From positions 1 through 64,000 of the forward strand of contig JABARV010000001.1 in NCBI GenBank assembly GCA_019186965.1: a stretch of DNA of 64,000 bases, read 5' to 3'. Each line of letters starts with the position of its first letter. The stretch's first letter is position 1. The stretch comes from Turneriella sp. Lineage in GTDB: Bacteria > Spirochaetota > Leptospiria > Turneriellales > Turneriellaceae. Both the position numbers and the translations under genes were made by a program. Positions 1 to 64,000 of this stretch are shown piece by piece. The notes under the pieces are model-generated. The model ran no database searches and had not been told where the DNA came from. It saw only the letters and a list, made by a program, of their open reading frames with translations.

Positions 1-299
1 TCAGACAGCATGATAGCACTTATGCCTATATATGTCAAAAAGCTTATAAAAGAAATAAGCAATGTTAAAAATTTTGGTCAAAAACAAGTATCTGTTGTAA
101 AGGCTGAGTTTTTCAACAGACTCGGGTGGCCTGCTCCCTGTGCTGGCCGGGGTGGGGTCCACCCCGCCGCGCTCAGGCGGCGGACGAGACTCGTTGCAAT
201 GACCGCTAAAACTGAAGAATTTGACGGAATTCGATCATTAGGGTTCTTACAAATACCCGAATTTTGCACCAATTAGACATTCCCGCGCCTAACCCTCAC
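1..299. other. Non-coding left edge with one dispersed repeat
   Basis: I see no convincing gene here. The short open frames on both strands lack ribosome sites and overlap a GC-rich repeat at about 124-165 that recurs near 20.2 kb. The first 120 bases are AT-rich and the following 100 are GC-rich, which suggests a repeat inserted in ordinary intergenic DNA. Confidence 0.5.
124..165 (+). repeat. Dispersed GC-rich repeat, family C, copy 1
   Basis: The core CCCTGTGCTGGCCGGGG with flanking GGTGGCC and GGGG is found again, reverse-complemented, at 20229-20266. Positions 149-155 and 159-165 (GGGGTGG/CCACCCC) can form a 7-bp hairpin. Only two copies are seen, so its nature (REP-like or remnant of a longer element) is open. 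Confidence 0.6.
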
Positions 300-338
300 A
301 ATACTTTCATTTTTGCCTTCGGCCAAAATGAAAGTATT
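300..338. repeat. 18-bp inverted repeat (hairpin)
   Basis: The arms at 300-317 and 321-338 (AATACTTTCATTTT.GCC and its complement) pair with one mismatch around a TTC loop. The hairpin has no clean T-run, so it could be a terminator for a gene to the left, a bidirectional barrier or a small mobile repeat. Confidence 0.5.
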
Positions 339-354
339 ATTTCCTTTACGCTCT

Positions 355-380
355 AACGCGTCGATAATTTTCGACGCGTT
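355..380. promoter_or_regulatory. Palindrome abutting the acyl-CoA dehydrogenase start
   Basis: AACGCGTCGA (355-364) and TCGACGCGTT (371-380) are a perfect 10-bp inverted repeat with a 6-base spacer. The right arm ends directly at the ATG at 381, so any ribosome site would lie inside the hairpin. The position fits a repressor operator (TetR-type repressors often control fatty-acid genes) or a translation-controlling hairpin. This is inference; no regulator is adjacent. Confidence 0.45.
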
Positions 381-1565
381 ATGAAAGCACACGAGACAAG
401 CCTTTTAGATTTCAACGTTGCTCCCGAATTGCAAGAAATGGGAAATCTTATCCGTGAAATTTGCGAAAAAGAAGTTGTACCACGCCGCGCAAAAATGGAC
501 GAACATGAAGAATACCCCTTCGAGGTTTTTGAAAAATTTAAAGAAGCCGGCCTTCCAGCGGTTATGTATTCCGAAGAATACGGTGGAGCAGGACTCGATC
601 CTTTTGCAGTAATCCAATTTGCTGAAATTGTCAGTGAGTACTGCTTGGGAGTAAATACCGCGATTTCTGCAACAAAGCTTGGCGCACTCCCCATTGAACA
701 TGGGGGAACCGAAGAGCAAAAGAAAAAATACCTATCTGCGTTTGCTTCCGGTGAAAAAATTGGTGCGTTTGGCCTTACAGAGCCTAACGCAGGTTCGGAT
801 GTTCCAAACCTTTCTACAACTGCTGTTAAAAAAGGCGATCGCTATATTTTGAATGGAACAAAACAGTGGATTTCTAACGCAGGCGTTGCAGACGTTTACA
901 CAATTTTTGCCCTCACCGACAAAAGTAAAGGCCCACGCGGGATGTCGTGTTTTATTCTTGAAAAAGGAATGAAAGGGCTTAGCTACGGAAAACTTGAGCA
1001 GAAAATGGGTATCCGTTGCTCGCATACACGCCAAGTAATTATGGAAGATGTCGAAGTGCCCGAAGAAAATCTTATAGGGTTAAAGCCTAACCGTGGCTTC
1101 ATCCACGCCTTCCAAACATTAAGTTCTTCGCGCCCTGCTGTCGCAGCCTCTGCCGTTGGCCTTGCAACCGGAGCCTATAAAGAAGCCGTTAAATACGCAC
1201 GGCAAAGGGAACAATTCGGAAAAAATATTATTAATTTCCAAGCGGTACAGCACATGCTTGCCGACATGGCAACCCGTATTGAACAAGCGCGCCTAATTAC
1301 GTACCGCGCCGCAAAATACGCAGTCGCTGGGCATCCAGACGCAGCAAAATTTTCTGCAATGGCAAAATACGCCGCATCCGAAACAGCGGTTGCAGTTGCA
1401 AACGATGCACTACAACTCCACGGTGGATACGGTTTCACGAAAGATTACCCCATCGAAAAAATGTACCGCGATGCGAAAATTTTGACCATCTACGAAGGTA
1501 CAAGCCAAATCCAGAAAAACGAAATTGGCGCGTACATCATCAAAGAATCGTCACAGTTAAAATAA
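381..1565 (+). CDS. Acyl-CoA dehydrogenase
   Basis: FAD-dependent enzyme that oxidises acyl-CoA to trans-2-enoyl-CoA and passes electrons to electron-transfer flavoprotein in the cytoplasm. At 394 aa it is the usual family length. The N-terminal helical domain is followed by the middle beta-domain signature FGLTEPNAGSD near residue 133 and the C-terminal helices. The motif YEGTSQIQ holds the likely catalytic base Glu372. Substrate length cannot be told from sequence. The start is the ATG right after a palindrome, because family homology begins within the first residues. It is followed after 9 bases by a DUF4015 gene on the same strand, perhaps cotranscribed. Confidence 0.93.
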   Translation: MKAHETSLLDFNVAPELQEMGNLIREICEKEVVPRRAKMDEHEEYPFEVFEKFKEAGLPAVMYSEEYGGAGLDPFAVIQFAEIVSEYCLGVNTAISATKLGALPIEHGGTEEQKKKYLSAFASGEKIGAFGLTEPNAGSDVPNLSTTAVKKGDRYILNGTKQWISNAGVADVYTIFALTDKSKGPRGMSCFILEKGMKGLSYGKLEQKMGIRCSHTRQVIMEDVEVPEENLIGLKPNRGFIHAFQTLSSSRPAVAASAVGLATGAYKEAVKYARQREQFGKNIINFQAVQHMLADMATRIEQARLITYRAAKYAVAGHPDAAKFSAMAKYAASETAVAVANDALQLHGGYGFTKDYPIEKMYRDAKILTIYEGTSQIQKNEIGAYIIKESSQLK

Positions 1566-1574
1566 AAAAATAGG

Positions 1575-2519
1575 ATGGTGGGATTGCGTTTTTTTCTCTA
1601 TCTCACTATTCTTTTGGTATACTCGTGTAGCTCTTCGCAGCCACGCGCCATCGAAAGTGCATCCGCACAAAAAAAGCTGCGTGGGTTATACCTTCCTGTA
1701 CGTAAAAAAGGTGGTGCGCGTAGCTTACCCTTTGTAAAATCGCTTATTGCCCGTGGAAAGCCTTTAGGAGTAAATGCGGTAATTCTCGACGCACAAACAT
1801 TCCACGGGAAAACAAACAAAATTAATCCAGAGGTTGTCGCATACCTTAAAAGCGAACAAATTTATACCGTTGCACGTATCGTTTGCTTTCAAGATGGAAT
1901 AGACAAATACCCTCTTCCCCCACAAACGCTAAAGGACCTTAAAGCGCTTATCGAAGAAGTTGCCCAAATGGGGTTTGATGAACTTAACCTCGACTACATC
2001 CGCTTTGCAGATACAGGAATAAAAGCGTCGCTTAAGACAAAATACGAATTTTTAGACTCCCTCCTTTCGGAAGTACGCGGCATTGTAACACGTAACAATA
2101 CAAAACTTTCGTTAGATATTTTTGGGCGTGTTGTCTATAACGAGAAAGATTTAATTGGCCAAAATGTCGAAAATTTTGCTAAACACGCCGACATAATTTA
2201 CCCAATGCTTTATCCAAGCCATTTTACTAAAGATAAAAAACGCATGTCCGATCCCGCGTTTACAGTAACAGAGGGGACAGAAAAAGCGATCGAGAGGCTT
2301 AAGGGAACCAACGTTGAGGTAATGCCTTGGGTGCAGGTTTTCGTGTACAACATCCAATACGCACGCGTAAAACTTGCTGAGTACGTTCGGCTACAAATCG
2401 CCGCTATCGAAAAAACCCAAGCGCGTGGTTGGGTCGCGTGGAATGCAAAAGGCGATTACAAAGAACTTTTTGAAGCATTAGAAAAAATTGAAAAAGAAAA
2501 AACTCTCGTAACAAAATAA
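1575..2519 (+). CDS. DUF4015 putative glycoside-hydrolase-like lipoprotein
   Basis: This 314-aa protein begins with a hydrophobic signal ending in a spirochaete-type lipobox LLVYSC, predicting lipidation at Cys18. The body matches the DUF4015 (putative glycosyl hydrolase, TIM-barrel) family: the opening RGLYLP, the strand VNAVILDAQ and the block LNLDYIRFAD near residue 140 are typical. The substrate is unknown; the family is distantly related to polysaccharide-cleaving enzymes. It follows the acyl-CoA dehydrogenase gene closely and ends 1 base before the convergent recF stop, so the two transcripts meet tail to tail. Confidence 0.75.
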   Translation: MVGLRFFLYLTILLVYSCSSSQPRAIESASAQKKLRGLYLPVRKKGGARSLPFVKSLIARGKPLGVNAVILDAQTFHGKTNKINPEVVAYLKSEQIYTVARIVCFQDGIDKYPLPPQTLKDLKALIEEVAQMGFDELNLDYIRFADTGIKASLKTKYEFLDSLLSEVRGIVTRNNTKLSLDIFGRVVYNEKDLIGQNVENFAKHADIIYPMLYPSHFTKDKKRMSDPAFTVTEGTEKAIERLKGTNVEVMPWVQVFVYNIQYARVKLAEYVRLQIAAIEKTQARGWVAWNAKGDYKELFEALEKIEKEKTLVTK

Positions 2520-2520
2520 T

Positions 2521-3693
2521 TTAAAGCTCAATATTTTGGACAACCCCTTTTCTCTTAAGCGACTTCAAAAATTCCTGCATACCTGTAAGGTCTGTCGTTG
2601 TAAAAAAAACTTGTCCAATATTTGCGCTGTCTAAAAATTCGATAAATTGTGCACGGCGCGTTAAATCTAGTTCGTTTAAAATATCGTCGATAAGTAAAAT
2701 GGGTGTCTTTCCAAGTTTTGTACGCATATAGCTAAACTGCGCTATTTTAAGGGCAAGCGCCGCTGTGCGTTTTTGTCCTTGCGAACCGACTGGGCGTATC
2801 TCATGCCGTGAAAAATCTTCGTGCGAAAGTACATCCGCCTTGCCGTTTTCTATTTTATCTACGCCCACACTTTCTTGTATAAAATAGATGCGGTCGCGGT
2901 GTATGCCGCTCGTCGTTTGCTTAATACGTAAATCGTTCGCACGGTATTTTTTAAGCATTTCGAGGTAGTCTTCGACCGTATTTACTTGCGCCGTTTCGCC
3001 TTTATAAACGATACGCCATGCGTCTTTTCCACCCGAAATTTTTCGAACGCTTTCTGAAAATGGGATAGAAAATTCGGGAATAAATTGCCGCCTCTTTTCC
3101 AAAATAGTAATTCCCGAAATCGCAAGCTCCCTATCAAACGCCAACAAAACTTTTTCATCATCTTTCGCACGTAAAGCTTGCCCTCGCATCTTGAGTGCGC
3201 GGTGGTAGTGTTGCAATGCGGTAAAATAGGCTGGGTAGAGCATCGAGAGCAGTAAATCGAGAAAACGGCGACGCTCCGTATGGTCACCTGCGACAACACG
3301 CATATCGTCGGGCGATAAAACTACACTGGAAATACGCCCAATAATGTTTACCGCTTTTTCGTTTAAACGCCCGTCGAAGGTGTATTTTTTTTGTATCGCT
3401 TCTTTATCGTCGTGTGGATTTTTTCCGTACGCGATGGCAAGCTCGTGCGTGTCGTCTTTGTCGTGGTACTGGGCTTCTACACGGTAAAAACTTGAACCAA
3501 AGCGCACCATCTCCCTGTCGTGCGCAAAGCGGAAAGATTTTAAAAACGAAACCAAACCCAACGCTTCAAGAACCGTTGTTTTGCCAGCCCCGTTGTTTCC
3601 GGTTATAAAAACTAAACCGTTTTCAAATTCGTAAACACTGTTTTCTGCGTTACGAAAATTAACAAGTTTGAGTCGTTTAACCCACGGATGCAC
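2521..3693 (-). CDS. recF: DNA replication and repair protein RecF
   Basis: RecF is an SMC-like ATPase that helps load RecA at single-strand gaps and stalled forks. The 390-aa product has Walker A GNNGAGKT at residues 32-39, the ABC-type signature SQGQKRTAALAL and Walker B PILLIDDILNELD, all in family order. The start is a GTG two bases after the dnaN stop, so translation is probably coupled. dnaN-recF is a classical pair, but dnaA is not upstream: dnaN is preceded by divergent truA. Confidence 0.95.
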   Translation of the reverse strand: MHPWVKRLKLVNFRNAENSVYEFENGLVFITGNNGAGKTTVLEALGLVSFLKSFRFAHDREMVRFGSSFYRVEAQYHDKDDTHELAIAYGKNPHDDKEAIQKKYTFDGRLNEKAVNIIGRISSVVLSPDDMRVVAGDHTERRRFLDLLLSMLYPAYFTALQHYHRALKMRGQALRAKDDEKVLLAFDRELAISGITILEKRRQFIPEFSIPFSESVRKISGGKDAWRIVYKGETAQVNTVEDYLEMLKKYRANDLRIKQTTSGIHRDRIYFIQESVGVDKIENGKADVLSHEDFSRHEIRPVGSQGQKRTAALALKIAQFSYMRTKLGKTPILLIDDILNELDLTRRAQFIEFLDSANIGQVFFTTTDLTGMQEFLKSLKRKGVVQNIEL

Positions 3694-3695
3694 GA

Positions 3696-4838
3696 TTAGA
3701 TTTTCATCGGCATCACAAGCGCGATAAAATCGGGGTCGTCCCCATCGTGCACAACCAAAGGTTTGTTTGCGTCGTTAAGACCAAGAAGAACCGTCGCAGA
3801 AGTAAGCGCTTTAAGAATGTCGATGAGGAATGTAATATTAAAACCGAACTCAAGCGTTTCGCCGGTATAATCTACGTCTAGTGCTACATCGCCTCTACTG
3901 CCGCTTCCCGAAGATTGGCCGGTAATGTGCATGCGTCCACTTTCGAGAATCATGCGACACTGGTGCGAAGGCGGCTCTGTGACTGGCCGAATTTGCTGCA
4001 ACGCATCTATAAGTTTGTTCCTTTGCATCTTTAACACGATGCCAACTTCTTTCGGGAGTACTCTTTTATAATCAGGAAACTTTCCTTCTAAAAGCCTGCT
4101 GGAAAGCTGTGCATCGCCAACGCGCACAAAAAGGTCGCGCTGCTCAACGCCAAGCAATACCTCGTCGGAGACATCGATAAGTTTTTGTATCTCGCGGATT
4201 GCCTTTGCATGGACGACAGTATCTCCCTCTGTAGGTAAAATAAGTGGTGCGCCCAATTTACGCGTGATTGCCGCTAAACGGCGGCCATCTGTCCCTACGA
4301 TAGTAAGTTGAGTACCGTCGCCTTGAAAACACAAACCGTTGTAAATATAACGGTTGTCTTCTTGCGAAATTGCGTACTGTGTTTTACGTATCATTTCTTC
4401 TAAAATCGCCGAAGAGATGCTAAACAGTTTGTCGTTTGGTACGTGGTTTAACGTAGGAAAACTCTTCGGAGAATTTCCCGGCATAACATACCTTGCCGAA
4501 GTGTCCTTGGTTCCCTTAAGGTTTACACGAAATGCAGAAAGCCCTTCTTCGGCGTCTTCTTCTTTTTCGACTTCAACGATAAGGTCGTCGCTTAAAAGCG
4601 AAGAAACATATTCGAGAAATTGTTTCGCGGGAATAATAAATTGGCCGGAAACCGTATTTGAAGCAGCGACTGTAATGCGTGCGGTTGTCTCCATATCCGA
4701 CGCAGTAATCGCCACTTGGTTGGGTTCTATTGCAATAAGCAAGTTAGAAAGCATTGTACCCATATCGCGGTTTGGAATAATTGCGTCGATATGGCGTACT
4801 GCCTTGTCTATGCTCTCTCTATTCGTTTGGAATTTCAT
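3696..4838 (-). CDS. dnaN: DNA polymerase III beta sliding clamp
   Basis: The beta clamp is a ring that tethers DNA polymerase III and many repair proteins to DNA. The 380-aa product has the three-domain clamp pattern: MKFQTNRESIDKAVRHI at the start, GTDGRRLA in the middle domain and the C-terminal LVMPMKI. The frame is open further upstream to 4925, but the ATG at 4838 is preceded by AGAGG at correct spacing and matches the family N-terminus, so it was chosen. recF follows 2 bases downstream. truA is divergent from a 70-bp gap. Confidence 0.96.
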   Translation of the reverse strand: MKFQTNRESIDKAVRHIDAIIPNRDMGTMLSNLLIAIEPNQVAITASDMETTARITVAASNTVSGQFIIPAKQFLEYVSSLLSDDLIVEVEKEEDAEEGLSAFRVNLKGTKDTSARYVMPGNSPKSFPTLNHVPNDKLFSISSAILEEMIRKTQYAISQEDNRYIYNGLCFQGDGTQLTIVGTDGRRLAAITRKLGAPLILPTEGDTVVHAKAIREIQKLIDVSDEVLLGVEQRDLFVRVGDAQLSSRLLEGKFPDYKRVLPKEVGIVLKMQRNKLIDALQQIRPVTEPPSHQCRMILESGRMHITGQSSGSGSRGDVALDVDYTGETLEFGFNITFLIDILKALTSATVLLGLNDANKPLVVHDGDDPDFIALVMPMKI

Positions 4839-4908
4839 GTTGCCTCTACTATACACAAGAAGGGAAAGCGGTGACAAGCCATAAACCAAAAAAATAGAAT
4901 ACCCACCA

Positions 4909-5703
4909 ATGAAAATTGCACTCACTGTTGAGTACGATGGCTCCCCGTACTATGGCTTCCAAACCCAGCGCGAACACGACTCCGTACAAAGACGCCTCGA
5001 GGACGCGCTTTTTACCATCTTGCGGGAAAAGACCCGTGTATACTGTGCAGGGCGCACCGACACGGGGGTAAACGCCGTAGGGCAAGTCATCCACTTCAGC
5101 ACAACAAAAGACCTTCCTTTAGAAAGGCTCATTTACGCATTAAATAGCGTACTGCCTAAAGACATTGCAATACGCCATGGAAGTTTGGTGCCAAAGGAAT
5201 TCCACGCCCGATTCTCATGCCTTGCGCGTGAATACGTATACATTATCCACAACGCTCCATACCGCAATACAACGCTTGGGTATAAATCGCTGTGGGTGCG
5301 TGAAAAACTGCAATGGGATTTAGTGCGTAGTGTAATCCCAAACTTACTCGGCGAAAAAAATTTTGCTGCGTTCACCCGCGCTGCACTCGTTAAAAGCGGG
5401 GAGCGTACACACCGGCGTATAGATAGCATTCGCATTATCGAGGAGGGATACAACGCTTATGTGCATATAAGAGGTTCGGGATTCTTACACAATATGGTAC
5501 GCATTTTGGTCGGCACCCTTTTAGATGTCGCCCGCGGAGGCCTTGAAAAAGAAAAAGTAGCGCTCATACTCCAATCAAAAAACAGGATAGAAGCGGGGGT
5601 AACATTAAAACCCAACGCGCTTTATTTTTTATACGCCGAATATAAAGATTACGACCAATCGGGATTTATAAATACCTTGCGTGAAAGGGTTTTAAAAGCG
5701 TAA
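4909..5703 (+). CDS. truA: tRNA pseudouridine(38-40) synthase TruA
   Basis: TruA isomerises uridines 38, 39 and 40 in the anticodon arm of many tRNAs. At 264 aa it has family length. AGRTDTGVNA contains the catalytic Asp51, and FHARFSCLAREYVYII and GSGFLHNMVRILVGTL are the other conserved blocks. The gene is divergent from dnaN. Its stop is followed at once by a dispersed stem-loop repeat (5733-5761) that separates it from a convergent lipoprotein gene. Confidence 0.96.
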   Translation: MKIALTVEYDGSPYYGFQTQREHDSVQRRLEDALFTILREKTRVYCAGRTDTGVNAVGQVIHFSTTKDLPLERLIYALNSVLPKDIAIRHGSLVPKEFHARFSCLAREYVYIIHNAPYRNTTLGYKSLWVREKLQWDLVRSVIPNLLGEKNFAAFTRAALVKSGERTHRRIDSIRIIEEGYNAYVHIRGSGFLHNMVRILVGTLLDVARGGLEKEKVALILQSKNRIEAGVTLKPNALYFLYAEYKDYDQSGFINTLRERVLKA

Positions 5704-5732
5704 AATAAAACTTCTGCAAGAAGCCGACCTAA

Positions 5733-5761
5733 GAGCTTGTGCGAGTTGGCGCACAGGCTCC
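5733..5761 (-). repeat. Dispersed stem-loop repeat family A, copy 1
   Basis: On the minus strand it reads GGAGCCTGTGCGCCAACTCG. Here the flank also pairs: GAGCTTGTGCG (5733-5743) with CGCACAGGCTC (5750-5760), an 11-bp stem with one G:U. It lies between convergent truA and a lipoprotein gene, where it could also act as a terminator. Confidence 0.75.
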
Positions 5762-7033
5762 TTAATAGCCGTACACAAAATGCAAATAACGCGACCCTGG
5801 TGGCCCAAAGCGGTACGCGTACGGCCATGCAAGCCCTGCTGATGCACGCGTTTCAATACCGTCAAACGCGGTGAAATAGGTATCGACCATCGTGTATCCG
5901 CTTGCACTTTTAACCGCGATAAACGTATGCGTGTTAGACGACGCGGAAGGCCCGTCGCGTAAAAGCGTTACTAAGGGATTTTGGATAACAAGTTTATCGA
6001 GCAAACTAAAATCGGTGGGGTATGTTGTACCACGTTGGTACTCATACGGCGACAGGGCATCTGCCGGTAAATACGGATTAACCATCGCCGCGCCGTTTAG
6101 CACCCAAACAAAATTACGTCCCCCGGAATCGACGGTAAGGTTACCTTTATCAATCTGGTCGACAAAGTAGCGTGGATAATCGGGAAACCCTGGAAGGGTG
6201 CGCCCTTCGAGGGTAATGCGCCGTGCGGTTACGTAAAGGAAGCGTGCGATAGTTGTGCAATTTGCATCGGCAGTGGCAATATTATCCTGCGCAAGAAAGC
6301 GCGTCCGTAGCGAAGAATTTGCGATAAGCGAAGGATTATCAATAACCAAAAGTTTTGCCTCATCGAGAACATGCGCAAGCCCGCTACTTCCTGTTTGTTT
6401 GTATTTAACGCCAGCGTCGGCAACAAGTGATGCTATTTCTGTTTCTGTAAGCGCCCGTGGTTCTGGGGGAAGTACCGGTGGCGGGTTGATGGTATAGTTG
6501 AGCGTTACATCCGCCGTACAATTTGTATCCACACATTGCCGTACAACAAAACTTTGCGACGTAGATGCTGTTAGTCCTTGTTCTGTATTATACGGTTGGT
6601 AAATGCCATCTATTTTAACTTCAATTTTTACATTTTTTTGTGCGGCTCTTAAAGTAACGTTCTGTGCTGAAGTATACGTTCCAGGAGTTGGCTCAACAAC
6701 AAGCGGCACAAAAGTCGACGAAATCGTGTACGCTTCGCTTGTAGAAAGATCCGTACGGTTTTTATCCCTCACGCTTACCGTCGCGCTAGTAGCAAGGTGG
6801 ATTGTGTTTGAAGTTAGCGCTTGGTACGCCCCCCCCGTAGAGTACTCCAAGCTTAAATTATACCCCAGCACCGCAATATCGACAGCGCCAAAGTAATCAC
6901 CCCCTGGCGGGTTTAAAAGCGGTTTTTGCCGTGCCTCTTCTTCTGCTAAAACAACCTTTGGGTTACGCGCCGGCTGTGCGGAACAATAGGCCAAAAAAAG
7001 CAAACCGAGATAAAAAAGCGCTATCTTTTTCAT
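5762..7033 (-). CDS. Lipoprotein with chitobiase-type Ig domain and papain-like C-terminal region
   Basis: The 423-aa product starts at the ATG preceded by GGAGA, not at the longer open frame, giving the signal MKKIALFYLGLLFLAYC with lipidation predicted at Cys17. An Ig-like region resembling the C-terminal domain of chitobiase (PTPGTYTSAQNVTL) follows. The C-terminal half has ADANCTTIARFLY, then SNTHTFIAVK and MVDTYF, a Cys-His-Asp order as in transglutaminase or papain-like folds. That enzymatic reading is inference. It is convergent with truA and divergent from the chemotaxis genes. Confidence 0.65.
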   Translation of the reverse strand: MKKIALFYLGLLFLAYCSAQPARNPKVVLAEEEARQKPLLNPPGGDYFGAVDIAVLGYNLSLEYSTGGAYQALTSNTIHLATSATVSVRDKNRTDLSTSEAYTISSTFVPLVVEPTPGTYTSAQNVTLRAAQKNVKIEVKIDGIYQPYNTEQGLTASTSQSFVVRQCVDTNCTADVTLNYTINPPPVLPPEPRALTETEIASLVADAGVKYKQTGSSGLAHVLDEAKLLVIDNPSLIANSSLRTRFLAQDNIATADANCTTIARFLYVTARRITLEGRTLPGFPDYPRYFVDQIDKGNLTVDSGGRNFVWVLNGAAMVNPYLPADALSPYEYQRGTTYPTDFSLLDKLVIQNPLVTLLRDGPSASSNTHTFIAVKSASGYTMVDTYFTAFDGIETRASAGLAWPYAYRFGPPGSRYLHFVYGY

Positions 7034-7108
7034 TTGCGTTTCTCCAAAGGCCAGGTAACCCAAAACCCACTCCTTTAAGCCGTCAAGCAGGATATTGAAA
7101 GTGCTTCC

Positions 7109-7129
7109 AACTTGCGCACAGACTCCTAC
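7109..7129 (-). repeat. Dispersed repeat family A, copy 2 (diverged)
   Basis: The minus strand reads GTAGGAGTCTGTGCGCAAGT, matching the family A core with a few changes. It lies in the divergent gap between the lipoprotein gene and cheR, about 45 bases upstream of cheR. Confidence 0.55.
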
Positions 7130-7172
7130 CTACAGTTTTCTTGCGTACAACCCCTAAAGCGGTCGACACAAC

Positions 7173-8099
7173 ATGTCTATTTTAAATGCGGTTAAGCTTG
7201 GAGTCAAAGCTTTGGCTGGCGTGATTTTCGACGATACAGATACCTTTACCGACGTTCCCAGTGGAGTTGCTTATGCGCAAATTGTGCCCTTAACCGACAA
7301 AGAGTTTAGCGGTTTCCAAAAACTTATCTACGAATGGGCAGGCATTTACATGAATGCTACCAAAAAGGCGCTTGTTTCCGGTAGGCTCATGAAACGGCTA
7401 CGGCACTATAATTTCTCTACTTTTACCCAATACTTCGACCTGGTGAAAGACGGCAAAAACGCTGACGAGAAGCAAATAATGATTAACCTTCTCACGACAA
7501 ACGAAACATATTTTTTTCGTGAACCAAAGCACTTTGATTACCTACGCGAAAAAATAAAGCTGCGTAAACAGGGCGAAACTTTTCGTGTTTGGAGCGCCGC
7601 GGCGTCCTCTGGACAAGAGGCGTATAGTGTCGCGATGCTACTTGCCGAAGAAATGGGGTTTAGCGGCTGGGAAATTATAGGTTCTGACATTAGCGAACAC
7701 ACGCTTCGTATCGCTTTAGGCGCGACGTACCCCATAGAGCAATCTGCCCAAATTCCCGAAGAATACCTTAAAAATTATTGCCTTAAAGGAGTAAATGCCT
7801 CCGAAGGAAAATTTTGCATCCGTCCCGAAATTTTACGCAACGTAAATTTTATGCGCGTAAACCTCAATGAAGAGATGCCGAAAAACTTAGGGCTTTTCGA
7901 CGTCATTTTTTTGCGTAACGTAATGATTTACTTCGACAGGCAAACACGGCAGCATGTCGTGGAGCGCTTGGCAAAGTTTTTAAAACCTATGGGCAATTTA
8001 GTAATTGGGCACGCCGAAAGCCTCCACGGCATTACCGACAAATTAAAAGCTTTAAAACCTACCATCTATGCGGTTAGAACAGATACAGAAAGCAGATAG
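7173..8099 (+). CDS. cheR: Chemotaxis protein methyltransferase CheR
   Basis: CheR uses SAM to methylate glutamates of chemoreceptors for adaptation. The 308-aa protein has an N-terminal extension of about 40 residues, then the CheR helical domain, the block LLTTNETYFFRE, the SAM-binding region FRVWSAAASSGQEAYSVAM and the late motif FLRNVMIYFD. The usual Gly-Cys in the SAM loop is Ala-Ala here, a mild deviation. Its 3' end overlaps cheD by 32 bases, so the set is cotranscribed. No cheA or cheW is present in this window. Confidence 0.93.
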   Translation: MSILNAVKLGVKALAGVIFDDTDTFTDVPSGVAYAQIVPLTDKEFSGFQKLIYEWAGIYMNATKKALVSGRLMKRLRHYNFSTFTQYFDLVKDGKNADEKQIMINLLTTNETYFFREPKHFDYLREKIKLRKQGETFRVWSAAASSGQEAYSVAMLLAEEMGFSGWEIIGSDISEHTLRIALGATYPIEQSAQIPEEYLKNYCLKGVNASEGKFCIRPEILRNVNFMRVNLNEEMPKNLGLFDVIFLRNVMIYFDRQTRQHVVERLAKFLKPMGNLVIGHAESLHGITDKLKALKPTIYAVRTDTESR

Positions 8100-8604
8100 C
8101 ACACCACCTATTTTTGAAGTGTATTTGCAACCTGGTGAATATTACTGGGGAAACGAAACACACCGCATCAAAACACTTTTGGGTTCGTGCGTCGCAATAT
8201 GCGTTTGGCATCCACTGCGTAAAATTGGCGGTATGAGCCACTGCCTTTTACCTTCGCGCTCCGTTGATGGATTATGGAACGGCGTAAGCAAAGAAATTCC
8301 ACAAGAAGAATGGAGCGGCCGCTACGTCGACGAAACCTTTGCCCTTTTCTTTTCCCTTATGCGAAGCCATAAAACGCTGCCCCAAGATTACCAAGTGAAA
8401 GTTTTTGGTGGCGGAAATATGTTTGAACTACAAGACAAAAATAGTGTCACTGTAGGGGAACGCAACATCGAAATGGTAAAACGGATACTTGCGCAAGAGA
8501 AAATCCCAATCCTTTCGGAACACATGGGCGGCAAGGGACACCGGAGCGTTATTTTTGAACTATGGAATGGCGGGGTCTGGATGCGCCATACGGAGCTACC
8601 ATAA
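8068..8604 (+). CDS. cheD: Chemoreceptor glutamine deamidase CheD
   Basis: CheD deamidates specific glutamines of methyl-accepting chemotaxis proteins. The 178-aa protein carries LLGSCVAICVW with catalytic Cys41 and GGMSHCLLPS with His58, as expected. The C-terminal part has the conserved GGGNMF and VGERNIE blocks. It overlaps the end of cheR by 32 bases and is followed 2 bases later by cheB, so all three are very likely translated from one message. Confidence 0.92.
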   Translation: MRLEQIQKADSTPPIFEVYLQPGEYYWGNETHRIKTLLGSCVAICVWHPLRKIGGMSHCLLPSRSVDGLWNGVSKEIPQEEWSGRYVDETFALFFSLMRSHKTLPQDYQVKVFGGGNMFELQDKNSVTVGERNIEMVKRILAQEKIPILSEHMGGKGHRSVIFELWNGGVWMRHTELP

Positions 8605-8606
8605 CC

Positions 8607-9215
8607 ATGGAACAATACATACCACAGACAATTCCACTTACGCGTTTTATCGCGATTGGTTCGTCGACGGGGGGACCACAAGCGCTCGAAAGCATTCTTC
8701 AGCATCTTAATAAATCCACCTTGCCAATTGTTATTACACAACACATGCCTGAAAACTTTACGTTAGCTTTTGCCAATAGGCTCAACGAAACGACGCCCAT
8801 CGCCGTCAAAGAAGCCGAAGACGGCGATATTTTAAAAAGGGGGCAAACCTATATCGCTCCGGGAGGAAAACAGCTACGCGTAAAACGGCATAAGGCAGAT
8901 TTCTTTATTCAACTTTCGGACGATGCCCCCGTAAACAGGCATAAGCCCTCTGTCGACGTCCTTTTTGACTCCGTAATCGCCGCAGCCCCAAACGCAGCAC
9001 TGGGGATTTTACTCACAGGAATGGGAAACGACGGTGCACAGGGACTTTTGCGGATGCGCGAACGCGGGTACACAACAATTGCGCAAGACGAAGCGTCATC
9101 GGTTGTTTGGGGAATGCCACGCGAGGCTGTTAAAATAGGCGCAGTCGAGGAAAAAAATATTCTACCGCTCGGCAGCATCGCGCCTGCTATACTCGCCTTT
9201 ACCGCGGGATCGTAG
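8607..9215 (+). CDS. cheB: CheB-type methylesterase, catalytic domain only
   Basis: Protein-glutamate methylesterase that removes methyl groups added by CheR. The 202-aa product is only the esterase domain: IGSSTGGP with nucleophile Ser20, TQHMP with His46, and GMGNDGA with the Asp. The N-terminal receiver domain of classical CheB is absent, so control by CheA phosphorylation is not expected. The ATG at 8607, 2 bases after the cheD stop and 11 bases after GGAG, was preferred to an in-frame ATG at 8562 inside cheD. The stop codon lies within the left edge of a family A repeat. Confidence 0.9.
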   Translation: MEQYIPQTIPLTRFIAIGSSTGGPQALESILQHLNKSTLPIVITQHMPENFTLAFANRLNETTPIAVKEAEDGDILKRGQTYIAPGGKQLRVKRHKADFFIQLSDDAPVNRHKPSVDVLFDSVIAAAPNAALGILLTGMGNDGAQGLLRMRERGYTTIAQDEASSVVWGMPREAVKIGAVEEKNILPLGSIAPAILAFTAGS

Positions 9216-9262
9216 GAGTCTCATGCGCCAACGTGCGCAGCATTTATGCAAGAGACAATTTT
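9212..9262 (+). repeat. Dispersed stem-loop repeat family A, copy 3
   Basis: GGAGTCTCATGCGCCAACGT continues to GAGACAATTTT. TGCGC pairs with GCGCA, and GTCTC with GAGAC. The copy at 41006 has GCCTC with GAGGC instead, so the stem keeps pairing by a compensatory change. The repeat begins on the cheB stop codon. Confidence 0.75.
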
Positions 9263-9407
9263 CCTAAATGGATAGGACAAAATATGGTTTACAGATACAC
9301 ACCCTTTTTTTAAGAAAATTTGTAGACCTCAAAGACGGGGTTAAGCGTCTAATAATGTGGAGAAAGTAACTACTCAACATTGAGATAATTTTAAGGAGAG
9401 TTTAAAT

Positions 9408-10031
9408 ATGAAGAAATTAAAAATAGCATCGCTTTTTGCGGTATTTGCGCTTGTGGCAACGCCTGCGCTCATGGCGGATGGTTTAGAAATTAAAGCGGGA
9501 GTGGGCTCGGTAAAAGCGGCTTCAGATAGAGCAGGCTTTGATGCTGGTATAGGTTACTCAATTGGTATAGAGCGTTTTTTTGCAATTGTACCAGAGGTTA
9601 ACTTTAACTGGTTAAACTTTGACGGTTCTCTTGGTAGTGGATCTGCAGGCCAAAGTGGACTTTCAGGTGGTTCAACTCCATCTTCAAGCTTCTACACATT
9701 ACCCGTGTTATTGAATGCACGTATTTTAATCCCTATGGGGGGCGACGAAACACCAGTTGTCCAACCAATTATTACAGCAGGTGCCGGTTATGGTTGGTCA
9801 CATTACTCCTATAGCTATGCGGGCAATTCGTCAAAAACTGATCTTTCAGGCTTCATGTACCAAGCATCGCTTGGCATGCTGATTAATTTAGGTATGATTT
9901 CAGAAGGCTCAGCTTCTTCAACCAGCATTCTTGTTGAAGCAGGCTACCGTGGCGGTACATTAGCTTATAGTGGCACTAACTACGACTGGTCGGGCTACGT
10001 TGTCCGCGCTGGTGTAAACTTAGGCTTCTAA
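9408..10031 (+). CDS. Outer-membrane beta-barrel protein
   Basis: A 207-aa protein with a Sec signal (MKKLKIASLFAVFALVATPALMA) likely cleaved near residue 23. Alternating hydrophobic strands follow, and it ends in VVRAGVNLGF, a typical C-terminal beta-signal with terminal Phe. A strong AAGGAG ribosome site lies 9 bases upstream and a perfect terminator follows. The fold resembles small OmpA/OmpX-like 8-strand barrels; the function is unknown. It stands alone, between the che operon and an ATPase gene. Confidence 0.75.
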   Translation: MKKLKIASLFAVFALVATPALMADGLEIKAGVGSVKAASDRAGFDAGIGYSIGIERFFAIVPEVNFNWLNFDGSLGSGSAGQSGLSGGSTPSSSFYTLPVLLNARILIPMGGDETPVVQPIITAGAGYGWSHYSYSYAGNSSKTDLSGFMYQASLGMLINLGMISEGSASSTSILVEAGYRGGTLAYSGTNYDWSGYVVRAGVNLGF

Positions 10032-10039
10032 TCCAAACC

Positions 10040-10090
10040 AAAAACAGCATAAAAAAAGCGGGCATTGCCCGCTTTTTTTATGCTGTTTTT
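10040..10090 (+). terminator. Intrinsic terminator of the outer-membrane protein gene
   Basis: The arms 10040-10063 and 10067-10090 are perfectly complementary over 24 bp around an ATT loop. The GC core GCGGGC/GCCCGC is followed by T7 and a second T5 tract. A-rich left ends make it potentially bidirectional. Confidence 0.92.
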
Positions 10091-10093
10091 GTT

Positions 10094-10124
10094 GACTAAT
10101 TTAGTTTCTGAGACTAAATTAGTC
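10094..10124. promoter_or_regulatory. Inverted repeat overlapping the 5' end of the DUF4143 ATPase gene
   Basis: GACTAATTTAGT (10094-10105) and ACTAAATTAGTC (10113-10124) are perfect 12-bp arms with a 7-base loop. The right arm ends 2 bases before the GTG start, so no separate ribosome site is visible. An operator or translational hairpin controlling the ATPase gene is plausible. Confidence 0.5.
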
Positions 10125-10126
10125 AG

Positions 10127-11341
10127 GTGTGGATATACCGCGATATACTAAAATTTTTGCGCACTGCTGTGGCAAGCTCGCACTCCATTAAAGTACTCAA
10201 GGGGCCAAGGCAAGCAGGCAAGACTTCTCTCTTGATGCGTTTGGGCGGTTATACATTCGTTTCGCTCGACGATATACACCAGCGTGCTCTGGCACAAGAA
10301 GACCCCGTTTTCTTTCTCAATCAATTTACGGGTAAAATCTTGCTCGACGAAGCGACGCTGGTGCCCGCGCTTTTTCCCGAATTAAAACGCCGTGCCGACG
10401 CATTTAAGGCAGCACGCCTTCAGGGTAAAAAAGTTTCCCCATTCGATGTGTGGATTACCGGTTCAAACCAAACGTTATTGCAAAAATCGGTGCGCGAATC
10501 GTTGGCGGGGCGTGCGAGTTATTTCGATTTGAATACGCTTTCATTGCATGAAATGCCCAAAGCACCGCTCGCCGATTTCTTTATGAAAGGCGGATGGCCC
10601 GAACTGCACGCAAATACGCAGTTGGATGCAAAACGTTATCTCGACGACTTGATTTCTACTTTTATTGAAAAAGATATTGTCGTTGCCGCAGGTATCGAGC
10701 GCAAAGCGGCGTTCTTGAAAGCGACCGCGCTTGCCGCCGGGCGGGTGGGGCAGCTTTTCAACGCTTCTGATATTGCACGCAATACCGGTGTTGAAAGTAC
10801 GACGATACAGTCGTGGATGCAAATTTTACAAGATAACGGCATTGTGCGGCTATTGCAGCCTTACTTTAATAACCGCAGCCAACGCTTTATTAAAACGCCC
10901 AAAATTTATTTTCAAGACACGGGACTCGCCACACGCTTACAAGGATGGAGCGAGTATACGCCGCTCTTGGTGAGCCCTGCGTTTGGGCATCTTTTTGAAA
11001 ATCTTGTATTGAATGAAATTGAACGCTTCTTTATCAACCGTGGCGAAAGAGCACCGGTATTTTTTCTGCGCTCGAAAGAACACGCCGAAGTGGATTTTCT
11101 TGTTGAGTTGGGTAATGCCCGTTATCTTGCGATAGAAGTCAAACGCTCGCCAGGAACTCTTGAGGCGGAACAAAGACGCCTTCTTGAAAAAACCGGTCTT
11201 GATATTGTCGATACTTGGGTTGTCGGCGACGTAGAGCGCATGGAAAAAAGGCAGGGAGTGCGTATTGTGCCGCTGCGTTCTCTGTGGCGTGAATTAAATA
11301 CTCTATATAAAAATAGCTCGACACGGCGCACCGGTCATTGA
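10127..11341 (+). CDS. AAA ATPase with DUF4143 nuclease-like domain
   Basis: The 404-aa product matches the AAA_14/DUF4143 family of ATP-binding proteins. Walker A GPRQAGKTS is at residues 26-34, a Walker B-like ILLDEA follows, then a winged-helix region. The C-terminal DUF4143 part contains EVDFLVE and LAIEVKR, an order like a PD-(D/E)XK nuclease core. These genes spread horizontally and their role is unsettled; mobile or defence contexts are common. It starts with GTG just after a 12-bp inverted repeat and is followed 9 bases later by a TRAP binding-protein gene. Both look richer in GC than neighbours. Confidence 0.82.
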   Translation: MWIYRDILKFLRTAVASSHSIKVLKGPRQAGKTSLLMRLGGYTFVSLDDIHQRALAQEDPVFFLNQFTGKILLDEATLVPALFPELKRRADAFKAARLQGKKVSPFDVWITGSNQTLLQKSVRESLAGRASYFDLNTLSLHEMPKAPLADFFMKGGWPELHANTQLDAKRYLDDLISTFIEKDIVVAAGIERKAAFLKATALAAGRVGQLFNASDIARNTGVESTTIQSWMQILQDNGIVRLLQPYFNNRSQRFIKTPKIYFQDTGLATRLQGWSEYTPLLVSPAFGHLFENLVLNEIERFFINRGERAPVFFLRSKEHAEVDFLVELGNARYLAIEVKRSPGTLEAEQRRLLEKTGLDIVDTWVVGDVERMEKRQGVRIVPLRSLWRELNTLYKNSSTRRTGH

Positions 11342-11350
11342 GTCAACACT

Positions 11351-12343
11351 ATGAACAAATTGCGCATGACAGTTTTAATCCTACTTATGCTGGCATTCAC
11401 TTCTACCGCCTTTGCCGAGGTGACGCTCAAGTACGCCACGCTTGCACCGGAAAATACGGTGTGGGCGAAGACAATCCAAAAGTGCGTGAAAGAAATTGAA
11501 GCGAAGACACAGGGGCAAGTCAAGGTGCGCGTGTTCTATGGCGGCATTGCGGGTGACGAGCCGTCGGTGATGCGCAAGCTGAAAACCGGCACGATCGACA
11601 TTGCGTCGTTCACCGGCCAAACCATCGGCACCGTTGTTCCCGAAACCCGCCTTTTTGAGCTGCCTTTCTTTTTCGACAACACCAAGCAGATCGACGCGGC
11701 GGTGGCAAAGCTCTATCCTGTTCTCTCGCAAAAGTTTTTGGCGAAGGGGCTCGTGCTTTCGGGATGGGGTGAAAATGGTTTTGTGTACCTCATGAGCAAA
11801 AACAAGCCCATCGCCAAATACGCCGATATGCACGGCGTGAAAATTTGGGCACCCAAAGGCGACCCGCTCGTGAAAGCGATGCTCGCCGAGTACGGCCTTG
11901 TGCCGGTGTACTTGGGTTTTGAAGCGGTGTTGCCGCAACTCAAAACGGGGGGGATTGACGCGTTCTATGCGCCGCCTTACGGCGCGATTGGTTTGCAATG
12001 GTTCCGCGAAGCGAAGTACTTGACGAATGCGCGGTTAGCGAACGCAGTGGGAGCGACACTCCTATCAAAATCGGCTTACGACCGATTGACAAGCGCCCAA
12101 AAACAAATTGTACACTCCACTCTTGAAAAATATGCGTACACACTCACTCTTGAATTGCGCCGTGAAAACGAAAAGTCGCTCAAAATTCTTTTGAGTAAAG
12201 GAATCCAAAAAGTAGAGCCCAACGCCGAAGAATTGGCAACGCTCAAAGCGACTGCGGTGAAAGTACAAAACAAACTGGTGGGAACCCTCTACTCTCGCGA
12301 ATTGCTCGAGATGGCGCGTAAGGCGAGGGACAGCGTAAAGTAA
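11351..12343 (+). CDS. TRAP transporter substrate-binding protein, DctP family
   Basis: Periplasmic protein that captures a carboxylate-like ligand for a TRAP membrane transporter. The 330-aa product has a cleavable signal ending near TSTAFA, the family start VTLKYATLAPENTVWAK and the ligand-helix region VKIWAPKGDPLVKAML. No DctQ or DctM membrane partner is within this window, so it is an orphan or serves a transporter elsewhere. It lies 9 bases downstream of the DUF4143 ATPase gene on the same strand. Its 3' end faces a convergent gene 27 bases away. Confidence 0.88.
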   Translation: MNKLRMTVLILLMLAFTSTAFAEVTLKYATLAPENTVWAKTIQKCVKEIEAKTQGQVKVRVFYGGIAGDEPSVMRKLKTGTIDIASFTGQTIGTVVPETRLFELPFFFDNTKQIDAAVAKLYPVLSQKFLAKGLVLSGWGENGFVYLMSKNKPIAKYADMHGVKIWAPKGDPLVKAMLAEYGLVPVYLGFEAVLPQLKTGGIDAFYAPPYGAIGLQWFREAKYLTNARLANAVGATLLSKSAYDRLTSAQKQIVHSTLEKYAYTLTLELRRENEKSLKILLSKGIQKVEPNAEELATLKATAVKVQNKLVGTLYSRELLEMARKARDSVK

Positions 12344-12370
12344 GGAATTACCTAATTGCGGTGGGGCTAT

Positions 12371-13408
12371 CTAAAAAAGTCGCACCATGCCGTGGTCGTC
12401 TTTACTTGTTAAAATTTCGAACGCCGCCCTGTTTTGTGTCGTAAGCGTAAACTCACGTCCTACGCGGCCTTTTTCTTTTACCGTGAGGGTACATGCGGCG
12501 ACTTTAGTATTAAGGCATGTTTTGGAATCGCCAGGGGGATTATAGTAGCGCAAGGCAACAAAATCTTTTGCATCAGCAAAAATATGCCCTTCGATAAATA
12601 AATCCGTATTTTCTCCAGAAAAATTCCAATCGAAATAACTTACTTTGGCCAAGTTACGTACTGACTGCCAATACGTATTGAGTGTGTATTCTTTTCCCTC
12701 GTGCCGTACGGTAATTGGAGTTAGGTATGGCGTTGTAAAAGGACCTATCTGTAATTTTGCCGATGCAACTTCAAGAAAGCTATCTTTTGCGCCGTCGAAT
12801 CCTGCAACTTGCCCCCACGCATATTCGTCGGTGTGGCGGCTTCCCCAATTGTGGTTTTGGCTTCCCTGCCAAGCGCGTATAGAGAGCTCTTTGCCGTTTA
12901 TGGTGAGCGTACCGTTGAACTCAACAAAGGGTTGCGAAACGAGAAGTTTTGCGCGTGGGAGCGGGAGTTCGTATGCGGAAAGTGGTAATGGAAAAATGGG
13001 ATTATTATCGTGCGCGCCTGCGATGCGTTCTATGGATAAATCCCATGCGATGCGGTTCTCGCCTAAATTTTCTGCACTGCCTTTGAGGGTGTAGTCGTTG
13101 AGTGTTGCGCCAGCAAAATCGAGATTAAAATTTGTGTTTGAATAGTTAATTTTTGCGATAGGAACTTCTGATTTGGCTGCAATGGGCGTTTTACCTTTTT
13201 CAAAGTAGACTGCCCAAAGTTCACCCATCGCTTCTTTGGTGTTTTTGCCGGAACCTCCTTGGAAAATAGTGTAGCGAATCCAAAACGCATGGCCGGTATT
13301 AGCATCGTTGGCGCGCATAAAATAGCTTTCGTAGTGGCCGCCCGATGTATCGCCACTGTAGCGTGTAAAGTTTGCCATTGCACGCGCTTTCTCTAGTTGA
13401 ATAGACAT
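12371..13408 (-). CDS. CrtC/AttH-like lipocalin-fold protein
   Basis: A 345-aa protein without a clear signal peptide at the annotated start. The block QNHNWGSRHTDEYAWGQVAGF near residue 180 is typical of the AttH / carotenoid 1,2-hydratase (CrtC) / hydroxyneurosporene-synthase-like family, which has two lipocalin-like domains. No carotenoid genes are near, so a hydratase role should not be assumed. The gene is divergent from the TPP-enzyme operon, and a 38-bp palindrome lies between them. Confidence 0.6.
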   Translation of the reverse strand: MSIQLEKARAMANFTRYSGDTSGGHYESYFMRANDANTGHAFWIRYTIFQGGSGKNTKEAMGELWAVYFEKGKTPIAAKSEVPIAKINYSNTNFNLDFAGATLNDYTLKGSAENLGENRIAWDLSIERIAGAHDNNPIFPLPLSAYELPLPRAKLLVSQPFVEFNGTLTINGKELSIRAWQGSQNHNWGSRHTDEYAWGQVAGFDGAKDSFLEVASAKLQIGPFTTPYLTPITVRHEGKEYTLNTYWQSVRNLAKVSYFDWNFSGENTDLFIEGHIFADAKDFVALRYYNPPGDSKTCLNTKVAACTLTVKEKGRVGREFTLTTQNRAAFEILTSKDDHGMVRLF

Positions 13409-13438
13409 AACCCACGGTTAAAAACACGTAACGGCGCG

Positions 13439-13476
13439 TCCATCAAATAATGACATTAACGTCATTATTTGATGGA
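13439..13476. promoter_or_regulatory. 38-bp palindrome in a divergent promoter region
   Basis: The arms 13439-13454 and 13461-13476 (TCCATCAAATAATGAC and its exact complement) flank ATTAAC. The palindrome lies 31 bases upstream of the CrtC-like gene and 83 bases upstream of the TPP-enzyme gene, the right place for a dimeric regulator controlling both. A terminator is unlikely because both genes point away from it. Confidence 0.55.
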
Positions 13477-13559
13477 CTTGTTGTAAATCTATCTCCTTGC
13501 CTAAATTCTATAATAGACTTTTTTAGTTGTAACTCTCCCCGATAAACCAAGTTTGCCTA

Positions 13560-15320
13560 ATGTCTACAGAAAAGTGGAGCGGCGGCTCTGTAATCGCGCA
13601 CATGCTTAAACTCGAACGTGTTGAAAAAGTTTTCGGAATTATCGACGGAACGTATTTCGGATTTTATTCCTCTTTGGGAAAAGAAGGTATTGAACTTATT
13701 ACTCCACGGCACGAAACAAACGCCGCGCACATGGCTGCAGCGTACGCACGCCTCACAGGTAAACTGGGAGTGTGCATGGCATCCAACGGTCCTGGTGTCG
13801 CGAATATTTTACCCGGCCTTGTCGTCGAACAGGCCGAAGGAAACCGCGTTCTACTTATTACAAGCGCACGGCGTACGGGAATCATGTACCCCGACCGCGG
13901 CGGTACATACCAATGCTTCGACCAAACAGGCGTCATTGGAAAATTTGCAAAGTACAGCGTTGCTGTTCCTTCATTCGATCGCATCGGTGAAATAATGCGG
14001 ATGGCCTTACGCCATGCATACGAAGGACGCCCAGGGGTTGTACACGTCGATGTGCCCGAAAACATCATGAATACTAAAGTAAAAGTATCTCCACAATTTT
14101 GGGCTCCCGAAAGGTACCGCACAACAGCACCTATAAAGCCGAGCGCCGAAATTGTCAAAGAGGCAGCTACGATGCTTCTATCGGCAAAACTTCCCATGAT
14201 ACACGCAGGAAGCGGTGTTTACCACGCGGGAGCATTTGAAGAACTTTCTGAAATTGCGCATCTTTTAGAGGCGCCCGTTACAACAAGCTGGGCTGCTCGC
14301 GGTGCGTTTGTCGATACATCGCCGCTTGCAATCCCTATGGTACACGTTGTCCTAAACCACCGTGTGCGCAACGCTGCCGACGTAGTACTCACTTTAGGTT
14401 CGCGCATCGGCGAAACCGACTGGTGGGGAAAAGCGCCCTACTGGCGGCAACCCAAAGAACAAAAGATGATCCAAGTTGACCTCGATGGTATCACCGTCGG
14501 CGCAAATAAACCAATGGACATTGCAGTGCGTGCAGATATAAAAATTTTTCTACAAATGCTTTTAGAGGAACTAAAAAAGAATAAAAACCAAATCGATACG
14601 GGAAATAGAAAAAAACATCTCGAATCTTTTAAAAAATACCGCGACAAATACTACGAAAAATTAGCGCAGGGATTAAAAAAAGAAACGCAAAGCGTTCATC
14701 CAGGTTTTGCCGTAGCATCGGTGCGCGAAAAAGTTAAAGACGATGCTATTCTTGTCGCCGACGGAGGCAATACCGCAATTTGGGCAAATTTTTATTGGCC
14801 AGTCAAAAGTGCAGGGACAATTTTATCGACGTTTAAATTTGGTATGCTTGGCGCGGGAATTGCACAGGCTTTGGGTGCAAAAGCAGCGCGGCCCGGCACA
14901 CAAATTTGCTGCCTTATCGGCGACGGCGCCATGGGATTCCATCCGCAAGAATTAGAAACAGCGGTACGGCACAATTTGCCTGTACTCTATGTTGTCTTTT
15001 GCGACCGCCAATGGGGTATGGTCAAAATGAACCAATCCTTCACTCTACGCCCGTGGAAAATGCTTCTTTATAAAAAGCTTGATCCAGGCGAAAACATTGC
15101 CTCCGACTTGGGAGAAATTCGGTTCGATAAATTGGCCGAGTCGATGGGAGCACACGGCGAATACGTGGAAACAAACAAAGACTTAAGCGCAGCGCTTGAC
15201 CGTGCCCTCCAAAGTAAAAAACCTGCAGTGGTACACGTAAACGTAGATCCCGTAGCGCACATGTGGGCGCCTGGACTTATCCACTTTAAAGACATGCACT
15301 TAGAACCTAAAGGAAAATAA
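13560..15320 (+). CDS. Thiamine-pyrophosphate-dependent enzyme, acetolactate-synthase-like
   Basis: A 586-aa member of the TPP enzyme family that includes acetolactate synthase, oxalyl-CoA decarboxylase and benzoylformate decarboxylase. The N-terminal PYR domain has PRHETNAAHMA with cofactor-activating Glu52, and the C-terminal PP domain has the GDGAMGFHPQELETA motif binding Mg-TPP. The reaction cannot be set from sequence. No regulatory small subunit follows, arguing against a biosynthetic role. It heads an operon with a BASS transporter (1-base gap), an NAD-dependent epimerase and an SDR, suggesting uptake and processing of an organic acid or sterol-like compound (inference). Confidence 0.85.
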   Translation: MSTEKWSGGSVIAHMLKLERVEKVFGIIDGTYFGFYSSLGKEGIELITPRHETNAAHMAAAYARLTGKLGVCMASNGPGVANILPGLVVEQAEGNRVLLITSARRTGIMYPDRGGTYQCFDQTGVIGKFAKYSVAVPSFDRIGEIMRMALRHAYEGRPGVVHVDVPENIMNTKVKVSPQFWAPERYRTTAPIKPSAEIVKEAATMLLSAKLPMIHAGSGVYHAGAFEELSEIAHLLEAPVTTSWAARGAFVDTSPLAIPMVHVVLNHRVRNAADVVLTLGSRIGETDWWGKAPYWRQPKEQKMIQVDLDGITVGANKPMDIAVRADIKIFLQMLLEELKKNKNQIDTGNRKKHLESFKKYRDKYYEKLAQGLKKETQSVHPGFAVASVREKVKDDAILVADGGNTAIWANFYWPVKSAGTILSTFKFGMLGAGIAQALGAKAARPGTQICCLIGDGAMGFHPQELETAVRHNLPVLYVVFCDRQWGMVKMNQSFTLRPWKMLLYKKLDPGENIASDLGEIRFDKLAESMGAHGEYVETNKDLSAALDRALQSKKPAVVHVNVDPVAHMWAPGLIHFKDMHLEPKGK

Positions 15321-15321
15321 C

Positions 15322-16230
15322 ATGATACCTATCGACCAAATCCAACTCAACTTCAATCCGGCGTCGCTCATTCTCCTAAATGTTATTCTGGGGTTTGTAA
15401 TGTTCGGTGTTGCGCTCGACATGCACCTGCGTGATTTTAAAGAAGTTTTTGTAACGCCGAAGCCAGTACTTATTGGCCTACTTGCGCAGTTTATTTTTTT
15501 ACCCGCGTTTACGTGGGTAATGACAATGTTCATTAAACCTGCGCCCAGTATTGCGCTTGGGATGATTTTAGTCGCGGCATGCCCAGGAGGAAATGTCTCT
15601 AATTTTATTACGCATTTTAGTAAAGGAAATACCGCCCTCAGCGTTACAATGACGGCAATCTCCACCGCAATTGCAATTTTTATGACACCTTTTAACCTTG
15701 CGTTTTGGGGGTCCTTGAACCCCGATACAAAAGCGCTTCTTACGCAAATCGCGGTCGACCCTTTAGAGATGCTCGCATCGGTGTTTATGCTTTTAGGGGT
15801 ACCGCTCATTTTAGGGCTTTTAATTTCGCACAAAGCAGAACGTGTCGCGATAAAACTGAGAAAGCCGATGCGGTGGTTTTCTTTAATCGTATTTGGTTTT
15901 TTTGTCGCAGGCGCCCTTGCCGCTAACTGGTCGCATTTTTTAAACTACGTCGGTTATGTTGTTTTTTATGTTTTCGCACAAAACGGGATTGCGCTCCTCA
16001 CCGGATATACCTCCGCATGGGCAACACGCCTTCCCGAAGCAGATCGCCGTGCAGTCGCCATTGAAGTAGGTATCCAAAATTCAGGTTTGGGGCTTACTCT
16101 CATCTTCACATTCTTTCACGGTTTGGGCGGCATGGCTCTTATCGCTGCATGGTGGGGAGTATGGCACATCATCTCGGGAATGACACTAGGATTTTTCTGG
16201 TCTAAATTTCCCCCACGCACAGCCACATGA
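15322..16230 (+). CDS. Bile acid:sodium symporter (BASS) family transporter
   Basis: The 302-aa integral membrane protein has about nine to ten hydrophobic segments across its whole length. It carries the family signature CPGGNVSNFITHFSKGN near residue 90, part of the Na+-binding crossover region. BASS proteins import organic anions such as bile acids, pantoate or 2-keto acids with sodium. The gene starts 1 base after the TPP-enzyme stop and overlaps the next gene by ATGA, so tight coexpression is expected. The substrate is probably the same compound class handled by the operon enzymes. Confidence 0.85.
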   Translation: MIPIDQIQLNFNPASLILLNVILGFVMFGVALDMHLRDFKEVFVTPKPVLIGLLAQFIFLPAFTWVMTMFIKPAPSIALGMILVAACPGGNVSNFITHFSKGNTALSVTMTAISTAIAIFMTPFNLAFWGSLNPDTKALLTQIAVDPLEMLASVFMLLGVPLILGLLISHKAERVAIKLRKPMRWFSLIVFGFFVAGALAANWSHFLNYVGYVVFYVFAQNGIALLTGYTSAWATRLPEADRRAVAIEVGIQNSGLGLTLIFTFFHGLGGMALIAAWWGVWHIISGMTLGFFWSKFPPRTAT

Positions 16231-17192
16231 AACTTAAAATTCTTATAACCGGTGCGGGTGGCTACTTAGGCTCGAACCTTGTTGCTGCATTAAAGCAGCA
16301 CACCGTACTTGCGTGCGATATAAAATTTCCAGAAACTTTGCAAGGCAAAGAAAAACGAGAAATTTGCGATGTACGCGATAAAGAGGCAGTCCATAAAATT
16401 TTTCGTGCGTTCAAACCCGATGTAGTTGTCCATTTAGCGTCGATTGTTACCCCGGGAAAAAAGAGCAACCGTGATTTTGAATACTCTGTCGACGTGTTGG
16501 GGAGTATGAATGTTCTTGCCGCCGCAAAAGAAGTAAAAGCCAAAAGGCTTGTTGTTACCTCAAGCGGCGCAGCGTACGGCTACCACAAAGACAATCCTAT
16601 GCCGCTTAAAGAAGAGCATCCCCTACGCGGTAACAAGGAATTTGCTTATGCGTACCATAAACGCCTTGTCGAAGAGCTACTCGCCAAGCACGTAGAAACA
16701 AAAACAAAACCTGAGGTTGTAATTTTTCGTATTGGCACAATTTTAGGAGAAAATACACACAACCAAATAACCGCACTTTTTGAAAAATCTTCAATTCCCG
16801 GAATTCGCGGTTCAAAAAGTCCCTTTGTTTTTATTTGGGATAAAGACGTTGTCCATGCGATGCTTTTTGCGCTAAAAGTGGATAGCAAGGGAAAATTTGT
16901 AGCCCCTGCTGGAGCATATAATTTAGCAGGCGACGGCGTTATGGATTTAGATAGCATTGCCCAAAGGCTACACAAACCTGTACGCTATTGGAGCGCTACT
17001 TTTCTCAAAGTATTGTTTTCAATACTTAAGCCACTAAGGTTAAGCCGGTATGGAAAAGAACAAGTGCGTTTTTTAGAATACCGCCCTGTTTTAGATAATA
17101 CGCGCCTTAAAAAAGTATTTGGGTTTAAACCACAAAAAACAAGCCGCGAAGCTTTTGAGGTTTATTGCGCATCACGCGGTATCAAAAAATAA
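16227..17192 (+). CDS. NAD-dependent epimerase/dehydratase family protein
   Basis: An extended short-chain dehydrogenase of 321 aa. The nucleotide-binding loop GAGGYLGSNL is at residues 8-17. SSGAAYG near residue 114 and YAYHKRLVE near residue 138 give the Ser-Tyr-x3-Lys-type catalytic arrangement. Family members act on nucleotide sugars, sterols or flavonoid-like substrates; this one cannot be assigned further. Its ATG overlaps the BASS stop by 4 bases, and the SDR gene follows after 9 bases. Confidence 0.82.
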   Translation: MKLKILITGAGGYLGSNLVAALKQHTVLACDIKFPETLQGKEKREICDVRDKEAVHKIFRAFKPDVVVHLASIVTPGKKSNRDFEYSVDVLGSMNVLAAAKEVKAKRLVVTSSGAAYGYHKDNPMPLKEEHPLRGNKEFAYAYHKRLVEELLAKHVETKTKPEVVIFRIGTILGENTHNQITALFEKSSIPGIRGSKSPFVFIWDKDVVHAMLFALKVDSKGKFVAPAGAYNLAGDGVMDLDSIAQRLHKPVRYWSATFLKVLFSILKPLRLSRYGKEQVRFLEYRPVLDNTRLKKVFGFKPQKTSREAFEVYCASRGIKK

Positions 17193-17201
17193 ACGGACAT
17201 A

Positions 17202-17963
17202 ATGCAGCGTAACCTTACGTCTTCTCGCTTCGTTATAACAGGTGTTGCAGGCGCTTTAGGCCAAAACTTGGCGCTTAACTTAGGCAAGAGAGGAGCCCAT
17301 ATTATCGGTTTTGACAAAGACAAGGCCGAATTAAAAGCTTTAGAGAAAAAATTTTTGCAAGAAAAAATAAGCGCACAACTCAGCGCCCTAGATATAACAA
17401 ATGCAAAAGCGGTAGAAAAAGCAATACGCCCACTTACAAAAGCGCCTCTTACGGGGTTAATCCTTAACGCAGGAATTACACGGATTTCTTTTTTTGAAGA
17501 ACAAAAGGACGCTGATTTTGAACGTGTCTTTGCGGTAAACTTTTTTGCGGCAACACGCATGGCACGCCTTCTTTTAGAGCCTTTGCGTAAGGCACACGGT
17601 ATAATTGTCGGCCTTTCGAGCGTAAGCGGCTTTGCACCGCTTAAAAAACGTACCGCTTACTCTGCCTCAAAGCATGCCCTTGCAGGGTTTCTCGAAAGTC
17701 TACGCACAGAAGAAGACGCACTCGACGTGCTTGTCGTCTACCCTTCTTTTATCGCTTCAAAAATTCGCGACGGTGGCACGGAAAAACCTTTGCCGAAAAA
17801 TCCACAAAACCTATTGAGTGCAGAAGACGCCGCAGAAAAAATTTGCCACGCAATTATGCGTAGAAAAAAACGGGTCTATCTGCCTTTTGAAGCAAGGCTT
17901 GCCCATTGGGTTTGGTTTTTCTTTCCAAGTTTTTTTATCCGCCTTATGAAAAGACGTTCATAA
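17202..17963 (+). CDS. Short-chain dehydrogenase/reductase
   Basis: A classical SDR of 253 aa. The Rossmann motif TGVAGALGQNLA is near residues 10-21, LNAGITR corresponds to the NNAG motif, and YSASKHAL gives the Tyr-x3-Lys catalytic pair near residue 149. The C-terminus (WVWFFFPSFFIRLMKRR) is hydrophobic then basic, suggesting membrane attachment as in several lipid-acting SDRs. It is the last gene of the operon starting at 13560 and is convergent with a small lipoprotein gene. Confidence 0.85.
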   Translation: MQRNLTSSRFVITGVAGALGQNLALNLGKRGAHIIGFDKDKAELKALEKKFLQEKISAQLSALDITNAKAVEKAIRPLTKAPLTGLILNAGITRISFFEEQKDADFERVFAVNFFAATRMARLLLEPLRKAHGIIVGLSSVSGFAPLKKRTAYSASKHALAGFLESLRTEEDALDVLVVYPSFIASKIRDGGTEKPLPKNPQNLLSAEDAAEKICHAIMRRKKRVYLPFEARLAHWVWFFFPSFFIRLMKRRS

Positions 17964-17992
17964 AGGGTACGTACAAAAAAATTATAACAACT

Positions 17993-18352
17993 TTACTTAA
18001 ATCGAAACGCATAGCCATCCGCGCTGAGCGTATCGCCGTCGACGTGGTATTCAATTTGGTAAATTCCATCTGCCTTAAGATTTTGCGCTTCTTTTTGTAA
18101 TTCTTTAAGGACATCGTTTTTTCTTTTTCCTCGGCCAGAGACTTTTCCCGAAACGACGCCCAAATCTTCGATGGTATCAGAAAGTGGACCCTTGTAGTAC
18201 ATCATTACCCCCATGGTATCGACATTCCCATTTGGATCGCCCGCGTTCATGTCAAAATATACAATTCCACCGTTATCTGGATAATTACGCCGTGTTTTAC
18301 TTGCACACGCAAAAACGAGCACTAAAAGGCAGGCAATAACTATACGCACCAT
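17993..18352 (-). CDS. Small lipoprotein of unknown function
   Basis: With the start at the internal ATG at 18352, the 119-aa product has the signal MVRIVIACLLVLVFAC, giving a lipobox LVFAC and a lipid-modified Cys16. The upstream in-frame ATG at 18385 would bury the signal, so the inner start was preferred. The remainder is soluble, with an alternating region around GVMMYYKGPLSDTIEDLG. I do not recognise a family. It is divergent from the DUF3332 gene. Confidence 0.6.
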   Translation of the reverse strand: MVRIVIACLLVLVFACASKTRRNYPDNGGIVYFDMNAGDPNGNVDTMGVMMYYKGPLSDTIEDLGVVSGKVSGRGKRKNDVLKELQKEAQNLKADGIYQIEYHVDGDTLSADGYAFRFK

Positions 18353-18494
18353 GGCTGGGTTTGTACCTGCTTTTGGTGCGGTCAATAAAAAACTTGAATG
18401 TTTAGTTGAAAATCATTTTACATGAAAACACAGAAAACAATTACGCCGTGAAAGCTGTGTGGATTTCACACAAAATTTGTTTTAAGGAGAAAAT

Positions 18495-19001
18495 ATGAAA
18501 CGTATACTTGTAGGGGTACTAGCCCTTTTTATTGCTATAACAGGGATGAACTGCTACGGCGGTTTTATGGCTACTCGAAAAATTTATAACTGGAACGGAA
18601 CTTTGGGCAACAAATGGGTTAAAACAATTGTTATGTGGGCACTTGTTATTATTCCAGTATACCCAATTGCATCGCTTGCGGATATAGTAATCCTCAACAC
18701 TCTTGAATTTTGGACGGGTTCTAACCCACTTGCAATGAAAGCAGGTGAAGTAGAAACACAACTTGTCCGTCGCGACGGAAAAGAGTACCAAATTACCGCG
18801 ACAAAAAATCAGTTTGAAATTCGCGAAGTTACCCAAAACAAACTCGGCAACCCTGTTTATTTAACTTTCCGCCCACAGGAAGAAGCATGGTATGTTACGC
18901 AAAATGGTAAATCATTGAAAATTTCTGAAGCCACCGAAGCTAACCAAAACGAAGTCAAACTCTTCCATCCAGACGGTCGCAGCGTCGCGGTTAAGCTCTA
19001 A
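18495..19001 (+). CDS. DUF3332 family membrane/envelope protein
   Basis: A 168-aa protein with a signal-like N-terminus (lipobox-like GMNC near residue 19) and a second hydrophobic segment, VIIPVYPIASLADIVILNTLEFW, at about 53-75, as in DUF3332 proteins. The function is unknown. An AAGGAG ribosome site lies 7 bases before the ATG. It stands alone between a divergent lipoprotein gene and the Cys-rich peptide gene. Confidence 0.72.
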   Translation: MKRILVGVLALFIAITGMNCYGGFMATRKIYNWNGTLGNKWVKTIVMWALVIIPVYPIASLADIVILNTLEFWTGSNPLAMKAGEVETQLVRRDGKEYQITATKNQFEIREVTQNKLGNPVYLTFRPQEEAWYVTQNGKSLKISEATEANQNEVKLFHPDGRSVAVKL

Positions 19002-19120
19002 CTTTTTGAGGTACAGGGGCGCAATCAGGTGGATGTGTTGACGACAAGAACAGGGACTCCATCTGATTTATCTCGCGTCCTACCTAAAGATGCTTTTCAG
19101 CGCACCTATGTTTACTAAAG

Positions 19121-19390
19121 TTGCGTATGAAGAAAAGTAATCTCCTTGTCGCAGCTGCACTCACAGGCCTTGCTTTAGGCGGCAGTCTCTCTGCAAAAAA
19201 ACCCAAAAGCAAAGCAAAGTACGGCGAGTGCCACGGCATCAACGCATGCAAAGGCCAAGGCGAGTGCGGTAGCAAAGACCATGCATGCGGCGGCATGAAC
19301 GCATGCAAAGGCCAAGGCTGGAAAAAAATGACAGCGGCTGAATGCAAAGCGAAGAAAGGCACCTTCAAGCCGCTTTCGATGGACATGTAA
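19121..19390 (+). CDS. Cys-rich secreted peptide, bufferin (BufA2)-like
   Basis: An 89-aa protein with a Sec signal ending near SLSA, followed by two related Cys-rich units, ECHGINACKGQGEC and HACGGMNACKGQGW, and a short tail. The spacing of C-x-G-x-N-x-C-K-G matches BufA2-type bufferin precursors, periplasmic Cys-rich metallophore peptides that in other bacteria are modified by a DUF692/BufB enzyme and bind copper. No DUF692 or DUF2063 gene is adjacent, so it is an orphan precursor here or unmodified. An alternative ATG lies two codons downstream. Confidence 0.62.
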   Translation: MRMKKSNLLVAAALTGLALGGSLSAKKPKSKAKYGECHGINACKGQGECGSKDHACGGMNACKGQGWKKMTAAECKAKKGTFKPLSMDM

Positions 19391-19399
19391 CCTACGGCT

Positions 19400-20218
19400 T
19401 TGCGCTTAGCACACGTTTTTTTTGCGTGTACTCTACTCGCCGCGCTGTGGGTTTTTCTCGTGCTTTCACCGCACGAGACAACACTCACTTTAGCAGCGCG
19501 GTATAAAATCGATTTCTCGGCGGCGTGGGCATATCTATTCCGCGACGCCGCGCTTTTTTCTCAGTCCCCTAAATATAGTTTAGTGTTGCTCGTTTTCTAT
19601 GGGGGGCATGTGGGGTTAGTGTGTGCGCTTTTGGCTGCGCTCGTTGCTTCTCCGTTTGTAAAACGCATACGCCGCTTTTCGCTCTACCTTGCTTTGCCGG
19701 CGTCGGTGGTTATCTGGCTTTTATTTTTTACCGTGGCAAACCCGTTGGGTTTTATCCACCGTGCCGAAGCGATGGGCAAAACAGCACTCGGCGATATTCT
19801 TTTACCTAAACTCTCTCAAGATAAAATACCTCTTGACGAAAATTGCGTGTATATCGTCAATCCATCCGACGTGCGCGGCGTGAGCTCAATCGAGCTCATC
19901 GATAAAAAAAGTGCCCTTGCACAGCCACGTCTCTACTTGCTCGACCTTAAAGTCGTCGAAGAGAATTACCGTTTTTTGTCGGCTAAAGACCAAGTGGGAT
20001 TGCCCCTTTTCAGCGACGCGGCGCGCGCCTTTGCCGACGCCGAGACAGTCTATGCCGCAAAAATCCGCGCACAGCTTTTACACGAACCCAAACTATGCTT
20101 GGTCGCAAATTTTAGTGTGTTACCCGACGGCGAAACAAAGCCCTATTCCCGCGCACGAGGCTTTATCGACGCACGTAAAGAATTGCACTTTGAGACGATT
20201 GTTGTTCAGTTGCCGTGA
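19400..20218 (+). CDS. Membrane protein of unknown function
   Basis: A 272-aa product beginning at a TTG 9 bases after the bufferin-like gene. It has three hydrophobic segments (about residues 5-25, 60-85 and 96-118) and a C-terminal soluble domain of about 150 residues that includes CVYIVNPSDVRGVSSIELID. I do not recognise a family. Its closeness to the Cys-rich peptide gene suggests cotranscription. The start codon is uncertain. Confidence 0.55.
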   Translation: MRLAHVFFACTLLAALWVFLVLSPHETTLTLAARYKIDFSAAWAYLFRDAALFSQSPKYSLVLLVFYGGHVGLVCALLAALVASPFVKRIRRFSLYLALPASVVIWLLFFTVANPLGFIHRAEAMGKTALGDILLPKLSQDKIPLDENCVYIVNPSDVRGVSSIELIDKKSALAQPRLYLLDLKVVEENYRFLSAKDQVGLPLFSDAARAFADAETVYAAKIRAQLLHEPKLCLVANFSVLPDGETKPYSRARGFIDARKELHFETIVVQLP

Positions 20219-20228
20219 TGTGGGGGAA

Positions 20229-20266
20229 CCCCTCCCCGGCCAGCACAGGGTACTGGCCACCCCGCC
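20229..20266 (-). repeat. Dispersed GC-rich repeat, family C, copy 2
   Basis: The minus strand matches 124-157, sharing CCCTGTGCTGGCCGGGG and flanking GGTGGCC/GGGG with few mismatches. It starts 10 bases after the membrane-protein stop. Confidence 0.6.
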
Positions 20267-20350
20267 ACACTTCGACTTCCCCTCGACTGCGCTCGGGGAG
20301 AGCTCGGGGAGAGAGCTCAGTGCAGGCGCGGAGAGGGGTTTTCTATGTGT

Positions 20351-20469
20351 GGGGTTGTCCAATAGGCCGCTTACGCGGCTATTGAACAACCTAAAAAGGT
20401 GAAAATTAGCTTATTTTGCGTGCTGCGCACGCAAAATAAGCGTTAAATTTACCCTTTTTAGACAACCCC
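20351..20469. repeat. TIR-bounded palindromic element, family B, long copy
   Basis: Ends GGGGTTGTC and GACAACCCC are inverted. A small hairpin centred on GGCCGCTTACGCGGC is followed by a long stem: AAAAAGGTGAAAATTAGCTT pairs with the complementary 3' arm around GCGTGCTGCGCACGC. A 76-bp deletion version is at 23103-23178. It encodes nothing and looks like a MITE or REP-type element. Confidence 0.7.
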
Positions 20470-20525
20470 GCCGGGGGGTGGTGTGGGGCTTCAATAACCA
20501 AATAACCCATCTCGCTCACGCTCGA

Positions 20526-22029
20526 TCACGGTCCATCCGACACACAACGCACGGAGGTGCTAGCCGTCTTAGCGTTGCTGAGGGTGTTGCCATAGTCGAA
20601 GTTGACGTTCCACGCATTGCTAACGCTAGATACGTAGGTACTCGAACTCCAATAAAGGCCGGGAACTGTCGCTGGAAATGCCGCTGTGTCGATCGCAGGG
20701 CTCGACCTACTTCTGTCTACAATACTCACGAGTTCGTTTTTCGACGGCAACCGCCAAGCAGTTGAGTTGCCAAAGCTACCGAGATTCAAGCTCTCACAAT
20801 ACGCGATGGCATTCACCCACGAGAGCTGTGTCGCCGTACCCGAGCTACATGACGTACCGCTAAGATTGTTGCTACATTTTTGCCAGCGCAGGTTAGTGCG
20901 GCTGTCGGTCACCGTGCCGTCGCCGTTGTCGGTGTAGGGTACAGCCACAAAAGACGGTCCGGACGACACACAACGAACATAGAGGTTAGTCGTCTTAGAG
21001 CTGCTGAAGGAGTTGCCACTGGTGAAGGAAACGTTCCACGCGGTGCTAACATTAGATGCGTAGGTACTCGACGACCAATAACTGCTATAAACTGTCGCCG
21101 GAAAATACGCCACATCGATCGCGGGTGAAGACGTACCAAGATTCGGCAACGTCTCCAACTCCATACTCGTCGGCAGCCGCCAGTCTGTCCGGCCAGCATA
21201 ACTCGCGGCATTGAGTGCCGCGCACTGGTTCATCGCAGCGTACCACGACATCGTAGTTGCGTTGTAATTGTTGCCGCTATTGCCAGAACCTTGGCAATTA
21301 CTACCCGTTTGCCCTTCGCTGCACGTTTTCCAGACGAGCCCGGTAACGTTGTCGGTGACGATGTCGTTGCCACCGGGCGACGAAGCGGTGTAGCTGCGCG
21401 CTTGCGGTTTGTCGGCGTAGTGCGCGTCTTCGCCTTGGGGATAGGAGGTGTTGCCTACGGCATAGCTCTGCAAGCATGCCGAATCCGCCGTCCATGCCGT
21501 GCCATCGTAGTAGTAACAACCCGTCTGCCCAGTGTCCGCCCATGCAAACGCGGGCGTCACCCAACCGGTGGTGAATGTCTGTACGACGCTTGCGGCCAGC
21601 GCGTTGCCGCTGTCGTCGGTGATGTTCGTCGTCGCGAGCGTCCATTGAATCTGCGAATTCTCCGGAAAGCGCACCCAACTCAGGCTCAACGTGAGTGTGT
21701 CGTTGAGGTAGGCGTTCGTGCTCCACGCCGATGTTACGCTCACGGTCGCCGGCTGAAAGGCCGTGCCATCCCAAATGCCGGTGGTAAAGCTTTGCGCGGT
21801 TGCCGTCGTCATGCACTTATCGAACTGCACCGTGATCGTTGCGCGGCAGGTGGTGCCGCTGCACGGGGCAACGCCCGTGGCACTGTTCGCGGGCGTGGTG
21901 GCGATCACCGTCGGCGCTTTGGTCTTGTCGAGTTTTTGGCAGGCGATTTTTTGTTTGGCTTCATCCCAAAAACGGTGCCCAGCTATGGCAGGACATTAGC
22001 CCGACGGCGAAGAGGGTTAATAAAAATAA
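20526..22029 (-). pseudogene. DUF1566 (Lcl C-terminal) lipoprotein, frameshifted and lacking a start codon
   Basis: The long frame (20526-21908 from a GTG) encodes an Ig-like domain (Big_5/SbsA type) and two DUF1566/Lcl_C domains, each with TDWRLP or TAWRLP followed by YWSSSTY. Upstream, another frame encodes a lipoprotein signal LFLLTLFAVGLMSC followed by HSWAPF. Removing one base from the A5 tract at 21968-21972 joins it to WDEAKQKIACQK in the long frame. So the real gene is a lipoprotein with a +1 frameshift just after the lipid Cys (codon 21988-21990). No ATG precedes the signal, because the 5' end runs into the palindrome at 22032-22069. Probably inactivated, or a sequencing error. Confidence 0.7.
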
Positions 22030-22031
22030 CC

Positions 22032-22069
22032 TTCTATTTCCCAGCAGGTTAAACTGTAGGCAAATAGAA
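22032..22069. repeat. RAYT-1 palindrome, left imperfect copy
   Basis: TTCTATTTCCCAGCAGG and its partner CTGTAGGCAAATAGAA pair imperfectly around TTAAA. It is a degenerate version of the perfect 44-bp palindrome at 22503-22546. It flanks the transposase stop on one side and touches the 5' end of the DUF1566 lipoprotein gene on the other. Confidence 0.75.
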
Positions 22070-22483
22070 TCAAATTGATTCTGTTTCATAATTATACTCC
22101 CAGTCAAATTCTAATTTATTATTTTGATGATGTTCCACTTGATTTTTAACATAATTAAACACCTTGTCAAAATTTATTTTCTCAACAACTTTAACCCAAT
22201 AACCTCGTTGCCAATACAAATTTTCAATCATTTTGGAAGAAGTCCCTTTAATGTGTTTAACCACATTAGCAATAGCTATCGACGGCGGTATTGACACTAA
22301 TAAATGAATATGATCAAGATAGCCATTCAAAATGTATAACAGAAAGCCAAGAGAATCCGCCTTAGCTTTAGCAATAACTCTAACCATTTCGAGTTTCTCA
22401 AAATCAAGAAAGGGGATTCTATTTTTTGTTGAAAAGACAATATGATAATTGAGCTCATAATATGAATTGCGGCTTTTTAACAT
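22070..22483 (-). CDS. REP-associated tyrosine transposase (Y1/HUH), RAYT-1
   Basis: A 137-aa member of the Y1_Tnp (IS200-like TnpA) fold. HIVFSTKNRIPF is the typical first strand, DHIHLLVS carries the HUH metal-binding His pair, HIKGTSSKMIENL matches the family helix, and VFNYVKNQ holds the likely nucleophilic Tyr. RAYTs nick and join single-stranded palindromic DNA and are linked to REP sequence spread. The start has GGAAGG upstream. The gene is flanked by two palindromes of one family (22032-22069, 22503-22546), the expected substrate. It appears intact, with no accessory TnpB. Confidence 0.9.
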   Translation of the reverse strand: MLKSRNSYYELNYHIVFSTKNRIPFLDFEKLEMVRVIAKAKADSLGFLLYILNGYLDHIHLLVSIPPSIAIANVVKHIKGTSSKMIENLYWQRGYWVKVVEKINFDKVFNYVKNQVEHHQNNKLEFDWEYNYETESI

Positions 22484-22502
22484 AAACCTTCCTTTCTCCT
22501 TG

Positions 22503-22546
22503 CCCTTCTATTTGCCAGCAGTTTAAACTGCTGGCAAATAGAAGGG
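22503..22546. repeat. RAYT-1 palindrome, perfect 44-bp copy
   Basis: CCCTTCTATTTGCCAGCAG followed by TTTAAA and the exact complement forms a perfect 44-bp palindrome just upstream of the transposase gene. The inner TTGCCAGCAG/CTGCTGGCAA-like arms resemble the second RAYT palindrome family. It could extrude as a cruciform. Confidence 0.88.
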
Positions 22547-22549
22547 GAG

Positions 22550-23018
22550 TCAAAACCTCACCCCCACACCCAAACCCACCGTCGCAACCAGCGCGGGCAC
22601 GCTGTCGAACACGTACATCGCCTCGGCCTTCAAAAATAAATCCACGCGGCTACCGAGCGCATACGCCACAAAGACGCCGCCTGCAGCAGCGGGCATTAAA
22701 AACGACGCGTTGCTCGCGAGCGAAAGCGAGGCTTGCCCATTGAGATGCCCCGTGAAAATACCGCCCATGAGGTAAGGCGCCACAGCTCGTAGCCACGGGC
22801 TTAAGCCCGTGGCTACGAAAGACGCGCCCAATTGCCGCTTCTTTCATAGCCGGCGTTGCGCCCACAGCATACATAACCGGTGCAGACGCAACCCCCGCAG
22901 CGACCGGCGTAATGTTCACACGGTTACGGTTTACGAGCACAATGAACGCATCGGGTATCGAATAGCTTTTCAGCCACGCGACGATTGCATTGCGGTTGCG
23001 AGGTTGAGGACTCCACAC
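22550..23018 (-). pseudogene. Outer-membrane protein gene disrupted by a REP palindrome
   Basis: The 5' part (23018 down to about 22825) encodes a peptide through VGATPAMKEAAIGRV. The 3' part, in another frame, continues APYLMGGIFTGHLNG to the C-terminal ALVATVGLGVGVRF, an outer-membrane beta-signal with terminal Phe. The frame switch coincides with the 30-bp palindrome at 22788-22817. Removing about 40 bases (TCTTT + palindrome + AGCTG) rejoins both parts in frame. The 5' end may also be incomplete, since no signal peptide is visible. The family is unknown. Confidence 0.65.
22788..22817. repeat. RAYT-2-type REP palindrome inside an outer-membrane protein gene
   Basis: CGTAGCCACGGGC, TTAA and the exact complement make a perfect 30-bp palindrome. 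It matches the RAYT-2 palindromes at 26986 and 27513 (CGTTGCCACGGGTTTAA...) apart from paired changes T/A at position 4 and T/C near the centre. It breaks the host reading frame. Confidence 0.88.
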
Positions 23019-23102
23019 GCGAACACATATTGGTTTTAGGTAAATTTGTCAAAGATATTTTTAGAGACACAAAAACTACGGGCGGCAGCCTATGAGCATT
23101 GT

Positions 23103-23178
23103 GGGGTTGTCCAATTGGCCGCTTACGCGGCCTGTTGGACAACCCCAAGCGTTAAATTTACCCTTTTTAGACAACCCC
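23103..23178. repeat. TIR-bounded element, family B, deleted copy
   Basis: Begins GGGGTTGTCCAATTGGCCGC and ends TTTTTAGACAACCCC, as in the copy at 20351-20469. It lacks the internal stem of about 45 bases. It lies just downstream of the antiporter gene, so the two copies bracket the DUF1566/RAYT-1/outer-membrane segment at 20.35-23.18 kb. Confidence 0.7.
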
Positions 23179-23192
23179 CACGGCACCTCTAC

Positions 23193-24917
23193 TCACCCAA
23201 TGAACAACTTCGCTCGCACCCGTTCGCGTTCGCGCTCGATTTGTTCGGGCGTTGCGCCGAATGCCGACATAATAAATTCGGTAATCGAGAGCGCGACTTC
23301 GCCTTCGCCGGTGAACACGGCGTCGGCGCCCGCGCTCTGCAGGTCGGGGGCATCGCGCAGGTAGGCGGTGCGCGCGAGCACTTTGATTTTGGGGTTGAGT
23401 TGCCGCGCCTCGCGGATGACATTTTTTCCGCCTCGGATACTCGATGCGCTCAAGATGAGAATATCCGCTTCGGCGAGCCCCGCTCTTTTGAGCGTTTCAA
23501 TGTGGCTCGCGTCACCGTAAATGACGGGCATGGCGCGCGCTTTAAGTTCGCGCAGGGTGTTCAGATTCAAGTCAATCACAATCGGAGTAAAACCGTTCTC
23601 GGCCAAAAGCCGCGAGACGGTGCGCCCCACAGGGCCATAGCCGATGACGACTGCGCGCCGCTTTGAGGCATCGGCACTTTCATGCTTAATTTCACTTTCC
23701 GTAAAAACACGTTTTTCGGCAAAGCGGAAAAAACGATGCAACAACGGAAAATGGCGCAGCCATTTTTCCAGAGGTTGCGCAGTGCGGTAAATCATCGGAT
23801 TGAGCGTGATGGTGATGATAGCAACAGCAACGAGTATATTGGCCGCGTCGGCAGGTAATATTTTGAGTTTCGTGCCTAAGACGGCCACGATAAAAGAGAA
23901 CTCGGCAATTTGCGTCAACACCGCACCCACAGAAATCGCCACGCGCGCGGGGTAACCTAACAGAGTTAAAATAAGAAACGCACCAAGGGGTTTGACGAAA
24001 ATAATGACAGCAATAGTGGCAAAGACGATATAGGGCGACGCGACAAGATTGCGAAAATCAAAGAGCATGCCCACCGACACGAAAAAAAGCACAGCGAATG
24101 CGTCACGCATCGGTATGGCGTCGGTAGCGGCGCGCAAGCTAAACTCAGAACGACCGACGACCATGCCCGCTAAGAAAGCACCCAAAGCCATCGAGACACC
24201 GAAGAGCAAAGTGGAACCGACGGCGATGCCCAACGCCAGCACAAGCACCGCGAGGGTGAAGAGCTCGCGCGAGCCGGTTTGGGCAATCGCGGTTAAAAGG
24301 CGCGGTATCACCCAAATGCCCAACGAAATTGCAACGACAATAAGCGCGATGATTTTGATGAATGCGATAGATATTGCCGAAACTAAATTTTCGTTTTGCC
24401 CTCCAAAAATAATCGGCAATAATACAATGACAAAGACGGTTAAAAGATCTTCCATGACTAGCCATGCAACGGCGATGCGGCCAATGGGAGTGTGTAAATC
24501 ATTCGCATCGACCAAGACACGCAACACCACAACCGTACTCGAAATAGAAATTGCTAAACCGAAGAGGATGCCTGCGCTGAGACTCCAATGAAAAAAATGC
24601 ACAGCGATGGAGCTAAAAATAAATGCCGCAAGGGTTTGCAATAATGCAACGGGTAAGGCAATCCGCCTGGCCGCCCAAAGCTCTTTAATGTCGAATTGTA
24701 AACCCACACCGAACATAAGGAGCACCACGCCAATTTCTGCGAGCTGTTCGGCCAGGTCGTGGTTGGCAACAATACCCGGTGTGTTGGGGCCGATGGCGAT
24801 GCCCGCGATGAGATAGCCCACGATGGGCGAAAGGCCAATGCGGTGCGTGATGAGACCAAAGAGAAGCGCTGCTGTGAAGCCTGCAACGAGGGTTAAAATT
24901 AGGTCTACGTTGTGCAC
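23193..24917 (-). CDS. CPA2-family cation:proton antiporter with TrkA-N (RCK) domain
   Basis: A 574-aa inner-membrane protein like YbaL/KefB. About 12 membrane segments fill residues 1-390, including GYLIAGIAIGPNTPG and GVVLLMFGVGLQFD. A linker then leads to an NAD-binding RCK_N domain with VIGYGPVGRTVSRLL near residue 421 and GDASHIETL. Such proteins exchange K+ or Na+ for protons under nucleotide control. It starts with GTG after a weak ribosome site and has hisS 39 bases upstream on the same strand. Its GC content is higher than the flanking core genes. Confidence 0.9.
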   Translation of the reverse strand: MHNVDLILTLVAGFTAALLFGLITHRIGLSPIVGYLIAGIAIGPNTPGIVANHDLAEQLAEIGVVLLMFGVGLQFDIKELWAARRIALPVALLQTLAAFIFSSIAVHFFHWSLSAGILFGLAISISSTVVVLRVLVDANDLHTPIGRIAVAWLVMEDLLTVFVIVLLPIIFGGQNENLVSAISIAFIKIIALIVVAISLGIWVIPRLLTAIAQTGSRELFTLAVLVLALGIAVGSTLLFGVSMALGAFLAGMVVGRSEFSLRAATDAIPMRDAFAVLFFVSVGMLFDFRNLVASPYIVFATIAVIIFVKPLGAFLILTLLGYPARVAISVGAVLTQIAEFSFIVAVLGTKLKILPADAANILVAVAIITITLNPMIYRTAQPLEKWLRHFPLLHRFFRFAEKRVFTESEIKHESADASKRRAVVIGYGPVGRTVSRLLAENGFTPIVIDLNLNTLRELKARAMPVIYGDASHIETLKRAGLAEADILILSASSIRGGKNVIREARQLNPKIKVLARTAYLRDAPDLQSAGADAVFTGEGEVALSITEFIMSAFGATPEQIERERERVRAKLFIG

Positions 24918-24956
24918 TTGCTTTTCTCAAAGAGGAGTGCGCGACACGCCGAAAAC

Positions 24957-26228
24957 TTAAATTTCAGTTGCTTTGAGTTTTACCTGCTCGCCGGTTGCCA
25001 GTGTCTTCACGCTATAAACGCCCGACTTAACTTCGTCTTCACCCAAAATCAACACGCGGGGGATGGCTTTCTTTTCGGCTTCTTGAAACTGTTTACCCAG
25101 TTTCGTCGCGCCCAACGAAACTTCTACACGAAGACCACGACCGCGCAGCGTGTTAGCAAGGTTCATCGCGTGCGGCGCAAAATCATCGCTCATGAGCGCG
25201 ATGTAAAGATCGACCTTACGCGGTACATCGCCCAAGAGCTTATGCGTGCGCAAGAAATCTTCGAGCGTCACGTCGCCCATGCCGAAACCGACGGCGTTTG
25301 TCGATTCTTTACCAAACGCGCCGACAAGGTTGTTGTACCGCCCGCCGCCAAAAAGTGAACGCCGGTTGTCGGGGTGTGCGTCGAACACCTCGAACACGAG
25401 GCCCGTGTAATAATCAAACCCACGCACCACCGACGGGTCGTACTCGACATACGCACTGAGGCCAATTTCTTCCAGGCTTTGCATCGTTTCAAGAATGTAA
25501 GATGCTCCCTCTAAGTGGGATTTCTTCTTTATGTAGTCTAATTTTTCGTTTAAGAATAAATCCAACTCTTGGCGTTTATCTTCGCCCACGCCTTCGGCGG
25601 CAAGCATTGCAGCGTACGCTTCGGGTTTTATTTTCGCACGCTTGTCCATGATGCGCGCCACCGCCGGCCATTTCTCTTGCGGCAGTTTGAGTTCGCCGCC
25701 CAATACGCCGTTCAAGATGCCACGGTGCGAAAGGTAGAGTTTGAAATGCGATTCGCTCGCGCCGTAACCGCGCATGAGGTCGATTGCTAAATTGAGGAGT
25801 TCCAAATCGGCGAGTTTTTCTGAAGGCGCACCGAAAATATCGCAGTTGAGTTGCCAGTGCTCGCGTAGACGCCCTTTGCCCGGTTGTTCGTAGCGCCACA
25901 CGTTGGGGATTGAATACCAACGAATGGGTTTGGGTGTCTCTTGAAAACGTGCGGCGACCATACGCGCCACCGTCGGCGTCATCTCGGGGCGAATCGCCAC
26001 CTTGCGCTCGCCTCGGTCGGTGAACGAATAAATTTGCTGACTCACAATCTCTTCGCTGGTTTTAGCGAGATAAATATCAATCGGTTCGATGATGGGTGCG
26101 TCAATTTGCTCGAAGCCATAGCTCTGCACCGTTTTGTGCATCACCGCAAACATCGCCTCGCGAAAGCGCATATCGGCGGGAAAAAAATCGCGCGTCCCTT
26201 TGTAGGGTTGGGTGGAAAGTTGGGTCAT
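24957..26228 (-). CDS. hisS: Histidyl-tRNA synthetase
   Basis: Class II synthetase charging tRNA-His. The 423-aa product shows motif 1 around YGFEQIDAPIIEP, motif 2 with IRWYSIPNVWRYEQPGKGRLREHWQL, the HisA loop RGFDYYTGLVFE and motif 3 ending in NAVGFGMGD, then an anticodon-binding domain. The start ATG begins MTQLSTQPYKGTRDFFP, as in the family, though no strong ribosome site is visible. The only hisS here, it sits between a family A repeat (26289-26330) and the antiporter gene. Confidence 0.96.
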   Translation of the reverse strand: MTQLSTQPYKGTRDFFPADMRFREAMFAVMHKTVQSYGFEQIDAPIIEPIDIYLAKTSEEIVSQQIYSFTDRGERKVAIRPEMTPTVARMVAARFQETPKPIRWYSIPNVWRYEQPGKGRLREHWQLNCDIFGAPSEKLADLELLNLAIDLMRGYGASESHFKLYLSHRGILNGVLGGELKLPQEKWPAVARIMDKRAKIKPEAYAAMLAAEGVGEDKRQELDLFLNEKLDYIKKKSHLEGASYILETMQSLEEIGLSAYVEYDPSVVRGFDYYTGLVFEVFDAHPDNRRSLFGGGRYNNLVGAFGKESTNAVGFGMGDVTLEDFLRTHKLLGDVPRKVDLYIALMSDDFAPHAMNLANTLRGRGLRVEVSLGATKLGKQFQEAEKKAIPRVLILGEDEVKSGVYSVKTLATGEQVKLKATEI

Positions 26229-26288
26229 CGATTTTATTGCCTAAGTATACAAACGCTGCGTCAAGCTCTATGGCATTCTGACCTTTTC

Positions 26289-26330
26289 GAGCCTGTGCGC
26301 CAACTCGTGTAGTGTTTATGTTGAACAAAT
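26289..26330 (+). repeat. Dispersed stem-loop repeat family A, copy 4
   Basis: GAGCCTGTGCGCCAACTCGT followed by a diverged 3' half ending AACAAAT. It lies between the hsdR fragment and hisS. With copy 5 (29201-29265) it brackets the decayed restriction-modification segment. Confidence 0.7.
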
Positions 26331-26428
26331 AAGTGGCGCGTGGTTGCGGGTGGGCATAGGTGAAAATTTGTGACATAAACGGCATGGTGTTTAAGCCGCT
26401 CCCTTATCCAAATCGGTGATAAACAGCT

Positions 26429-26806
26429 TCAACATATGCCTCGCAGTATATTGGCTTTGTAGTTATGCTGAATCTTGGCGCTACCTTCGTTATCTGGCTT
26501 GAACTGCACCAAGAAAAATTTTGCGCCCACAAACTCGACGCCGCGCCTCAAGGAATGCAATGCGCCTTGCGCGTCGATAGCCCTGGCAACCTCGCGGCAG
26601 ATATGTTGGTCTGCATAGTCTTTGCCAGATTTCTGGCGGAGCTTCTCTACCATCTCTGGCTGCGTCGTCGTCAAGTATTCGATCAGGTCTTCGGGGTATA
26701 GCGCCAGCTCTGCATGGTATTTCTCGGGGTCACCCTCACGGTAGCCACCCGCTACGAGTGCCTTGACGATGTCTTGCTCGAAGATGATTTCGTTGTGTGG
26801 GTTCAT
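26429..26806 (-). pseudogene. hsdR: Type I restriction endonuclease HsdR, N-terminal fragment
   Basis: The 125-aa reading frame matches only the N-terminus of HsdR: IIFEQDIVKALVAGGY, the PEDLIEYL..TQPE block, LRRGVEFVGAKFFLVQF and the start of NYKANIL. A full HsdR is around 1000 aa with a PD-(D/E)XK nuclease and helicase motors; all of that is missing. The frame ends soon after NYKANIL, where homology would normally continue. This is a remnant of the locus whose hsdM lies upstream at 27464-29182. Confidence 0.82.
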
Positions 26807-26835
26807 GGTTGACTTAACTTAGAAATGCGCTGCCA

Positions 26836-27015
26836 CTCGATTCGTTGCCACGTTGCTAATCGTTGCCACGGGTTTAAACTCGATTCGTTGCCACGGGTTT
26901 AAACTCGATTCGTTGCCACGGGTTTAAACTCGATTCGTTGCCACGGGTTTAAACTCGATTCGTTGCCACGGGTTTAAACTCGATTCGTTGCCACGGGTTT
27001 AAACCCGTGGCAACG
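26836..27015. repeat. Tandem 25-bp array ending in a REP palindrome (RAYT-2 family)
   Basis: Five exact 25-bp units (CGTTGCCACGGGTTTAAACT + CGATT) run from 26861 to 26985, preceded by a partial unit (26836-26852) and followed by the perfect 30-bp palindrome at 26986-27015. Each unit is half a palindrome plus a short spacer. There are no unique spacers, so this is not CRISPR. The array contains the stop codon (26974-26976) of the RAYT-2 gene. Confidence 0.92.
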
Positions 27016-27441
27016 AGTCGGCAACGAATATTTTGGCAACGAGAAAGTTGCTAGTAAATGCTTCATCTCGTCTTGCCAAGATTGCTTTGCATGGTGTGCC
27101 TTCTGGTTGGCGATATACCTATAAACGCGGTCAAAGCCTTGCCGATCGACCGTGAATGCATAGTATCCATTTTGCCAATACAGTTCATCGATTCTGCGTG
27201 AGGTATATCCCTTTAAGTGCTTCAGGCAATCGGCCATCGACAAACGAGGCGCACACGATAACAGAAGATGAACATGGTCTTCGGTGCCGTTAGCATGATG
27301 AATCTGTGCGCCAATTTCTCGACTTTTTTCACGCAAGCAAGACCGCAATTGCACCCATTTTTCGTCTGTTAACAAAGGCAAACGACGCTTCGTTGAAAAG
27401 ACCACATGATAATTTAGACTATGGTAGCTATGACCTGACAT
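26974..27441 (-). CDS. REP-associated tyrosine transposase (Y1/HUH), RAYT-2
   Basis: A 155-aa Y1 transposase from the ATG at 27441 (MSGHSYHSLNYHVVFSTKRR); the longer frame to 27486 enters repeat DNA and was not used. DHVHLLLS gives the HUH His pair, HLKGYTSRRIDELYWQNGYY is typical, and VYRYIANQ contains the likely catalytic Tyr. The last residues (about [12 protein letters not shown]) are encoded by the palindrome itself. It is flanked by the 25-bp array on one side and another perfect palindrome (27513-27542) on the other, and sits inside the type I restriction locus between hsdM and the hsdR fragment. Confidence 0.9.
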   Translation of the reverse strand: MSGHSYHSLNYHVVFSTKRRLPLLTDEKWVQLRSCLREKSREIGAQIHHANGTEDHVHLLLSCAPRLSMADCLKHLKGYTSRRIDELYWQNGYYAFTVDRQGFDRVYRYIANQKAHHAKQSWQDEMKHLLATFSLPKYSLPTRCHGFKPVATNRV

Positions 27442-27463
27442 ATCGCGTATCTTTATCACAAGT

Positions 27464-29182
27464 CTAAACCCGACTCGTTGACACAAGTCTAAATCGTTGC
27501 CAATCGTTGCCTCGTTGCCACGGGTTTAAACCCGTGGCAACGAATGAAAGCGCGGCAACGGATGAAAGTGCCTCGCGGAATTTCTCCCTGTCTTTATACT
27601 CTGGCTGCAAATGGGCAAGTGCTGCCAATAGGGCTGCTTGCTCCTTGGGCTTTAGCTTCTTGAACGTGGTATCTTCTTTCAGGGCAGCTATCTTTGTTTC
27701 ATCGTGGGGCTTAAAGGCCAGTTTCAGTGGGCGCTCCACAGTGATACGCCGGTAGCCAAAGTCCTTGGTGTTGAAAATCTTGCTGACCTTAGAGGTCTGG
27801 TAATCACCGCCTGTGGTGAGCTCTGCCGAACCATAGAGCTTAACTATCTTCCTGATGTGCTCTTCGGTCAGGTACTTGCGCTTTGAGCCCAGTGACTTGC
27901 GCATCTTGTCGCAGAAGTCATCGCTCGAAGCATTGATGAGCTGCACCTTGCCCTGGCGCTCTGGCTCCTTATGGTTGCTCAGAATCCAGATGTACGTGGC
28001 AATGCCCGTATTGTAAAACATGTCTGTAGGTAGCGCTATGATGGCATCGAGCAAGTCATGCTCCAAGATGTAGCGGCGGATTTCCGATTCTCCAGAACCT
28101 GCACCGCCGGTGAAAAGCGGCGATCCATTCAGAATGATGCCGATGCGGCTACCGCCTTTGCTGGGCTCAGTCATCTTGGATATCAGGTGCAGCAGAAAGA
28201 GTAGACTGCCATCCGACACACGCGGCAGACCTGGCCCAAAGCGGCCTTGGAAGCCTTTCTTCTTGTGCTCGTCTAAAACTTGCTTCTTTACCTTCTTCCA
28301 CTCCACTCCAAAAGGGGGATTGCTGAGTAGGTAGTCAAACTTGGCTCCCTCGTGCTGGTCTTCACTGAGCGTATTGCCCAGCTTGATGTTCTTCACATCC
28401 TGCCCCTTGATGAGCATGTCTGCCTTACAGATGGCATACGACTCACCATTGAGCTCCTGACCAAAATTAGCAATTTTCGCCTTGGGATTTAACTCGTGTA
28501 TGTATTCTGTGCTCGAAGACAAGAATCCACCCGTCCCTGCTGTAGGGTCATAAACCGAACGGATAACACCTGGCTTCGTGAGCGCATCATTATCATTGCA
28601 GAAGACTAACGAGGTCGTGAGTCTGACGATATCCCTTGGGGTAAAATGCTCCCCTGCAGTTTCATTGCTCGATTCCGCAAAGCGCCGAATCAATTCTTCA
28701 AAGACTAACCCCATCTGGTGGTTATCCACCGCCTTGGGGTGCAGGTCTATCTCTGCGAACTTACCGGCAACCAAGAGCAGGATGTTCGCCTTGTGCAACC
28801 GATCTATGGCGTCTTGAAAGTTGAAATTCTCAAAGATGTCAGCGACGTTCTCGCTGAACGACTCCACATACGTCTCCAGGTTGACCTTGGTGTCGTTGAT
28901 ACCCAGCCTTGAAAGCGTCAGGTTAGTCGTATTGTAGAACGAGAAGCCCGCAGCTTTCTCTAAGAATTGCCCGACAGGAATCTTGCTGCCCTTGTGCTTC
29001 TTCTTCTCTTCGAGCACAGCGGCTCGGGTGGGCTCTAGCACACACTCCAAGCGCCTGAGAACCGTGAAGGGCAAAATGACCCTGCCATACTCGGATTGCT
29101 TGAAGTCGCCTCTCAAGAGATCGGCGACAGACCAGATAAACGCGGCCAGCGACGAGAAGTTTTCGGAATTGGTTTTGGACAT
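27464..29182 (-). CDS. hsdM: Type I DNA methyltransferase subunit HsdM, C-terminus replaced by REP sequence
   Basis: N6-adenine methylase subunit. The 572-aa product has the HsdM N-terminal helical domain, motif [11 protein letters not shown] near residue 216 and motif IV SNPPFG. About the last 26 residues, starting FVATGLNPW, come from the palindrome at 27513-27542 and the flanking repeats, so the native C-terminus was lost. No specificity subunit (hsdS) is present and hsdR is a fragment. The protein is therefore probably non-functional or an orphan. A family A repeat lies just upstream of its ATG. Confidence 0.85.
27513..27542. repeat. RAYT-2 REP palindrome in the 3' end of hsdM
   Basis: A perfect 30-bp palindrome of the same sequence as 26986-27015 (CGTTGCCACGGGTTTAA and complement). 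It is translated within hsdM as VATGLNPWQ and lies upstream of the RAYT-2 start. Confidence 0.93.
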
Positions 29183-29200
29183 GGAGTGCGTTTACAGAAA

Positions 29201-29265
29201 ACAATTTTTGTCTCAGACGTCAACCCTGTAAGGAGCCTGTGCGCCTACTCGCTGAGACAAATTTT
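29201..29265 (+). repeat. Dispersed stem-loop repeat family A, copy 5
   Basis: GGAGCCTGTGCGCCTACTCG (from 29232) is followed by CTGAGACAAATTTT, whose complement-like arm ACAATTTTTGTCTCAG occurs at 29201-29216. The whole unit can fold as one hairpin. It lies between the gatA 3' end and the hsdM start. Confidence 0.7.
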
Positions 29266-29352
29266 CCGCACAAGCCACGGTTATCGTATCGTCGCAACAC
29301 AATGTTTGACGCGTGTCGTCGATACGCCAATACGTAACCTACGCACTGGCTT

Positions 29353-30774
29353 TTACTTCAATGCCGCACGTTTTTGCGGAAACTCCGCTTCGACTGCTTT
29401 ACCCAATGCAAAAAGCATGTCTTCTGAAAAATTGGGGCCTTGTAGTTGCATACCGATGGGTAACCCATCGGTGGGGCCCGGCACAGAGAGAGCGGGAATT
29501 CCGGCCAGTGATGCGCCGACGGTGAGTACATCTGATAAGTACATCTGCACAGGGTCGCTTGTTTTTTCACCCAACTTAAACGCGGGTGAAGGTGCCGCCG
29601 GCATAAGAATCGCGTCGACGCTTTGGAACGCTATTTGATAGTCTTTTTGTATAAGCGTACGTACTGCTTGTGCTTTACCGTAAAACGCATCGTAGTAACC
29701 GCTCGATAACGCATACGTGCCCAAAAGAATGCGGCGTTTTACTTCTGCGCCAAACCCTTCGGTGCGTGATTTTTCATAAAGCTCGTTTAAATTTTTTGCG
29801 TCACTCGCACGGTGGCCAAAACGCACGCCATCGAAACGCGCCAGGTTAGCCGACGCCTCGCTCGTTGCAACAAGATAATATACTGGAATACCATACTTCT
29901 GGTTTGTAAGCGAAACAGGCGTTACAGATTTAACTTTTCCTTTAAGGAACGCCAGTGTTTTATCGAATGAAATGCGTACTTCTTTAGACAATCCTTCGAG
30001 CATTTTTTCATCAACCCCCAAACGGATATCGGAGAGCTTACCTTTCCATTGGGTGTATGCTTCGTTGGGCACACTCGTTGAGTCTTTTGCATCGTGGCCT
30101 TTTATGGCGTTATGGATAATTTCGACATCGTTTACTGTGTGCGCAAGAGGACCAATTTGGTCGAGGCTTGAGGCAAACGCGACAAGTCCATAGCGCGACA
30201 CGGTGCCGTAAGTGGGTTTTAATCCAGCAAGGCCGCAAAACGCCGCAGGTTGGCGGATGGATCCGCCTGTGTCAGACCCCAAACTAACAGGAAGGTACCC
30301 CGCTGCTACTGCCGCTGCCGAACCACCCGAGGAACCGCCGGGCGCACGCGTTACGTCGTGCGGATTTTTAGTCACTTGGAATGCCGAATTTTCGGTCGAG
30401 GAACCCATTGCAAATTCATCCATGTTGAGGCGGCCAATTGTCACAAACCCCAAAGCCTGCAATTTTTCAACTACCGTTGCAGAATAGGGAGACTGGAATC
30501 CCTCTAAAATTTTGGATGCACACTGCGTTGTACGCCCCTTAGTTACAATGTTATCTTTGATACCAATAGGAATTCCATCGTAAGGGGAAAGGGCTTTCCC
30601 TGCTTGGATACGCTCTGCGGACGCTTTTGCAGCGTTAAGCGCTTCTTCTTTTTCGACAGAAAGGAATGCTTGGATCTTTGCGTCGTGTTTTTCAATTTTA
30701 GAAAGAGTTTCGTTCAATAACTCTATAGGAGAAATTTTCTTCGCAACAAGGTTCCGCGAAAGGTCTTCAATCAT
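29353..30774 (-). CDS. gatA: Asp/Glu-tRNA amidotransferase subunit A
   Basis: GatA hydrolyses glutamine and supplies ammonia to convert mischarged Glu-tRNA-Gln or Asp-tRNA-Asn in the GatCAB complex. The 473-aa protein has the amidase signature GGSSGGSAAAVAAGYLPVSL with Ser-cisSer-Lys catalytic residues (Lys in GIKDNIV, Ser in SDTGGSIRQPA). It spans the full family length. gatB and gatC are not in this window. It is flanked on both sides by family A repeats (copies 5 and 6). Confidence 0.96.
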   Translation of the reverse strand: MIEDLSRNLVAKKISPIELLNETLSKIEKHDAKIQAFLSVEKEEALNAAKASAERIQAGKALSPYDGIPIGIKDNIVTKGRTTQCASKILEGFQSPYSATVVEKLQALGFVTIGRLNMDEFAMGSSTENSAFQVTKNPHDVTRAPGGSSGGSAAAVAAGYLPVSLGSDTGGSIRQPAAFCGLAGLKPTYGTVSRYGLVAFASSLDQIGPLAHTVNDVEIIHNAIKGHDAKDSTSVPNEAYTQWKGKLSDIRLGVDEKMLEGLSKEVRISFDKTLAFLKGKVKSVTPVSLTNQKYGIPVYYLVATSEASANLARFDGVRFGHRASDAKNLNELYEKSRTEGFGAEVKRRILLGTYALSSGYYDAFYGKAQAVRTLIQKDYQIAFQSVDAILMPAAPSPAFKLGEKTSDPVQMYLSDVLTVGASLAGIPALSVPGPTDGLPIGMQLQGPNFSEDMLFALGKAVEAEFPQKRAALK

Positions 30775-30823
30775 GTGTGCTTATACAAGAACACAAACGC
30801 GGCGTAAAGAACGTAAGACATCA

Positions 30824-30845
30824 GCGCGTTGGCGCATGAGGCTCC
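30824..30845 (-). repeat. Dispersed repeat family A, copy 6
   Basis: The minus strand reads GGAGCCTCATGCGCCAACGC. It lies between the gatA start and the stop of the MuiA-like gene, all on the minus strand. Confidence 0.7.
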
Positions 30846-30852
30846 TTATAGA

Positions 30853-32583
30853 TTACCTCTTCAACATTTTTTCAATATTGTACTGCTGCTGCACAGGAGC
30901 CGCTTTGGGCGAGGCATTCTGGTAATACTGCACATCGTTATAGCGCCTTTTCTTCTGATCACGATAACCGTGAGAAAAGTTTTCCCACACTTCTTTAGGA
31001 AAAGTGAGTGAATAGGTAAAATTAAATTTTGTCTGTTCGCTAGCCTTAAGATCTATTTTCCACGAGAGTATGCCATTGGCGTCCTTGGTATCTACGTTGC
31101 GACTTGCCCCCACATACTCGGTCGAGATGTTAGGATCGGCCGCAATGGGGTACTGGTCGTACACAAAAACCTGCTTTGATTTTTTCGTAAAGTTAGCGAC
31201 TTCAATTTCCCATTGGTTTACCACTTGCACCTTGCCGCCAAAAATTCCGCTCTTTTCGACATCGCCGCGCTTTAAAGTACGTTTAAGCCGCATGCGCTGG
31301 TCGGGTCCCAAAAAGACATCGAACTCTTCGCCAACGGCAGCAGGAGTGCTAAGCGTTATATTACCTACATAACTCCCGTCGAGAAAAGTATTTATCGTCC
31401 CCACTAAAGGCGCTACACTCGTATTTTTAAGATGCGCTTTCAAATATACATACTGCGAAAGTGAAGGAACAGCTACATGCGTCAATGTACCTTTGAGTGC
31501 AGCTTTACCCAAAGTGACTTTGTGGTCGGAGTTATCGCTCAAAATGTTTTCTCGATTAGGAAGGGTAATAGACACTGTCGTCGATTCAGAGGCGTCGGTA
31601 CTTTCAGCTTCTGGCCCTCCAGACGGAGTGCTGTCGGCAACTGCAGCAGGCTCACTGGGAGAGATATTTCCAGAGCTTACGCTCGAAGAAAATTCACGAG
31701 TATTGATGCGCCATGGTTTTAAAATTCCAGGCGCCATGCTTGTCGAAGGGCGTGCTGTCGACAAGGTAACTTTTGCACCCATCCATGCCTCGCCCGTCGA
31801 CTGGCGTATAATCGCGTGCGAAACAAGTTGAAACTCTCCCTCTTCGGCAGAGCCTCGCAAATCGTAGAGAGAATCCCACGAAACGCTAGAAACCAAATAC
31901 TCCAATTCAATTTTTGCAGATGCACTATTTTTTAAATACGATACCTCTACTTCTACACCGGAAGTTTTAGCAACCTGTGTAACTTTGTTAAACTCGATAC
32001 GGGTTTTATCCAACTCTTTACGCAGTTTCTTTGTTGCCTCTTCGCTCGTACGAATTTTCTCATGGTATTTCTGTTTTTTTTCTTCAAGAAAGGTAAGCGC
32101 ACTATCCCACGAATCGACGCTAATTTTTCCCGCACGGGCGTCTCTATCTGATTGCGCTGTTGTCAGCTTCATCATCTGGTCTAAAACCTTCAGCTGATCG
32201 TTATACGTATCAAGTTTATCTTTTTCACGGCGTACATCTGCTTCGATGCGATTTATTTTTTTCTTGAGTGGATGGTCATCCCATTCTTCGCCATAAATTT
32301 TTTCTATTTGCCTTAGCGAGATTGCTGTTACTGTGGCGCCTGTTGCCGAAGCGCGTACAGAATCTGGAATAACAGTCTGCGGTAGTTCGATAAAGCGTAT
32401 AGTCCCTGCTTTATCGTTTGCGTCAAGAGCGTGTATACGTTTAACGAGCGCTCTATCGGTGAACACAGTCACGGTATCAATCTTGCCCTTGACGCGCACC
32501 TCTCTAGGCAGCGACTCGCTTGCGCCCGTCGCGGCAAACACAGCAAAAGATATAAGGACAAAAAGTACGATAACGCGATTCAT
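30853..32583 (-). CDS. Secreted MuiA-type protein (DUF4140/DUF4139)
   Basis: A 576-aa exported protein: a signal peptide (FVLISFAVFAATGASE), an N-terminal DUF4140-like region (VTVFTDRALVKRIHAL), a long charged coiled coil at about residues 100-200, then the DUF4139 beta-rich domain (LEYLVSSVSWDSLYDLR, VGNITLSTPAAVGEEFDVFLGPDQRM). Relatives are called mucoidy-inhibitor-MuiA-like, but their biochemical role is unknown. A GGAGG site 6 bases before the ATG supports the start. It appears monocistronic. Confidence 0.82.
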   Translation of the reverse strand: MNRVIVLFVLISFAVFAATGASESLPREVRVKGKIDTVTVFTDRALVKRIHALDANDKAGTIRFIELPQTVIPDSVRASATGATVTAISLRQIEKIYGEEWDDHPLKKKINRIEADVRREKDKLDTYNDQLKVLDQMMKLTTAQSDRDARAGKISVDSWDSALTFLEEKKQKYHEKIRTSEEATKKLRKELDKTRIEFNKVTQVAKTSGVEVEVSYLKNSASAKIELEYLVSSVSWDSLYDLRGSAEEGEFQLVSHAIIRQSTGEAWMGAKVTLSTARPSTSMAPGILKPWRINTREFSSSVSSGNISPSEPAAVADSTPSGGPEAESTDASESTTVSITLPNRENILSDNSDHKVTLGKAALKGTLTHVAVPSLSQYVYLKAHLKNTSVAPLVGTINTFLDGSYVGNITLSTPAAVGEEFDVFLGPDQRMRLKRTLKRGDVEKSGIFGGKVQVVNQWEIEVANFTKKSKQVFVYDQYPIAADPNISTEYVGASRNVDTKDANGILSWKIDLKASEQTKFNFTYSLTFPKEVWENFSHGYRDQKKRRYNDVQYYQNASPKAAPVQQQYNIEKMLKR

Positions 32584-32687
32584 AGATCCTCCAAAAAAAA
32601 GAAATTAGTCGATATTTATTAGACTACCCTCGAAAAGAAAAGTTCTTTTTTATCGTAGCTAAGAAATTCCCAACCAGCTACCTGCCG

Positions 32688-33113
32688 CTACGGCCTCAGT
32701 GGTGTGAAAAAACTGCAGCTGACACGCCTAAAAGCCAGCATTTCCTCAAATTTTACCCTCATTTTTGACCACTCCAGCACTTTTGGGGAATAGTTACCCC
32801 CCACAACGAAACCGGCGTTTTTTTGCGACTTTTTTTCCCAAAATTTGATGAGGTAAAAAATGAGGAACGACACGCTCACACGCATCCCCGCCGCGACGGT
32901 GTGCAGCGAATCGTATTCATGCGGCGTAAACCTCACTTTCACAATCGCGCACTTTCCGTTACTGCGATTGTAAAGACGCTTCACCCCGCGCCGAAATTCG
33001 GCCTTGCGCACGGCAAACCGCAAAAAACGGGTGTGCATCTGCATAATTTCCCAACGGTTTTTCGACCAAGTGGAAATAATATCTAATGGTAGACTGATTG
33101 ATGTTTTTAACAT
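32688..33113 (-). CDS. Probable DUF1564-like protein
   Basis: A 141-aa basic protein from the ATG at 33113, which has AGAGG upstream; the longer frame to 33149 lacks one. The pattern RLYNRSNGKCAIVKVRFTP then LHTVAAGMRVSVSFLIFYL resembles the Leptospira-specific DUF1564 paralogues (Tyr-rich Arg block, VxFxP, then a small-residue helix with SxSFLxF). The function of that family is unknown. The assignment is from pattern memory only. The 3' end past about residue 100 is less convincing. Confidence 0.42.
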   Translation of the reverse strand: MLKTSISLPLDIISTWSKNRWEIMQMHTRFLRFAVRKAEFRRGVKRLYNRSNGKCAIVKVRFTPHEYDSLHTVAAGMRVSVSFLIFYLIKFWEKKSQKNAGFVVGGNYSPKVLEWSKMRVKFEEMLAFRRVSCSFFTPLRP

Positions 33114-33437
33114 GGTGCCTCTATAGATTAAATACCAGAAAAGGCTCAAATTTTCTCACTTTTGAGAAAAAAATGCAGTTTTTTCAAAAAAATCATGATT
33201 TTTTTACTTAAATCGCTCGTAGGGATAGTTATCCCCAGCAGCTTGCATGGCAAAAGATTGCCGACATTCAAAAATGGCAATACAGTGGAACTTTCTGTAC
33301 AACACCATGGCTGGAAGGTTACAGCTAAGAAACAGATGCGGCGCACTAAAATTTTGCAATACTATTTGTCTTTTGGGCTAATTAGCTCCAAAGCACCTAA
33401 ATCGATTGACGTATCTAGAATTAAATAAAAAAATGCT
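33114..33437. other. Gap with two AT-rich hairpins, no clear gene
   Basis: Between the DUF1564-like gene and the flgM promoter I see a hairpin TTTTCTCA...TGAGAAAA near 33153-33170 and a perfect 20-bp palindrome at 33186-33205 (A7TCATGAT7 type). These may act as bidirectional terminators. An 88-codon plus-strand frame crosses this region but has low-complexity, non-protein-like composition. Confidence 0.45.
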
Positions 33438-33464
33438 TAACCCCTCTATATATCTTGCCGATAC
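33438..33464 (+). promoter_or_regulatory. Sigma-28 (FliA)-type promoter for flgM
   Basis: TAAC at 33438-33441 and GCCGATAC at 33457-33464 are separated by exactly 15 bases, matching the flagellar sigma-28 pattern TAAA-N15-GCCGATAA. It lies 77 bases upstream of the flgM ATG in the same direction. Confidence 0.68.
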
Positions 33465-33540
33465 TTTATACAGAGGTAAAAGAAGCTTTAGAACGTTAAG
33501 CTTCTATACTGGGCGAACGCCGCAAGGCAAAAGGAAGACT

Positions 33541-33843
33541 ATGAATATAGACAAAATTAACAACGCTGGCCATATCCATAATGTGGCCAATACCAATACA
33601 GCAAAGCAACCAGCAACACAACCCGCTGGAATGGGGCAAGATAGCGTGACAATCTCACACGCAGCGCTCCAAGCACGCGAAACAGCGCTCATCGAAAAAG
33701 CGATGGCCTCTGCTAGTGACGTTCGGGTAGACCGTGTTCGCGAAGTTAAAGAAAAACTTGCTCGCGGTGAGTACGATAATCTTTCCAACGATGTTTTAAA
33801 CCACATCGCAGTGCGTTTAACTGCACAGATTAAAAACGGATAA
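33541..33843 (+). CDS. flgM: Anti-sigma-28 factor FlgM
   Basis: FlgM binds and inhibits the flagellar sigma factor FliA until the hook is complete. The 100-aa product has the family layout: a disordered N-terminus starting MNIDKINNAG, DSVTISHAALQARE, then the helical sigma-binding part VRVDRVREVKEKLARGEYD and VLNHIAVRL. The ATG at 33541 follows AGGAAG at proper spacing; the longer frame to 33406 crosses the promoter and was rejected. A sigma-28-like promoter upstream and a strong terminator downstream make it a monocistronic unit. Confidence 0.85.
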   Translation: MNIDKINNAGHIHNVANTNTAKQPATQPAGMGQDSVTISHAALQARETALIEKAMASASDVRVDRVREVKEKLARGEYDNLSNDVLNHIAVRLTAQIKNG

Positions 33844-33880
33844 ATATAAGGATTTTCGCCATCCTTGTACACACGTTGTG

Positions 33881-33905
33881 GGCGGCCTTGGCCGCCTTTT
33901 TTTTT
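33881..33905 (+). terminator. Intrinsic terminator after flgM
   Basis: GGCGGCC-TT-GGCCGCC is followed by nine T residues. It lies 38 bases after the flgM stop and 38 bases before the next ATG. Confidence 0.93.
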
Positions 33906-33942
33906 ACCTATATAGAGAATTTTGTCGAAAATAAAGTAAAAC

Positions 33943-35106
33943 ATGCAAGGCATTAGCTGGGCACAATTTTCAGTACCAACACGCATCCAATTTGAAAACG
34001 ATTCGCTTTTCAAGGTGGGTAATTACGTGAAGCAATTTGGTTCACGCATTCTACTTCTCAATCTTAAAGCAGAGAACAAAAATCCATCCGAACTTACTGT
34101 ATTGAGAAATGGTTTAGCAAAGCACTCCGATGGAGTTATTTTATATGACGATCTTACAGAAGACCCAAATTCTGACCAAGTCGATTCAGCTGCATACTTT
34201 GCAAAAAAAGCACACGCGGATATTATTGTCGCTTTCGGTTCTTTGGAGACCTTTGCGACAGCGAAGCTTGTTGCGCTACTCGTTACTAATTCTGTTTTTG
34301 CTTCTGAACTTCTCAACGGGCGCGTAAAAGTCAAAAATGCTCCACTTCCTTTAGTAACAATTCCCGTCGAGCCTTCACTGGGCGAAGAACTTACGCCAAG
34401 CTTCACTATACGTGATTCTTCAGATGGACACAAAAAATATTTTGAACACGAACTATCTTTTCCTGTCGCAACTTTTTACGATCCCAAACTTTGCGAACAT
34501 TTAACCTCCGATAGCGCCGCACGCTTAGGTGGAGCGACTTTGGCGTACGCAATTGAAAGCCAGCTTTCTCCTAAGTCCAACCCTATTTCAAGTGCGCTTG
34601 CTTTGCGCTCCATTGAACTAATCCGCCGAAACATTCCACAGCTTTATAAAGATCCGAAGAACGAGAAACTTATATCGACAATGCTTTGGTCTGCCGCGAT
34701 GGTTTCTATTTCGGCGGTTTCTTCTCCTGTTGGTGTTGCATTCTCAATTGCAAGCGCCCTCAACGCGCACAGCCGCATGAACTTTTACGACGGCCTTTCT
34801 GTAATTTTGCCGCACGTTATGGAGTACTACTTAACCGCAGCTCCGGCGCAGTATATAAATATTGCGCGTTCTTTAGGAGAAGATGTAAAAGATATATCCG
34901 TTATTGAAGCGGCTATTAAGGCTGTTGAAGGCGTCAGGCGCCTTTTTTTAGAAGTCAACCTACCTACCCGTCTTTCAGAGTTTGATATAAAAAAGCACGA
35001 ACTCGAAGAAATTTCGCGTCTTGCCACGGGCTTTCCGCATTTGGAAAATGCACCGCGCATGCTTACGCGTAACGAGCTCGAATCAATACTTTTGGCGGCG
35101 TTCTAA
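33943..35106 (+). CDS. Iron-alcohol-dehydrogenase homologue lacking all metal ligands
   Basis: The 387-aa protein follows the group III (iron-containing) alcohol dehydrogenase fold throughout, for example AYAIESQLSPKSNPISSALAL and SVILPHVMEYY. But the positions that bind the metal in active enzymes (Asp, His, His, His) align with Ala198, Tyr202, Ser271 and Phe281. The dinucleotide loop GGGSxxD is FGSLET. It is therefore probably a pseudoenzyme with a structural or regulatory role. Its stop overlaps the next start (TAATG), so it is coupled to the secreted protein at 35106. Confidence 0.78.
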   Translation: MQGISWAQFSVPTRIQFENDSLFKVGNYVKQFGSRILLLNLKAENKNPSELTVLRNGLAKHSDGVILYDDLTEDPNSDQVDSAAYFAKKAHADIIVAFGSLETFATAKLVALLVTNSVFASELLNGRVKVKNAPLPLVTIPVEPSLGEELTPSFTIRDSSDGHKKYFEHELSFPVATFYDPKLCEHLTSDSAARLGGATLAYAIESQLSPKSNPISSALALRSIELIRRNIPQLYKDPKNEKLISTMLWSAAMVSISAVSSPVGVAFSIASALNAHSRMNFYDGLSVILPHVMEYYLTAAPAQYINIARSLGEDVKDISVIEAAIKAVEGVRRLFLEVNLPTRLSEFDIKKHELEEISRLATGFPHLENAPRMLTRNELESILLAAF

Positions 35107-35909
35107 TGAAAAAGATGGGAAAAGCCTTAACGCTCTTTTTTTTTCTTACGCCTATTTTGGCAAATTCTCCCGATCGCGCTTTTTGCGATAAAATTATTGG
35201 CGAGAACAAACGCTTTATCGACTTTATAAATATCTCCGTATCTAATTTTGCCAACATTGACCACCTTGCAGATTTTCGCGCTGCTTCGCTCGAACACTAC
35301 AAAGCAAATAGAGAATTTTTATCTGGCCACTACAAAGAAACCCACGCGCACATACGGAAGTCCCAATTTATTCTTAAAGATTTATACTATGCGGTATTAG
35401 AAAATTATTACCAAAAAGATGCGCGAGAGATGTTGGAGAGAAACTCCGCGATGATTATTGAAACCAAAGACGTACGTGCAAAACACTTAATGAGGTTAGG
35501 ATACCGCGACCTAAAAGTGGCGGATATCTATAAGCACAAAGGCTACAACCATAACATCCACCTTTATTCGACTAAGATATGGTTTTATATCGACGCCATC
35601 AAGTACGCACGGCAAGCCAAAAGATACGCGCTTTTAGCGATTATTGAAAGCCAAACTCCATACGCAGACAAAGACGACTTTAAACAACAAACGATAGACG
35701 ACCATTTTAGTAAGCCTGAAAAAGAATTGCAACGCGACTTCGATCGAGTACAAAACAAACTTATCAATTTAATCCACCGTAAATTAATCGTCGATAATTA
35801 TAATTTCTTTTTTCATTTGTACGACAACTATGGATACATCAATGCAAAAAAATCTAACCAGTACGACGACTTTGTAAAATCTATGACGACGCTACAAACA
35901 CCTCCTTAA
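35106..35909 (+). CDS. Secreted helical protein of unknown function
   Basis: A 267-aa product with a short signal peptide (KALTLFFFLTPILANS) and a highly charged, Tyr/His/Lys-rich helical body. Helices around residues 45-110 and 160-235 resemble a TPR- or four-helix-like arrangement, but I recognise no family. Its ATG overlaps the stop of the degenerate Fe-ADH gene, so the two are translationally coupled and probably work together. It ends 1 base before the convergent lpxD stop. Confidence 0.6.
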   Translation: MKKMGKALTLFFFLTPILANSPDRAFCDKIIGENKRFIDFINISVSNFANIDHLADFRAASLEHYKANREFLSGHYKETHAHIRKSQFILKDLYYAVLENYYQKDAREMLERNSAMIIETKDVRAKHLMRLGYRDLKVADIYKHKGYNHNIHLYSTKIWFYIDAIKYARQAKRYALLAIIESQTPYADKDDFKQQTIDDHFSKPEKELQRDFDRVQNKLINLIHRKLIVDNYNFFFHLYDNYGYINAKKSNQYDDFVKSMTTLQTPP

Positions 35910-35910
35910 A

Positions 35911-36966
35911 TTACTTATTTTCTTTTATATTTAATTTTTCTTCCAACGCCGCCACACGCTTTAAAAGCTCAGGCACGTACACCAACGAGCCATTAATTTT
36001 ATGCATCTCACGTGCGGGCCTTGCGGGAATGCCAAAATAAATAACGCCAGGCTCTGAATCGGATTGCGTCGCGCTCATACCCATAATAACACTCCCTTTT
36101 CTAAGGCGCACTTTACCTGAAATCGCCGATTGCCCCCCCAGCGTAACGTTATCCTCCACGATGACGCTCCCCGCAAGAACGGTGTTACCAGCGATGTAAA
36201 CGTATTTCCCCACTTGGCAGTTATGCCCCACGTGTACTTGGTCGTCAAATTTAGTAAAATCACCTATCGTCGTTGATTCAATCGTGGCTCTGTCGACAGT
36301 AGCACTGGCGCCAATTTCAACATGGTTTCCAATAACGACATTCCCAATTTGTGGAATTTTAAAACGCTCGCCGTCTTTATCGTAAAACCCAAAACCATCC
36401 GCGCCAATAACAGTTGAACTATGGATAATACAAAAATCACCTACCTCGCAATTGTATTTAAGTACAACGTTTGGATGGATTACCGTATTTTTTCCCACTT
36501 TGGTATTCGCTTCCAAAACAACATTGGGGTGGATTACCGCGTGTGCGCCTACTTTTGCGCCCTCTAAAATAACTGCTCCTTGCATTACAATTGCAGTTTT
36601 GTCGACATTCGCGTTAGGATGGATATACGCCTCTCCTTTTTGTGCGGCTACAGGTTGTGGAATTTTCTCGAACATTTCTAAAAGCCGAATAAAGGAAAGG
36701 CGCGCCGATTTTTCATCGACAACGATTGCTGTTTTAAAATTGGATGCAAGTGTTTGCGTCGTCAAAAGCGCGTCGCACTCAAGAGACTCGGGATGTGCGT
36801 TAAAATTTTTTTTACTCTCAACGAAATAGATATACCCCTTTTGCGGCGCTGCGTTGGGGTCGACCGCTCGGATAAGTTCTAAATCGCGCACACCAAAAAT
36901 TTCTAAATCGCCATTGCCCTGTACTTTGCCGTTTAGTTTACCAGCAAGTTCGCTTAATTTAACCAT
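35911..36966 (-). CDS. lpxD: UDP-3-O-acylglucosamine N-acyltransferase LpxD
   Basis: Third enzyme of lipid A synthesis: it adds the N-linked acyl chain to UDP-3-O-acyl-glucosamine using acyl-ACP. The 351-aa product has the N-terminal uridine-binding domain and, from about residue 115, left-handed beta-helix hexapeptide repeats (IHPNANVDKTAIVMQGAVIL and on). VHVGHNCQVG carries the likely catalytic His. The ATG at 36966 was chosen over a TTG two codons earlier. lpxA is separate, at 50.8 kb. Confidence 0.93.
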   Translation of the reverse strand: MVKLSELAGKLNGKVQGNGDLEIFGVRDLELIRAVDPNAAPQKGYIYFVESKKNFNAHPESLECDALLTTQTLASNFKTAIVVDEKSARLSFIRLLEMFEKIPQPVAAQKGEAYIHPNANVDKTAIVMQGAVILEGAKVGAHAVIHPNVVLEANTKVGKNTVIHPNVVLKYNCEVGDFCIIHSSTVIGADGFGFYDKDGERFKIPQIGNVVIGNHVEIGASATVDRATIESTTIGDFTKFDDQVHVGHNCQVGKYVYIAGNTVLAGSVIVEDNVTLGGQSAISGKVRLRKGSVIMGMSATQSDSEPGVIYFGIPARPAREMHKINGSLVYVPELLKRVAALEEKLNIKENK

Positions 36967-37046
36967 CTGCAACGGATGTAAAGGCCACTTGCCTTTGTCA
37001 AATATAAATAGGAACTCTCAAAGCCAAGATAGAGAGCAAATTAGAA

Positions 37047-37080
37047 CAATTTGCCTCAGCGAGTTGGCGCATGAGGCTCC
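37047..37080 (-). repeat. Dispersed stem-loop repeat family A, copy 7
   Basis: The minus strand reads GGAGCCTCATGCGCCAACTC then GCTGAGGCAAATTG. GCCTCA pairs with TGAGGC, giving the conserved outer stem. Confidence 0.75.
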
Positions 37081-37099
37081 TTAGGAAGCAAATTCTACT

Positions 37100-37126
37100 T
37101 AACGAAAAGGAAATACGTGCCGATAA
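37100..37126 (+). promoter_or_regulatory. Sigma-28 (FliA)-type promoter without an assigned gene
   Basis: TAAC (37100-37103), 15 bases, then a perfect GCCGATAA (37119-37126). It points to the plus strand, antiparallel to both flanking genes (lpxD and the ribonucleotide reductase), and so would drive an unannotated transcript. Confidence 0.5.
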
Positions 37127-37301
37127 TAGATTGGGGCAAATACAAACTATGCACGAAGCAAACGAAGGGCGACTCCTTGATTTTCAAGCCGCGATGGCAA
37201 ATTTTACTCCATGCGAAAAAAACTATTCGCGTTCCTTTAATTCTACACAAGGCAAGGCTCTCCTTTTGGAACCACGTAGTATCCGGCACCAAGAGCGAGT
37301 C

Positions 37302-37324
37302 GAAGATTTATTTTATCTTCTTTT
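37302..37324 (+). terminator. Weak hairpin with T-tail
   Basis: GAAGAT (37302-37307) and ATCTTC (37315-37320) pair around TTATTTT and are followed by TTTT. It could end the orphan sigma-28 transcript or, in the other direction, lie downstream of the reductase gene. The stem is only 6 bp, so confidence is low. Confidence 0.3.
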
Positions 37325-37363
37325 CAAGCGTACGAGCGGTTAAATACTATTGGCGGGGGTGTT

Positions 37364-40300
37364 TTACGAACAACCCGTCGTTGCGCCGCACGTTTCGCAC
37401 TTGAGGCACGAGCCGTTGCGTACCAGTGTCATCGAACTACACTCTGGACACGCTGTTCCTTCGTAACCTTTAAGCCGCGCTTCTTGGATTTGGTTCGCAG
37501 TTACTTTAACGTTTAGCCCTGCGCGGGTTTTCGTCTCCCCCACCAAAACGGGCTGCGCCTTTGCTATTTTTTTTTCTTCCTTTTGAGAAACACGCACTTC
37601 GTCTTTAACTGTTGTTTGGTCGACAACCAACGCTTCGGGAGAAACGTGCGCCAAATCGTTACGTTCAAGGTACGTGATTGCAAGCTCGCGGAAAATAAAA
37701 TCCATTACCGAGGTCGCCATTTTTACGCGGTCGTGTCCTTGTACAACACCGTTGGGTTCAAACTTGGTAAAAACAAACGCTTCCACAAATTCTTCCAAGG
37801 GAACTCCGTATTGCAATCCCAAAGATACAGCGATTGCAAATCCGTTCATAAGTGAGCGGAACGCAGCGCCTTCTTTGTGCATGTCGAGAAAAATTTCTCC
37901 CAAAGAACCGTCTTCGTACTCGCCCGTGCGCAAATAAATTTTATGACCCCCAATAAGCGCCTTTTGTGTGTAGCCTTGCCGGCGTGATGGCAAACGGCGG
38001 CGCTCGGCGACACGTTGTACGATAATTTTTTCGATAATTTTTTCTGCGAGTTTTTCGGCTTTTGCCGCAGCAGGTTGTGAAGCCAAATCTTCGATAGCAT
38101 CTTTTTCATTTAAGCCATCTTCTTCTAACGCATCAAAAATATTTTCACCAACGCTCGACAAAGGTTGTGAAAGCTTAGAGCCGTCGCGGTAAAGCGCGTT
38201 TGCTTTAATCATAAGTTTCCACGAAGCCATGTACGCACTTTTTACGTCGTCGACGGTCGCCTCGTATGGCATGTTAATCGTTTTTGAAATAGCGCCGCTA
38301 ATAAAAGGCTGCGCAGCGGCCATTACGTTTAGGTGCGCGTTGTAGTGGATATACCGCTCTCCTTTACGCCCGCATTTGTTTGCGCAATCAAAGACAGGAA
38401 GGTGCTCCTCTTTAAGATAAGGAGCGCCTTCAATCATCATTGTACCACAAATTGTTTCATTTGCCGCAGCAATTTGTTCGCTTGTAAAACCTAAATGGAT
38501 AAGAAGGTTAAAATCGGGACGCTCAAAAACTTCTTTTGGAATTTTAAGCGTATTTAATAAAAATCCTTCACCCACAACAAAACGGTTGAAAACATAGTTG
38601 ATGTCAAAGGCTGTTGGAAGGGCTTCCTCTACCGTATTTAAAACTTCGTCGGTAAATCCCCTTAGCGCCAAATTTTCACGGTTTATATGCGGAGCACCTT
38701 CGAGCGTCGCAGTACCCACCATATACTCAACAATTTTTGCTATTTGTTCTTTTGTATAGCCCAAGTGTTCAAGAGCAAGCGGAACCGATTTATTGACGAT
38801 TTTAAAATACCCTCCGCCTGCAAGCTTTTTAAATTTGACAAGCGCAAAGTCGGGTTCAATTCCCGTTGTATCGCAATCCATAAGGAGGCCGATTGTTCCT
38901 GTGGGTGCAATCGCTGTTGTTTGTGCATTCCGGTAGCCATATTTTTCTCCAAGCGAAAGGGCTTCATCCCACGCGGTACGCGCTTCGGTTAAAAGATAGT
39001 CGGGGCAATGCTTTGTGTTAACTCCCATTGGGAAAACACTTAACCCTTCGTACTCGCTTTCGGATGCGCTATACGCTGCGCGGCGGTGGTTGCGTATAAC
39101 GCGCAGCATGTGTTCACGGTTTTTTTCGTAACCGTTAAAGGCTCCTAATTCAGAAGCCATTTCAGCAGATGTTTTATAAGCAACTCCGGTTAAAATAGCT
39201 GTAACCGCGCCTGCCATTGCATTTGCTTGGTTGGAATTATACGCAACTCCAGAAACCATCAGCCAAGTACCAAGGTTTGCATACCCCAAACCCAATGTAC
39301 GGAACTTATACGAAAGCTCAGCAATACGCTGCGAAGGGAACTGCGCCATAAGCACAGAAATCTCAAGGACAATTGTCCAAAGGCGTATCGCGTGTTTATA
39401 CGCATCGATGTCGAGGCGATTTTTCTTCGCGTCGTAAAAACGCATCATGTTGATGGAAGCGAGGTTGCACGCAGTATCGTCTAAAAACATGTATTCGCTA
39501 CAGGGATTCGACGCATTGATGCGGCCATCTTCGGGGCACGTGTGCCACTCGTTGATAGTTGTATCAAACTGCAAACCTGGGTCGGCGCACGACCACGCTG
39601 CGAAAGAAAGTTTATCGAAAAGGTCACGCGCTGGCATCGTCTTGTGTACTTTGCCATCTGTACGGCGGATTAACTCCCAATCGCCGTTGGATTCAACTGC
39701 TTTCAAAAATGCATTCGAAAGGCGAAGCGAGTTATTCGAATTTTGTCCTGCTACTGTAAGGTACGCTTTAGATGTCCAATCGGTATCGTACTCTTCAAAG
39801 GCGATTGAAGTAAAGCCTTGCCGTGCAAGGTGTATAATGCGTTGTACGTAGCTATCGGGCACATTAGCCGCACGTGCTTTTTTTAGGGCAAGCGCAAGCA
39901 TTTTGTTTTGCTTTGGGTCTAAAAGAGAAGGTTGTTTAGCACAGCCGTTAACAGCGTTAAAAACTTCGTTTATTACACGGCGTATCGCTTTAGAACCTGC
40001 TACTAAACTTGCCACCTTTGCTTCTTCGGTAACTTTCCAGTCGATAAATTCTTCAACATCGGGATGGTCGATATCTAACGTAACCATTTTTGCCGCACGC
40101 CGTGTCGTTCCGCCCGACTTAATCGCGCCTGCTGCGGTATCGCCAATTTTAAGAAAGCTCATAAGGCCAGAGCTTTTACCGCCACCGGAAAGCTTTTCAT
40201 TTTCGCCCCGAAGTGCAGAGAAATTGGAACCTGTTCCAGAACCATATTTAAAGAGGCGAGCCTCCCTAACCCACAAATCCATAATACCGCCGGCGTTGAC

Positions 40301-40924
40301 TAAATCGTCGTCGACTGCTTGGATAAAGCACGCATGCGGCTGCGGGTGTTCGTAAGAAGATTTCGATTTTACAAGTTTGCCCGTCGCTGGGTCTACATAA
40401 AAATGCCCCTGCGATGGACCATCGACACCGTACGCCCAGTAAAGTCCCGTGTTGAACCACTGGGGAGAATTGGGCGCCGCCATCTGGTACATCAGCATAT
40501 ACGAGAGTTCATCGTAAAACGCACGTGCGCTTTCTTCATCGGAAAAATAATTATGCTTATACCCCCAATACGTCCACGCGCCCGCTAAACGGTGCATTAC
40601 TTGTTTGGCGGATGTCTCACGGGTATAACGCTCTTCTTTAGGGAATTTGGCCAACTGCTCCTCGTCGGGAACTTGCCTATAGAGCCATTCGGGCACTCCT
40701 TCTTCGGGAACGCCTTTGAGCGCTTTAGGCACCCCTGCCTTACGAAAGTATTTTTGCGCAAGGATGTCAGTTGCAACATTCGACCAAAACGAAGGAACCT
40801 CAATTTCGTTCGCTTCAAACGCTACCGAACCATCGGTATTTGTGATACGGGACGAACGTTTTTCAAAAATAATGCCGCTGTAGATGTTTTTGCCGCTTTG
40901 TGTGAAATGTCGTGTTATTTTCAT
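37364..40924 (-). CDS. nrdJ: Vitamin B12-dependent (class II) ribonucleotide reductase
   Basis: Reduces ribonucleotides to deoxyribonucleotides using adenosylcobalamin. The 1186-aa product (start at ATG 40924, matching the family opening MKITRHF) contains [37 protein letters not shown] with the radical and active-site region, [20 protein letters not shown] and a C-terminal zinc-ribbon-like [21 protein letters not shown] with redox cysteines. This is the long NrdJ form. No cobalamin riboswitch is evident upstream. It is monocistronic, with a MITE-like repeat pair behind its promoter. Confidence 0.95.
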
Positions 40925-41005
40925 GAGGGTACCTGTGGGGGATGAAATTATTATTATGTCACATTTCGTCAACCGAATTGAAGATTTTTGTAGAAAATGG
41001 GCTCT

Positions 41006-41146
41006 GGAGCCTCATGCGCCAACTCGCGCAGCGTTTAGGAAGAGGCAATTTTTTTGCGAATTTTTGTACGCGGTTCGCTTAAAAATGCAAAATGGCGTAC
41101 AGAAATTCGCAAAAAAATTGCTCCAGCGAGTTGCTGCACAGGCTCT
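41006..41146. repeat. MITE-like inverted pair of family A repeats (copies 8 and 9)
   Basis: Left arm 41006-41071 begins GGAGCCTCATGCGCCAACTC and runs through AATTTTTTTGCGAATTTTTG. Right arm 41095-41146 is its imperfect complement ending GAGCCTGTGCAGCAACTC on the minus strand. The loop is about 23 bases. It has no coding capacity. It lies between the divergent starts of nrdJ and the toxin-antitoxin operon. Confidence 0.85.
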
Positions 41147-41180
41147 GGGGTCATCCACAAAAAATTGCCATAACTCAAAT

Positions 41181-41202
41181 ATGACTATATATTCATAGTC
41201 AT
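41181..41202. promoter_or_regulatory. Palindromic operator overlapping the antitoxin start
   Basis: ATGACTAT (41181-41188) and ATAGTCAT (41195-41202) form a perfect inverted repeat whose right end includes the antitoxin ATG. This is where autoregulating Phd/YefM antitoxins usually bind. Confidence 0.6.
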
Positions 41203-41431
41203 GTATGGATTAACCAAAACAACTTTCAAAGCACAGGCCTTGGAGCATCTACGCAACGTGCAGGCGTCAAAGCGGCCTCTGGTTATTTTAGAGCGCGGTA
41301 AACCCGTACTCAAAGTAATACCGTATGCAGAAGATATGCAAAGCGAACTTATGAAATTTCGTGGGTTATTGTTGCGCTATGACGAACCGACTGCTCCGGT
41401 TGGTTTAGACGATTGGCAATTATTGCAATGA
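41201..41431 (+). CDS. Type II antitoxin, Phd/YefM-like
   Basis: A 76-aa DNA-binding antitoxin candidate. The N-terminal half (TTFKAQALEHLRNVQASKRPLVILERGKPVLKVIPY) is the Phd/YefM fold that binds DNA and represses its own operon. The C-terminal tail (LLRYDEPTAPVGLDDWQLL) is of the type that wraps around the toxin. The gene ends inside the toxin start (ATGA overlap). A palindrome covers its start codon, consistent with autoregulation. No ribosome site is visible, so translation may be leaderless. Confidence 0.85.
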   Translation: MYGLTKTTFKAQALEHLRNVQASKRPLVILERGKPVLKVIPYAEDMQSELMKFRGLLLRYDEPTAPVGLDDWQLLQ

Positions 41432-41826
41432 TTGTTCTCGATACCCATACGTGGATTTGGTGGCTTACCCAACCAAGCCTTTTGCCTAAGAAAGCAAAAA
41501 ATGTAATCCACGAAGCGATGAAAAACTATCAAATTGCCATCTCGTCGATGAGCGTATGGGAAATAGCCATGCTCTGCGCAAAAGGTAGGCTTGAATTTGC
41601 TATACCCTATCGTGAGTTTATACGCCAAACCGAAGCACTTGCATTTGTACAATTTATTACGCCCGATAACAACATATTTTTGAATTCAGTGGAAATGGTC
41701 GACTACCCCGTGAAAGACCCCGCCGATAGAATCATCATGGCGACCGCCAACCATTTAAGCGCGATACTCATAACGCGTGATGAGGCGATGCATACGTATA
41801 GACAGGTGCGTACGTTGTGGGGGTGA
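41428..41826 (+). CDS. vapC: PIN-domain toxin (VapC-type RNase)
   Basis: A 132-aa PIN nuclease. The acidic Mg-binding residues are visible in family order: Asp in VLDTHTWIWW, Glu in SVWEIAM, Asp in DPADRIIMATA and Asp in ITRDEAM. VapC toxins cleave tRNA or rRNA to arrest translation. The ATG overlaps the antitoxin stop by 4 bases, giving coupled translation; the longer frame from 41413 was rejected. The pair looks intact. Confidence 0.9.
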   Translation: MIVLDTHTWIWWLTQPSLLPKKAKNVIHEAMKNYQIAISSMSVWEIAMLCAKGRLEFAIPYREFIRQTEALAFVQFITPDNNIFLNSVEMVDYPVKDPADRIIMATANHLSAILITRDEAMHTYRQVRTLWG

Positions 41827-41938
41827 GGGCATCTACCGAGCGCGTATCCACTGGTCTGTCGAGGGTGGGTGGCGCGAGTCTGTGTGAGAAATAGATTTCT
41901 GATTTTCACGCTAAGTGCTATCATGTACGTAGCATCCC

Positions 41939-42961
41939 ATGCTCGGAATCCGATTCATCAAGTTTGATGCCATGACATATATTATTCATCATAAGAAAGG
42001 CCGCGTCGTGCGAGAAGGCCGGGGCTTAGCCTTCTATTATTACGAACCATCGAGTTCCATCGCTGCCGTACCGTTGGCATCGAACGATGTACCATTTATT
42101 TTTAACGAAGTGACGGTCGATTACCAAACTTTATCCGTACAAGGACAAATTTCGTATCGAGTGCGCGACGCAAAAGTGCTCGCAGAAATCCTTGATTTTA
42201 CCGTAGATGCATCCGGTGCCTACAAAAAGGACGAAACGGAAAAACTAACGCAAAGAATTATCAACGAAGCACAGTCGTCGACGGCTGCGCTCGTGCATGC
42301 GTTACCCCTCAAAGAGGCGCTGCGTGCGGCAAAAGTAATCGGCGAAAAAATTGCCATCGATTTGAAAGCTGCTGAAGCGATTAAAGCGCTGGGACTCGAG
42401 ATTTTGTCGGTGAATGTCTTAGCTATCAAAGGCACTCCAGAAATGGAGCGTGCGCTCGAAGCGGAAACGCGCGAGAAAATACAGCAAGACGCCGATCAGG
42501 CAATCTACGCACGCCGTAATTTTGCCGTCGTCGAAGAGCGCAAGATCAAAGAATCAGAGCTTAATACAGAAATTGCCGTCGAAGAAAAGAAGAAACAGAT
42601 TGTCGAAAAAAAATTTGAAACGGATATTTTAACAGCCGAGAATACGCGAAAAGTGCGCGAACTCAAAATGCAGGCAGATATTGCCGTTGAGATTGAACGG
42701 CAGAAGTTGATCGATGCCCACGTCGCTAATTCGCGCAAAGAGGCCGACGCGCAGGGCTATGCCGTGGAAACATTGTTAAAACCATACCGCACTATGGATT
42801 GGAAGACGCTCGCTGCAATCGGCAAAGACTTCCAGGCGAACCAAGAAGTCGCGATGGCATTTCGATTGCTCGCTGAAAATGCAGCCAAAATTGGCACCTT
42901 GAATATTACTCCCGATCTACTCCAGTCTTTAACCGAAACTACGCCTAAACTAAACGCATAG
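41939..42961 (+). CDS. SPFH/band-7-like protein
   Basis: A 340-aa protein with an N-terminal SPFH core (YIIHHKKGRVVREGRG, then VTVDYQTLSVQGQISYRV) and a long coiled coil at about residues 165-260 rich in Glu, Lys and Ala (RKIKESELNTEIAVEEKKKQ), as in stomatin/flotillin relatives. It lacks an obvious membrane anchor, unlike most of the family. It is followed in the same frame, after a TAG, by an NAD-kinase-like gene. The pair is probably one functional unit. Confidence 0.72.
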   Translation: MLGIRFIKFDAMTYIIHHKKGRVVREGRGLAFYYYEPSSSIAAVPLASNDVPFIFNEVTVDYQTLSVQGQISYRVRDAKVLAEILDFTVDASGAYKKDETEKLTQRIINEAQSSTAALVHALPLKEALRAAKVIGEKIAIDLKAAEAIKALGLEILSVNVLAIKGTPEMERALEAETREKIQQDADQAIYARRNFAVVEERKIKESELNTEIAVEEKKKQIVEKKFETDILTAENTRKVRELKMQADIAVEIERQKLIDAHVANSRKEADAQGYAVETLLKPYRTMDWKTLAAIGKDFQANQEVAMAFRLLAENAAKIGTLNITPDLLQSLTETTPKLNA

Positions 42962-42973
42962 AGAGGTTCTCGT

Positions 42974-43888
42974 CTGTTCGATTTTGCGATCATTGTCCGC
43001 AGCAAGACCCGGCGCGAGCTTTTGATCGAGAAATTTCAAACGCATGCACAAGCGAAGTTTTACCTCGAACGCTTAGGCGGCCGTATCGACGATATCGACG
43101 CCGAACACGATCAATTTTGTCGTAGTTTGGAATCACTGCAAGGCAAGCTTTACGGAAAACTAAAATACAAGATTATCGATCGTAGCTTCTTGCCAGCGTT
43201 TCTCTTTGCAGAGAACCATTTGATTATCACGATTGGACAAGACGGGCTCGTCGCGAACACGGCGAAATACGCTCGCGGACAACCGATCATTGGCCTCAAC
43301 CCCGATCCGCAACGTGTGGATGGCGTTCTTCTGAAAACGCAACTCGAAACTTTTTCGATGCATCTCGATAAAGCCATGGCGGCGACTGCGAAAATCGCGG
43401 CGATTACGATGGCTGAAGTCCGACTCAACGACGGACAAAGACTCCTCGCGTTTAATGATTTTTTTGTCGGCCCCGCCTCGCACACGTCGGCGCGCTACCG
43501 CATCACGCAGGGCGAACGGCACGAAGAGCACTCGTCTTCGGGAATTCTAATCGCGACCGGTGCGGGCAAGACGGGTTGGATGAGCTCCGTCATGAATATG
43601 GTATCCGGTTTTGCAGGCCCGCTGAGCATTGCCGAGTTCAATGCATTGCGTTGGGAGTCGCGCGAGTTAATTTACGCAGTGCGTGAACCTTTTATCAGCA
43701 AACAATCGAAAGCTTCGATGGTGTGGGGAATCATAAAAGAATCGGAGCCGTTAATACTCGAATCGCACATGGCTCAACAAGGCGTTATTTTCAGCGACGG
43801 CGTCGAACGTGACCACCTACAATTTAGTTCGGGTGCTATCGCCACTGTCTCACCCGCCGCCGAGTACGCGAAGCTCGTCGTAGGTTAA
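42974..43888 (+). CDS. NAD-kinase-like protein with non-standard start
   Basis: The protein contains an ATP-NAD-kinase-like region (HLIITIGQDGLVANTAKY in place of the usual GGDG) and LAFNDFFVGPASHTSARYRI. Similarity to this group seems to begin upstream of the first ordinary start (TTG 43022): FDFAIIVRSKTRRELLIEKF reads like the genuine N-terminus. A CTG at 42974, 7 bases after AGAGAGG, is the best candidate, giving 304 aa. The only stop between it and the preceding SPFH gene is one in-frame TAG (42959-42961). The physiological substrate is unknown. Confidence 0.65.
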   Translation: MFDFAIIVRSKTRRELLIEKFQTHAQAKFYLERLGGRIDDIDAEHDQFCRSLESLQGKLYGKLKYKIIDRSFLPAFLFAENHLIITIGQDGLVANTAKYARGQPIIGLNPDPQRVDGVLLKTQLETFSMHLDKAMAATAKIAAITMAEVRLNDGQRLLAFNDFFVGPASHTSARYRITQGERHEEHSSSGILIATGAGKTGWMSSVMNMVSGFAGPLSIAEFNALRWESRELIYAVREPFISKQSKASMVWGIIKESEPLILESHMAQQGVIFSDGVERDHLQFSSGAIATVSPAAEYAKLVVG

Positions 43889-44196
43889 GTTTGCTACAGT
43901 AAAGAATTTGACCGTGCGCGTCGATTCTCTTTTTCTTACCCTCGGCCCAGAGGTAGAACGGGTGCGGCGCGTTTTGCGAGGTGTTTAGGATTCTGTGCGA
44001 CAACTCCAAAATCAAAAATTTAACTTACGCTACGCTAAGTTATACGAAGTTAAGCTCATTTTTGGCGTTAAAAAATGGTAAAAAATGAGTTGGCGCATGA
44101 GGCTCTTAAGCACAAGGACTAAAATATATTTTTTGTTGAGTTTTTAACATATTATACGTCTAAGGACATAGCAGTATGTTTTAAAGAAGCAAAAAA
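43889..44196. other. Intergenic gap holding a paired family A repeat
   Basis: Apart from the paired repeat at 43987-44106 I see no gene. A short inverted stretch (ACTTACGC...GCTAAGTTATAC) lies inside the repeat. The last 90 bases are AT-rich and probably hold the promoter of the 1199-aa lipoprotein gene. Confidence 0.45.
43987..44106. repeat. Inverted pair of family A repeats (copies 10 and 11)
   Basis: Left end AGGATTCTGTGCGACAACTC and right end (minus strand) AGAGCCTCATGCGCCAACTC face each other over 120 bp, with partly complementary AT-rich interiors. This is the same arrangement as 41006-41146 but more diverged. Confidence 0.7.
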
Positions 44197-47100
44197 ATGG
44201 CAAGCTTAAACAAAGGAATTTGTATAGTTTTTTGGGGAATTACCATACTTTCCTTTGGCGCCTGCCGTAACTTTGGCAAATTTTGGGAAAATAAAGACGA
44301 TAAGTCGCCGCCGGGGATATCCGCAAACCCCAACCAAGTTATTGCTCCCGTGACTACACCATCTGCGGGTTCATACAATACAACACAGAGCGTAAGTATC
44401 TCCAGCGCGACATCGGGGGCAACGATTTGTTATACCGACGACGGCGTGACCACCCCTGCTTGCGACGAGCCCACCGCAACATGTATAACCGGCAACACTT
44501 ACTCCGCTGCACTCAGCGTGAGCGCTTCGCAGACAATTCAAGCTCTCGCGTGTAAAGCGGGGATGACAAACTCTAACGTCGTGATTTCTGCGTATACCAT
44601 TGACTCAACCCCGCCGGTTATCTCGGCTGTATCGCCCACAAATAGTGCAATTGCAACCACCACGGCTGTAAACTACACTTTTAGCGAAACCTGTTCCACA
44701 GCCTCAATTACTTGGACACGCACAGGGGGCACCCCCGATGGTGCTTCACCGCACACCATTCCTCTTGTGGGAAGCGAACTTATCGCAGGTTTGCATTCCG
44801 GCGTTACACTCACCATCACACCGCCTCTTGTTTCGGGGACTATTTATAGCGTCACATTTAATTGTACCGACACAGCGGGAAATATGGGGACGGCAGTAAC
44901 GTCCACCAACGTACTTTTCGATAACGACGTCCCCGTAATTTCATCGACTCAACCTGCACCGAACACGTACGCGACTGACACCAAAGTGAGCTATACTTTT
45001 TCAGAATCTTGCTCAACCGCTTCGATTACGTGGACGCGTACCGGAGGGACCGCCGACGGTGCCTCGCCGCACGTCCAAGCACTCACGGGAGGAGAACTTG
45101 CAGCAGGTGCGCACACAAACGTGACACTCTCGAATAACCCCGTGCTGGTCGGTGGTACGATTTACACCGTGAAATTTGATTGCGGCGATGCAGCAGGGCA
45201 TATCGCCACCAGTGTGGTAAACTCGAATGTTACATTTGACAATACAGTGCCTGTGATTAGCGCCGTACAACCGACGGGGGGCGCGTCGGTAAACCACACA
45301 CGCGTGGATTACACTTTCTCGGAAGTGTGTGCGAGTGCAACCATTACGTGGACACGCACAGGCGGTGCGCCCGACGGCGCCTCGCCGCACGCGCAAGCAC
45401 TCACGGGGGGAGAACTTGTAGCTGGCGTACACACGAACGTAACGCTGGCAAATAGCCCATCGCTTGTTTCAGGAGCGATTTACGATATTGCATTTAATTG
45501 CACCGACGCCGCAGGGCATATCGCTACGCCCGTTACTGTCAACAATGTCACCTTTAATACTGCTGGGGTTGTAATTTCCGCTGTTTCTCCTGCGAGCAGT
45601 TCGGCGGTCAACCATACTAAAGTCAGTTATACTTTTTCTGCTGCCTGCCAAACCGCTTCAATCACTTGGACACGTACCGGGGGTGCGGCGGATGGTTCTT
45701 CGCCGCACGTGCAGGCGCTCGTGGGGGTAGAACTTACTGCGGGTGCGCATACAAATACCACTATAACCAATACCCCGACATTGGTGGATAGTGCTGTTTA
45801 TTCCTTACAGTTTGACTGCACCGACGCAGCCTCGAATGTCTCCACACCCATAGTAATGACAGGCGTCACGTACGACACCACAGCGCCAGTTATATCAGGG
45901 GCGCAACCTGTTGCAGGGACATACGTTAACAATACTCAAGTTTCATACACATTTTCAGAAACGTGTGCAACGGCGTTTATCCAATGGACGCGCACCTCGG
46001 GAGCGACGGATCCATCTTCACCACATAACAAAGCGCTGACTGCGACTGAACTCAATTCGGGCGCACACAATAACATCATCATTACAAACGCGCCGACACT
46101 GGTTTCAGGCGCTGTTTACACGATGGATTATACATGTACCGACGCAGCGGGGAACAACGCAACAGCGGTATCGGTTTCTAATATTACTTTCGATACCGTC
46201 CTGCCCAATGTTGTAGTGCAAAACCTAAGAACAAATAGTACTGTGCATTCAGGGTTCGTTATTGGTACAGCAACAGACAACCTCAACATTTCTACTGTCG
46301 AAGTAAAATTAGACGCAGGAGCATGGACTACAGCTACATACGCAGCGGGCGTATGGAAGGCAGCACTTCCCACCGGCGCATCGACCTGGCGTGACCGCTC
46401 ACAACACACCATCGAAGCACGGGCAACGGACATGGCAGGCAATACCGCAAGCACTGCACCAATAACGATACATAAAGGCAATAACCGCGACGTCAACGGC
46501 GATGGGTATAGCGATTTTGCAACAGCGGGATGGAAGCACCCGACAGGAACAGGGATTGGGAAAATCTACCTTTTCTATGGAGATTTTCCTGGCATTGCAA
46601 ACGGTAATGCATCGGCGGCGCCAAGACAAATCGTTGGCGAAGCTACAGGAAATAATTTTGGACGCAATAGCGCCATAGGTGATTTGAACGGCGATGGGTA
46701 CGCTGATTTAGTTGTGAGTGCGGCAAATTATTCATCCAATACGGGTCGAGTATATATTTTTTACGGCAGCAGTAGTGGAATTTCTATAACAAGTGCAGCT
46801 GCGGCAGACAAGATTATTACTGGTACCGCAAGTGAATACTTTGGCGCAGTACCCTATATAGGCGACGCCAATAATGATGGTTTTGGCGATTTAATTGTTG
46901 GTGCCAATGGATACAATACAAACCAAGGGCGAGTATATATTTTCCACGCTTCACTCTCCGGAATTAGTGCAACAGCAAGTTCGGCTGCCGATAGAATACT
47001 TACTGGAGAGGCCAGCCCTGTCGCACAATTTGGTATAGGAATTTTCTTGGGCGATTTTAATGGGGATACTTATACAGACATTGCCGTCGCAGGCTCGCAG

Positions 47101-47796
47101 TATTCATCGGTAAACGGCCGTGGCTATATCTTTATGGGTACTGTATCGGGGATTGCCACAGCGACAGCGGCTCCTACAAATGCCTTCGGCACAGGAACAT
47201 CCGCAGAAGCATTTACAGGAGCACTTTCCGGGGGCGATTTTAATGGCGATGGTTATACCGATTTAGCAGTGGGCGCGTATGCAAATGCAACCAACACTGG
47301 AAAAATGTATGTTTACTATGGCTCTGCTTCGGGTATTCCGCTTAATAAAACAGCAAATCCCGGTTCGCCTCAAGCACAAATAACGGGAACAAATACAGGT
47401 GCATTTTTCACGACGAGCATCACCGCCGCCAATTTTAACGCAGATGCTTACGATGATATCGTGGTGGGTTCGTACGGTTGCACATCTAACCCTGAAGGGT
47501 GCGCATACGTTTTTTACGGTAATAGTAGTTATATTTCATCAGGAACTGCTTCTATCGCCGACCTCAAACTCGCGCAAGGTGCATCGGGAGATTACTTTGG
47601 GCGTGGCGTCGGGAATGCCGACATCAACGGCGACGGCTATATCGACGCTCTGGTTGGCGCAAATAAATACAATTCGAGTGATGGCACAGCGTATATTTTC
47701 TCCGGTGGTTCCTCCGGCGTAAATGCATCGCCTGTAACGACGCTTACGGGAGAAACGGGGCAACAAGCAGAGTTGGGTATTAGTTTTAATCGGTGA
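44197..47796 (+). CDS. Giant surface lipoprotein: Ig-like tandem repeats plus FG-GAP propeller
   Basis: The 1199-aa product has the signal IVFWGITILSFGAC (lipid Cys23) and the mature start CRNFGKFWENKDD. A chitobiase-type Ig domain (about 45-130) is followed by five tandem Ig-like units of exactly 106 residues (VISAVSP..VSYTFSE..ITWTRTGG), a further Ig-like domain, and about seven FG-GAP/VCBS blades each with a calcium-binding DxNxDGYxD motif, predicting an integrin-alpha-like beta-propeller. Probably exposed and adhesive (inference). Shares its N-terminus with the next gene product. Confidence 0.85.
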   Translation: MASLNKGICIVFWGITILSFGACRNFGKFWENKDDKSPPGISANPNQVIAPVTTPSAGSYNTTQSVSISSATSGATICYTDDGVTTPACDEPTATCITGNTYSAALSVSASQTIQALACKAGMTNSNVVISAYTIDSTPPVISAVSPTNSAIATTTAVNYTFSETCSTASITWTRTGGTPDGASPHTIPLVGSELIAGLHSGVTLTITPPLVSGTIYSVTFNCTDTAGNMGTAVTSTNVLFDNDVPVISSTQPAPNTYATDTKVSYTFSESCSTASITWTRTGGTADGASPHVQALTGGELAAGAHTNVTLSNNPVLVGGTIYTVKFDCGDAAGHIATSVVNSNVTFDNTVPVISAVQPTGGASVNHTRVDYTFSEVCASATITWTRTGGAPDGASPHAQALTGGELVAGVHTNVTLANSPSLVSGAIYDIAFNCTDAAGHIATPVTVNNVTFNTAGVVISAVSPASSSAVNHTKVSYTFSAACQTASITWTRTGGAADGSSPHVQALVGVELTAGAHTNTTITNTPTLVDSAVYSLQFDCTDAASNVSTPIVMTGVTYDTTAPVISGAQPVAGTYVNNTQVSYTFSETCATAFIQWTRTSGATDPSSPHNKALTATELNSGAHNNIIITNAPTLVSGAVYTMDYTCTDAAGNNATAVSVSNITFDTVLPNVVVQNLRTNSTVHSGFVIGTATDNLNISTVEVKLDAGAWTTATYAAGVWKAALPTGASTWRDRSQHTIEARATDMAGNTASTAPITIHKGNNRDVNGDGYSDFATAGWKHPTGTGIGKIYLFYGDFPGIANGNASAAPRQIVGEATGNNFGRNSAIGDLNGDGYADLVVSAANYSSNTGRVYIFYGSSSGISITSAAAADKIITGTASEYFGAVPYIGDANNDGFGDLIVGANGYNTNQGRVYIFHASLSGISATASSAADRILTGEASPVAQFGIGIFLGDFNGDTYTDIAVAGSQYSSVNGRGYIFMGTVSGIATATAAPTNAFGTGTSAEAFTGALSGGDFNGDGYTDLAVGAYANATNTGKMYVYYGSASGIPLNKTANPGSPQAQITGTNTGAFFTTSITAANFNADAYDDIVVGSYGCTSNPEGCAYVFYGNSSYISSGTASIADLKLAQGASGDYFGRGVGNADINGDGYIDALVGANKYNSSDGTAYIFSGGSSGVNASPVTTLTGETGQQAELGISFNR
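44611..46200 (+). repeat. Five tandem 318-bp coding repeats
   Basis: Equivalent codons (the Val before Ile-Ser) recur at 44617, 44935, 45253, 45571 and 45889, exactly 318 bp apart. The units have diverged in sequence but not in length, so insertions and deletions have been avoided. Recombination between them could change domain number. Confidence 0.9.
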
Positions 47797-47877
47797 TAGC
47801 CAAACTCGCAAAATTGTTGACGATTCGTCTATATAGGTGTCGGATAGTGCATTGTTCTTTATTTAGCAGGAGGGGGT

Positions 47878-50697
47878 ATGTTTACTTCATCTATTATGCG
47901 TATTGTCTTTCTTTTTTTAAGCGTTTTTTTTATTTCTCTATCGTGCCGTAATTTTGGCCACTTTTGGGAAGATAAAAAAGATACCCAAGGCGTAATCTCT
48001 CCGCCCGATACAATACCTCCATCCACCCCAAGTGCACCTTCAGCAACAACAGGCGGTTCGACACAAATAAATCTCACGTGGACGGCATCTACCGACAATG
48101 CGAGTATGCCATCGGCCATTCTTTATGAAATTTGCCAAAGCACGATTTCGGGTACTTGCGCAACTTTTACTGTGGCATTTACAACGAGCGCGGGTGCAAC
48201 AAATTTTAGCGCAACGGGACTTTTATCTTCAACAACATACTATTACCGCATTCGCGCAAAAGATGCTGCAGGCAACGCGAGCATGGAGACCACAGAATTT
48301 ACAGCGACAACTTCGGCTGCAGGCGTTGTCAACACGCCGGTCTTTAGTCCTGTTGCAGGCACCTATTCGAGTGCGCAAGCGGTGGCAATAAGCTCGTCGA
48401 CTTTAGGTTCTACCCTCTGTTACACGAACGACGGCAGCACCCCTGTTTGTACTCTACCCACCTGCTCAACAGGCACTCTTTACACCCTACCTGTTAGCGT
48501 ATCAACAACCACAACGCTGAAAGCAATCGCGTGCAAACTCGGCGACAGCGATTCGACACTCGCCAGTGGCGTCTTTACCATCGACACAGCTCCACCGACG
48601 GTTGTCAACGTCACCTCTTCGACGGCAAATGGTACGTGGGGCATGGGGCAAACGATTAGCATACAAGTAACGTTTAGCGAAAATGTCAACGTGACGGGGG
48701 CGCCGCAACTTTTACTCGCAACCGGTTCGCCAGCGGTAACACCGGTGAATTACACTTCAGGCACGGGAACAAACACGTTGACATTCAACTACACGACCGT
48801 CAGCGGTAATTCTTCGCCAGACCTCGACTATACAAGCACCACGGCGCTGCAACTTGCGGGAGGCAACATCCAAGATGCTGCAGGGAATAACGCCAATTTA
48901 ACCTTAGCTGCACCTGGGGCGGCAACTTCTTTGGGCGCCAATAAAAACATTGCCATCGATGCTGTCCAAGCCGTTGTAACGGGCGTTACAGCCAGCAATG
49001 CAGATGGCTCGTATATTGCAGGGCAAACCATCAACATCCAAGTAAATTTTAGTAAATCGCTTACTGTCTCTGGCACACCGCAACTACTTCTTGCGACAGG
49101 TACTCCCGCGACAACACCCGTGAATTATGGTTCGGGTACTGGTACATCGACGCTGCTTTTTAATTATACTGTGGCTGCAGGTAACACTGCCGTAGATTTA
49201 GACTACGCCAATTCCACGGCGCTTAGCTTGGCAGGGGGATCTATTAACGACACCGCAGGAAATCCGGCAGTTTTGACGCTCCCCACCCCTGCGGCTCTAA
49301 ATTCGCTCGGCGTCAATAAAAATATTGTCGTCGATACGGGTGGTCTTGTTTTAGGTGCTGGAATTTCTTTTACGGCAATCACCCCCACTGGATTGACCGT
49401 CAACTGGGGTGCTGCAACCGACGACATCACACCGCAGCCAAGCCTCATGTATAAACTTGTCAAAGATAATAGCGCACCAGCAAACATAAACACCGTCCCT
49501 TTAGCCGACGCCAAAGCGGGTGCCGACCTCCTTATGAACTGGACAGCAAACACAGTGAACTTTATGGTAAGCGGTTTAACGGCAGCGACAACCTACCATT
49601 TCGCAGTGCTCGTCAAAGACGCGGCAGGCAATATGGCCCTTTATACGCCCGCTTCGCAGGCAACGAGTGCACTGCCCGCTTATAGATTAATCCTCATTGG
49701 GTCGTCGTCGAAGATTCCACAAAAATACGAGTATTCGACAGGAACTTTCATTGCCATGACTGCCTTACCCTATAACGCAGGTTCTGCCGGATTCAATTTT
49801 AAAGTTAATTCAGGCGTCTACAACGGCCTACAGGTGATGTTCTATGGAGGGTCGAGTAAACATCTAGAAACATATGATTTTATCTCTGGAACATTCACCC
49901 CTAGAACGGACATTACTTGGACGATTGCCAGCAATTCGCTCGGCATTCCGCTGGGCAGCGATAGATGGCTAATCTTGCGTGGTTCTACGCTAACAGATAC
50001 TTTGCTATTTGATCCGGCAACGGGATCTATTTCTGCCTCAACTTCGTTACCTGCTGGTAAAGGGACGGATTTCGGTGCCAATTGGATTCCAATTACTTCG
50101 GGGCCACAAGCAGGAAAAATCTTGGTCGTCAACGGACAAAATGCAAAGAACACAACGCTGATCGACCCGAGTGGGCCATCGTACACGAATCCGTTTACGC
50201 TTTCGACAAACGTTTATTATGGCGGAACAGCGTGTACAATACCTACCGGTGCCAATGCTGGTAAGACCGTCTATATCCATGGCGGCGCGACAGGGACGGG
50301 TTCTATAAACACGAGTGTATTTGATCCGGTTGCATTTACATTTAATCCGGGAACCTCCTTACCCGCGAACGCTGCTGATGGCACGCTTTGCTTTCCTATC
50401 GATTCTGGCCCGCAAGCAGGTAACATAATGGTTCTTCTCGGAAACTCTATGGCATCTGTAATACTAAATACGTCAACACTCACTTTCACGGCAGGGCCGT
50501 CTTTGCCGAACACAATTTTCACAGGTTCGCATCAATTCAAACTAACTGCAGGGCCTAACATAGGCAAGACATTTATTATTCTCGCCAATGCCACGACAAA
50601 TACCGCAATATTTGATCCATCGGTACCCAGTTTTTCGTCAGGGCCACCGCTACCGGTTGCGGCCAATTATACATGCCAGTCATGGGATTTGCCATAG
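47878..50697 (+). CDS. Large lipoprotein: FN3, Ig-like repeats and kelch-like propeller
   Basis: The 939-aa product has a signal ending FFISLSC (lipid Cys23) and mature start CRNFGHFWEDKKD. Domains follow in order: fibronectin-III-like (about 45-140), chitobiase-type Ig (150-230), two related Ig-like units of about 124 residues (each with PQLLLATG and GAGN/GTGT blocks), a second FN3-like domain, and a C-terminal kelch/galactose-oxidase-like propeller with repeated pattern such as ILVVNGQNAKNTTLIDP. A strong AGGAGGGGG ribosome site precedes the ATG. Surface exposure is inferred. Confidence 0.82.
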   Translation: MFTSSIMRIVFLFLSVFFISLSCRNFGHFWEDKKDTQGVISPPDTIPPSTPSAPSATTGGSTQINLTWTASTDNASMPSAILYEICQSTISGTCATFTVAFTTSAGATNFSATGLLSSTTYYYRIRAKDAAGNASMETTEFTATTSAAGVVNTPVFSPVAGTYSSAQAVAISSSTLGSTLCYTNDGSTPVCTLPTCSTGTLYTLPVSVSTTTTLKAIACKLGDSDSTLASGVFTIDTAPPTVVNVTSSTANGTWGMGQTISIQVTFSENVNVTGAPQLLLATGSPAVTPVNYTSGTGTNTLTFNYTTVSGNSSPDLDYTSTTALQLAGGNIQDAAGNNANLTLAAPGAATSLGANKNIAIDAVQAVVTGVTASNADGSYIAGQTINIQVNFSKSLTVSGTPQLLLATGTPATTPVNYGSGTGTSTLLFNYTVAAGNTAVDLDYANSTALSLAGGSINDTAGNPAVLTLPTPAALNSLGVNKNIVVDTGGLVLGAGISFTAITPTGLTVNWGAATDDITPQPSLMYKLVKDNSAPANINTVPLADAKAGADLLMNWTANTVNFMVSGLTAATTYHFAVLVKDAAGNMALYTPASQATSALPAYRLILIGSSSKIPQKYEYSTGTFIAMTALPYNAGSAGFNFKVNSGVYNGLQVMFYGGSSKHLETYDFISGTFTPRTDITWTIASNSLGIPLGSDRWLILRGSTLTDTLLFDPATGSISASTSLPAGKGTDFGANWIPITSGPQAGKILVVNGQNAKNTTLIDPSGPSYTNPFTLSTNVYYGGTACTIPTGANAGKTVYIHGGATGTGSINTSVFDPVAFTFNPGTSLPANAADGTLCFPIDSGPQAGNIMVLLGNSMASVILNTSTLTFTAGPSLPNTIFTGSHQFKLTAGPNIGKTFIILANATTNTAIFDPSVPSFSSGPPLPVAANYTCQSWDLP

Positions 50698-50710
50698 AAT
50701 CGTATTTTAT

Positions 50711-50743
50711 GCGCAAAAGAGGCACATTCCGCCTTTTTTGCGC
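50711..50743 (+). terminator. Probable terminator after the large lipoprotein gene
   Basis: GCGCAAAAGAGGC (50711-50723) pairs with GCCTTTTTTGCGC (50731-50743) with one G:T pair, 14 bases after the stop. The T-run is inside the stem rather than after it, as in many A/T-symmetrical bacterial terminators. Confidence 0.6.
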
Positions 50744-50794
50744 GTAGACCCTAAAAAATGCATGACCGCCTATTTTTAAATGGTGGATTACCAC

Positions 50795-51631
50795 ATGCCC
50801 AAAATACACCCTACCGCTGTTGTAGAAAATCCTGCTAACCTCGCCGACGACGTCGTCGTACATGCAATGGCGTATATTGGCCCCGAAGTTAAAATTGGTG
50901 CGGGTTGTGAAATCGGCGTGCGCGCCACCGTCACAAACCGCGTCACCCTTGGTAAAAAGAATAAACTTTTTACCGGCGCGTGTATCGGTGAAAACGCGCA
51001 AGATATACACTTCGATAACCCCGAGGCCGAAATTGTTATCGGCGACAATAATGTTTTTCGCGAAACGATTACTGTACACCAGCCAGCACTTAAGGGCAAC
51101 AAGACGACTATTGGCAACGGTTGTTATTTTATGGCCGACGCACACGTCGCGCACGACTGCCATGTCGGCAACAATGTTATCATGGTTAATAAATCAGGAA
51201 TCGCAGGGCACGTCGAGGTGGGCGATAACGCGCTTATTTCAGGGCTCGTTATGGTACACCAATTTGTACGCGTGGGCGCTTTTGCTGTAATAGGCGGAGT
51301 GAGTAAAGCAACGCGTGACGCATTACCCTTTACTATGAATAACGGCAACCCCGCGCTTGCGTTTGGTCTTAACGTAGTAGGATTAAAACGCTCGGGAATG
51401 ACGCCGGCAGAGAGGTCGGCAATAAAGCAAGCATTCCAAATTTTCTATTTAAAAGACCTCTCCCCACCTAAAGCAACCGAAGTAATTGAAAAAGAATTGC
51501 TTCCTTCTTTACCCGAAAATTCGGCGGAACATACACGGATTGAATATATTTTAACGTGGCTTAAAAATTCAAAACGTGGGTTTACTTTCCACGCGTCGAA
51601 AAAACACGAAGTCGAAGACGAAATCGAATGA
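50795..51631 (+). CDS. lpxA: UDP-N-acetylglucosamine O-acyltransferase LpxA
   Basis: First committed step of lipid A synthesis, transferring an R-3-hydroxyacyl chain from ACP to UDP-GlcNAc (or its 3-amino analogue in leptospires). The 278-aa product is a left-handed beta-helix: [28 protein letters not shown] and so on, followed by the C-terminal helical domain from [24 protein letters not shown] includes the catalytic His. The ATG at 50795 follows GGTGG at good spacing; an earlier in-frame ATG at 50780 does not. It overlaps sthA by ATGA. Confidence 0.94.
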
Positions 51632-53016
51632 CCCCATTCGACGTCGTCATTATTGGTTCAGGACCTGCCGGCGAAGGCGCGGCGATGCAATGTGCAAAAG
51701 ACGGCAAACGTGTCGCCATGGTCGAAATGAACCCTGACTTGGGTGGGGAATGCTTGCACCGTGGCACAATACCTTCTAAGGCGCTCAGGCACTCAATACA
51801 GCGTTTTTTAGAATCTGCAACAAATCCTCTTGTAAAAACATTCCACAGCTCTGTTCCAGAACTTAGCTTTCCGTCGCTTGTAAGCGCAGCACGCTCGATT
51901 AGTAAACGTGAAGCAGAACTCAGCCGCCGCAATTATGACCGCAACCACGTGGCGCTTTTTTTTGGGCGTGCTAAAATTACATCCCCAAACACTGTCTCTG
52001 TTACCATACGCGAAGGGGGAGAAGAAGTTCTTGAAGCACCGTCGATTGTTATTGCGACAGGTTCGCGGCCATACCGCCCTAAAGACGTCCCCTTCGACGA
52101 ACGCATCCACGATAGCGACACCATCTTAGACTTAACCTACACGCCACGCTCCTTGACTATTTACGGCGCTGGCGTTATTGGCTGTGAGTATGCATCTATT
52201 TTTAAGGGTCTTGGAATTAAAGTGACCCTTGTCAACCACCGCTCAAAGCTTTTAGAGTTTTTAGACGACGAAATTATCGACGCCTTAAGTTACCATTTGC
52301 GCGAACAAGGCGTTGTAATAAAACACAACGAAGAATTTGAACGTATTGAACGCTTCCAAAATGAAACACACCTATACCTTAAATCGGGAAAGGTGGTAAA
52401 ATCCGATACCCTTTTGTGGGCAAATGGGCGCAGTGGTAACTCCGACAGTTTATTTGCTTTTGAAAATCCTATTGAAATCGACCACAGGGGCAACATACAT
52501 AAAAATGAAAACTTCCAAACGGCAATTGAAAACATCTACGCCGTTGGCGATATTTCAGGACCGCCAGCGCTTGCAAGCGCCGCTTTTAACCAAGGCCGCT
52601 TTGCCGCACTACACATTACTAAAGGCGCTCACTTTGAAAACTTACTCAAAAGCATTCCAACGGGTATTTATACAAATCCTGAAATTAGTTCATTGGGGAA
52701 AACTGAGCGCGAACTAACGCAAGCAAAAATTCCTTACGAGGTGGGCCAAGCACACTTTCGCAATATTGCACGAGCGCAAATTACGGGACAAACAGCAGGA
52801 CTTCTTAAAATTTTATTCCACAGAGAGACTTTGGAAATTTTAGGAATACACTGCTTTGGCGACCAAGCTTCCGAAATTATCCATATTGGACAAGCGATAA
52901 TGGCGCAGCCTTCACCCAATAACCGCATCGTATGGTTCGTCGAGACGACGTTCAACTACCCCACCATGGCCGAAGCATACCGTGTTGCTGCGCTAAACGG
53001 GCTTAACCGGCTTTAA
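51628..53016 (+). CDS. sthA: Soluble (Si-specific) NAD(P) transhydrogenase SthA
   Basis: Flavoprotein that moves reducing equivalents between NADPH and NAD+. The 462-aa product has the FAD loop [30 protein letters not shown] (one Cys only, no redox Cys pair, which separates SthA from dihydrolipoamide dehydrogenase), an NAD-binding [12 protein letters not shown] and a C-terminal dimer domain. The start overlaps the lpxA stop by 4 bases. Its 3' end overlaps the convergent recO by 14 bases. Confidence 0.9.
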
Positions 53017-53650
53017 GAAAACGGCGTATTTTTTCACGTACCTCCGCTGAATCTGTAGGTGCAGAATAACTACTATTCAAATCCATTGAAGAGAAGACCC
53101 ACTCGATTGTAATAAGCGAATCTTTTTTTATACGCTCAGAAGCGTCTTCGGCAGATAAAAAACCATCGTAAAGATCGTACGCGGCATTCTTTTTTGTAGA
53201 ATCGTATTCTCCCTGCAAACCTAAAAACTCTAAAAGCCGCCAATAAAAGTTATTCACAATTTTTTCATCGTGGTAATTATTGGCAACAAGGCTGAGCGAC
53301 TCTTTCACAAGCAAAAACAAATCCTCGCTTGCGCTTACCCCCATAAGCATTTCAATGGCTTTTAGGATTTCTGCGACGAAATTTAAAAGTGCATAGTCTT
53401 GCGAAACTGCAAAAGGAGAAAAAAGTAGCTCCGTACTTTTAGGGATAACTATTCCGTTTTCACGGGGAGTATAAATTACATCAAAGAGAGAACCCGGCGA
53501 GAAAAAAAATGCAGAGCGTTTATTCGACTTTAAAACTCCCGGAATTTTAAATGGCTGAAACTTACCCGATTCTAAAAGAGTGTCGATATAAAGAGATTCG
53601 TCGTGCGCAGTTTTTTTTCTTATAATAATTGCAGAGGCACGCTCGGGCAT
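53003..53650 (-). CDS. recO: DNA repair protein RecO (probable)
   Basis: RecO promotes loading of RecA on SSB-coated DNA with RecR/RecF. The 215-aa protein has the N-terminal OB-fold-like start ([28 protein letters not shown]), a Phe-rich strand region and the C-terminal helical domain ([31 protein letters not shown]). It lacks the zinc-binding cysteines present in some RecO proteins. Similarity is by pattern, but it fits the ybeY-corC-recO gene order known in many bacteria. It is last in a four-gene minus-strand operon. Confidence 0.72.
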
Positions 53651-53661
53651 AACGAACTACA

Positions 53662-54486
53662 TTAAGTTGTGCGCCCAGAGAGGTCAATCAGGACACTTTT
53701 TACTTGTCTGTGCTTAAACTTAAGGAGGGTAAATTTTGCATTACCGTACGCAAAAACCGCTTTGTCTTTTAAATCCCCTGCAAGCGAGTGTAAAACAAAA
53801 CCCGCAACAGAATGGAATTTTTCTTCTGGCAAGTTGAGAAAAAGTTCATCGTTAAGGTCAGATAAAGACATGCGTGCATCAACACGGTACACCTTCGGCT
53901 CTATTTGTACAACTTGCTTTGATTCGCTATCGTACTCGTCTTGGATATCCCCCACAATTTCTTCGAGGATATCTTCAAGAGTAATAAGCCCTGTCACGTC
54001 GCCGTGTTCGTTTACAGTTAAAGCAAGGTGGTGCCTGTTAAGCCGCATCTCGCGCAAAAGAGAAAGAATGCTTTGCGATTCTGGAACAACAAGTGGTTTA
54101 CGAAGGTGTTCTGCCAAGTTGAACGCTTTACGCTTCGTTGTTTTTATACTGGCGAGATCTTTTACGAAAAAAATACCTACATAATGGCGCAACCCTTCTT
54201 TATCTTCGTAAACAGGCAGCCTTGAGTGTCCTGTTTTTTTAAAGAGTATCTCAATGTCTTTAAGCCCCGCTGTTATAGGCAAGCTCGACAGATTAACTTC
54301 TGCCGTGAGTATATCCGCCGCCCTTTTTTCTCCCAACTCTAAAATTTCAAGAACCATTTGCATTTGTTCGTTACGCGCAGCAATTTTATTCTTCTTAAAA
54401 AACTCTTGTAATTTCTCGCGGAGGGATTTTGGTTTTTTCTTAAAAACCTTTCGTATTGCGCCGGTCAGTTTTTTTTGTCTCGCCAT
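53662..54486 (-). CDS. CBS-domain protein of the CorC/TlyC (HlyC) family
   Basis: A 274-aa soluble protein: a basic N-terminus, tandem CBS domains (SSLPITAGLKDIEILFKKTGHSRLPVYED and ESQSILSLLREMRLNRHHLALTVNEHGDVTGLITLEDILEEIVG), and a C-terminal CorC_HlyC transporter-associated domain (VYRVDARMSLSDLNDEL..FHSVAGFVL). It lacks the DUF21 membrane domain, like E. coli CorC (YbeX). It may act in metal-ion efflux or ribosome-linked roles. Its start meets the ybeY stop. Confidence 0.88.
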   Translation of the reverse strand: MARQKKLTGAIRKVFKKKPKSLREKLQEFFKKNKIAARNEQMQMVLEILELGEKRAADILTAEVNLSSLPITAGLKDIEILFKKTGHSRLPVYEDKEGLRHYVGIFFVKDLASIKTTKRKAFNLAEHLRKPLVVPESQSILSLLREMRLNRHHLALTVNEHGDVTGLITLEDILEEIVGDIQDEYDSESKQVVQIEPKVYRVDARMSLSDLNDELFLNLPEEKFHSVAGFVLHSLAGDLKDKAVFAYGNAKFTLLKFKHRQVKSVLIDLSGRTT

Positions 54487-55001
54487 TATCTTTCTAATAA
54501 CGCCTCTCGATTAAGTCCAATTTTTTTTAGGATGAGTGCTTCTTGGCGGCGCATATTTTCTGCTTCCTTCACACCTATTTCGTGATCATATCCCAAAACA
54601 TGCAAAACGCCATGCACCGTTAAAATTGCCAATTCTTCTAAAATACCTGTTTTAAAAATACGGGATTGTTTACGTGCGGTATCGAGCGAAATAAAAATTT
54701 CTCCAATAGGTTCGTGTGGAAAAATCTTTACTAAAGACTCTGCATACGAAAAAGAAAGTACATCTGTAGATTTTCTCTTTTTTCGGTATGCGTAATTGAT
54801 TTTTTGGATTGTTGCGTCACTTACCAAATGTACAAGCACCTCTTCTTTTTTTTTCGTACGCAATGTGCGACTACCTTTTTTTTTCCACTTTGTACCCACG
54901 AACGCACGCTCTAAACGCGGCAAGAAGTCTTTATACGCGCCGTACGTTAAATCGTCTTTGCTTTTTTGGCGAGTAAATGGAGATAACGTCAATTGAATCA
55001 A
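54486..55001 (-). CDS. ybeY: Endoribonuclease YbeY
   Basis: YbeY is a single-strand endoribonuclease involved in 16S rRNA 3'-end maturation and quality control. The 171-aa protein has the family core: STDVLSFSYAES, PIGEIFISLDTARKQS and the zinc-binding HGVLHVLGYDHE. The N-terminal 50 residues are more variable and basic. It overlaps the STAS gene upstream (ATGA) and the CorC-like gene downstream, so it is within a tightly packed operon. Confidence 0.93.
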   Translation of the reverse strand: MIQLTLSPFTRQKSKDDLTYGAYKDFLPRLERAFVGTKWKKKGSRTLRTKKKEEVLVHLVSDATIQKINYAYRKKRKSTDVLSFSYAESLVKIFPHEPIGEIFISLDTARKQSRIFKTGILEELAILTVHGVLHVLGYDHEIGVKEAENMRRQEALILKKIGLNREALLER

Positions 55002-55399
55002 TTCTTAAAGTGTTCCCGTGCGGCGTTAAGCGAATCAACGATGACAAAGCGCCCAGCAAGGTCTGTCATTTCGAAGAGTTCTTGTACAAACGCCGTAGGT
55101 TTTGTAAGTAGCATTGTTCCTTGGTTTTGTTCTACAGTGCGAGCAATAGTAAGTAAAAGCGCAATTCCAGTGCTGTTGATATACTCCAGCTCAGAGATAT
55201 CAAGGATGCAATCGTAAACGCCGTTCTCGAAAATAGCTTTTACTTTGGTGTTGAGATCGTAAATATTGTCAGAAGTAATTTTTCCGCTAAAAGTCAAAAG
55301 GTTAACAGCATGCGTCCCCACGTTTTCGGTTTCGGTTCGCAATTGTAATAAATTCTTAAGACTCACTGTCTTATTTTGAGGTACGGTACACAGACGCAA
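54998..55399 (-). CDS. STAS-domain anti-sigma factor antagonist
   Basis: A 133-aa protein with an N-terminal tail of about 30 residues and a STAS fold (VNLLTFSGKITSDNIYDL, YDCILDISELEYINSTGIALLLTIAR). The Ser in EYINSTGIALL is the site that partner kinases phosphorylate in SpoIIAA/RsbV proteins. It starts with TTG, and an internal start is possible. It is the first gene of the operon with ybeY. Possible partners within 7 kb are a GHKL ATPase (56527) and a SpoIIE-type phosphatase (59803). Confidence 0.82.
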   Translation of the reverse strand: MRLCTVPQNKTVSLKNLLQLRTETENVGTHAVNLLTFSGKITSDNIYDLNTKVKAIFENGVYDCILDISELEYINSTGIALLLTIARTVEQNQGTMLLTKPTAFVQELFEMTDLAGRFVIVDSLNAAREHFKN

Positions 55400-55453
55400 G
55401 CATTTTGCTGATTGACCGTGTGTCTAAAATTCATGCAATAACTTATCCAAAAT

Positions 55454-55526
55454 GGGGGTTTAGCTCAGTTGGGAGAGCGTCACAATGGCATTGTGAAGGT
55501 CAGGGGTTCAACTCCCCTAACCTCCA
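55454..55526 (+). tRNA. tRNA-Ala (anticodon GGC)
   Basis: The cloverleaf is complete: acceptor GGGGGTT/AACCTCC with the G3:U70 pair that identifies alanine tRNAs, D arm GCTC..GAGC, anticodon stem TCACA/TGTGA with loop ATGGCAT (anticodon GGC), and T arm AGGGG-TTCAACT-CCCCT. Discriminator A; CCA is not encoded. It lies 12 bases upstream of ribH. Confidence 0.96.
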
Positions 55527-55538
55527 AACTAAGGAAAA

Positions 55539-56012
55539 ATGCAAGTATCGGATAGAATATACAAAACTCCACTCGCCGATACGTCGTACCGTATCGCGGT
55601 TGTGACTGCGCTTTTTAACGAAAAAATTACCGAAGCGCTCGCAAAAGGTGCTCGCGAAGAGCTTATTAAACTAGGGTGTGAACCCCAAAAAATAATTACC
55701 CTCACAGTCCCCGGCGCGTGGGAGCTTCCTTTTGCCATAAAGGCACTTTTCCAAAACGAAAGAGCCGACGCGGCAATCGCGTGTGGCTGCGTTATCCGTG
55801 GCGACACAGGACACTACGATATTGTCGCAAACGAAAGCGCACGCGGGTTAATGCAAGTAGCGCTTGAGACAGTGCGTCCAGTTATGAACTCAGTACTTAC
55901 CGTCGAAAATTTAAAGCAAGCCAAAGCGCGTGCAAAAGCAGACGATACAAATAAAGGCCGAGAGGCAGCGCGTGCGCTTGTCGAACTTATCAACAACTTA
56001 AGCACAGTATAA
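55539..56012 (+). CDS. ribH: 6,7-dimethyl-8-ribityllumazine synthase
   Basis: Penultimate step of riboflavin synthesis. The 157-aa product has RIAVVTALFNEKITEALAKG, the substrate block VPGAWELPFAIK and the catalytic GCVIRGDTGHYDIVANESARG with its His. Length is normal. It is followed 1 base later by nusB, a classical pair, and lies directly after tRNA-Ala. Other riboflavin genes are not in the window and no FMN riboswitch is seen. Confidence 0.95.
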   Translation: MQVSDRIYKTPLADTSYRIAVVTALFNEKITEALAKGAREELIKLGCEPQKIITLTVPGAWELPFAIKALFQNERADAAIACGCVIRGDTGHYDIVANESARGLMQVALETVRPVMNSVLTVENLKQAKARAKADDTNKGREAARALVELINNLSTV

Positions 56013-56013
56013 C

Positions 56014-56538
56014 ATGGCAAAAAGCCAAAGGCACGTTCGACACAAAGCACGAATTTTAGCAATGCAAGCTATTTTTCAAGCGGATGTACGCGGGTTTAAA
56101 GAAACCAGTTTAGAAGAATTAATCACGTTCCGTTGGATTGATTACCAACTTCCCGATGACGAACGCTTGTATGCGCACGAAATTATCGAGGCGACGCTTG
56201 TAAATATTGACGCAATTGACGCACAAATTTCAGAGCGGCTTGTCAACTGGGAGCTTACACGTATATCCGCAGTTAGTCGCGCAATTTTGCGTACGGGCAT
56301 CGCACAGTTAATCTACCTTCCTAAAAGCGCGGATGCCGCTGTCGTTATCGACGAAGCAATACTTCTTGCGAAACAATACGATGCGCTTGAAGCGGCTGCG
56401 TTCATCAATGGCTTGCTTGATGACCTTGTACGGTCGACAACTAAAGCGCCCATTAAAGAGCCGCCAAAACCAAAACCTCTAGCGACAAAAATAAAAATAA
56501 AAAAGAAAACAGATTTTGAAAAACCTTTAAAAAGTTAA
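56014..56538 (+). CDS. nusB: Transcription antitermination factor NusB
   Basis: NusB binds boxA RNA with NusE/S10 during rRNA antitermination. The 174-aa product has the NusB helical fold: RHKARILAMQAIFQADV, LVNWELTRISAVSRAILRTGIAQLIYL and VVIDEAILLAKQYDALEAAAFINGLLD. A Lys-rich tail (about 25 residues) extends beyond the usual end. It ends 12 bases inside the convergent GHKL ATPase gene. Confidence 0.94.
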   Translation: MAKSQRHVRHKARILAMQAIFQADVRGFKETSLEELITFRWIDYQLPDDERLYAHEIIEATLVNIDAIDAQISERLVNWELTRISAVSRAILRTGIAQLIYLPKSADAAVVIDEAILLAKQYDALEAAAFINGLLDDLVRSTTKAPIKEPPKPKPLATKIKIKKKTDFEKPLKS

Positions 56539-57696
56539 ATCAAGAGTGACCGTCGTTTTCTCAAGTTTTGGTTCTGGAAAAATAGTACAAAAATAGCGGA
56601 TACCCTTTTCGCGGCATACATCTTCTAAATACGAATTGTAAAGAAGTCCCAAACCCGCTCCCAGTTTTCCTGTTTCATCCGACTGCTCGTAAAAATCTGC
56701 AAGCGCGATGCCCGATGTATCTGTTTGCATTTTTTGCGTAAGTTCGCTACGCGTCGTCTCGGTAATGAGTCCATAGTTCGACAATACAATTTTTACGTTG
56801 TATGTCTTTCCCGAGGCAACTCTATCCGAATGGAATTGCCATGTAATTTCAAGAGGCACTTTTTCGCGCGCCGCAAGTGCGACGACCTGGTTACGGTTAT
56901 CTTTGTTGCGAAGGTATGCATCCACTTTATTACGTGCGGCTAAATTATTTCTCACAATAAGGCGTTCAAAATGCGCTTTCTCTGCATTTTGGACAAACTC
57001 CATTACAAGATTACTCGTGTGCGTTGCAATTTGTGTGGTGTCTAAATACTGGTAAAAAAGATCGATATACGCAGATTCTATTTCTGCTTTAAGAGGGGTT
57101 TGGTAAACAATAAGATAGAGATACCAAATACGTTTATCTACCCAACGCACAAATTTTTCGAGACTACGCATCCGAATAATTTTATCTTCTTCTGGCATCT
57201 TTGTATCTGCGGTAATGCGCGATAGTACTCCGTCTAACATTTCGTGCTCAACCCTATCTAAAGCCGCTTTGTTTTTCGCAAGAAATGCATCCATGACCGC
57301 CTGTGGCACACTTTTAAAATCAACAATTGCAGCACGCGGGTTTCTTCGGTTGTGCTCCCGTAAAACCGGAGACTCGATTACCTTTTTTGCAAGCGTGGGC
57401 GAAAGCATTTTGTAAAGTATCGCAAAAACAACTAAATTTGTCGTACTAATAATTTGTGAGCGCTTCGCCAAAAATTCTGGCGCAGCGTAGTAGATCTCGT
57501 CGATGTACGAATTCATAATCATCTTTTGTACAGTCGACGCGTTAAATGCTTGCGAAAGAAGTCCCTCTTTAGAAATTCCTCCGCGTGCGGGAATCCGTTT
57601 TATTGGAGTTTTAGATTTAGCAAAAAGCGCAAGTCCTTCAGCCGAAAGTATGATGCTTGCGGGTATATCGATGAAGCCTTTGGGTGCCTGTACCAT
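56527..57696 (-). CDS. GHKL (histidine-kinase-like) ATPase-domain protein
   Basis: The 389-aa protein has no membrane segment or His phospho-acceptor motif that I can see. A long helical N-terminal region is followed by an ATP-binding fold: the N-box-like LVMEFVQNAEKAHFERL and the late GAGLGLLYNSYLED glycine lid, ending in a final strand TTVTLDLTF. This suggests an atypical anti-sigma or serine-kinase-like ATPase. It is coupled to the upstream MBL hydrolase gene, whose stop overlaps its start. Confidence 0.6.
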   Translation of the reverse strand: MVQAPKGFIDIPASIILSAEGLALFAKSKTPIKRIPARGGISKEGLLSQAFNASTVQKMIMNSYIDEIYYAAPEFLAKRSQIISTTNLVVFAILYKMLSPTLAKKVIESPVLREHNRRNPRAAIVDFKSVPQAVMDAFLAKNKAALDRVEHEMLDGVLSRITADTKMPEEDKIIRMRSLEKFVRWVDKRIWYLYLIVYQTPLKAEIESAYIDLFYQYLDTTQIATHTSNLVMEFVQNAEKAHFERLIVRNNLAARNKVDAYLRNKDNRNQVVALAAREKVPLEITWQFHSDRVASGKTYNVKIVLSNYGLITETTRSELTQKMQTDTSGIALADFYEQSDETGKLGAGLGLLYNSYLEDVCREKGIRYFCTIFPEPKLEKTTVTLDLTF

Positions 57697-58787
57697 CAGT
57701 GTTTTAGGTAAAACTCCTCGTACCCGTCTTCGTAAATTTGCGAACCAACCCTACCTTCGCGCATCAGCTTATGTAAAATTGCTTCAAGTAGTTCAAGCGC
57801 AGCAATAAAAAGACCTCCACTTTCGATTTTCGTTCCAAACGCCGATTCGAGAAGTTGAACCAAGTCTTTGCGTCCCTCGACAAGTTTTTTCAATAATCCA
57901 TTTTCGAGAATTCCAAGCGTTTTTTGCAGCACTTTAATTGCACGTTCGGGTTGGCTAATTTCTTCTCCATGCGCAGGCAAAAATCGCATTTGTGGATACT
58001 TCTTGCGTAAATCGAGAAGAATCGTCAAACTCTTCTGGTAAAGTTCAAGGTTGCCATCAAAATCGTCGTAAATCGTGGGAATGTTGCCAATGAGTAAATC
58101 ACCCGTGAAAGCAAAACGCTGGGTTGTCTCCACAGGCGTAAGGTGCCACGTATTGTGCCCTGGAGTTTCCAAAACCTCCCATTTGAGTTTTCCCGTCGAA
58201 AAGGTATCCCCATTTTTAAGAAGCCTCTCCAAACGGACTGCACGATCGCCAATTTTACCCGTAAGGTTTTGCGTACTCGATGGAGTATCAGGTTTGGAAA
58301 GGTGTGTAAGGTTGGTAGTGGCATTTTCAAAACGTTTCACAAATTTTGTCCAACGTTCGTTTGAACGCCGAATACGCGTGGCACGCGCTTGTTTATCTTT
58401 AAAAGCGCGTGTTAAAATGCGGGCGGTGTCACGCTGCCAATTGTTGATAAAATCGGGATAGTCCACAATATCTTGTGGCATAAGGTGGTGCCCCCACCGT
58501 TCTGTTTTTTTTGCGTACGTATTCCATAAAAGCCCGCCTGTAATATGGTCGATGTGCGGGTGTGTATAAAAAAGGATGTCGATGTCGTTCATCGAAAGAC
58601 CAAGTTCGCGTAGCGCTAACGCAAGCATTCCCAAAGATTCAACATAACCAGAATCAATAAGCATATTTTTTTCGTCACGGATTAGGTACACTTGGTTTGG
58701 CGCATAAAAAGGCTGCGGCAACGTGATACGGTAAATAAAATCATTTACTGGGAAAATTTTTGCAGGTTTGGCCTCAAGGGTGCGCAT
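57696..58787 (-). CDS. MBL-fold metallo-hydrolase
   Basis: The 363-aa protein has the metallo-beta-lactamase core: LFYTHPHIDHITGGLLW (the HxHxDH zinc motif near residue 93), a later GHNTWHLTP, FTGDLLIGNIP and LPAHGEEI. A C-terminal helical region of about 80 residues resembles the beta-lactamase-like domain extension of LACTB2-type enzymes. The reaction is unknown. It overlaps the GHKL ATPase gene by one base on the same strand, so the two are cotranscribed. Confidence 0.82.
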   Translation of the reverse strand: MRTLEAKPAKIFPVNDFIYRITLPQPFYAPNQVYLIRDEKNMLIDSGYVESLGMLALALRELGLSMNDIDILFYTHPHIDHITGGLLWNTYAKKTERWGHHLMPQDIVDYPDFINNWQRDTARILTRAFKDKQARATRIRRSNERWTKFVKRFENATTNLTHLSKPDTPSSTQNLTGKIGDRAVRLERLLKNGDTFSTGKLKWEVLETPGHNTWHLTPVETTQRFAFTGDLLIGNIPTIYDDFDGNLELYQKSLTILLDLRKKYPQMRFLPAHGEEISQPERAIKVLQKTLGILENGLLKKLVEGRKDLVQLLESAFGTKIESGGLFIAALELLEAILHKLMREGRVGSQIYEDGYEEFYLKH

Positions 58788-58876
58788 ATACCGTTTTCGA
58801 GTTTTGAGGCGGAGCGAAAATAAAGAAAGAACTTACTTTTGTTTACGCCCCTTTTTATATTATAGCTTCGTCGTAT

Positions 58877-59800
58877 ATGCTACGCTTTGCTATTTTATTT
58901 AGCGCTTTCGCCTTCTACTTTTGCCATTCGACAAGCGTTACCCACTATACGAAGGAAGAGAACCGCCGTATTTTCTCGCTGGATATCGATGGAGCCTCGC
59001 ATATAGTTACACTCTTTCCTAAAACATACACTGCTGTTATGGGACACTCGTTTTCTTTGGTCCTTTTGTCTCCTGTTCTTGTAGCAGATTCAATCCTTTA
59101 CGAAGCAAATCCACAAGCGATTATCCCTTATTTTAACGCACGCGGAGTTTCGGTTTGGCTTGTCAAAATTCCTGCACACACAAAACTTGAAAAATTTGCC
59201 CACGATACACTACCACAAATTACGGCGGCAATACGTAAAAATTCTACTACAGAAAAATGGGTAATGGGTGGTATCTCGCTGGGGGGGCAAGCAGTAGCAT
59301 ACTATTTAGGCGCGGCAAAAGAAAACGCAGAGCAAAGTAAAATGCAAATTACCTCGGCATTTTTTTTGGGTACGCCTTTCGACTACGCATACCCTGGCTC
59401 CTTTGGGGAACGCTTAACTACGAAAAAAATAGACAAGCAAGTGCTGCACTCGCGTTTTTTACGCTCCACGCCTGAAAATTTAATTACCCCTCCACAAGAA
59501 CTTTTCGAGAAAGGAGCCCCTGTGTGGAGCGAAAAGGTGAAAACTCCAAACCTAATAAATTCTGGAGTACGCCTTTTTTTCACTGCAGGAAAAATAGACA
59601 ACGTTGCGCCTTCGGAGTCGGTCTACAAGTTTTATGTAGCTGCGTTGGGAGATGAAACAAAAAACTCTGCCAACGCCCGTTTTTTACAACCCGGAAGGAT
59701 GAACCGGTACGCACAAGATTACGACCATTCAATGATGCTTGCTTCCGTAGAACTTGCAAACGAAGTGTTACCCGAAATTCTCAAGTGGATAGATAAATAA
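58877..59800 (+). CDS. Alpha/beta-hydrolase-like lipoprotein
   Basis: A 307-aa product with signal MLRFAILFSAFAFYFC (probable lipid Cys16). The body fits an alpha/beta hydrolase: nucleophile elbow GGISLGGQAV near residue 150, acid in FFTAGKIDNVAPSE, and His in YAQDYDHSMML, in the right order. The elbow GISLGG suggests an esterase or acyltransferase rather than a peptidase. It is divergent from the MBL gene and convergent with the phosphatase gene (2-base gap). Confidence 0.72.
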   Translation: MLRFAILFSAFAFYFCHSTSVTHYTKEENRRIFSLDIDGASHIVTLFPKTYTAVMGHSFSLVLLSPVLVADSILYEANPQAIIPYFNARGVSVWLVKIPAHTKLEKFAHDTLPQITAAIRKNSTTEKWVMGGISLGGQAVAYYLGAAKENAEQSKMQITSAFFLGTPFDYAYPGSFGERLTTKKIDKQVLHSRFLRSTPENLITPPQELFEKGAPVWSEKVKTPNLINSGVRLFFTAGKIDNVAPSESVYKFYVAALGDETKNSANARFLQPGRMNRYAQDYDHSMMLASVELANEVLPEILKWIDK

Positions 59801-59802
59801 GT

Positions 59803-61986
59803 TTAATTCGCCATACCTTGGTAAATTTTTTCGAGCTGTGCATTAATTTTTTCGTCATTCGGGTTACGTATTTTAAGCCGCGTAAGCACATCTGCCGCAC
59901 GCGCCGTATCGCCCAGTTTCATAAGGATTGACCCCAAAAGGCGTATCGCCCGCGTATCGCCGGGGCTTTCTTCTGAATAGAGATCAAAATAGTGCGCGGC
60001 TTCTTGAAGCCTATTTGCTTTAAGAAGAATGTGCGCAAGCGCACGCGCCACGTGCTTATTGTCGTTCGAGATTTTGTGGATAGTTTGCAAGTGAGTAATT
60101 GCCGCTGTATAATCATGCGTACGGATAAACGAACGCGCTTCGCTTATTTTAGAGCGTATCCCTAAACGCTCCGAAGGAGTTTCCTTTTCGGGGTTAAACG
60201 TGAGCGACACGAGAGAAAAATCGTCGGTAATATCTCCTCTTTTTAGGCACGCGTTAAATGTCGCTTCCAAGTTTCCTTTACCTTCTTCGAGCATCCGTAA
60301 AAATTGTGTTTCGTCTTCGTTGATAATCCGCGCACCCTCTTCATCGGAACCAAGCATAAGGTCGTCGCGACCGTCGGAGCCTATAACGAAAATATCGTTC
60401 GGTTGCATTTCGTACGTTTGTACGCGGATACCCATTGAAACACCCAACGTACCCACTTTGCGTAGCGTGAGAGAGTCTTCTATAAAAAACGCTTTATGGT
60501 TACGGTAGATAACTGACCACGGGTGCTCTGCGTTTAGAAAATAGACAAAACCCGTTTTTTCATCGACAAGCCCCATTACAACAGAAATAAGCATGGAGCC
60601 ATCGAAACTTTCAAAAGTTTTTTGCAACTCCAAAAAAACAGCTTTGAGCCAACGCTCAGGGTAAAGCACTTGTTCTTTAGGTGAAAGCTTTGTACGCTCG
60701 ACTATCGACTGCATTACCGCGCCTAAAACCAATGACCCACCCGCGCCTTGCATCGATTTTCCCATTGCGTCACCGTTTAAAAAAAGGGTGTATTCGCGGC
60801 CTCGCAGGCGGATTGAATGCGCAAGCGAAATATCTCCGCCAATTTCATTCGTTTTTGTTTTAAACTCAAAGCGCTTTTTTTGCCGCGTAAACATTTGCAC
60901 CTTGACTTGCCTATTGTTTGCGTAATTACCACTTAAAGGTTTAAGCAAAAGCGATGTGAGAAAATAGTCCCCGTCTTGTTGCCCTTTGAGCGCACGCACA
61001 TTGCCCAAACTTTCCTGAAGCTCGCGTGTGCGTTCGTCAATTTTTTGTTCGAGGTTGGCTTGGTAATCTTTAATTGTACGTGCGGCATCCGAAATGCCTG
61101 TGGCTACTTTTACAAATTCGCTGTCGATAGACTTTGTAAAAATTAACCCCGAACCACCGCGCTTTAAATCATCCATTGAATTTTCAATATCTTTAAGGGC
61201 GCTGTAGATAAGATAGAAAATCATATACGCCATCAAAACTGCCGTTGCCGTCGCCACTAGCGTAAAGAGAAAAATAGTTGAGAGGTTATCACGGTTGTAA
61301 TAGACAAGTGTCGCAGAAATATAGAGCGTTACCAAAAACAGGGTGATGAAAAACGCAAGTTTTAAGCGCACCGTAGTAACCGCACGGTCGGTAAACGGAA
61401 TCTTCTTTTCGTTCATAATGCGTTTACACTCAGAACGCATCGTGCCAGTCGCAATCTCGCTCAAGATGAGGCAAAAACCACCGTGGATAAACGAGAAAAT
61501 AACGTCCATAATAACGCCGCGGATATACTGGTCGGTTTCAAGCTTAACAGAGTAAAATGCGGCCACCATGATAGCGGCAAAGATGATTTGCACCCACAGC
61601 ACAGCGGTCACTGCGTTATTTATGGGAATCATCGTTAGCGCACGCAAAAGTTCACGGTAATCTTTTTCTTGAAGGTCGGTGCGTATGGCAAGCGTCGGCT
61701 GCGCAGTGATAAACCTATTTACCGCAAGTACCGAACGCGTGAACCCTGGGAATCCGATTTTATTGAGTATACCAAATTGGAGCGCATGCGCAATCCACGC
61801 TACAGCAGCAGAGCCCGCGATTGTCCACAGCATTAAATCGGAAACGGGAAAATTTGTTGCGCGTGCGTAATAGATACCAAACGTAATCGCCAAAAGCGAG
61901 CTGAGCGCGGCAGAAGTCGCGACCGCAATACCATAAGACGACAGATAAGCAATCGCGCGAAAAATTACGCGCACTATATTGGACAT
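59803..61986 (-). CDS. Membrane PP2C (SpoIIE-type) phosphatase with TPR tail
   Basis: The 727-aa protein has about six transmembrane segments in residues 10-270, a short coiled coil (YQANLEQKIDERTRELQESL), then a SpoIIE/PP2C domain at about 350-590 with LFLNGDAMGKSMQGAGGSLVLG and VIGSDGRDDLM supplying the metal-binding Asp residues. TPR-like helices at 610-727 finish it. It probably dephosphorylates a STAS antagonist in response to a membrane signal. The minus-strand gene stands alone. Confidence 0.88.
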   Translation of the reverse strand: MSNIVRVIFRAIAYLSSYGIAVATSAALSSLLAITFGIYYARATNFPVSDLMLWTIAGSAAVAWIAHALQFGILNKIGFPGFTRSVLAVNRFITAQPTLAIRTDLQEKDYRELLRALTMIPINNAVTAVLWVQIIFAAIMVAAFYSVKLETDQYIRGVIMDVIFSFIHGGFCLILSEIATGTMRSECKRIMNEKKIPFTDRAVTTVRLKLAFFITLFLVTLYISATLVYYNRDNLSTIFLFTLVATATAVLMAYMIFYLIYSALKDIENSMDDLKRGGSGLIFTKSIDSEFVKVATGISDAARTIKDYQANLEQKIDERTRELQESLGNVRALKGQQDGDYFLTSLLLKPLSGNYANNRQVKVQMFTRQKKRFEFKTKTNEIGGDISLAHSIRLRGREYTLFLNGDAMGKSMQGAGGSLVLGAVMQSIVERTKLSPKEQVLYPERWLKAVFLELQKTFESFDGSMLISVVMGLVDEKTGFVYFLNAEHPWSVIYRNHKAFFIEDSLTLRKVGTLGVSMGIRVQTYEMQPNDIFVIGSDGRDDLMLGSDEEGARIINEDETQFLRMLEEGKGNLEATFNACLKRGDITDDFSLVSLTFNPEKETPSERLGIRSKISEARSFIRTHDYTAAITHLQTIHKISNDNKHVARALAHILLKANRLQEAAHYFDLYSEESPGDTRAIRLLGSILMKLGDTARAADVLTRLKIRNPNDEKINAQLEKIYQGMAN

Positions 61987-62113
61987 TACGTATAATTTAT
62001 TTTAATAAAGTGACGGTAAAGGCCAAAATTGCTTCTTTTTGGGGTTCTCCTGCGAGCCTTACTTTGACCCTAAAAAAGAGTTGCAAATTTAGCACAAAGA
62101 GCGAAGCGGGAAT

Positions 62114-63232
62114 ATGAAAAAAATAATAGTGGTAGCTATCGTAATGGGCTTGGTTTCTACCAATAGCGTATTTGCCGGCCCATTTACGATAAGTAATGTC
62201 ACCTGTACGGATAATATTGGAAATGTGTTGTGTAATACTTTTATAGATGATGTCCGAGCAAAACTCAAACAAGTAGAAACGGATATCAATAAGGGCTTAC
62301 CCCCCGTAGATGGTGAACGTTATGCTAATGGCATGGCAAACTCGGCGGTGTTGACGTCCAAAGGTTTGGGAGTTGATTACGCCAGCAACATTAAGCTCTT
62401 TACTGTTGGCGGTAGTGCAGGTATTGCTATTGACGCGGGTGCAAATGGCCTTTCAGGTATGAATAGCGGCGCAGCTACCCTGTCGGGCTTAGGAGGTTCA
62501 TTTTCAGGGGTATTGGGACTCAATCTTGGGATATTCCCAATGCCAAGGTTAGGACTTATCGATTTCAAGAGAATGGTTGTATTTCTCAACATTGGCTATG
62601 TCAATGTCGGCAGCCTTGTGGGAAAAGCTATGGGTGAAGGTGGCTCAGTTTCAGGTAGTCTCACCACCGTGGGTTTGAATGCCCGTTATCGGGTCATCCC
62701 AGAGGTCTCTTTCTTACCGTTTGGTTTGTTTGCATGGAGTGGTTTAGATGTCACTTCGGGTATCAACTATAGTAGTATGAAAATCCAACTCACAGCAGAG
62801 TTCGCAGAGTCGTTGAATGAAGATTTGGGAAGTGGCGTAACCATGTCTGGTAACTATAACGGGACATTAACTTTTGGCCCTGATCTTGGTATTTTAACGG
62901 TTCCTGTGGATGTATCATCAGGTATCCGTGTATTAAATATTTTTAGGTTGTATGCGGGCTTAGGGATAGATCTAAATCTTGGATATTCTGAGATTGCTGC
63001 TAAAGTGCCCGGAAAAGTCTCGGGTAGCCTTAGTGGCATGGGTGGTAGTGGCACGGTTAGTGCGGATGCAGGACTTGACTTAAGTGCTAAAGGCGCTGCT
63101 GACTATCTAGCGATGCGCTTTTTTAGTGGTATTCAACTGGATTTTAGTGTATTGAATATTTTTATGCAGTATAATACTGCGATTACCTCTGGTACACACG
63201 GTGTGTCAATGGGTGCAAGGGTATATTGGTAA
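62114..63232 (+). CDS. Outer-membrane/surface protein, Gly-Ser-rich
   Basis: A 372-aa product with a cleavable signal (MKKIIVVAIVMGLVSTNSVFA), then a soluble stretch with two cysteines (VTCTDNIGNVLCNTF) and a long Gly/Ser-rich region of amphipathic strands (GLGGSFSGVLGLNLGIF). It ends in GVSMGARVYW with a terminal aromatic residue as in outer-membrane barrels. It recalls the Lsa36-type leptospiral surface proteins, but this is only a general resemblance. Codon use looks more relaxed than in nearby genes. Upstream spacing supports the ATG (GCGGGA). Confidence 0.6.
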   Translation: MKKIIVVAIVMGLVSTNSVFAGPFTISNVTCTDNIGNVLCNTFIDDVRAKLKQVETDINKGLPPVDGERYANGMANSAVLTSKGLGVDYASNIKLFTVGGSAGIAIDAGANGLSGMNSGAATLSGLGGSFSGVLGLNLGIFPMPRLGLIDFKRMVVFLNIGYVNVGSLVGKAMGEGGSVSGSLTTVGLNARYRVIPEVSFLPFGLFAWSGLDVTSGINYSSMKIQLTAEFAESLNEDLGSGVTMSGNYNGTLTFGPDLGILTVPVDVSSGIRVLNIFRLYAGLGIDLNLGYSEIAAKVPGKVSGSLSGMGGSGTVSADAGLDLSAKGAADYLAMRFFSGIQLDFSVLNIFMQYNTAITSGTHGVSMGARVYW

Positions 63233-63248
63233 AATTACTCTTATGCGT

Positions 63249-63269
63249 GCGGGGTAACTATCGCCCCGC
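63249..63269 (+). other. GC hairpin before the last gene
   Basis: GCGGGG (63249-63254) and CCCCGC (63264-63269) pair around TAACTATCG. There is no T-run, so it is a weak terminator candidate for the surface-protein gene or a 5'-UTR hairpin of the next gene. Confidence 0.3.
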
Positions 63270-63301
63270 GTGATCTAGCGCCCTCTTTCGCGCAAGATGC
63301 G

Positions 63302-64000
63302 GTGCGTGTCGAGTTTTTGGGCGCAGCCGGTTTTGTAACAGGTTCGCGCACTCTCCTGGAACATAAAAATTTTCGGGTGTACGTCGATTGCGGCCTTTAC
63401 CAAGGGCCAAAGTACATCGAAGAGCGTAACTACGCGCCGCTCGAAAGCGATCCCTCAACCATCGACGCTATCCTTTTAACACACGCACATATCGACCATT
63501 CGGGGTTAATCCCACGGCTAGTGAAGGATGGCTTTACCGGAAAAATTTTCTGCACCAAGCCCACCGCAAAACTTTTATCCATCATTTTGCCCGACGCCGG
63601 GGGCATCCAAGAAGAAGAGTTCCGCCGCTTCTCGCAAAAAGAATTGAAGAAGCTGGGGCTCGATACGCCGCTTTTTACCAAGGAAAACGGTAAGGCTGCG
63701 CTTAAGCAAGTAAAAGCCGTTGAGTACAACCGTACGTTTAAAGTGGGACCTTTTACCTGCCGCTTTACGTGGGCGGGACATATTTTGGGGGCGGCGCATT
63801 TAAACGTGGAAAGCGGCGCGTTTAGTATGCTCTTTAGCGGCGACATTGGCCCCGAGGCGTCGTTCTTCCATAAACCGCTCACCCAACCCAAACCTGCTCG
63901 CGCCATCGTCGTCGAATCGACGTACGGCAACCGCGTGCGCGAAGAAGAAGACTATGAAAAAAAATTCAAAGACGCGGTGCGCTATGCAATCGAACGGCAG
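63302..64000 (+). CDS. MBL/beta-CASP-like metallo-hydrolase (RNase family), 5' part
   Basis: The reading frame runs off the window end (233 codons seen). VEFLGAAGFVTGSRTLLEH, VYVDCGLYQGPKYIEERN, LLTHAHIDHSGLIPRLVK (zinc motif HxHxDHxG), FTWAGHILGAAHLNVES and LFSGDIGPE match CPSF73/YSH1-like beta-CASP RNases. A GTG at 63302 was chosen because the family opening VRVEFLGAAG follows it; no ATG is in frame and the exact start is uncertain. A shadow frame on the minus strand is not real. Confidence 0.85.
   Translation, partial: MRVEFLGAAGFVTGSRTLLEHKNFRVYVDCGLYQGPKYIEERNYAPLESDPSTIDAILLTHAHIDHSGLIPRLVKDGFTGKIFCTKPTAKLLSIILPDAGGIQEEEFRRFSQKELKKLGLDTPLFTKENGKAALKQVKAVEYNRTFKVGPFTCRFTWAGHILGAAHLNVESGAFSMLFSGDIGPEASFFHKPLTQPKPARAIVVESTYGNRVREEEDYEKKFKDAVRYAIERQ

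Follow-up and report, generated by a model that had tools for sequence, protein, structure and literature searches.

A metal-less alcohol dehydrogenase homologue encoded beside flgM across the Spirochaetota: a putative non-catalytic accessory of the FlgM/sigma28 programme

The closest described relatives of the protein studied here are the iron-containing alcohol dehydrogenases (Fe-ADHs; PF00465/PF25137), such as E. coli FucO and Bacillus methanol dehydrogenase, with which it shares the fold, the length, the two-domain architecture and some motifs (the PHVM region). The family described below differs from them in having no Asp/His/His/His site, in the loss of the GGGS loop and of FucO Asp102, in its separate branch of the tree and in its flgM neighbourhood. 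Maleylacetate reductases (PcpE) belong to the same superfamily and are reported to work via His/Lys; they conserve several active-site His, unlike the present family. The slot directly after flgM is in other bacteria often held by the chaperone gene flgN, as part of the late flagellar unit, but the fold of FlgN is unrelated to that of the pseudoenzyme. In T. denticola, flgN sits in a flgN-flgK-flgL-fliW-csrA cluster (PMC9481697). ErcA of Pseudomonas provides a precedent for regulation by an Fe-ADH homologue (PMC12997753). It has the Fe-ADH fold and a proposed regulatory role, and its profile (NF041833) is among the best NCBIfam matches, although the scores of the window protein (121 bits) and of other members (92-157 bits) fall far short of its cut-off of 550 bits. 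Compared by profile score and published role, ErcA is also unlike the pseudoenzyme in that its regulon is ethanol oxidation and its neighbour a histidine kinase. A description of a family like the present one was not found in the searchable literature, either under flgM, spirochete and alcohol dehydrogenase or under the presumed number of the flgM neighbour in L. biflexa, most subscription papers being outside this search. We propose the family here as one derived from Fe-ADHs, with ErcA as its nearest functional precedent.

The window is the whole stretch of DNA that was analysed, 64,000 nucleotides from Turneriella sp. (Spirochaetota, class Leptospiria; contig JABARV010000001.1). The features of the locus within it are:

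33437..33464, + strand: sigma28-type promoter-like site upstream of flgM, TTAA-N16-GCCGATAC, with 10/12 consensus bases (sequence match)
33541..33843, + strand: flgM, anti-sigma28 factor (PF04316, E 9e-9; aligned with 18 spirochaete FlgM sequences)
33880..33905, + strand: intrinsic-terminator-like hairpin with a T run, in the spacer that separates flgM from the pseudoenzyme gene (consensus match only)
33943..35106, + strand: gene of the putative metal-less Fe-ADH-fold pseudoenzyme (FlgM-linked spirochaete family), 387 aa
34534..34548, + strand: codons 198-202, with Ala198 and Tyr202 in place of the first two metal ligands (FucO Asp196 and His200; alignment to E. coli FucO)
34741..34743, + strand: codon 267, Phe267 in place of the third ligand (FucO His263; alignment to FucO)
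34783..34785, + strand: codon 281, Phe281 in place of the fourth ligand (FucO His277; alignment to FucO)
35106..35909, + strand: gene of an OmpL37-family exported helical protein (NF047447, 220.6 bits, cut-off 150, E 1.8e-65)
35911-36972, convergent to the pseudoenzyme and OmpL37-family genes: lpxD-like ORF

Both Fe-ADH families of Pfam match the window protein above their gathering scores (PF00465, E 2e-26; PF25137, E 2.5e-25). Otherwise the only profiles matched were those of enzymes, such as lactaldehyde reductase and choline dehydrogenase, with scores far under cut-off; PHROGs, a library of viral families, yielded a weak match of unknown function and nothing else. The AlphaFold model, built with 54 relatives, has a pLDDT of 94 and a pTM of 0.91, and all of its top PDB matches are Fe-ADHs (TM 0.8-0.92). 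None of the four Asp-His-His-His ligands is present in the alignment to FucO. A first, sequence-only reading of this DNA had already claimed that all four positions are replaced, and placed Ala198, Tyr202 and Phe281 correctly; its third residue, Ser271, corresponds instead to FucO His267, which is conserved in the active site but is no metal ligand, and the third ligand position is Phe267. The GGGS loop (FucO 96-99), which that reading called degenerate, reads G-S-L-E. On the alignment and the predicted structure, the window protein is thus an Fe-ADH homologue with fold and length kept and without the metal site, and we infer that Fe-ADH chemistry would be impossible for it.

The gene occurs in 42 of the 48 genomes of the window's class, and in 30/30 of those with a completeness of 90% or more and contamination no higher than 5%. 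Named genomes, scanned by motif, gave 146 relatives; judging by their titles, the 80 that were kept belong to Spirochaetota, with Brachyspira and Brevinematales among them. A few relatives titled just 'bacterium', 'Caldithrix' or 'Hydrogenedentota' are probably misnamed MAGs. All four ligands are missing from every one of 40 class orthologues in the alignment to FucO. In the tree, one branch with support 100/98 parts 51 family rows, the window protein among them, from 23 ordinary Fe-ADHs (E. coli FucO, EutG, AdhE and YqhD, and spirochaete paralogues, two of these from the window's own genome). Asp-His-His-His is intact in all 23 references; on the ligand-less side the second or third site has no His in any of the 51 rows, Asp is kept at the first site in 16 and His is found at the fourth in two. 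Within the genus dN was 0.007-0.11, with synonymous sites near or at saturation, and dN/dS was 0.006-0.04 where dS was finite and unsaturated. These data support a phylum-wide pseudoenzyme family that is set off as a single group from ordinary Fe-ADHs and evolves under strongly purifying selection, so that the 'conserved pseudoenzyme' first suggested for this locus is borne out more widely than proposed, and the loss of the ligands extends to its relatives.

It was also considered whether an acid/base pair compensates at the first and fourth of the former ligand sites; this is unproven (Fisher p 0.004 by rows, with no signal in tree-independent pairs). The window's own genome also encodes an ordinary Fe-ADH with intact ligands (C6, 78400-80700; locus L212, 384-2300), whose C-terminus is extended by about 250 residues without a named Pfam match at the threshold applied. 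Long forms like it are present in Turneriella-like and other genomes of the class.

In the window, 99 bp separate the stop of flgM from the start of the pseudoenzyme gene on the same strand. The same arrangement, flgM directly upstream on the same strand with a stop-to-start gap of 4-202 bp, was found in 61 of 96 pseudoenzyme loci (about eight of the 96 being the same genome seen twice). When loci from further families, including Treponema-like ones, were centred on FlgM, the pseudoenzyme gene lay beside flgM in 42/51, which is not the rate of a random sample because this set was partly picked for family diversity after the coordinates were visible. In roughly 30 family-level groups the gene comes after flgM, on the same strand and within about 300 bp, with more groups indicated by coordinates alone, and almost all sampled spirochaete families with FlgM also carry the pseudoenzyme, usually encoded directly after flgM. 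The gene lies away from flgM in class family f6, in Brachyspira and in Brevinematales. The older gene order is rsmI-flgM-pseudoenzyme gene. On the far side of the pseudoenzyme gene the flanks turn over fully (cheW, larBC, bactofilin, OmpL37/lpxD and ilvC, names taken from reading sequences, not from profile searches) while flgM is constant. By gene order, the conserved partner of the pseudoenzyme gene is flgM and not the OmpL37-family gene. The flgM and lpxD-like neighbours had both been recognised in the initial reading; the secreted protein, which it took for the defining link, is adjacent only in the window's genus.

Two of these far-side arrangements recur. A bactofilin-like gene follows the pseudoenzyme gene at five loci of class family f5, and larB-larC-like genes or a convergent cheW-like gene come after it in many Spirochaetia MAGs.

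A member of the family at E 1e-5 was not found in FlgM-less genomes of Borrelia-like and T. pallidum-like type. Ten FlgM-less genomes gave no match, and in the others the best matches were canonical Fe-ADHs (in the Sphaerochaeta-like genomes all with ligands), save in G054 and G076, in which the family is present without a Pfam FlgM match; G076 is one of the Brachyspira-like genomes, a group with borderline scores for FlgM. The designations Borrelia-like, Sphaerochaeta-like and T. pallidum-like were assigned from gene content and group. All tested bearers of the family have a FliA match that passes the cut-off; the Borrelia-like and Sphaerochaeta-like genomes that were tested gave none, and it is known that Borrelia lack sigma28 (PMC11607428). 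Because one genome, the T. pallidum-like G082 (1.1 Mb, Treponema-like genus code), has FliA with neither a FlgM match nor a family member, the family appears to track FlgM rather than FliA. Some genomes with FlgM have no adjacent pseudoenzyme copy (G128, G137 and others), indicating that FlgM does not need the pseudoenzyme everywhere, and the dependence of the pseudoenzyme on FlgM thus seems to be one-way.

The mapped sigma28 promoter of T. denticola has TTAA at -35 and CCGATAA at -10 (PMC9481697). A strict 26-base sigma28 pattern had no match close to flgM in the window, and a looser pattern gave the site listed above, of which GCCGATAC is conserved at the same place upstream of flgM in the window's genus. 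Of 114 distinct regions, 92 have a T(A/T)AA-N14-16-GCCGATAA-like site with at least 10/12 bases in the 150 bp before flgM, compared to 36 of 1140 shuffles; the 114 regions are related and hence not 114 independent tests. In Brevinematales, where the pseudoenzyme gene is apart from flgM, TTAA/TCAA-N-CCGATAA is found at -57 of the pseudoenzyme gene itself (three related copies); the genes of class family f6 have no clear sigma28 site. Due to the terminator-like hairpin between the two genes, read-through or a second promoter would be needed in the window, and the pseudoenzyme gene may be transcribed there partly through flgM.

It could be that the order of flgM and the pseudoenzyme gene persists by inheritance. 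The protein would then be a conserved cytoplasmic one with an unrelated function, its place after flgM inherited synteny and its sigma28 link incidental. The rsmI-flgM adjacency is itself old and persists throughout Spirochaetota, also at loci that lack the pseudoenzyme gene, and the f6 members lie elsewhere in the genome without a clear sigma28 site, which both speak for this explanation. However, it is hard to reconcile with the complete turnover of the far-side flanks while flgM stays, with the window's genus, in which rsmI is gone and flgM remains, with the failure to find the family in most FlgM-less genomes, and with the sigma28-like site that the Brevinematales copies carry apart from flgM. 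We consider it unlikely, although it is the strongest of the alternatives.

That the protein is still an enzyme is likewise unlikely, and slightly more so. It could be a metal-independent, NAD(P)(H)-binding reductase or dehydrogenase of the Fe-ADH superfamily, resembling maleylacetate reductase, or have a new chemistry, as it has both the Fe-ADH fold and the cleft between the domains, the GG of the GGGS loop is retained in 42/51 family rows, and maleylacetate reductase depends on basic residues, His172 and Lys238 (PMC5741723). However, several active-site His are conserved in those reductases (PMC5741723), and their catalytic His/Lys cluster was not found in the family, there being no His at FucO sites 200 and 263. 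The third Gly of the loop is found in 3/51 rows and the equivalent of FucO Asp102 in none of the 51, and 32 of 41 class rows have Glu or Asp at the Ser position of the phosphate loop. The old metal site shows no new invariant polar cluster, and its residues vary between clades.

The sequence-only reading paired the pseudoenzyme with an 'unknown' exported protein. The overlap on which this was based is real, as the TAA of the pseudoenzyme gene (35104-35106) shares one base with the ATG of the next ORF (35106), and translational coupling of the two may exist in the window as a local addition. The exported protein, in contrast, can be named, since by profile it belongs to the OmpL37 family, well above the cut-off of NF047447. 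In Leptospira, OmpL37 is an elastin-binding surface protein (PMC2935396); membership is by profile here, and elastin binding is a property of the Leptospira protein. The OmpL37-family ORF adjoins the pseudoenzyme gene in 7/7 genomes of the same genus, with stop-start overlap or near-overlap, and lies 0.45-1.85 kb off in three genomes of the same family; elsewhere in the class no adjacency was found, including in members that have both genes. Because the adjacency is confined to the genus and looser in these three genomes, the pair is local, and the OmpL37-family gene is a lineage-specific neighbour outside the conserved unit. OmpL37-family genes are also multi-copy, and this one evolves faster than the pseudoenzyme (67-73% versus 86-88% identity). 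A functional pair of the pseudoenzyme and the adjoining secreted protein is therefore very improbable in spite of the tight arrangement in the genus. A decaying gene or a misalignment with the ligands at shifted positions can be dismissed, as nothing was found in favour of either, reading frames are open and stop-free in all relatives with dN/dS at most 0.04, and the same alignment recovers DHHH in the 23 references and shows His at neither site 2 nor site 3 of any family row.

The OmpL37-family neighbour was modelled as all-helical (pLDDT 70, nine sequences); in the literature OmpL37 is described as a transmembrane outer-membrane protein.

With moderate confidence, we favour the view that the pseudoenzyme is a non-catalytic accessory of the FlgM/sigma28 late-flagellar programme. 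As a cytoplasmic protein of Fe-ADH fold, it would be made when sigma28 is active, together with the late flagellar genes, and would act by binding another component of that programme. The likeliest partner would be FlgM or the FlgM-FliA complex; a late export substrate would be the alternative. Direct binding to FlgM, considered on its own, is a tentative proposal in which we have rather low confidence. Held more tentatively still, and somewhat unlikely, is a phylum-wide regulator, in which a pseudoenzyme that arose from an alcohol dehydrogenase would bind FlgM, alone or together with FliA, and adjust how tightly FlgM holds sigma28.

If this were true, such an adjustment could account for the atypical behaviour of FlgM in T. 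denticola. This FlgM is reported to stabilise FliA and to behave unlike its homologues, and loss of flgM reportedly lowers flagellin expression (PMC12655853); such an atypical FlgM leaves room for an extra component. Spirochaete FlgM departs from textbook FlgM, and the enzyme annotations of such spirochaete genes can mislead. A pseudoenzyme family that tracks FlgM through the phylum and stands behind a sigma28-type promoter-like site is a candidate for a missing component in the regulation of periplasmic flagella.
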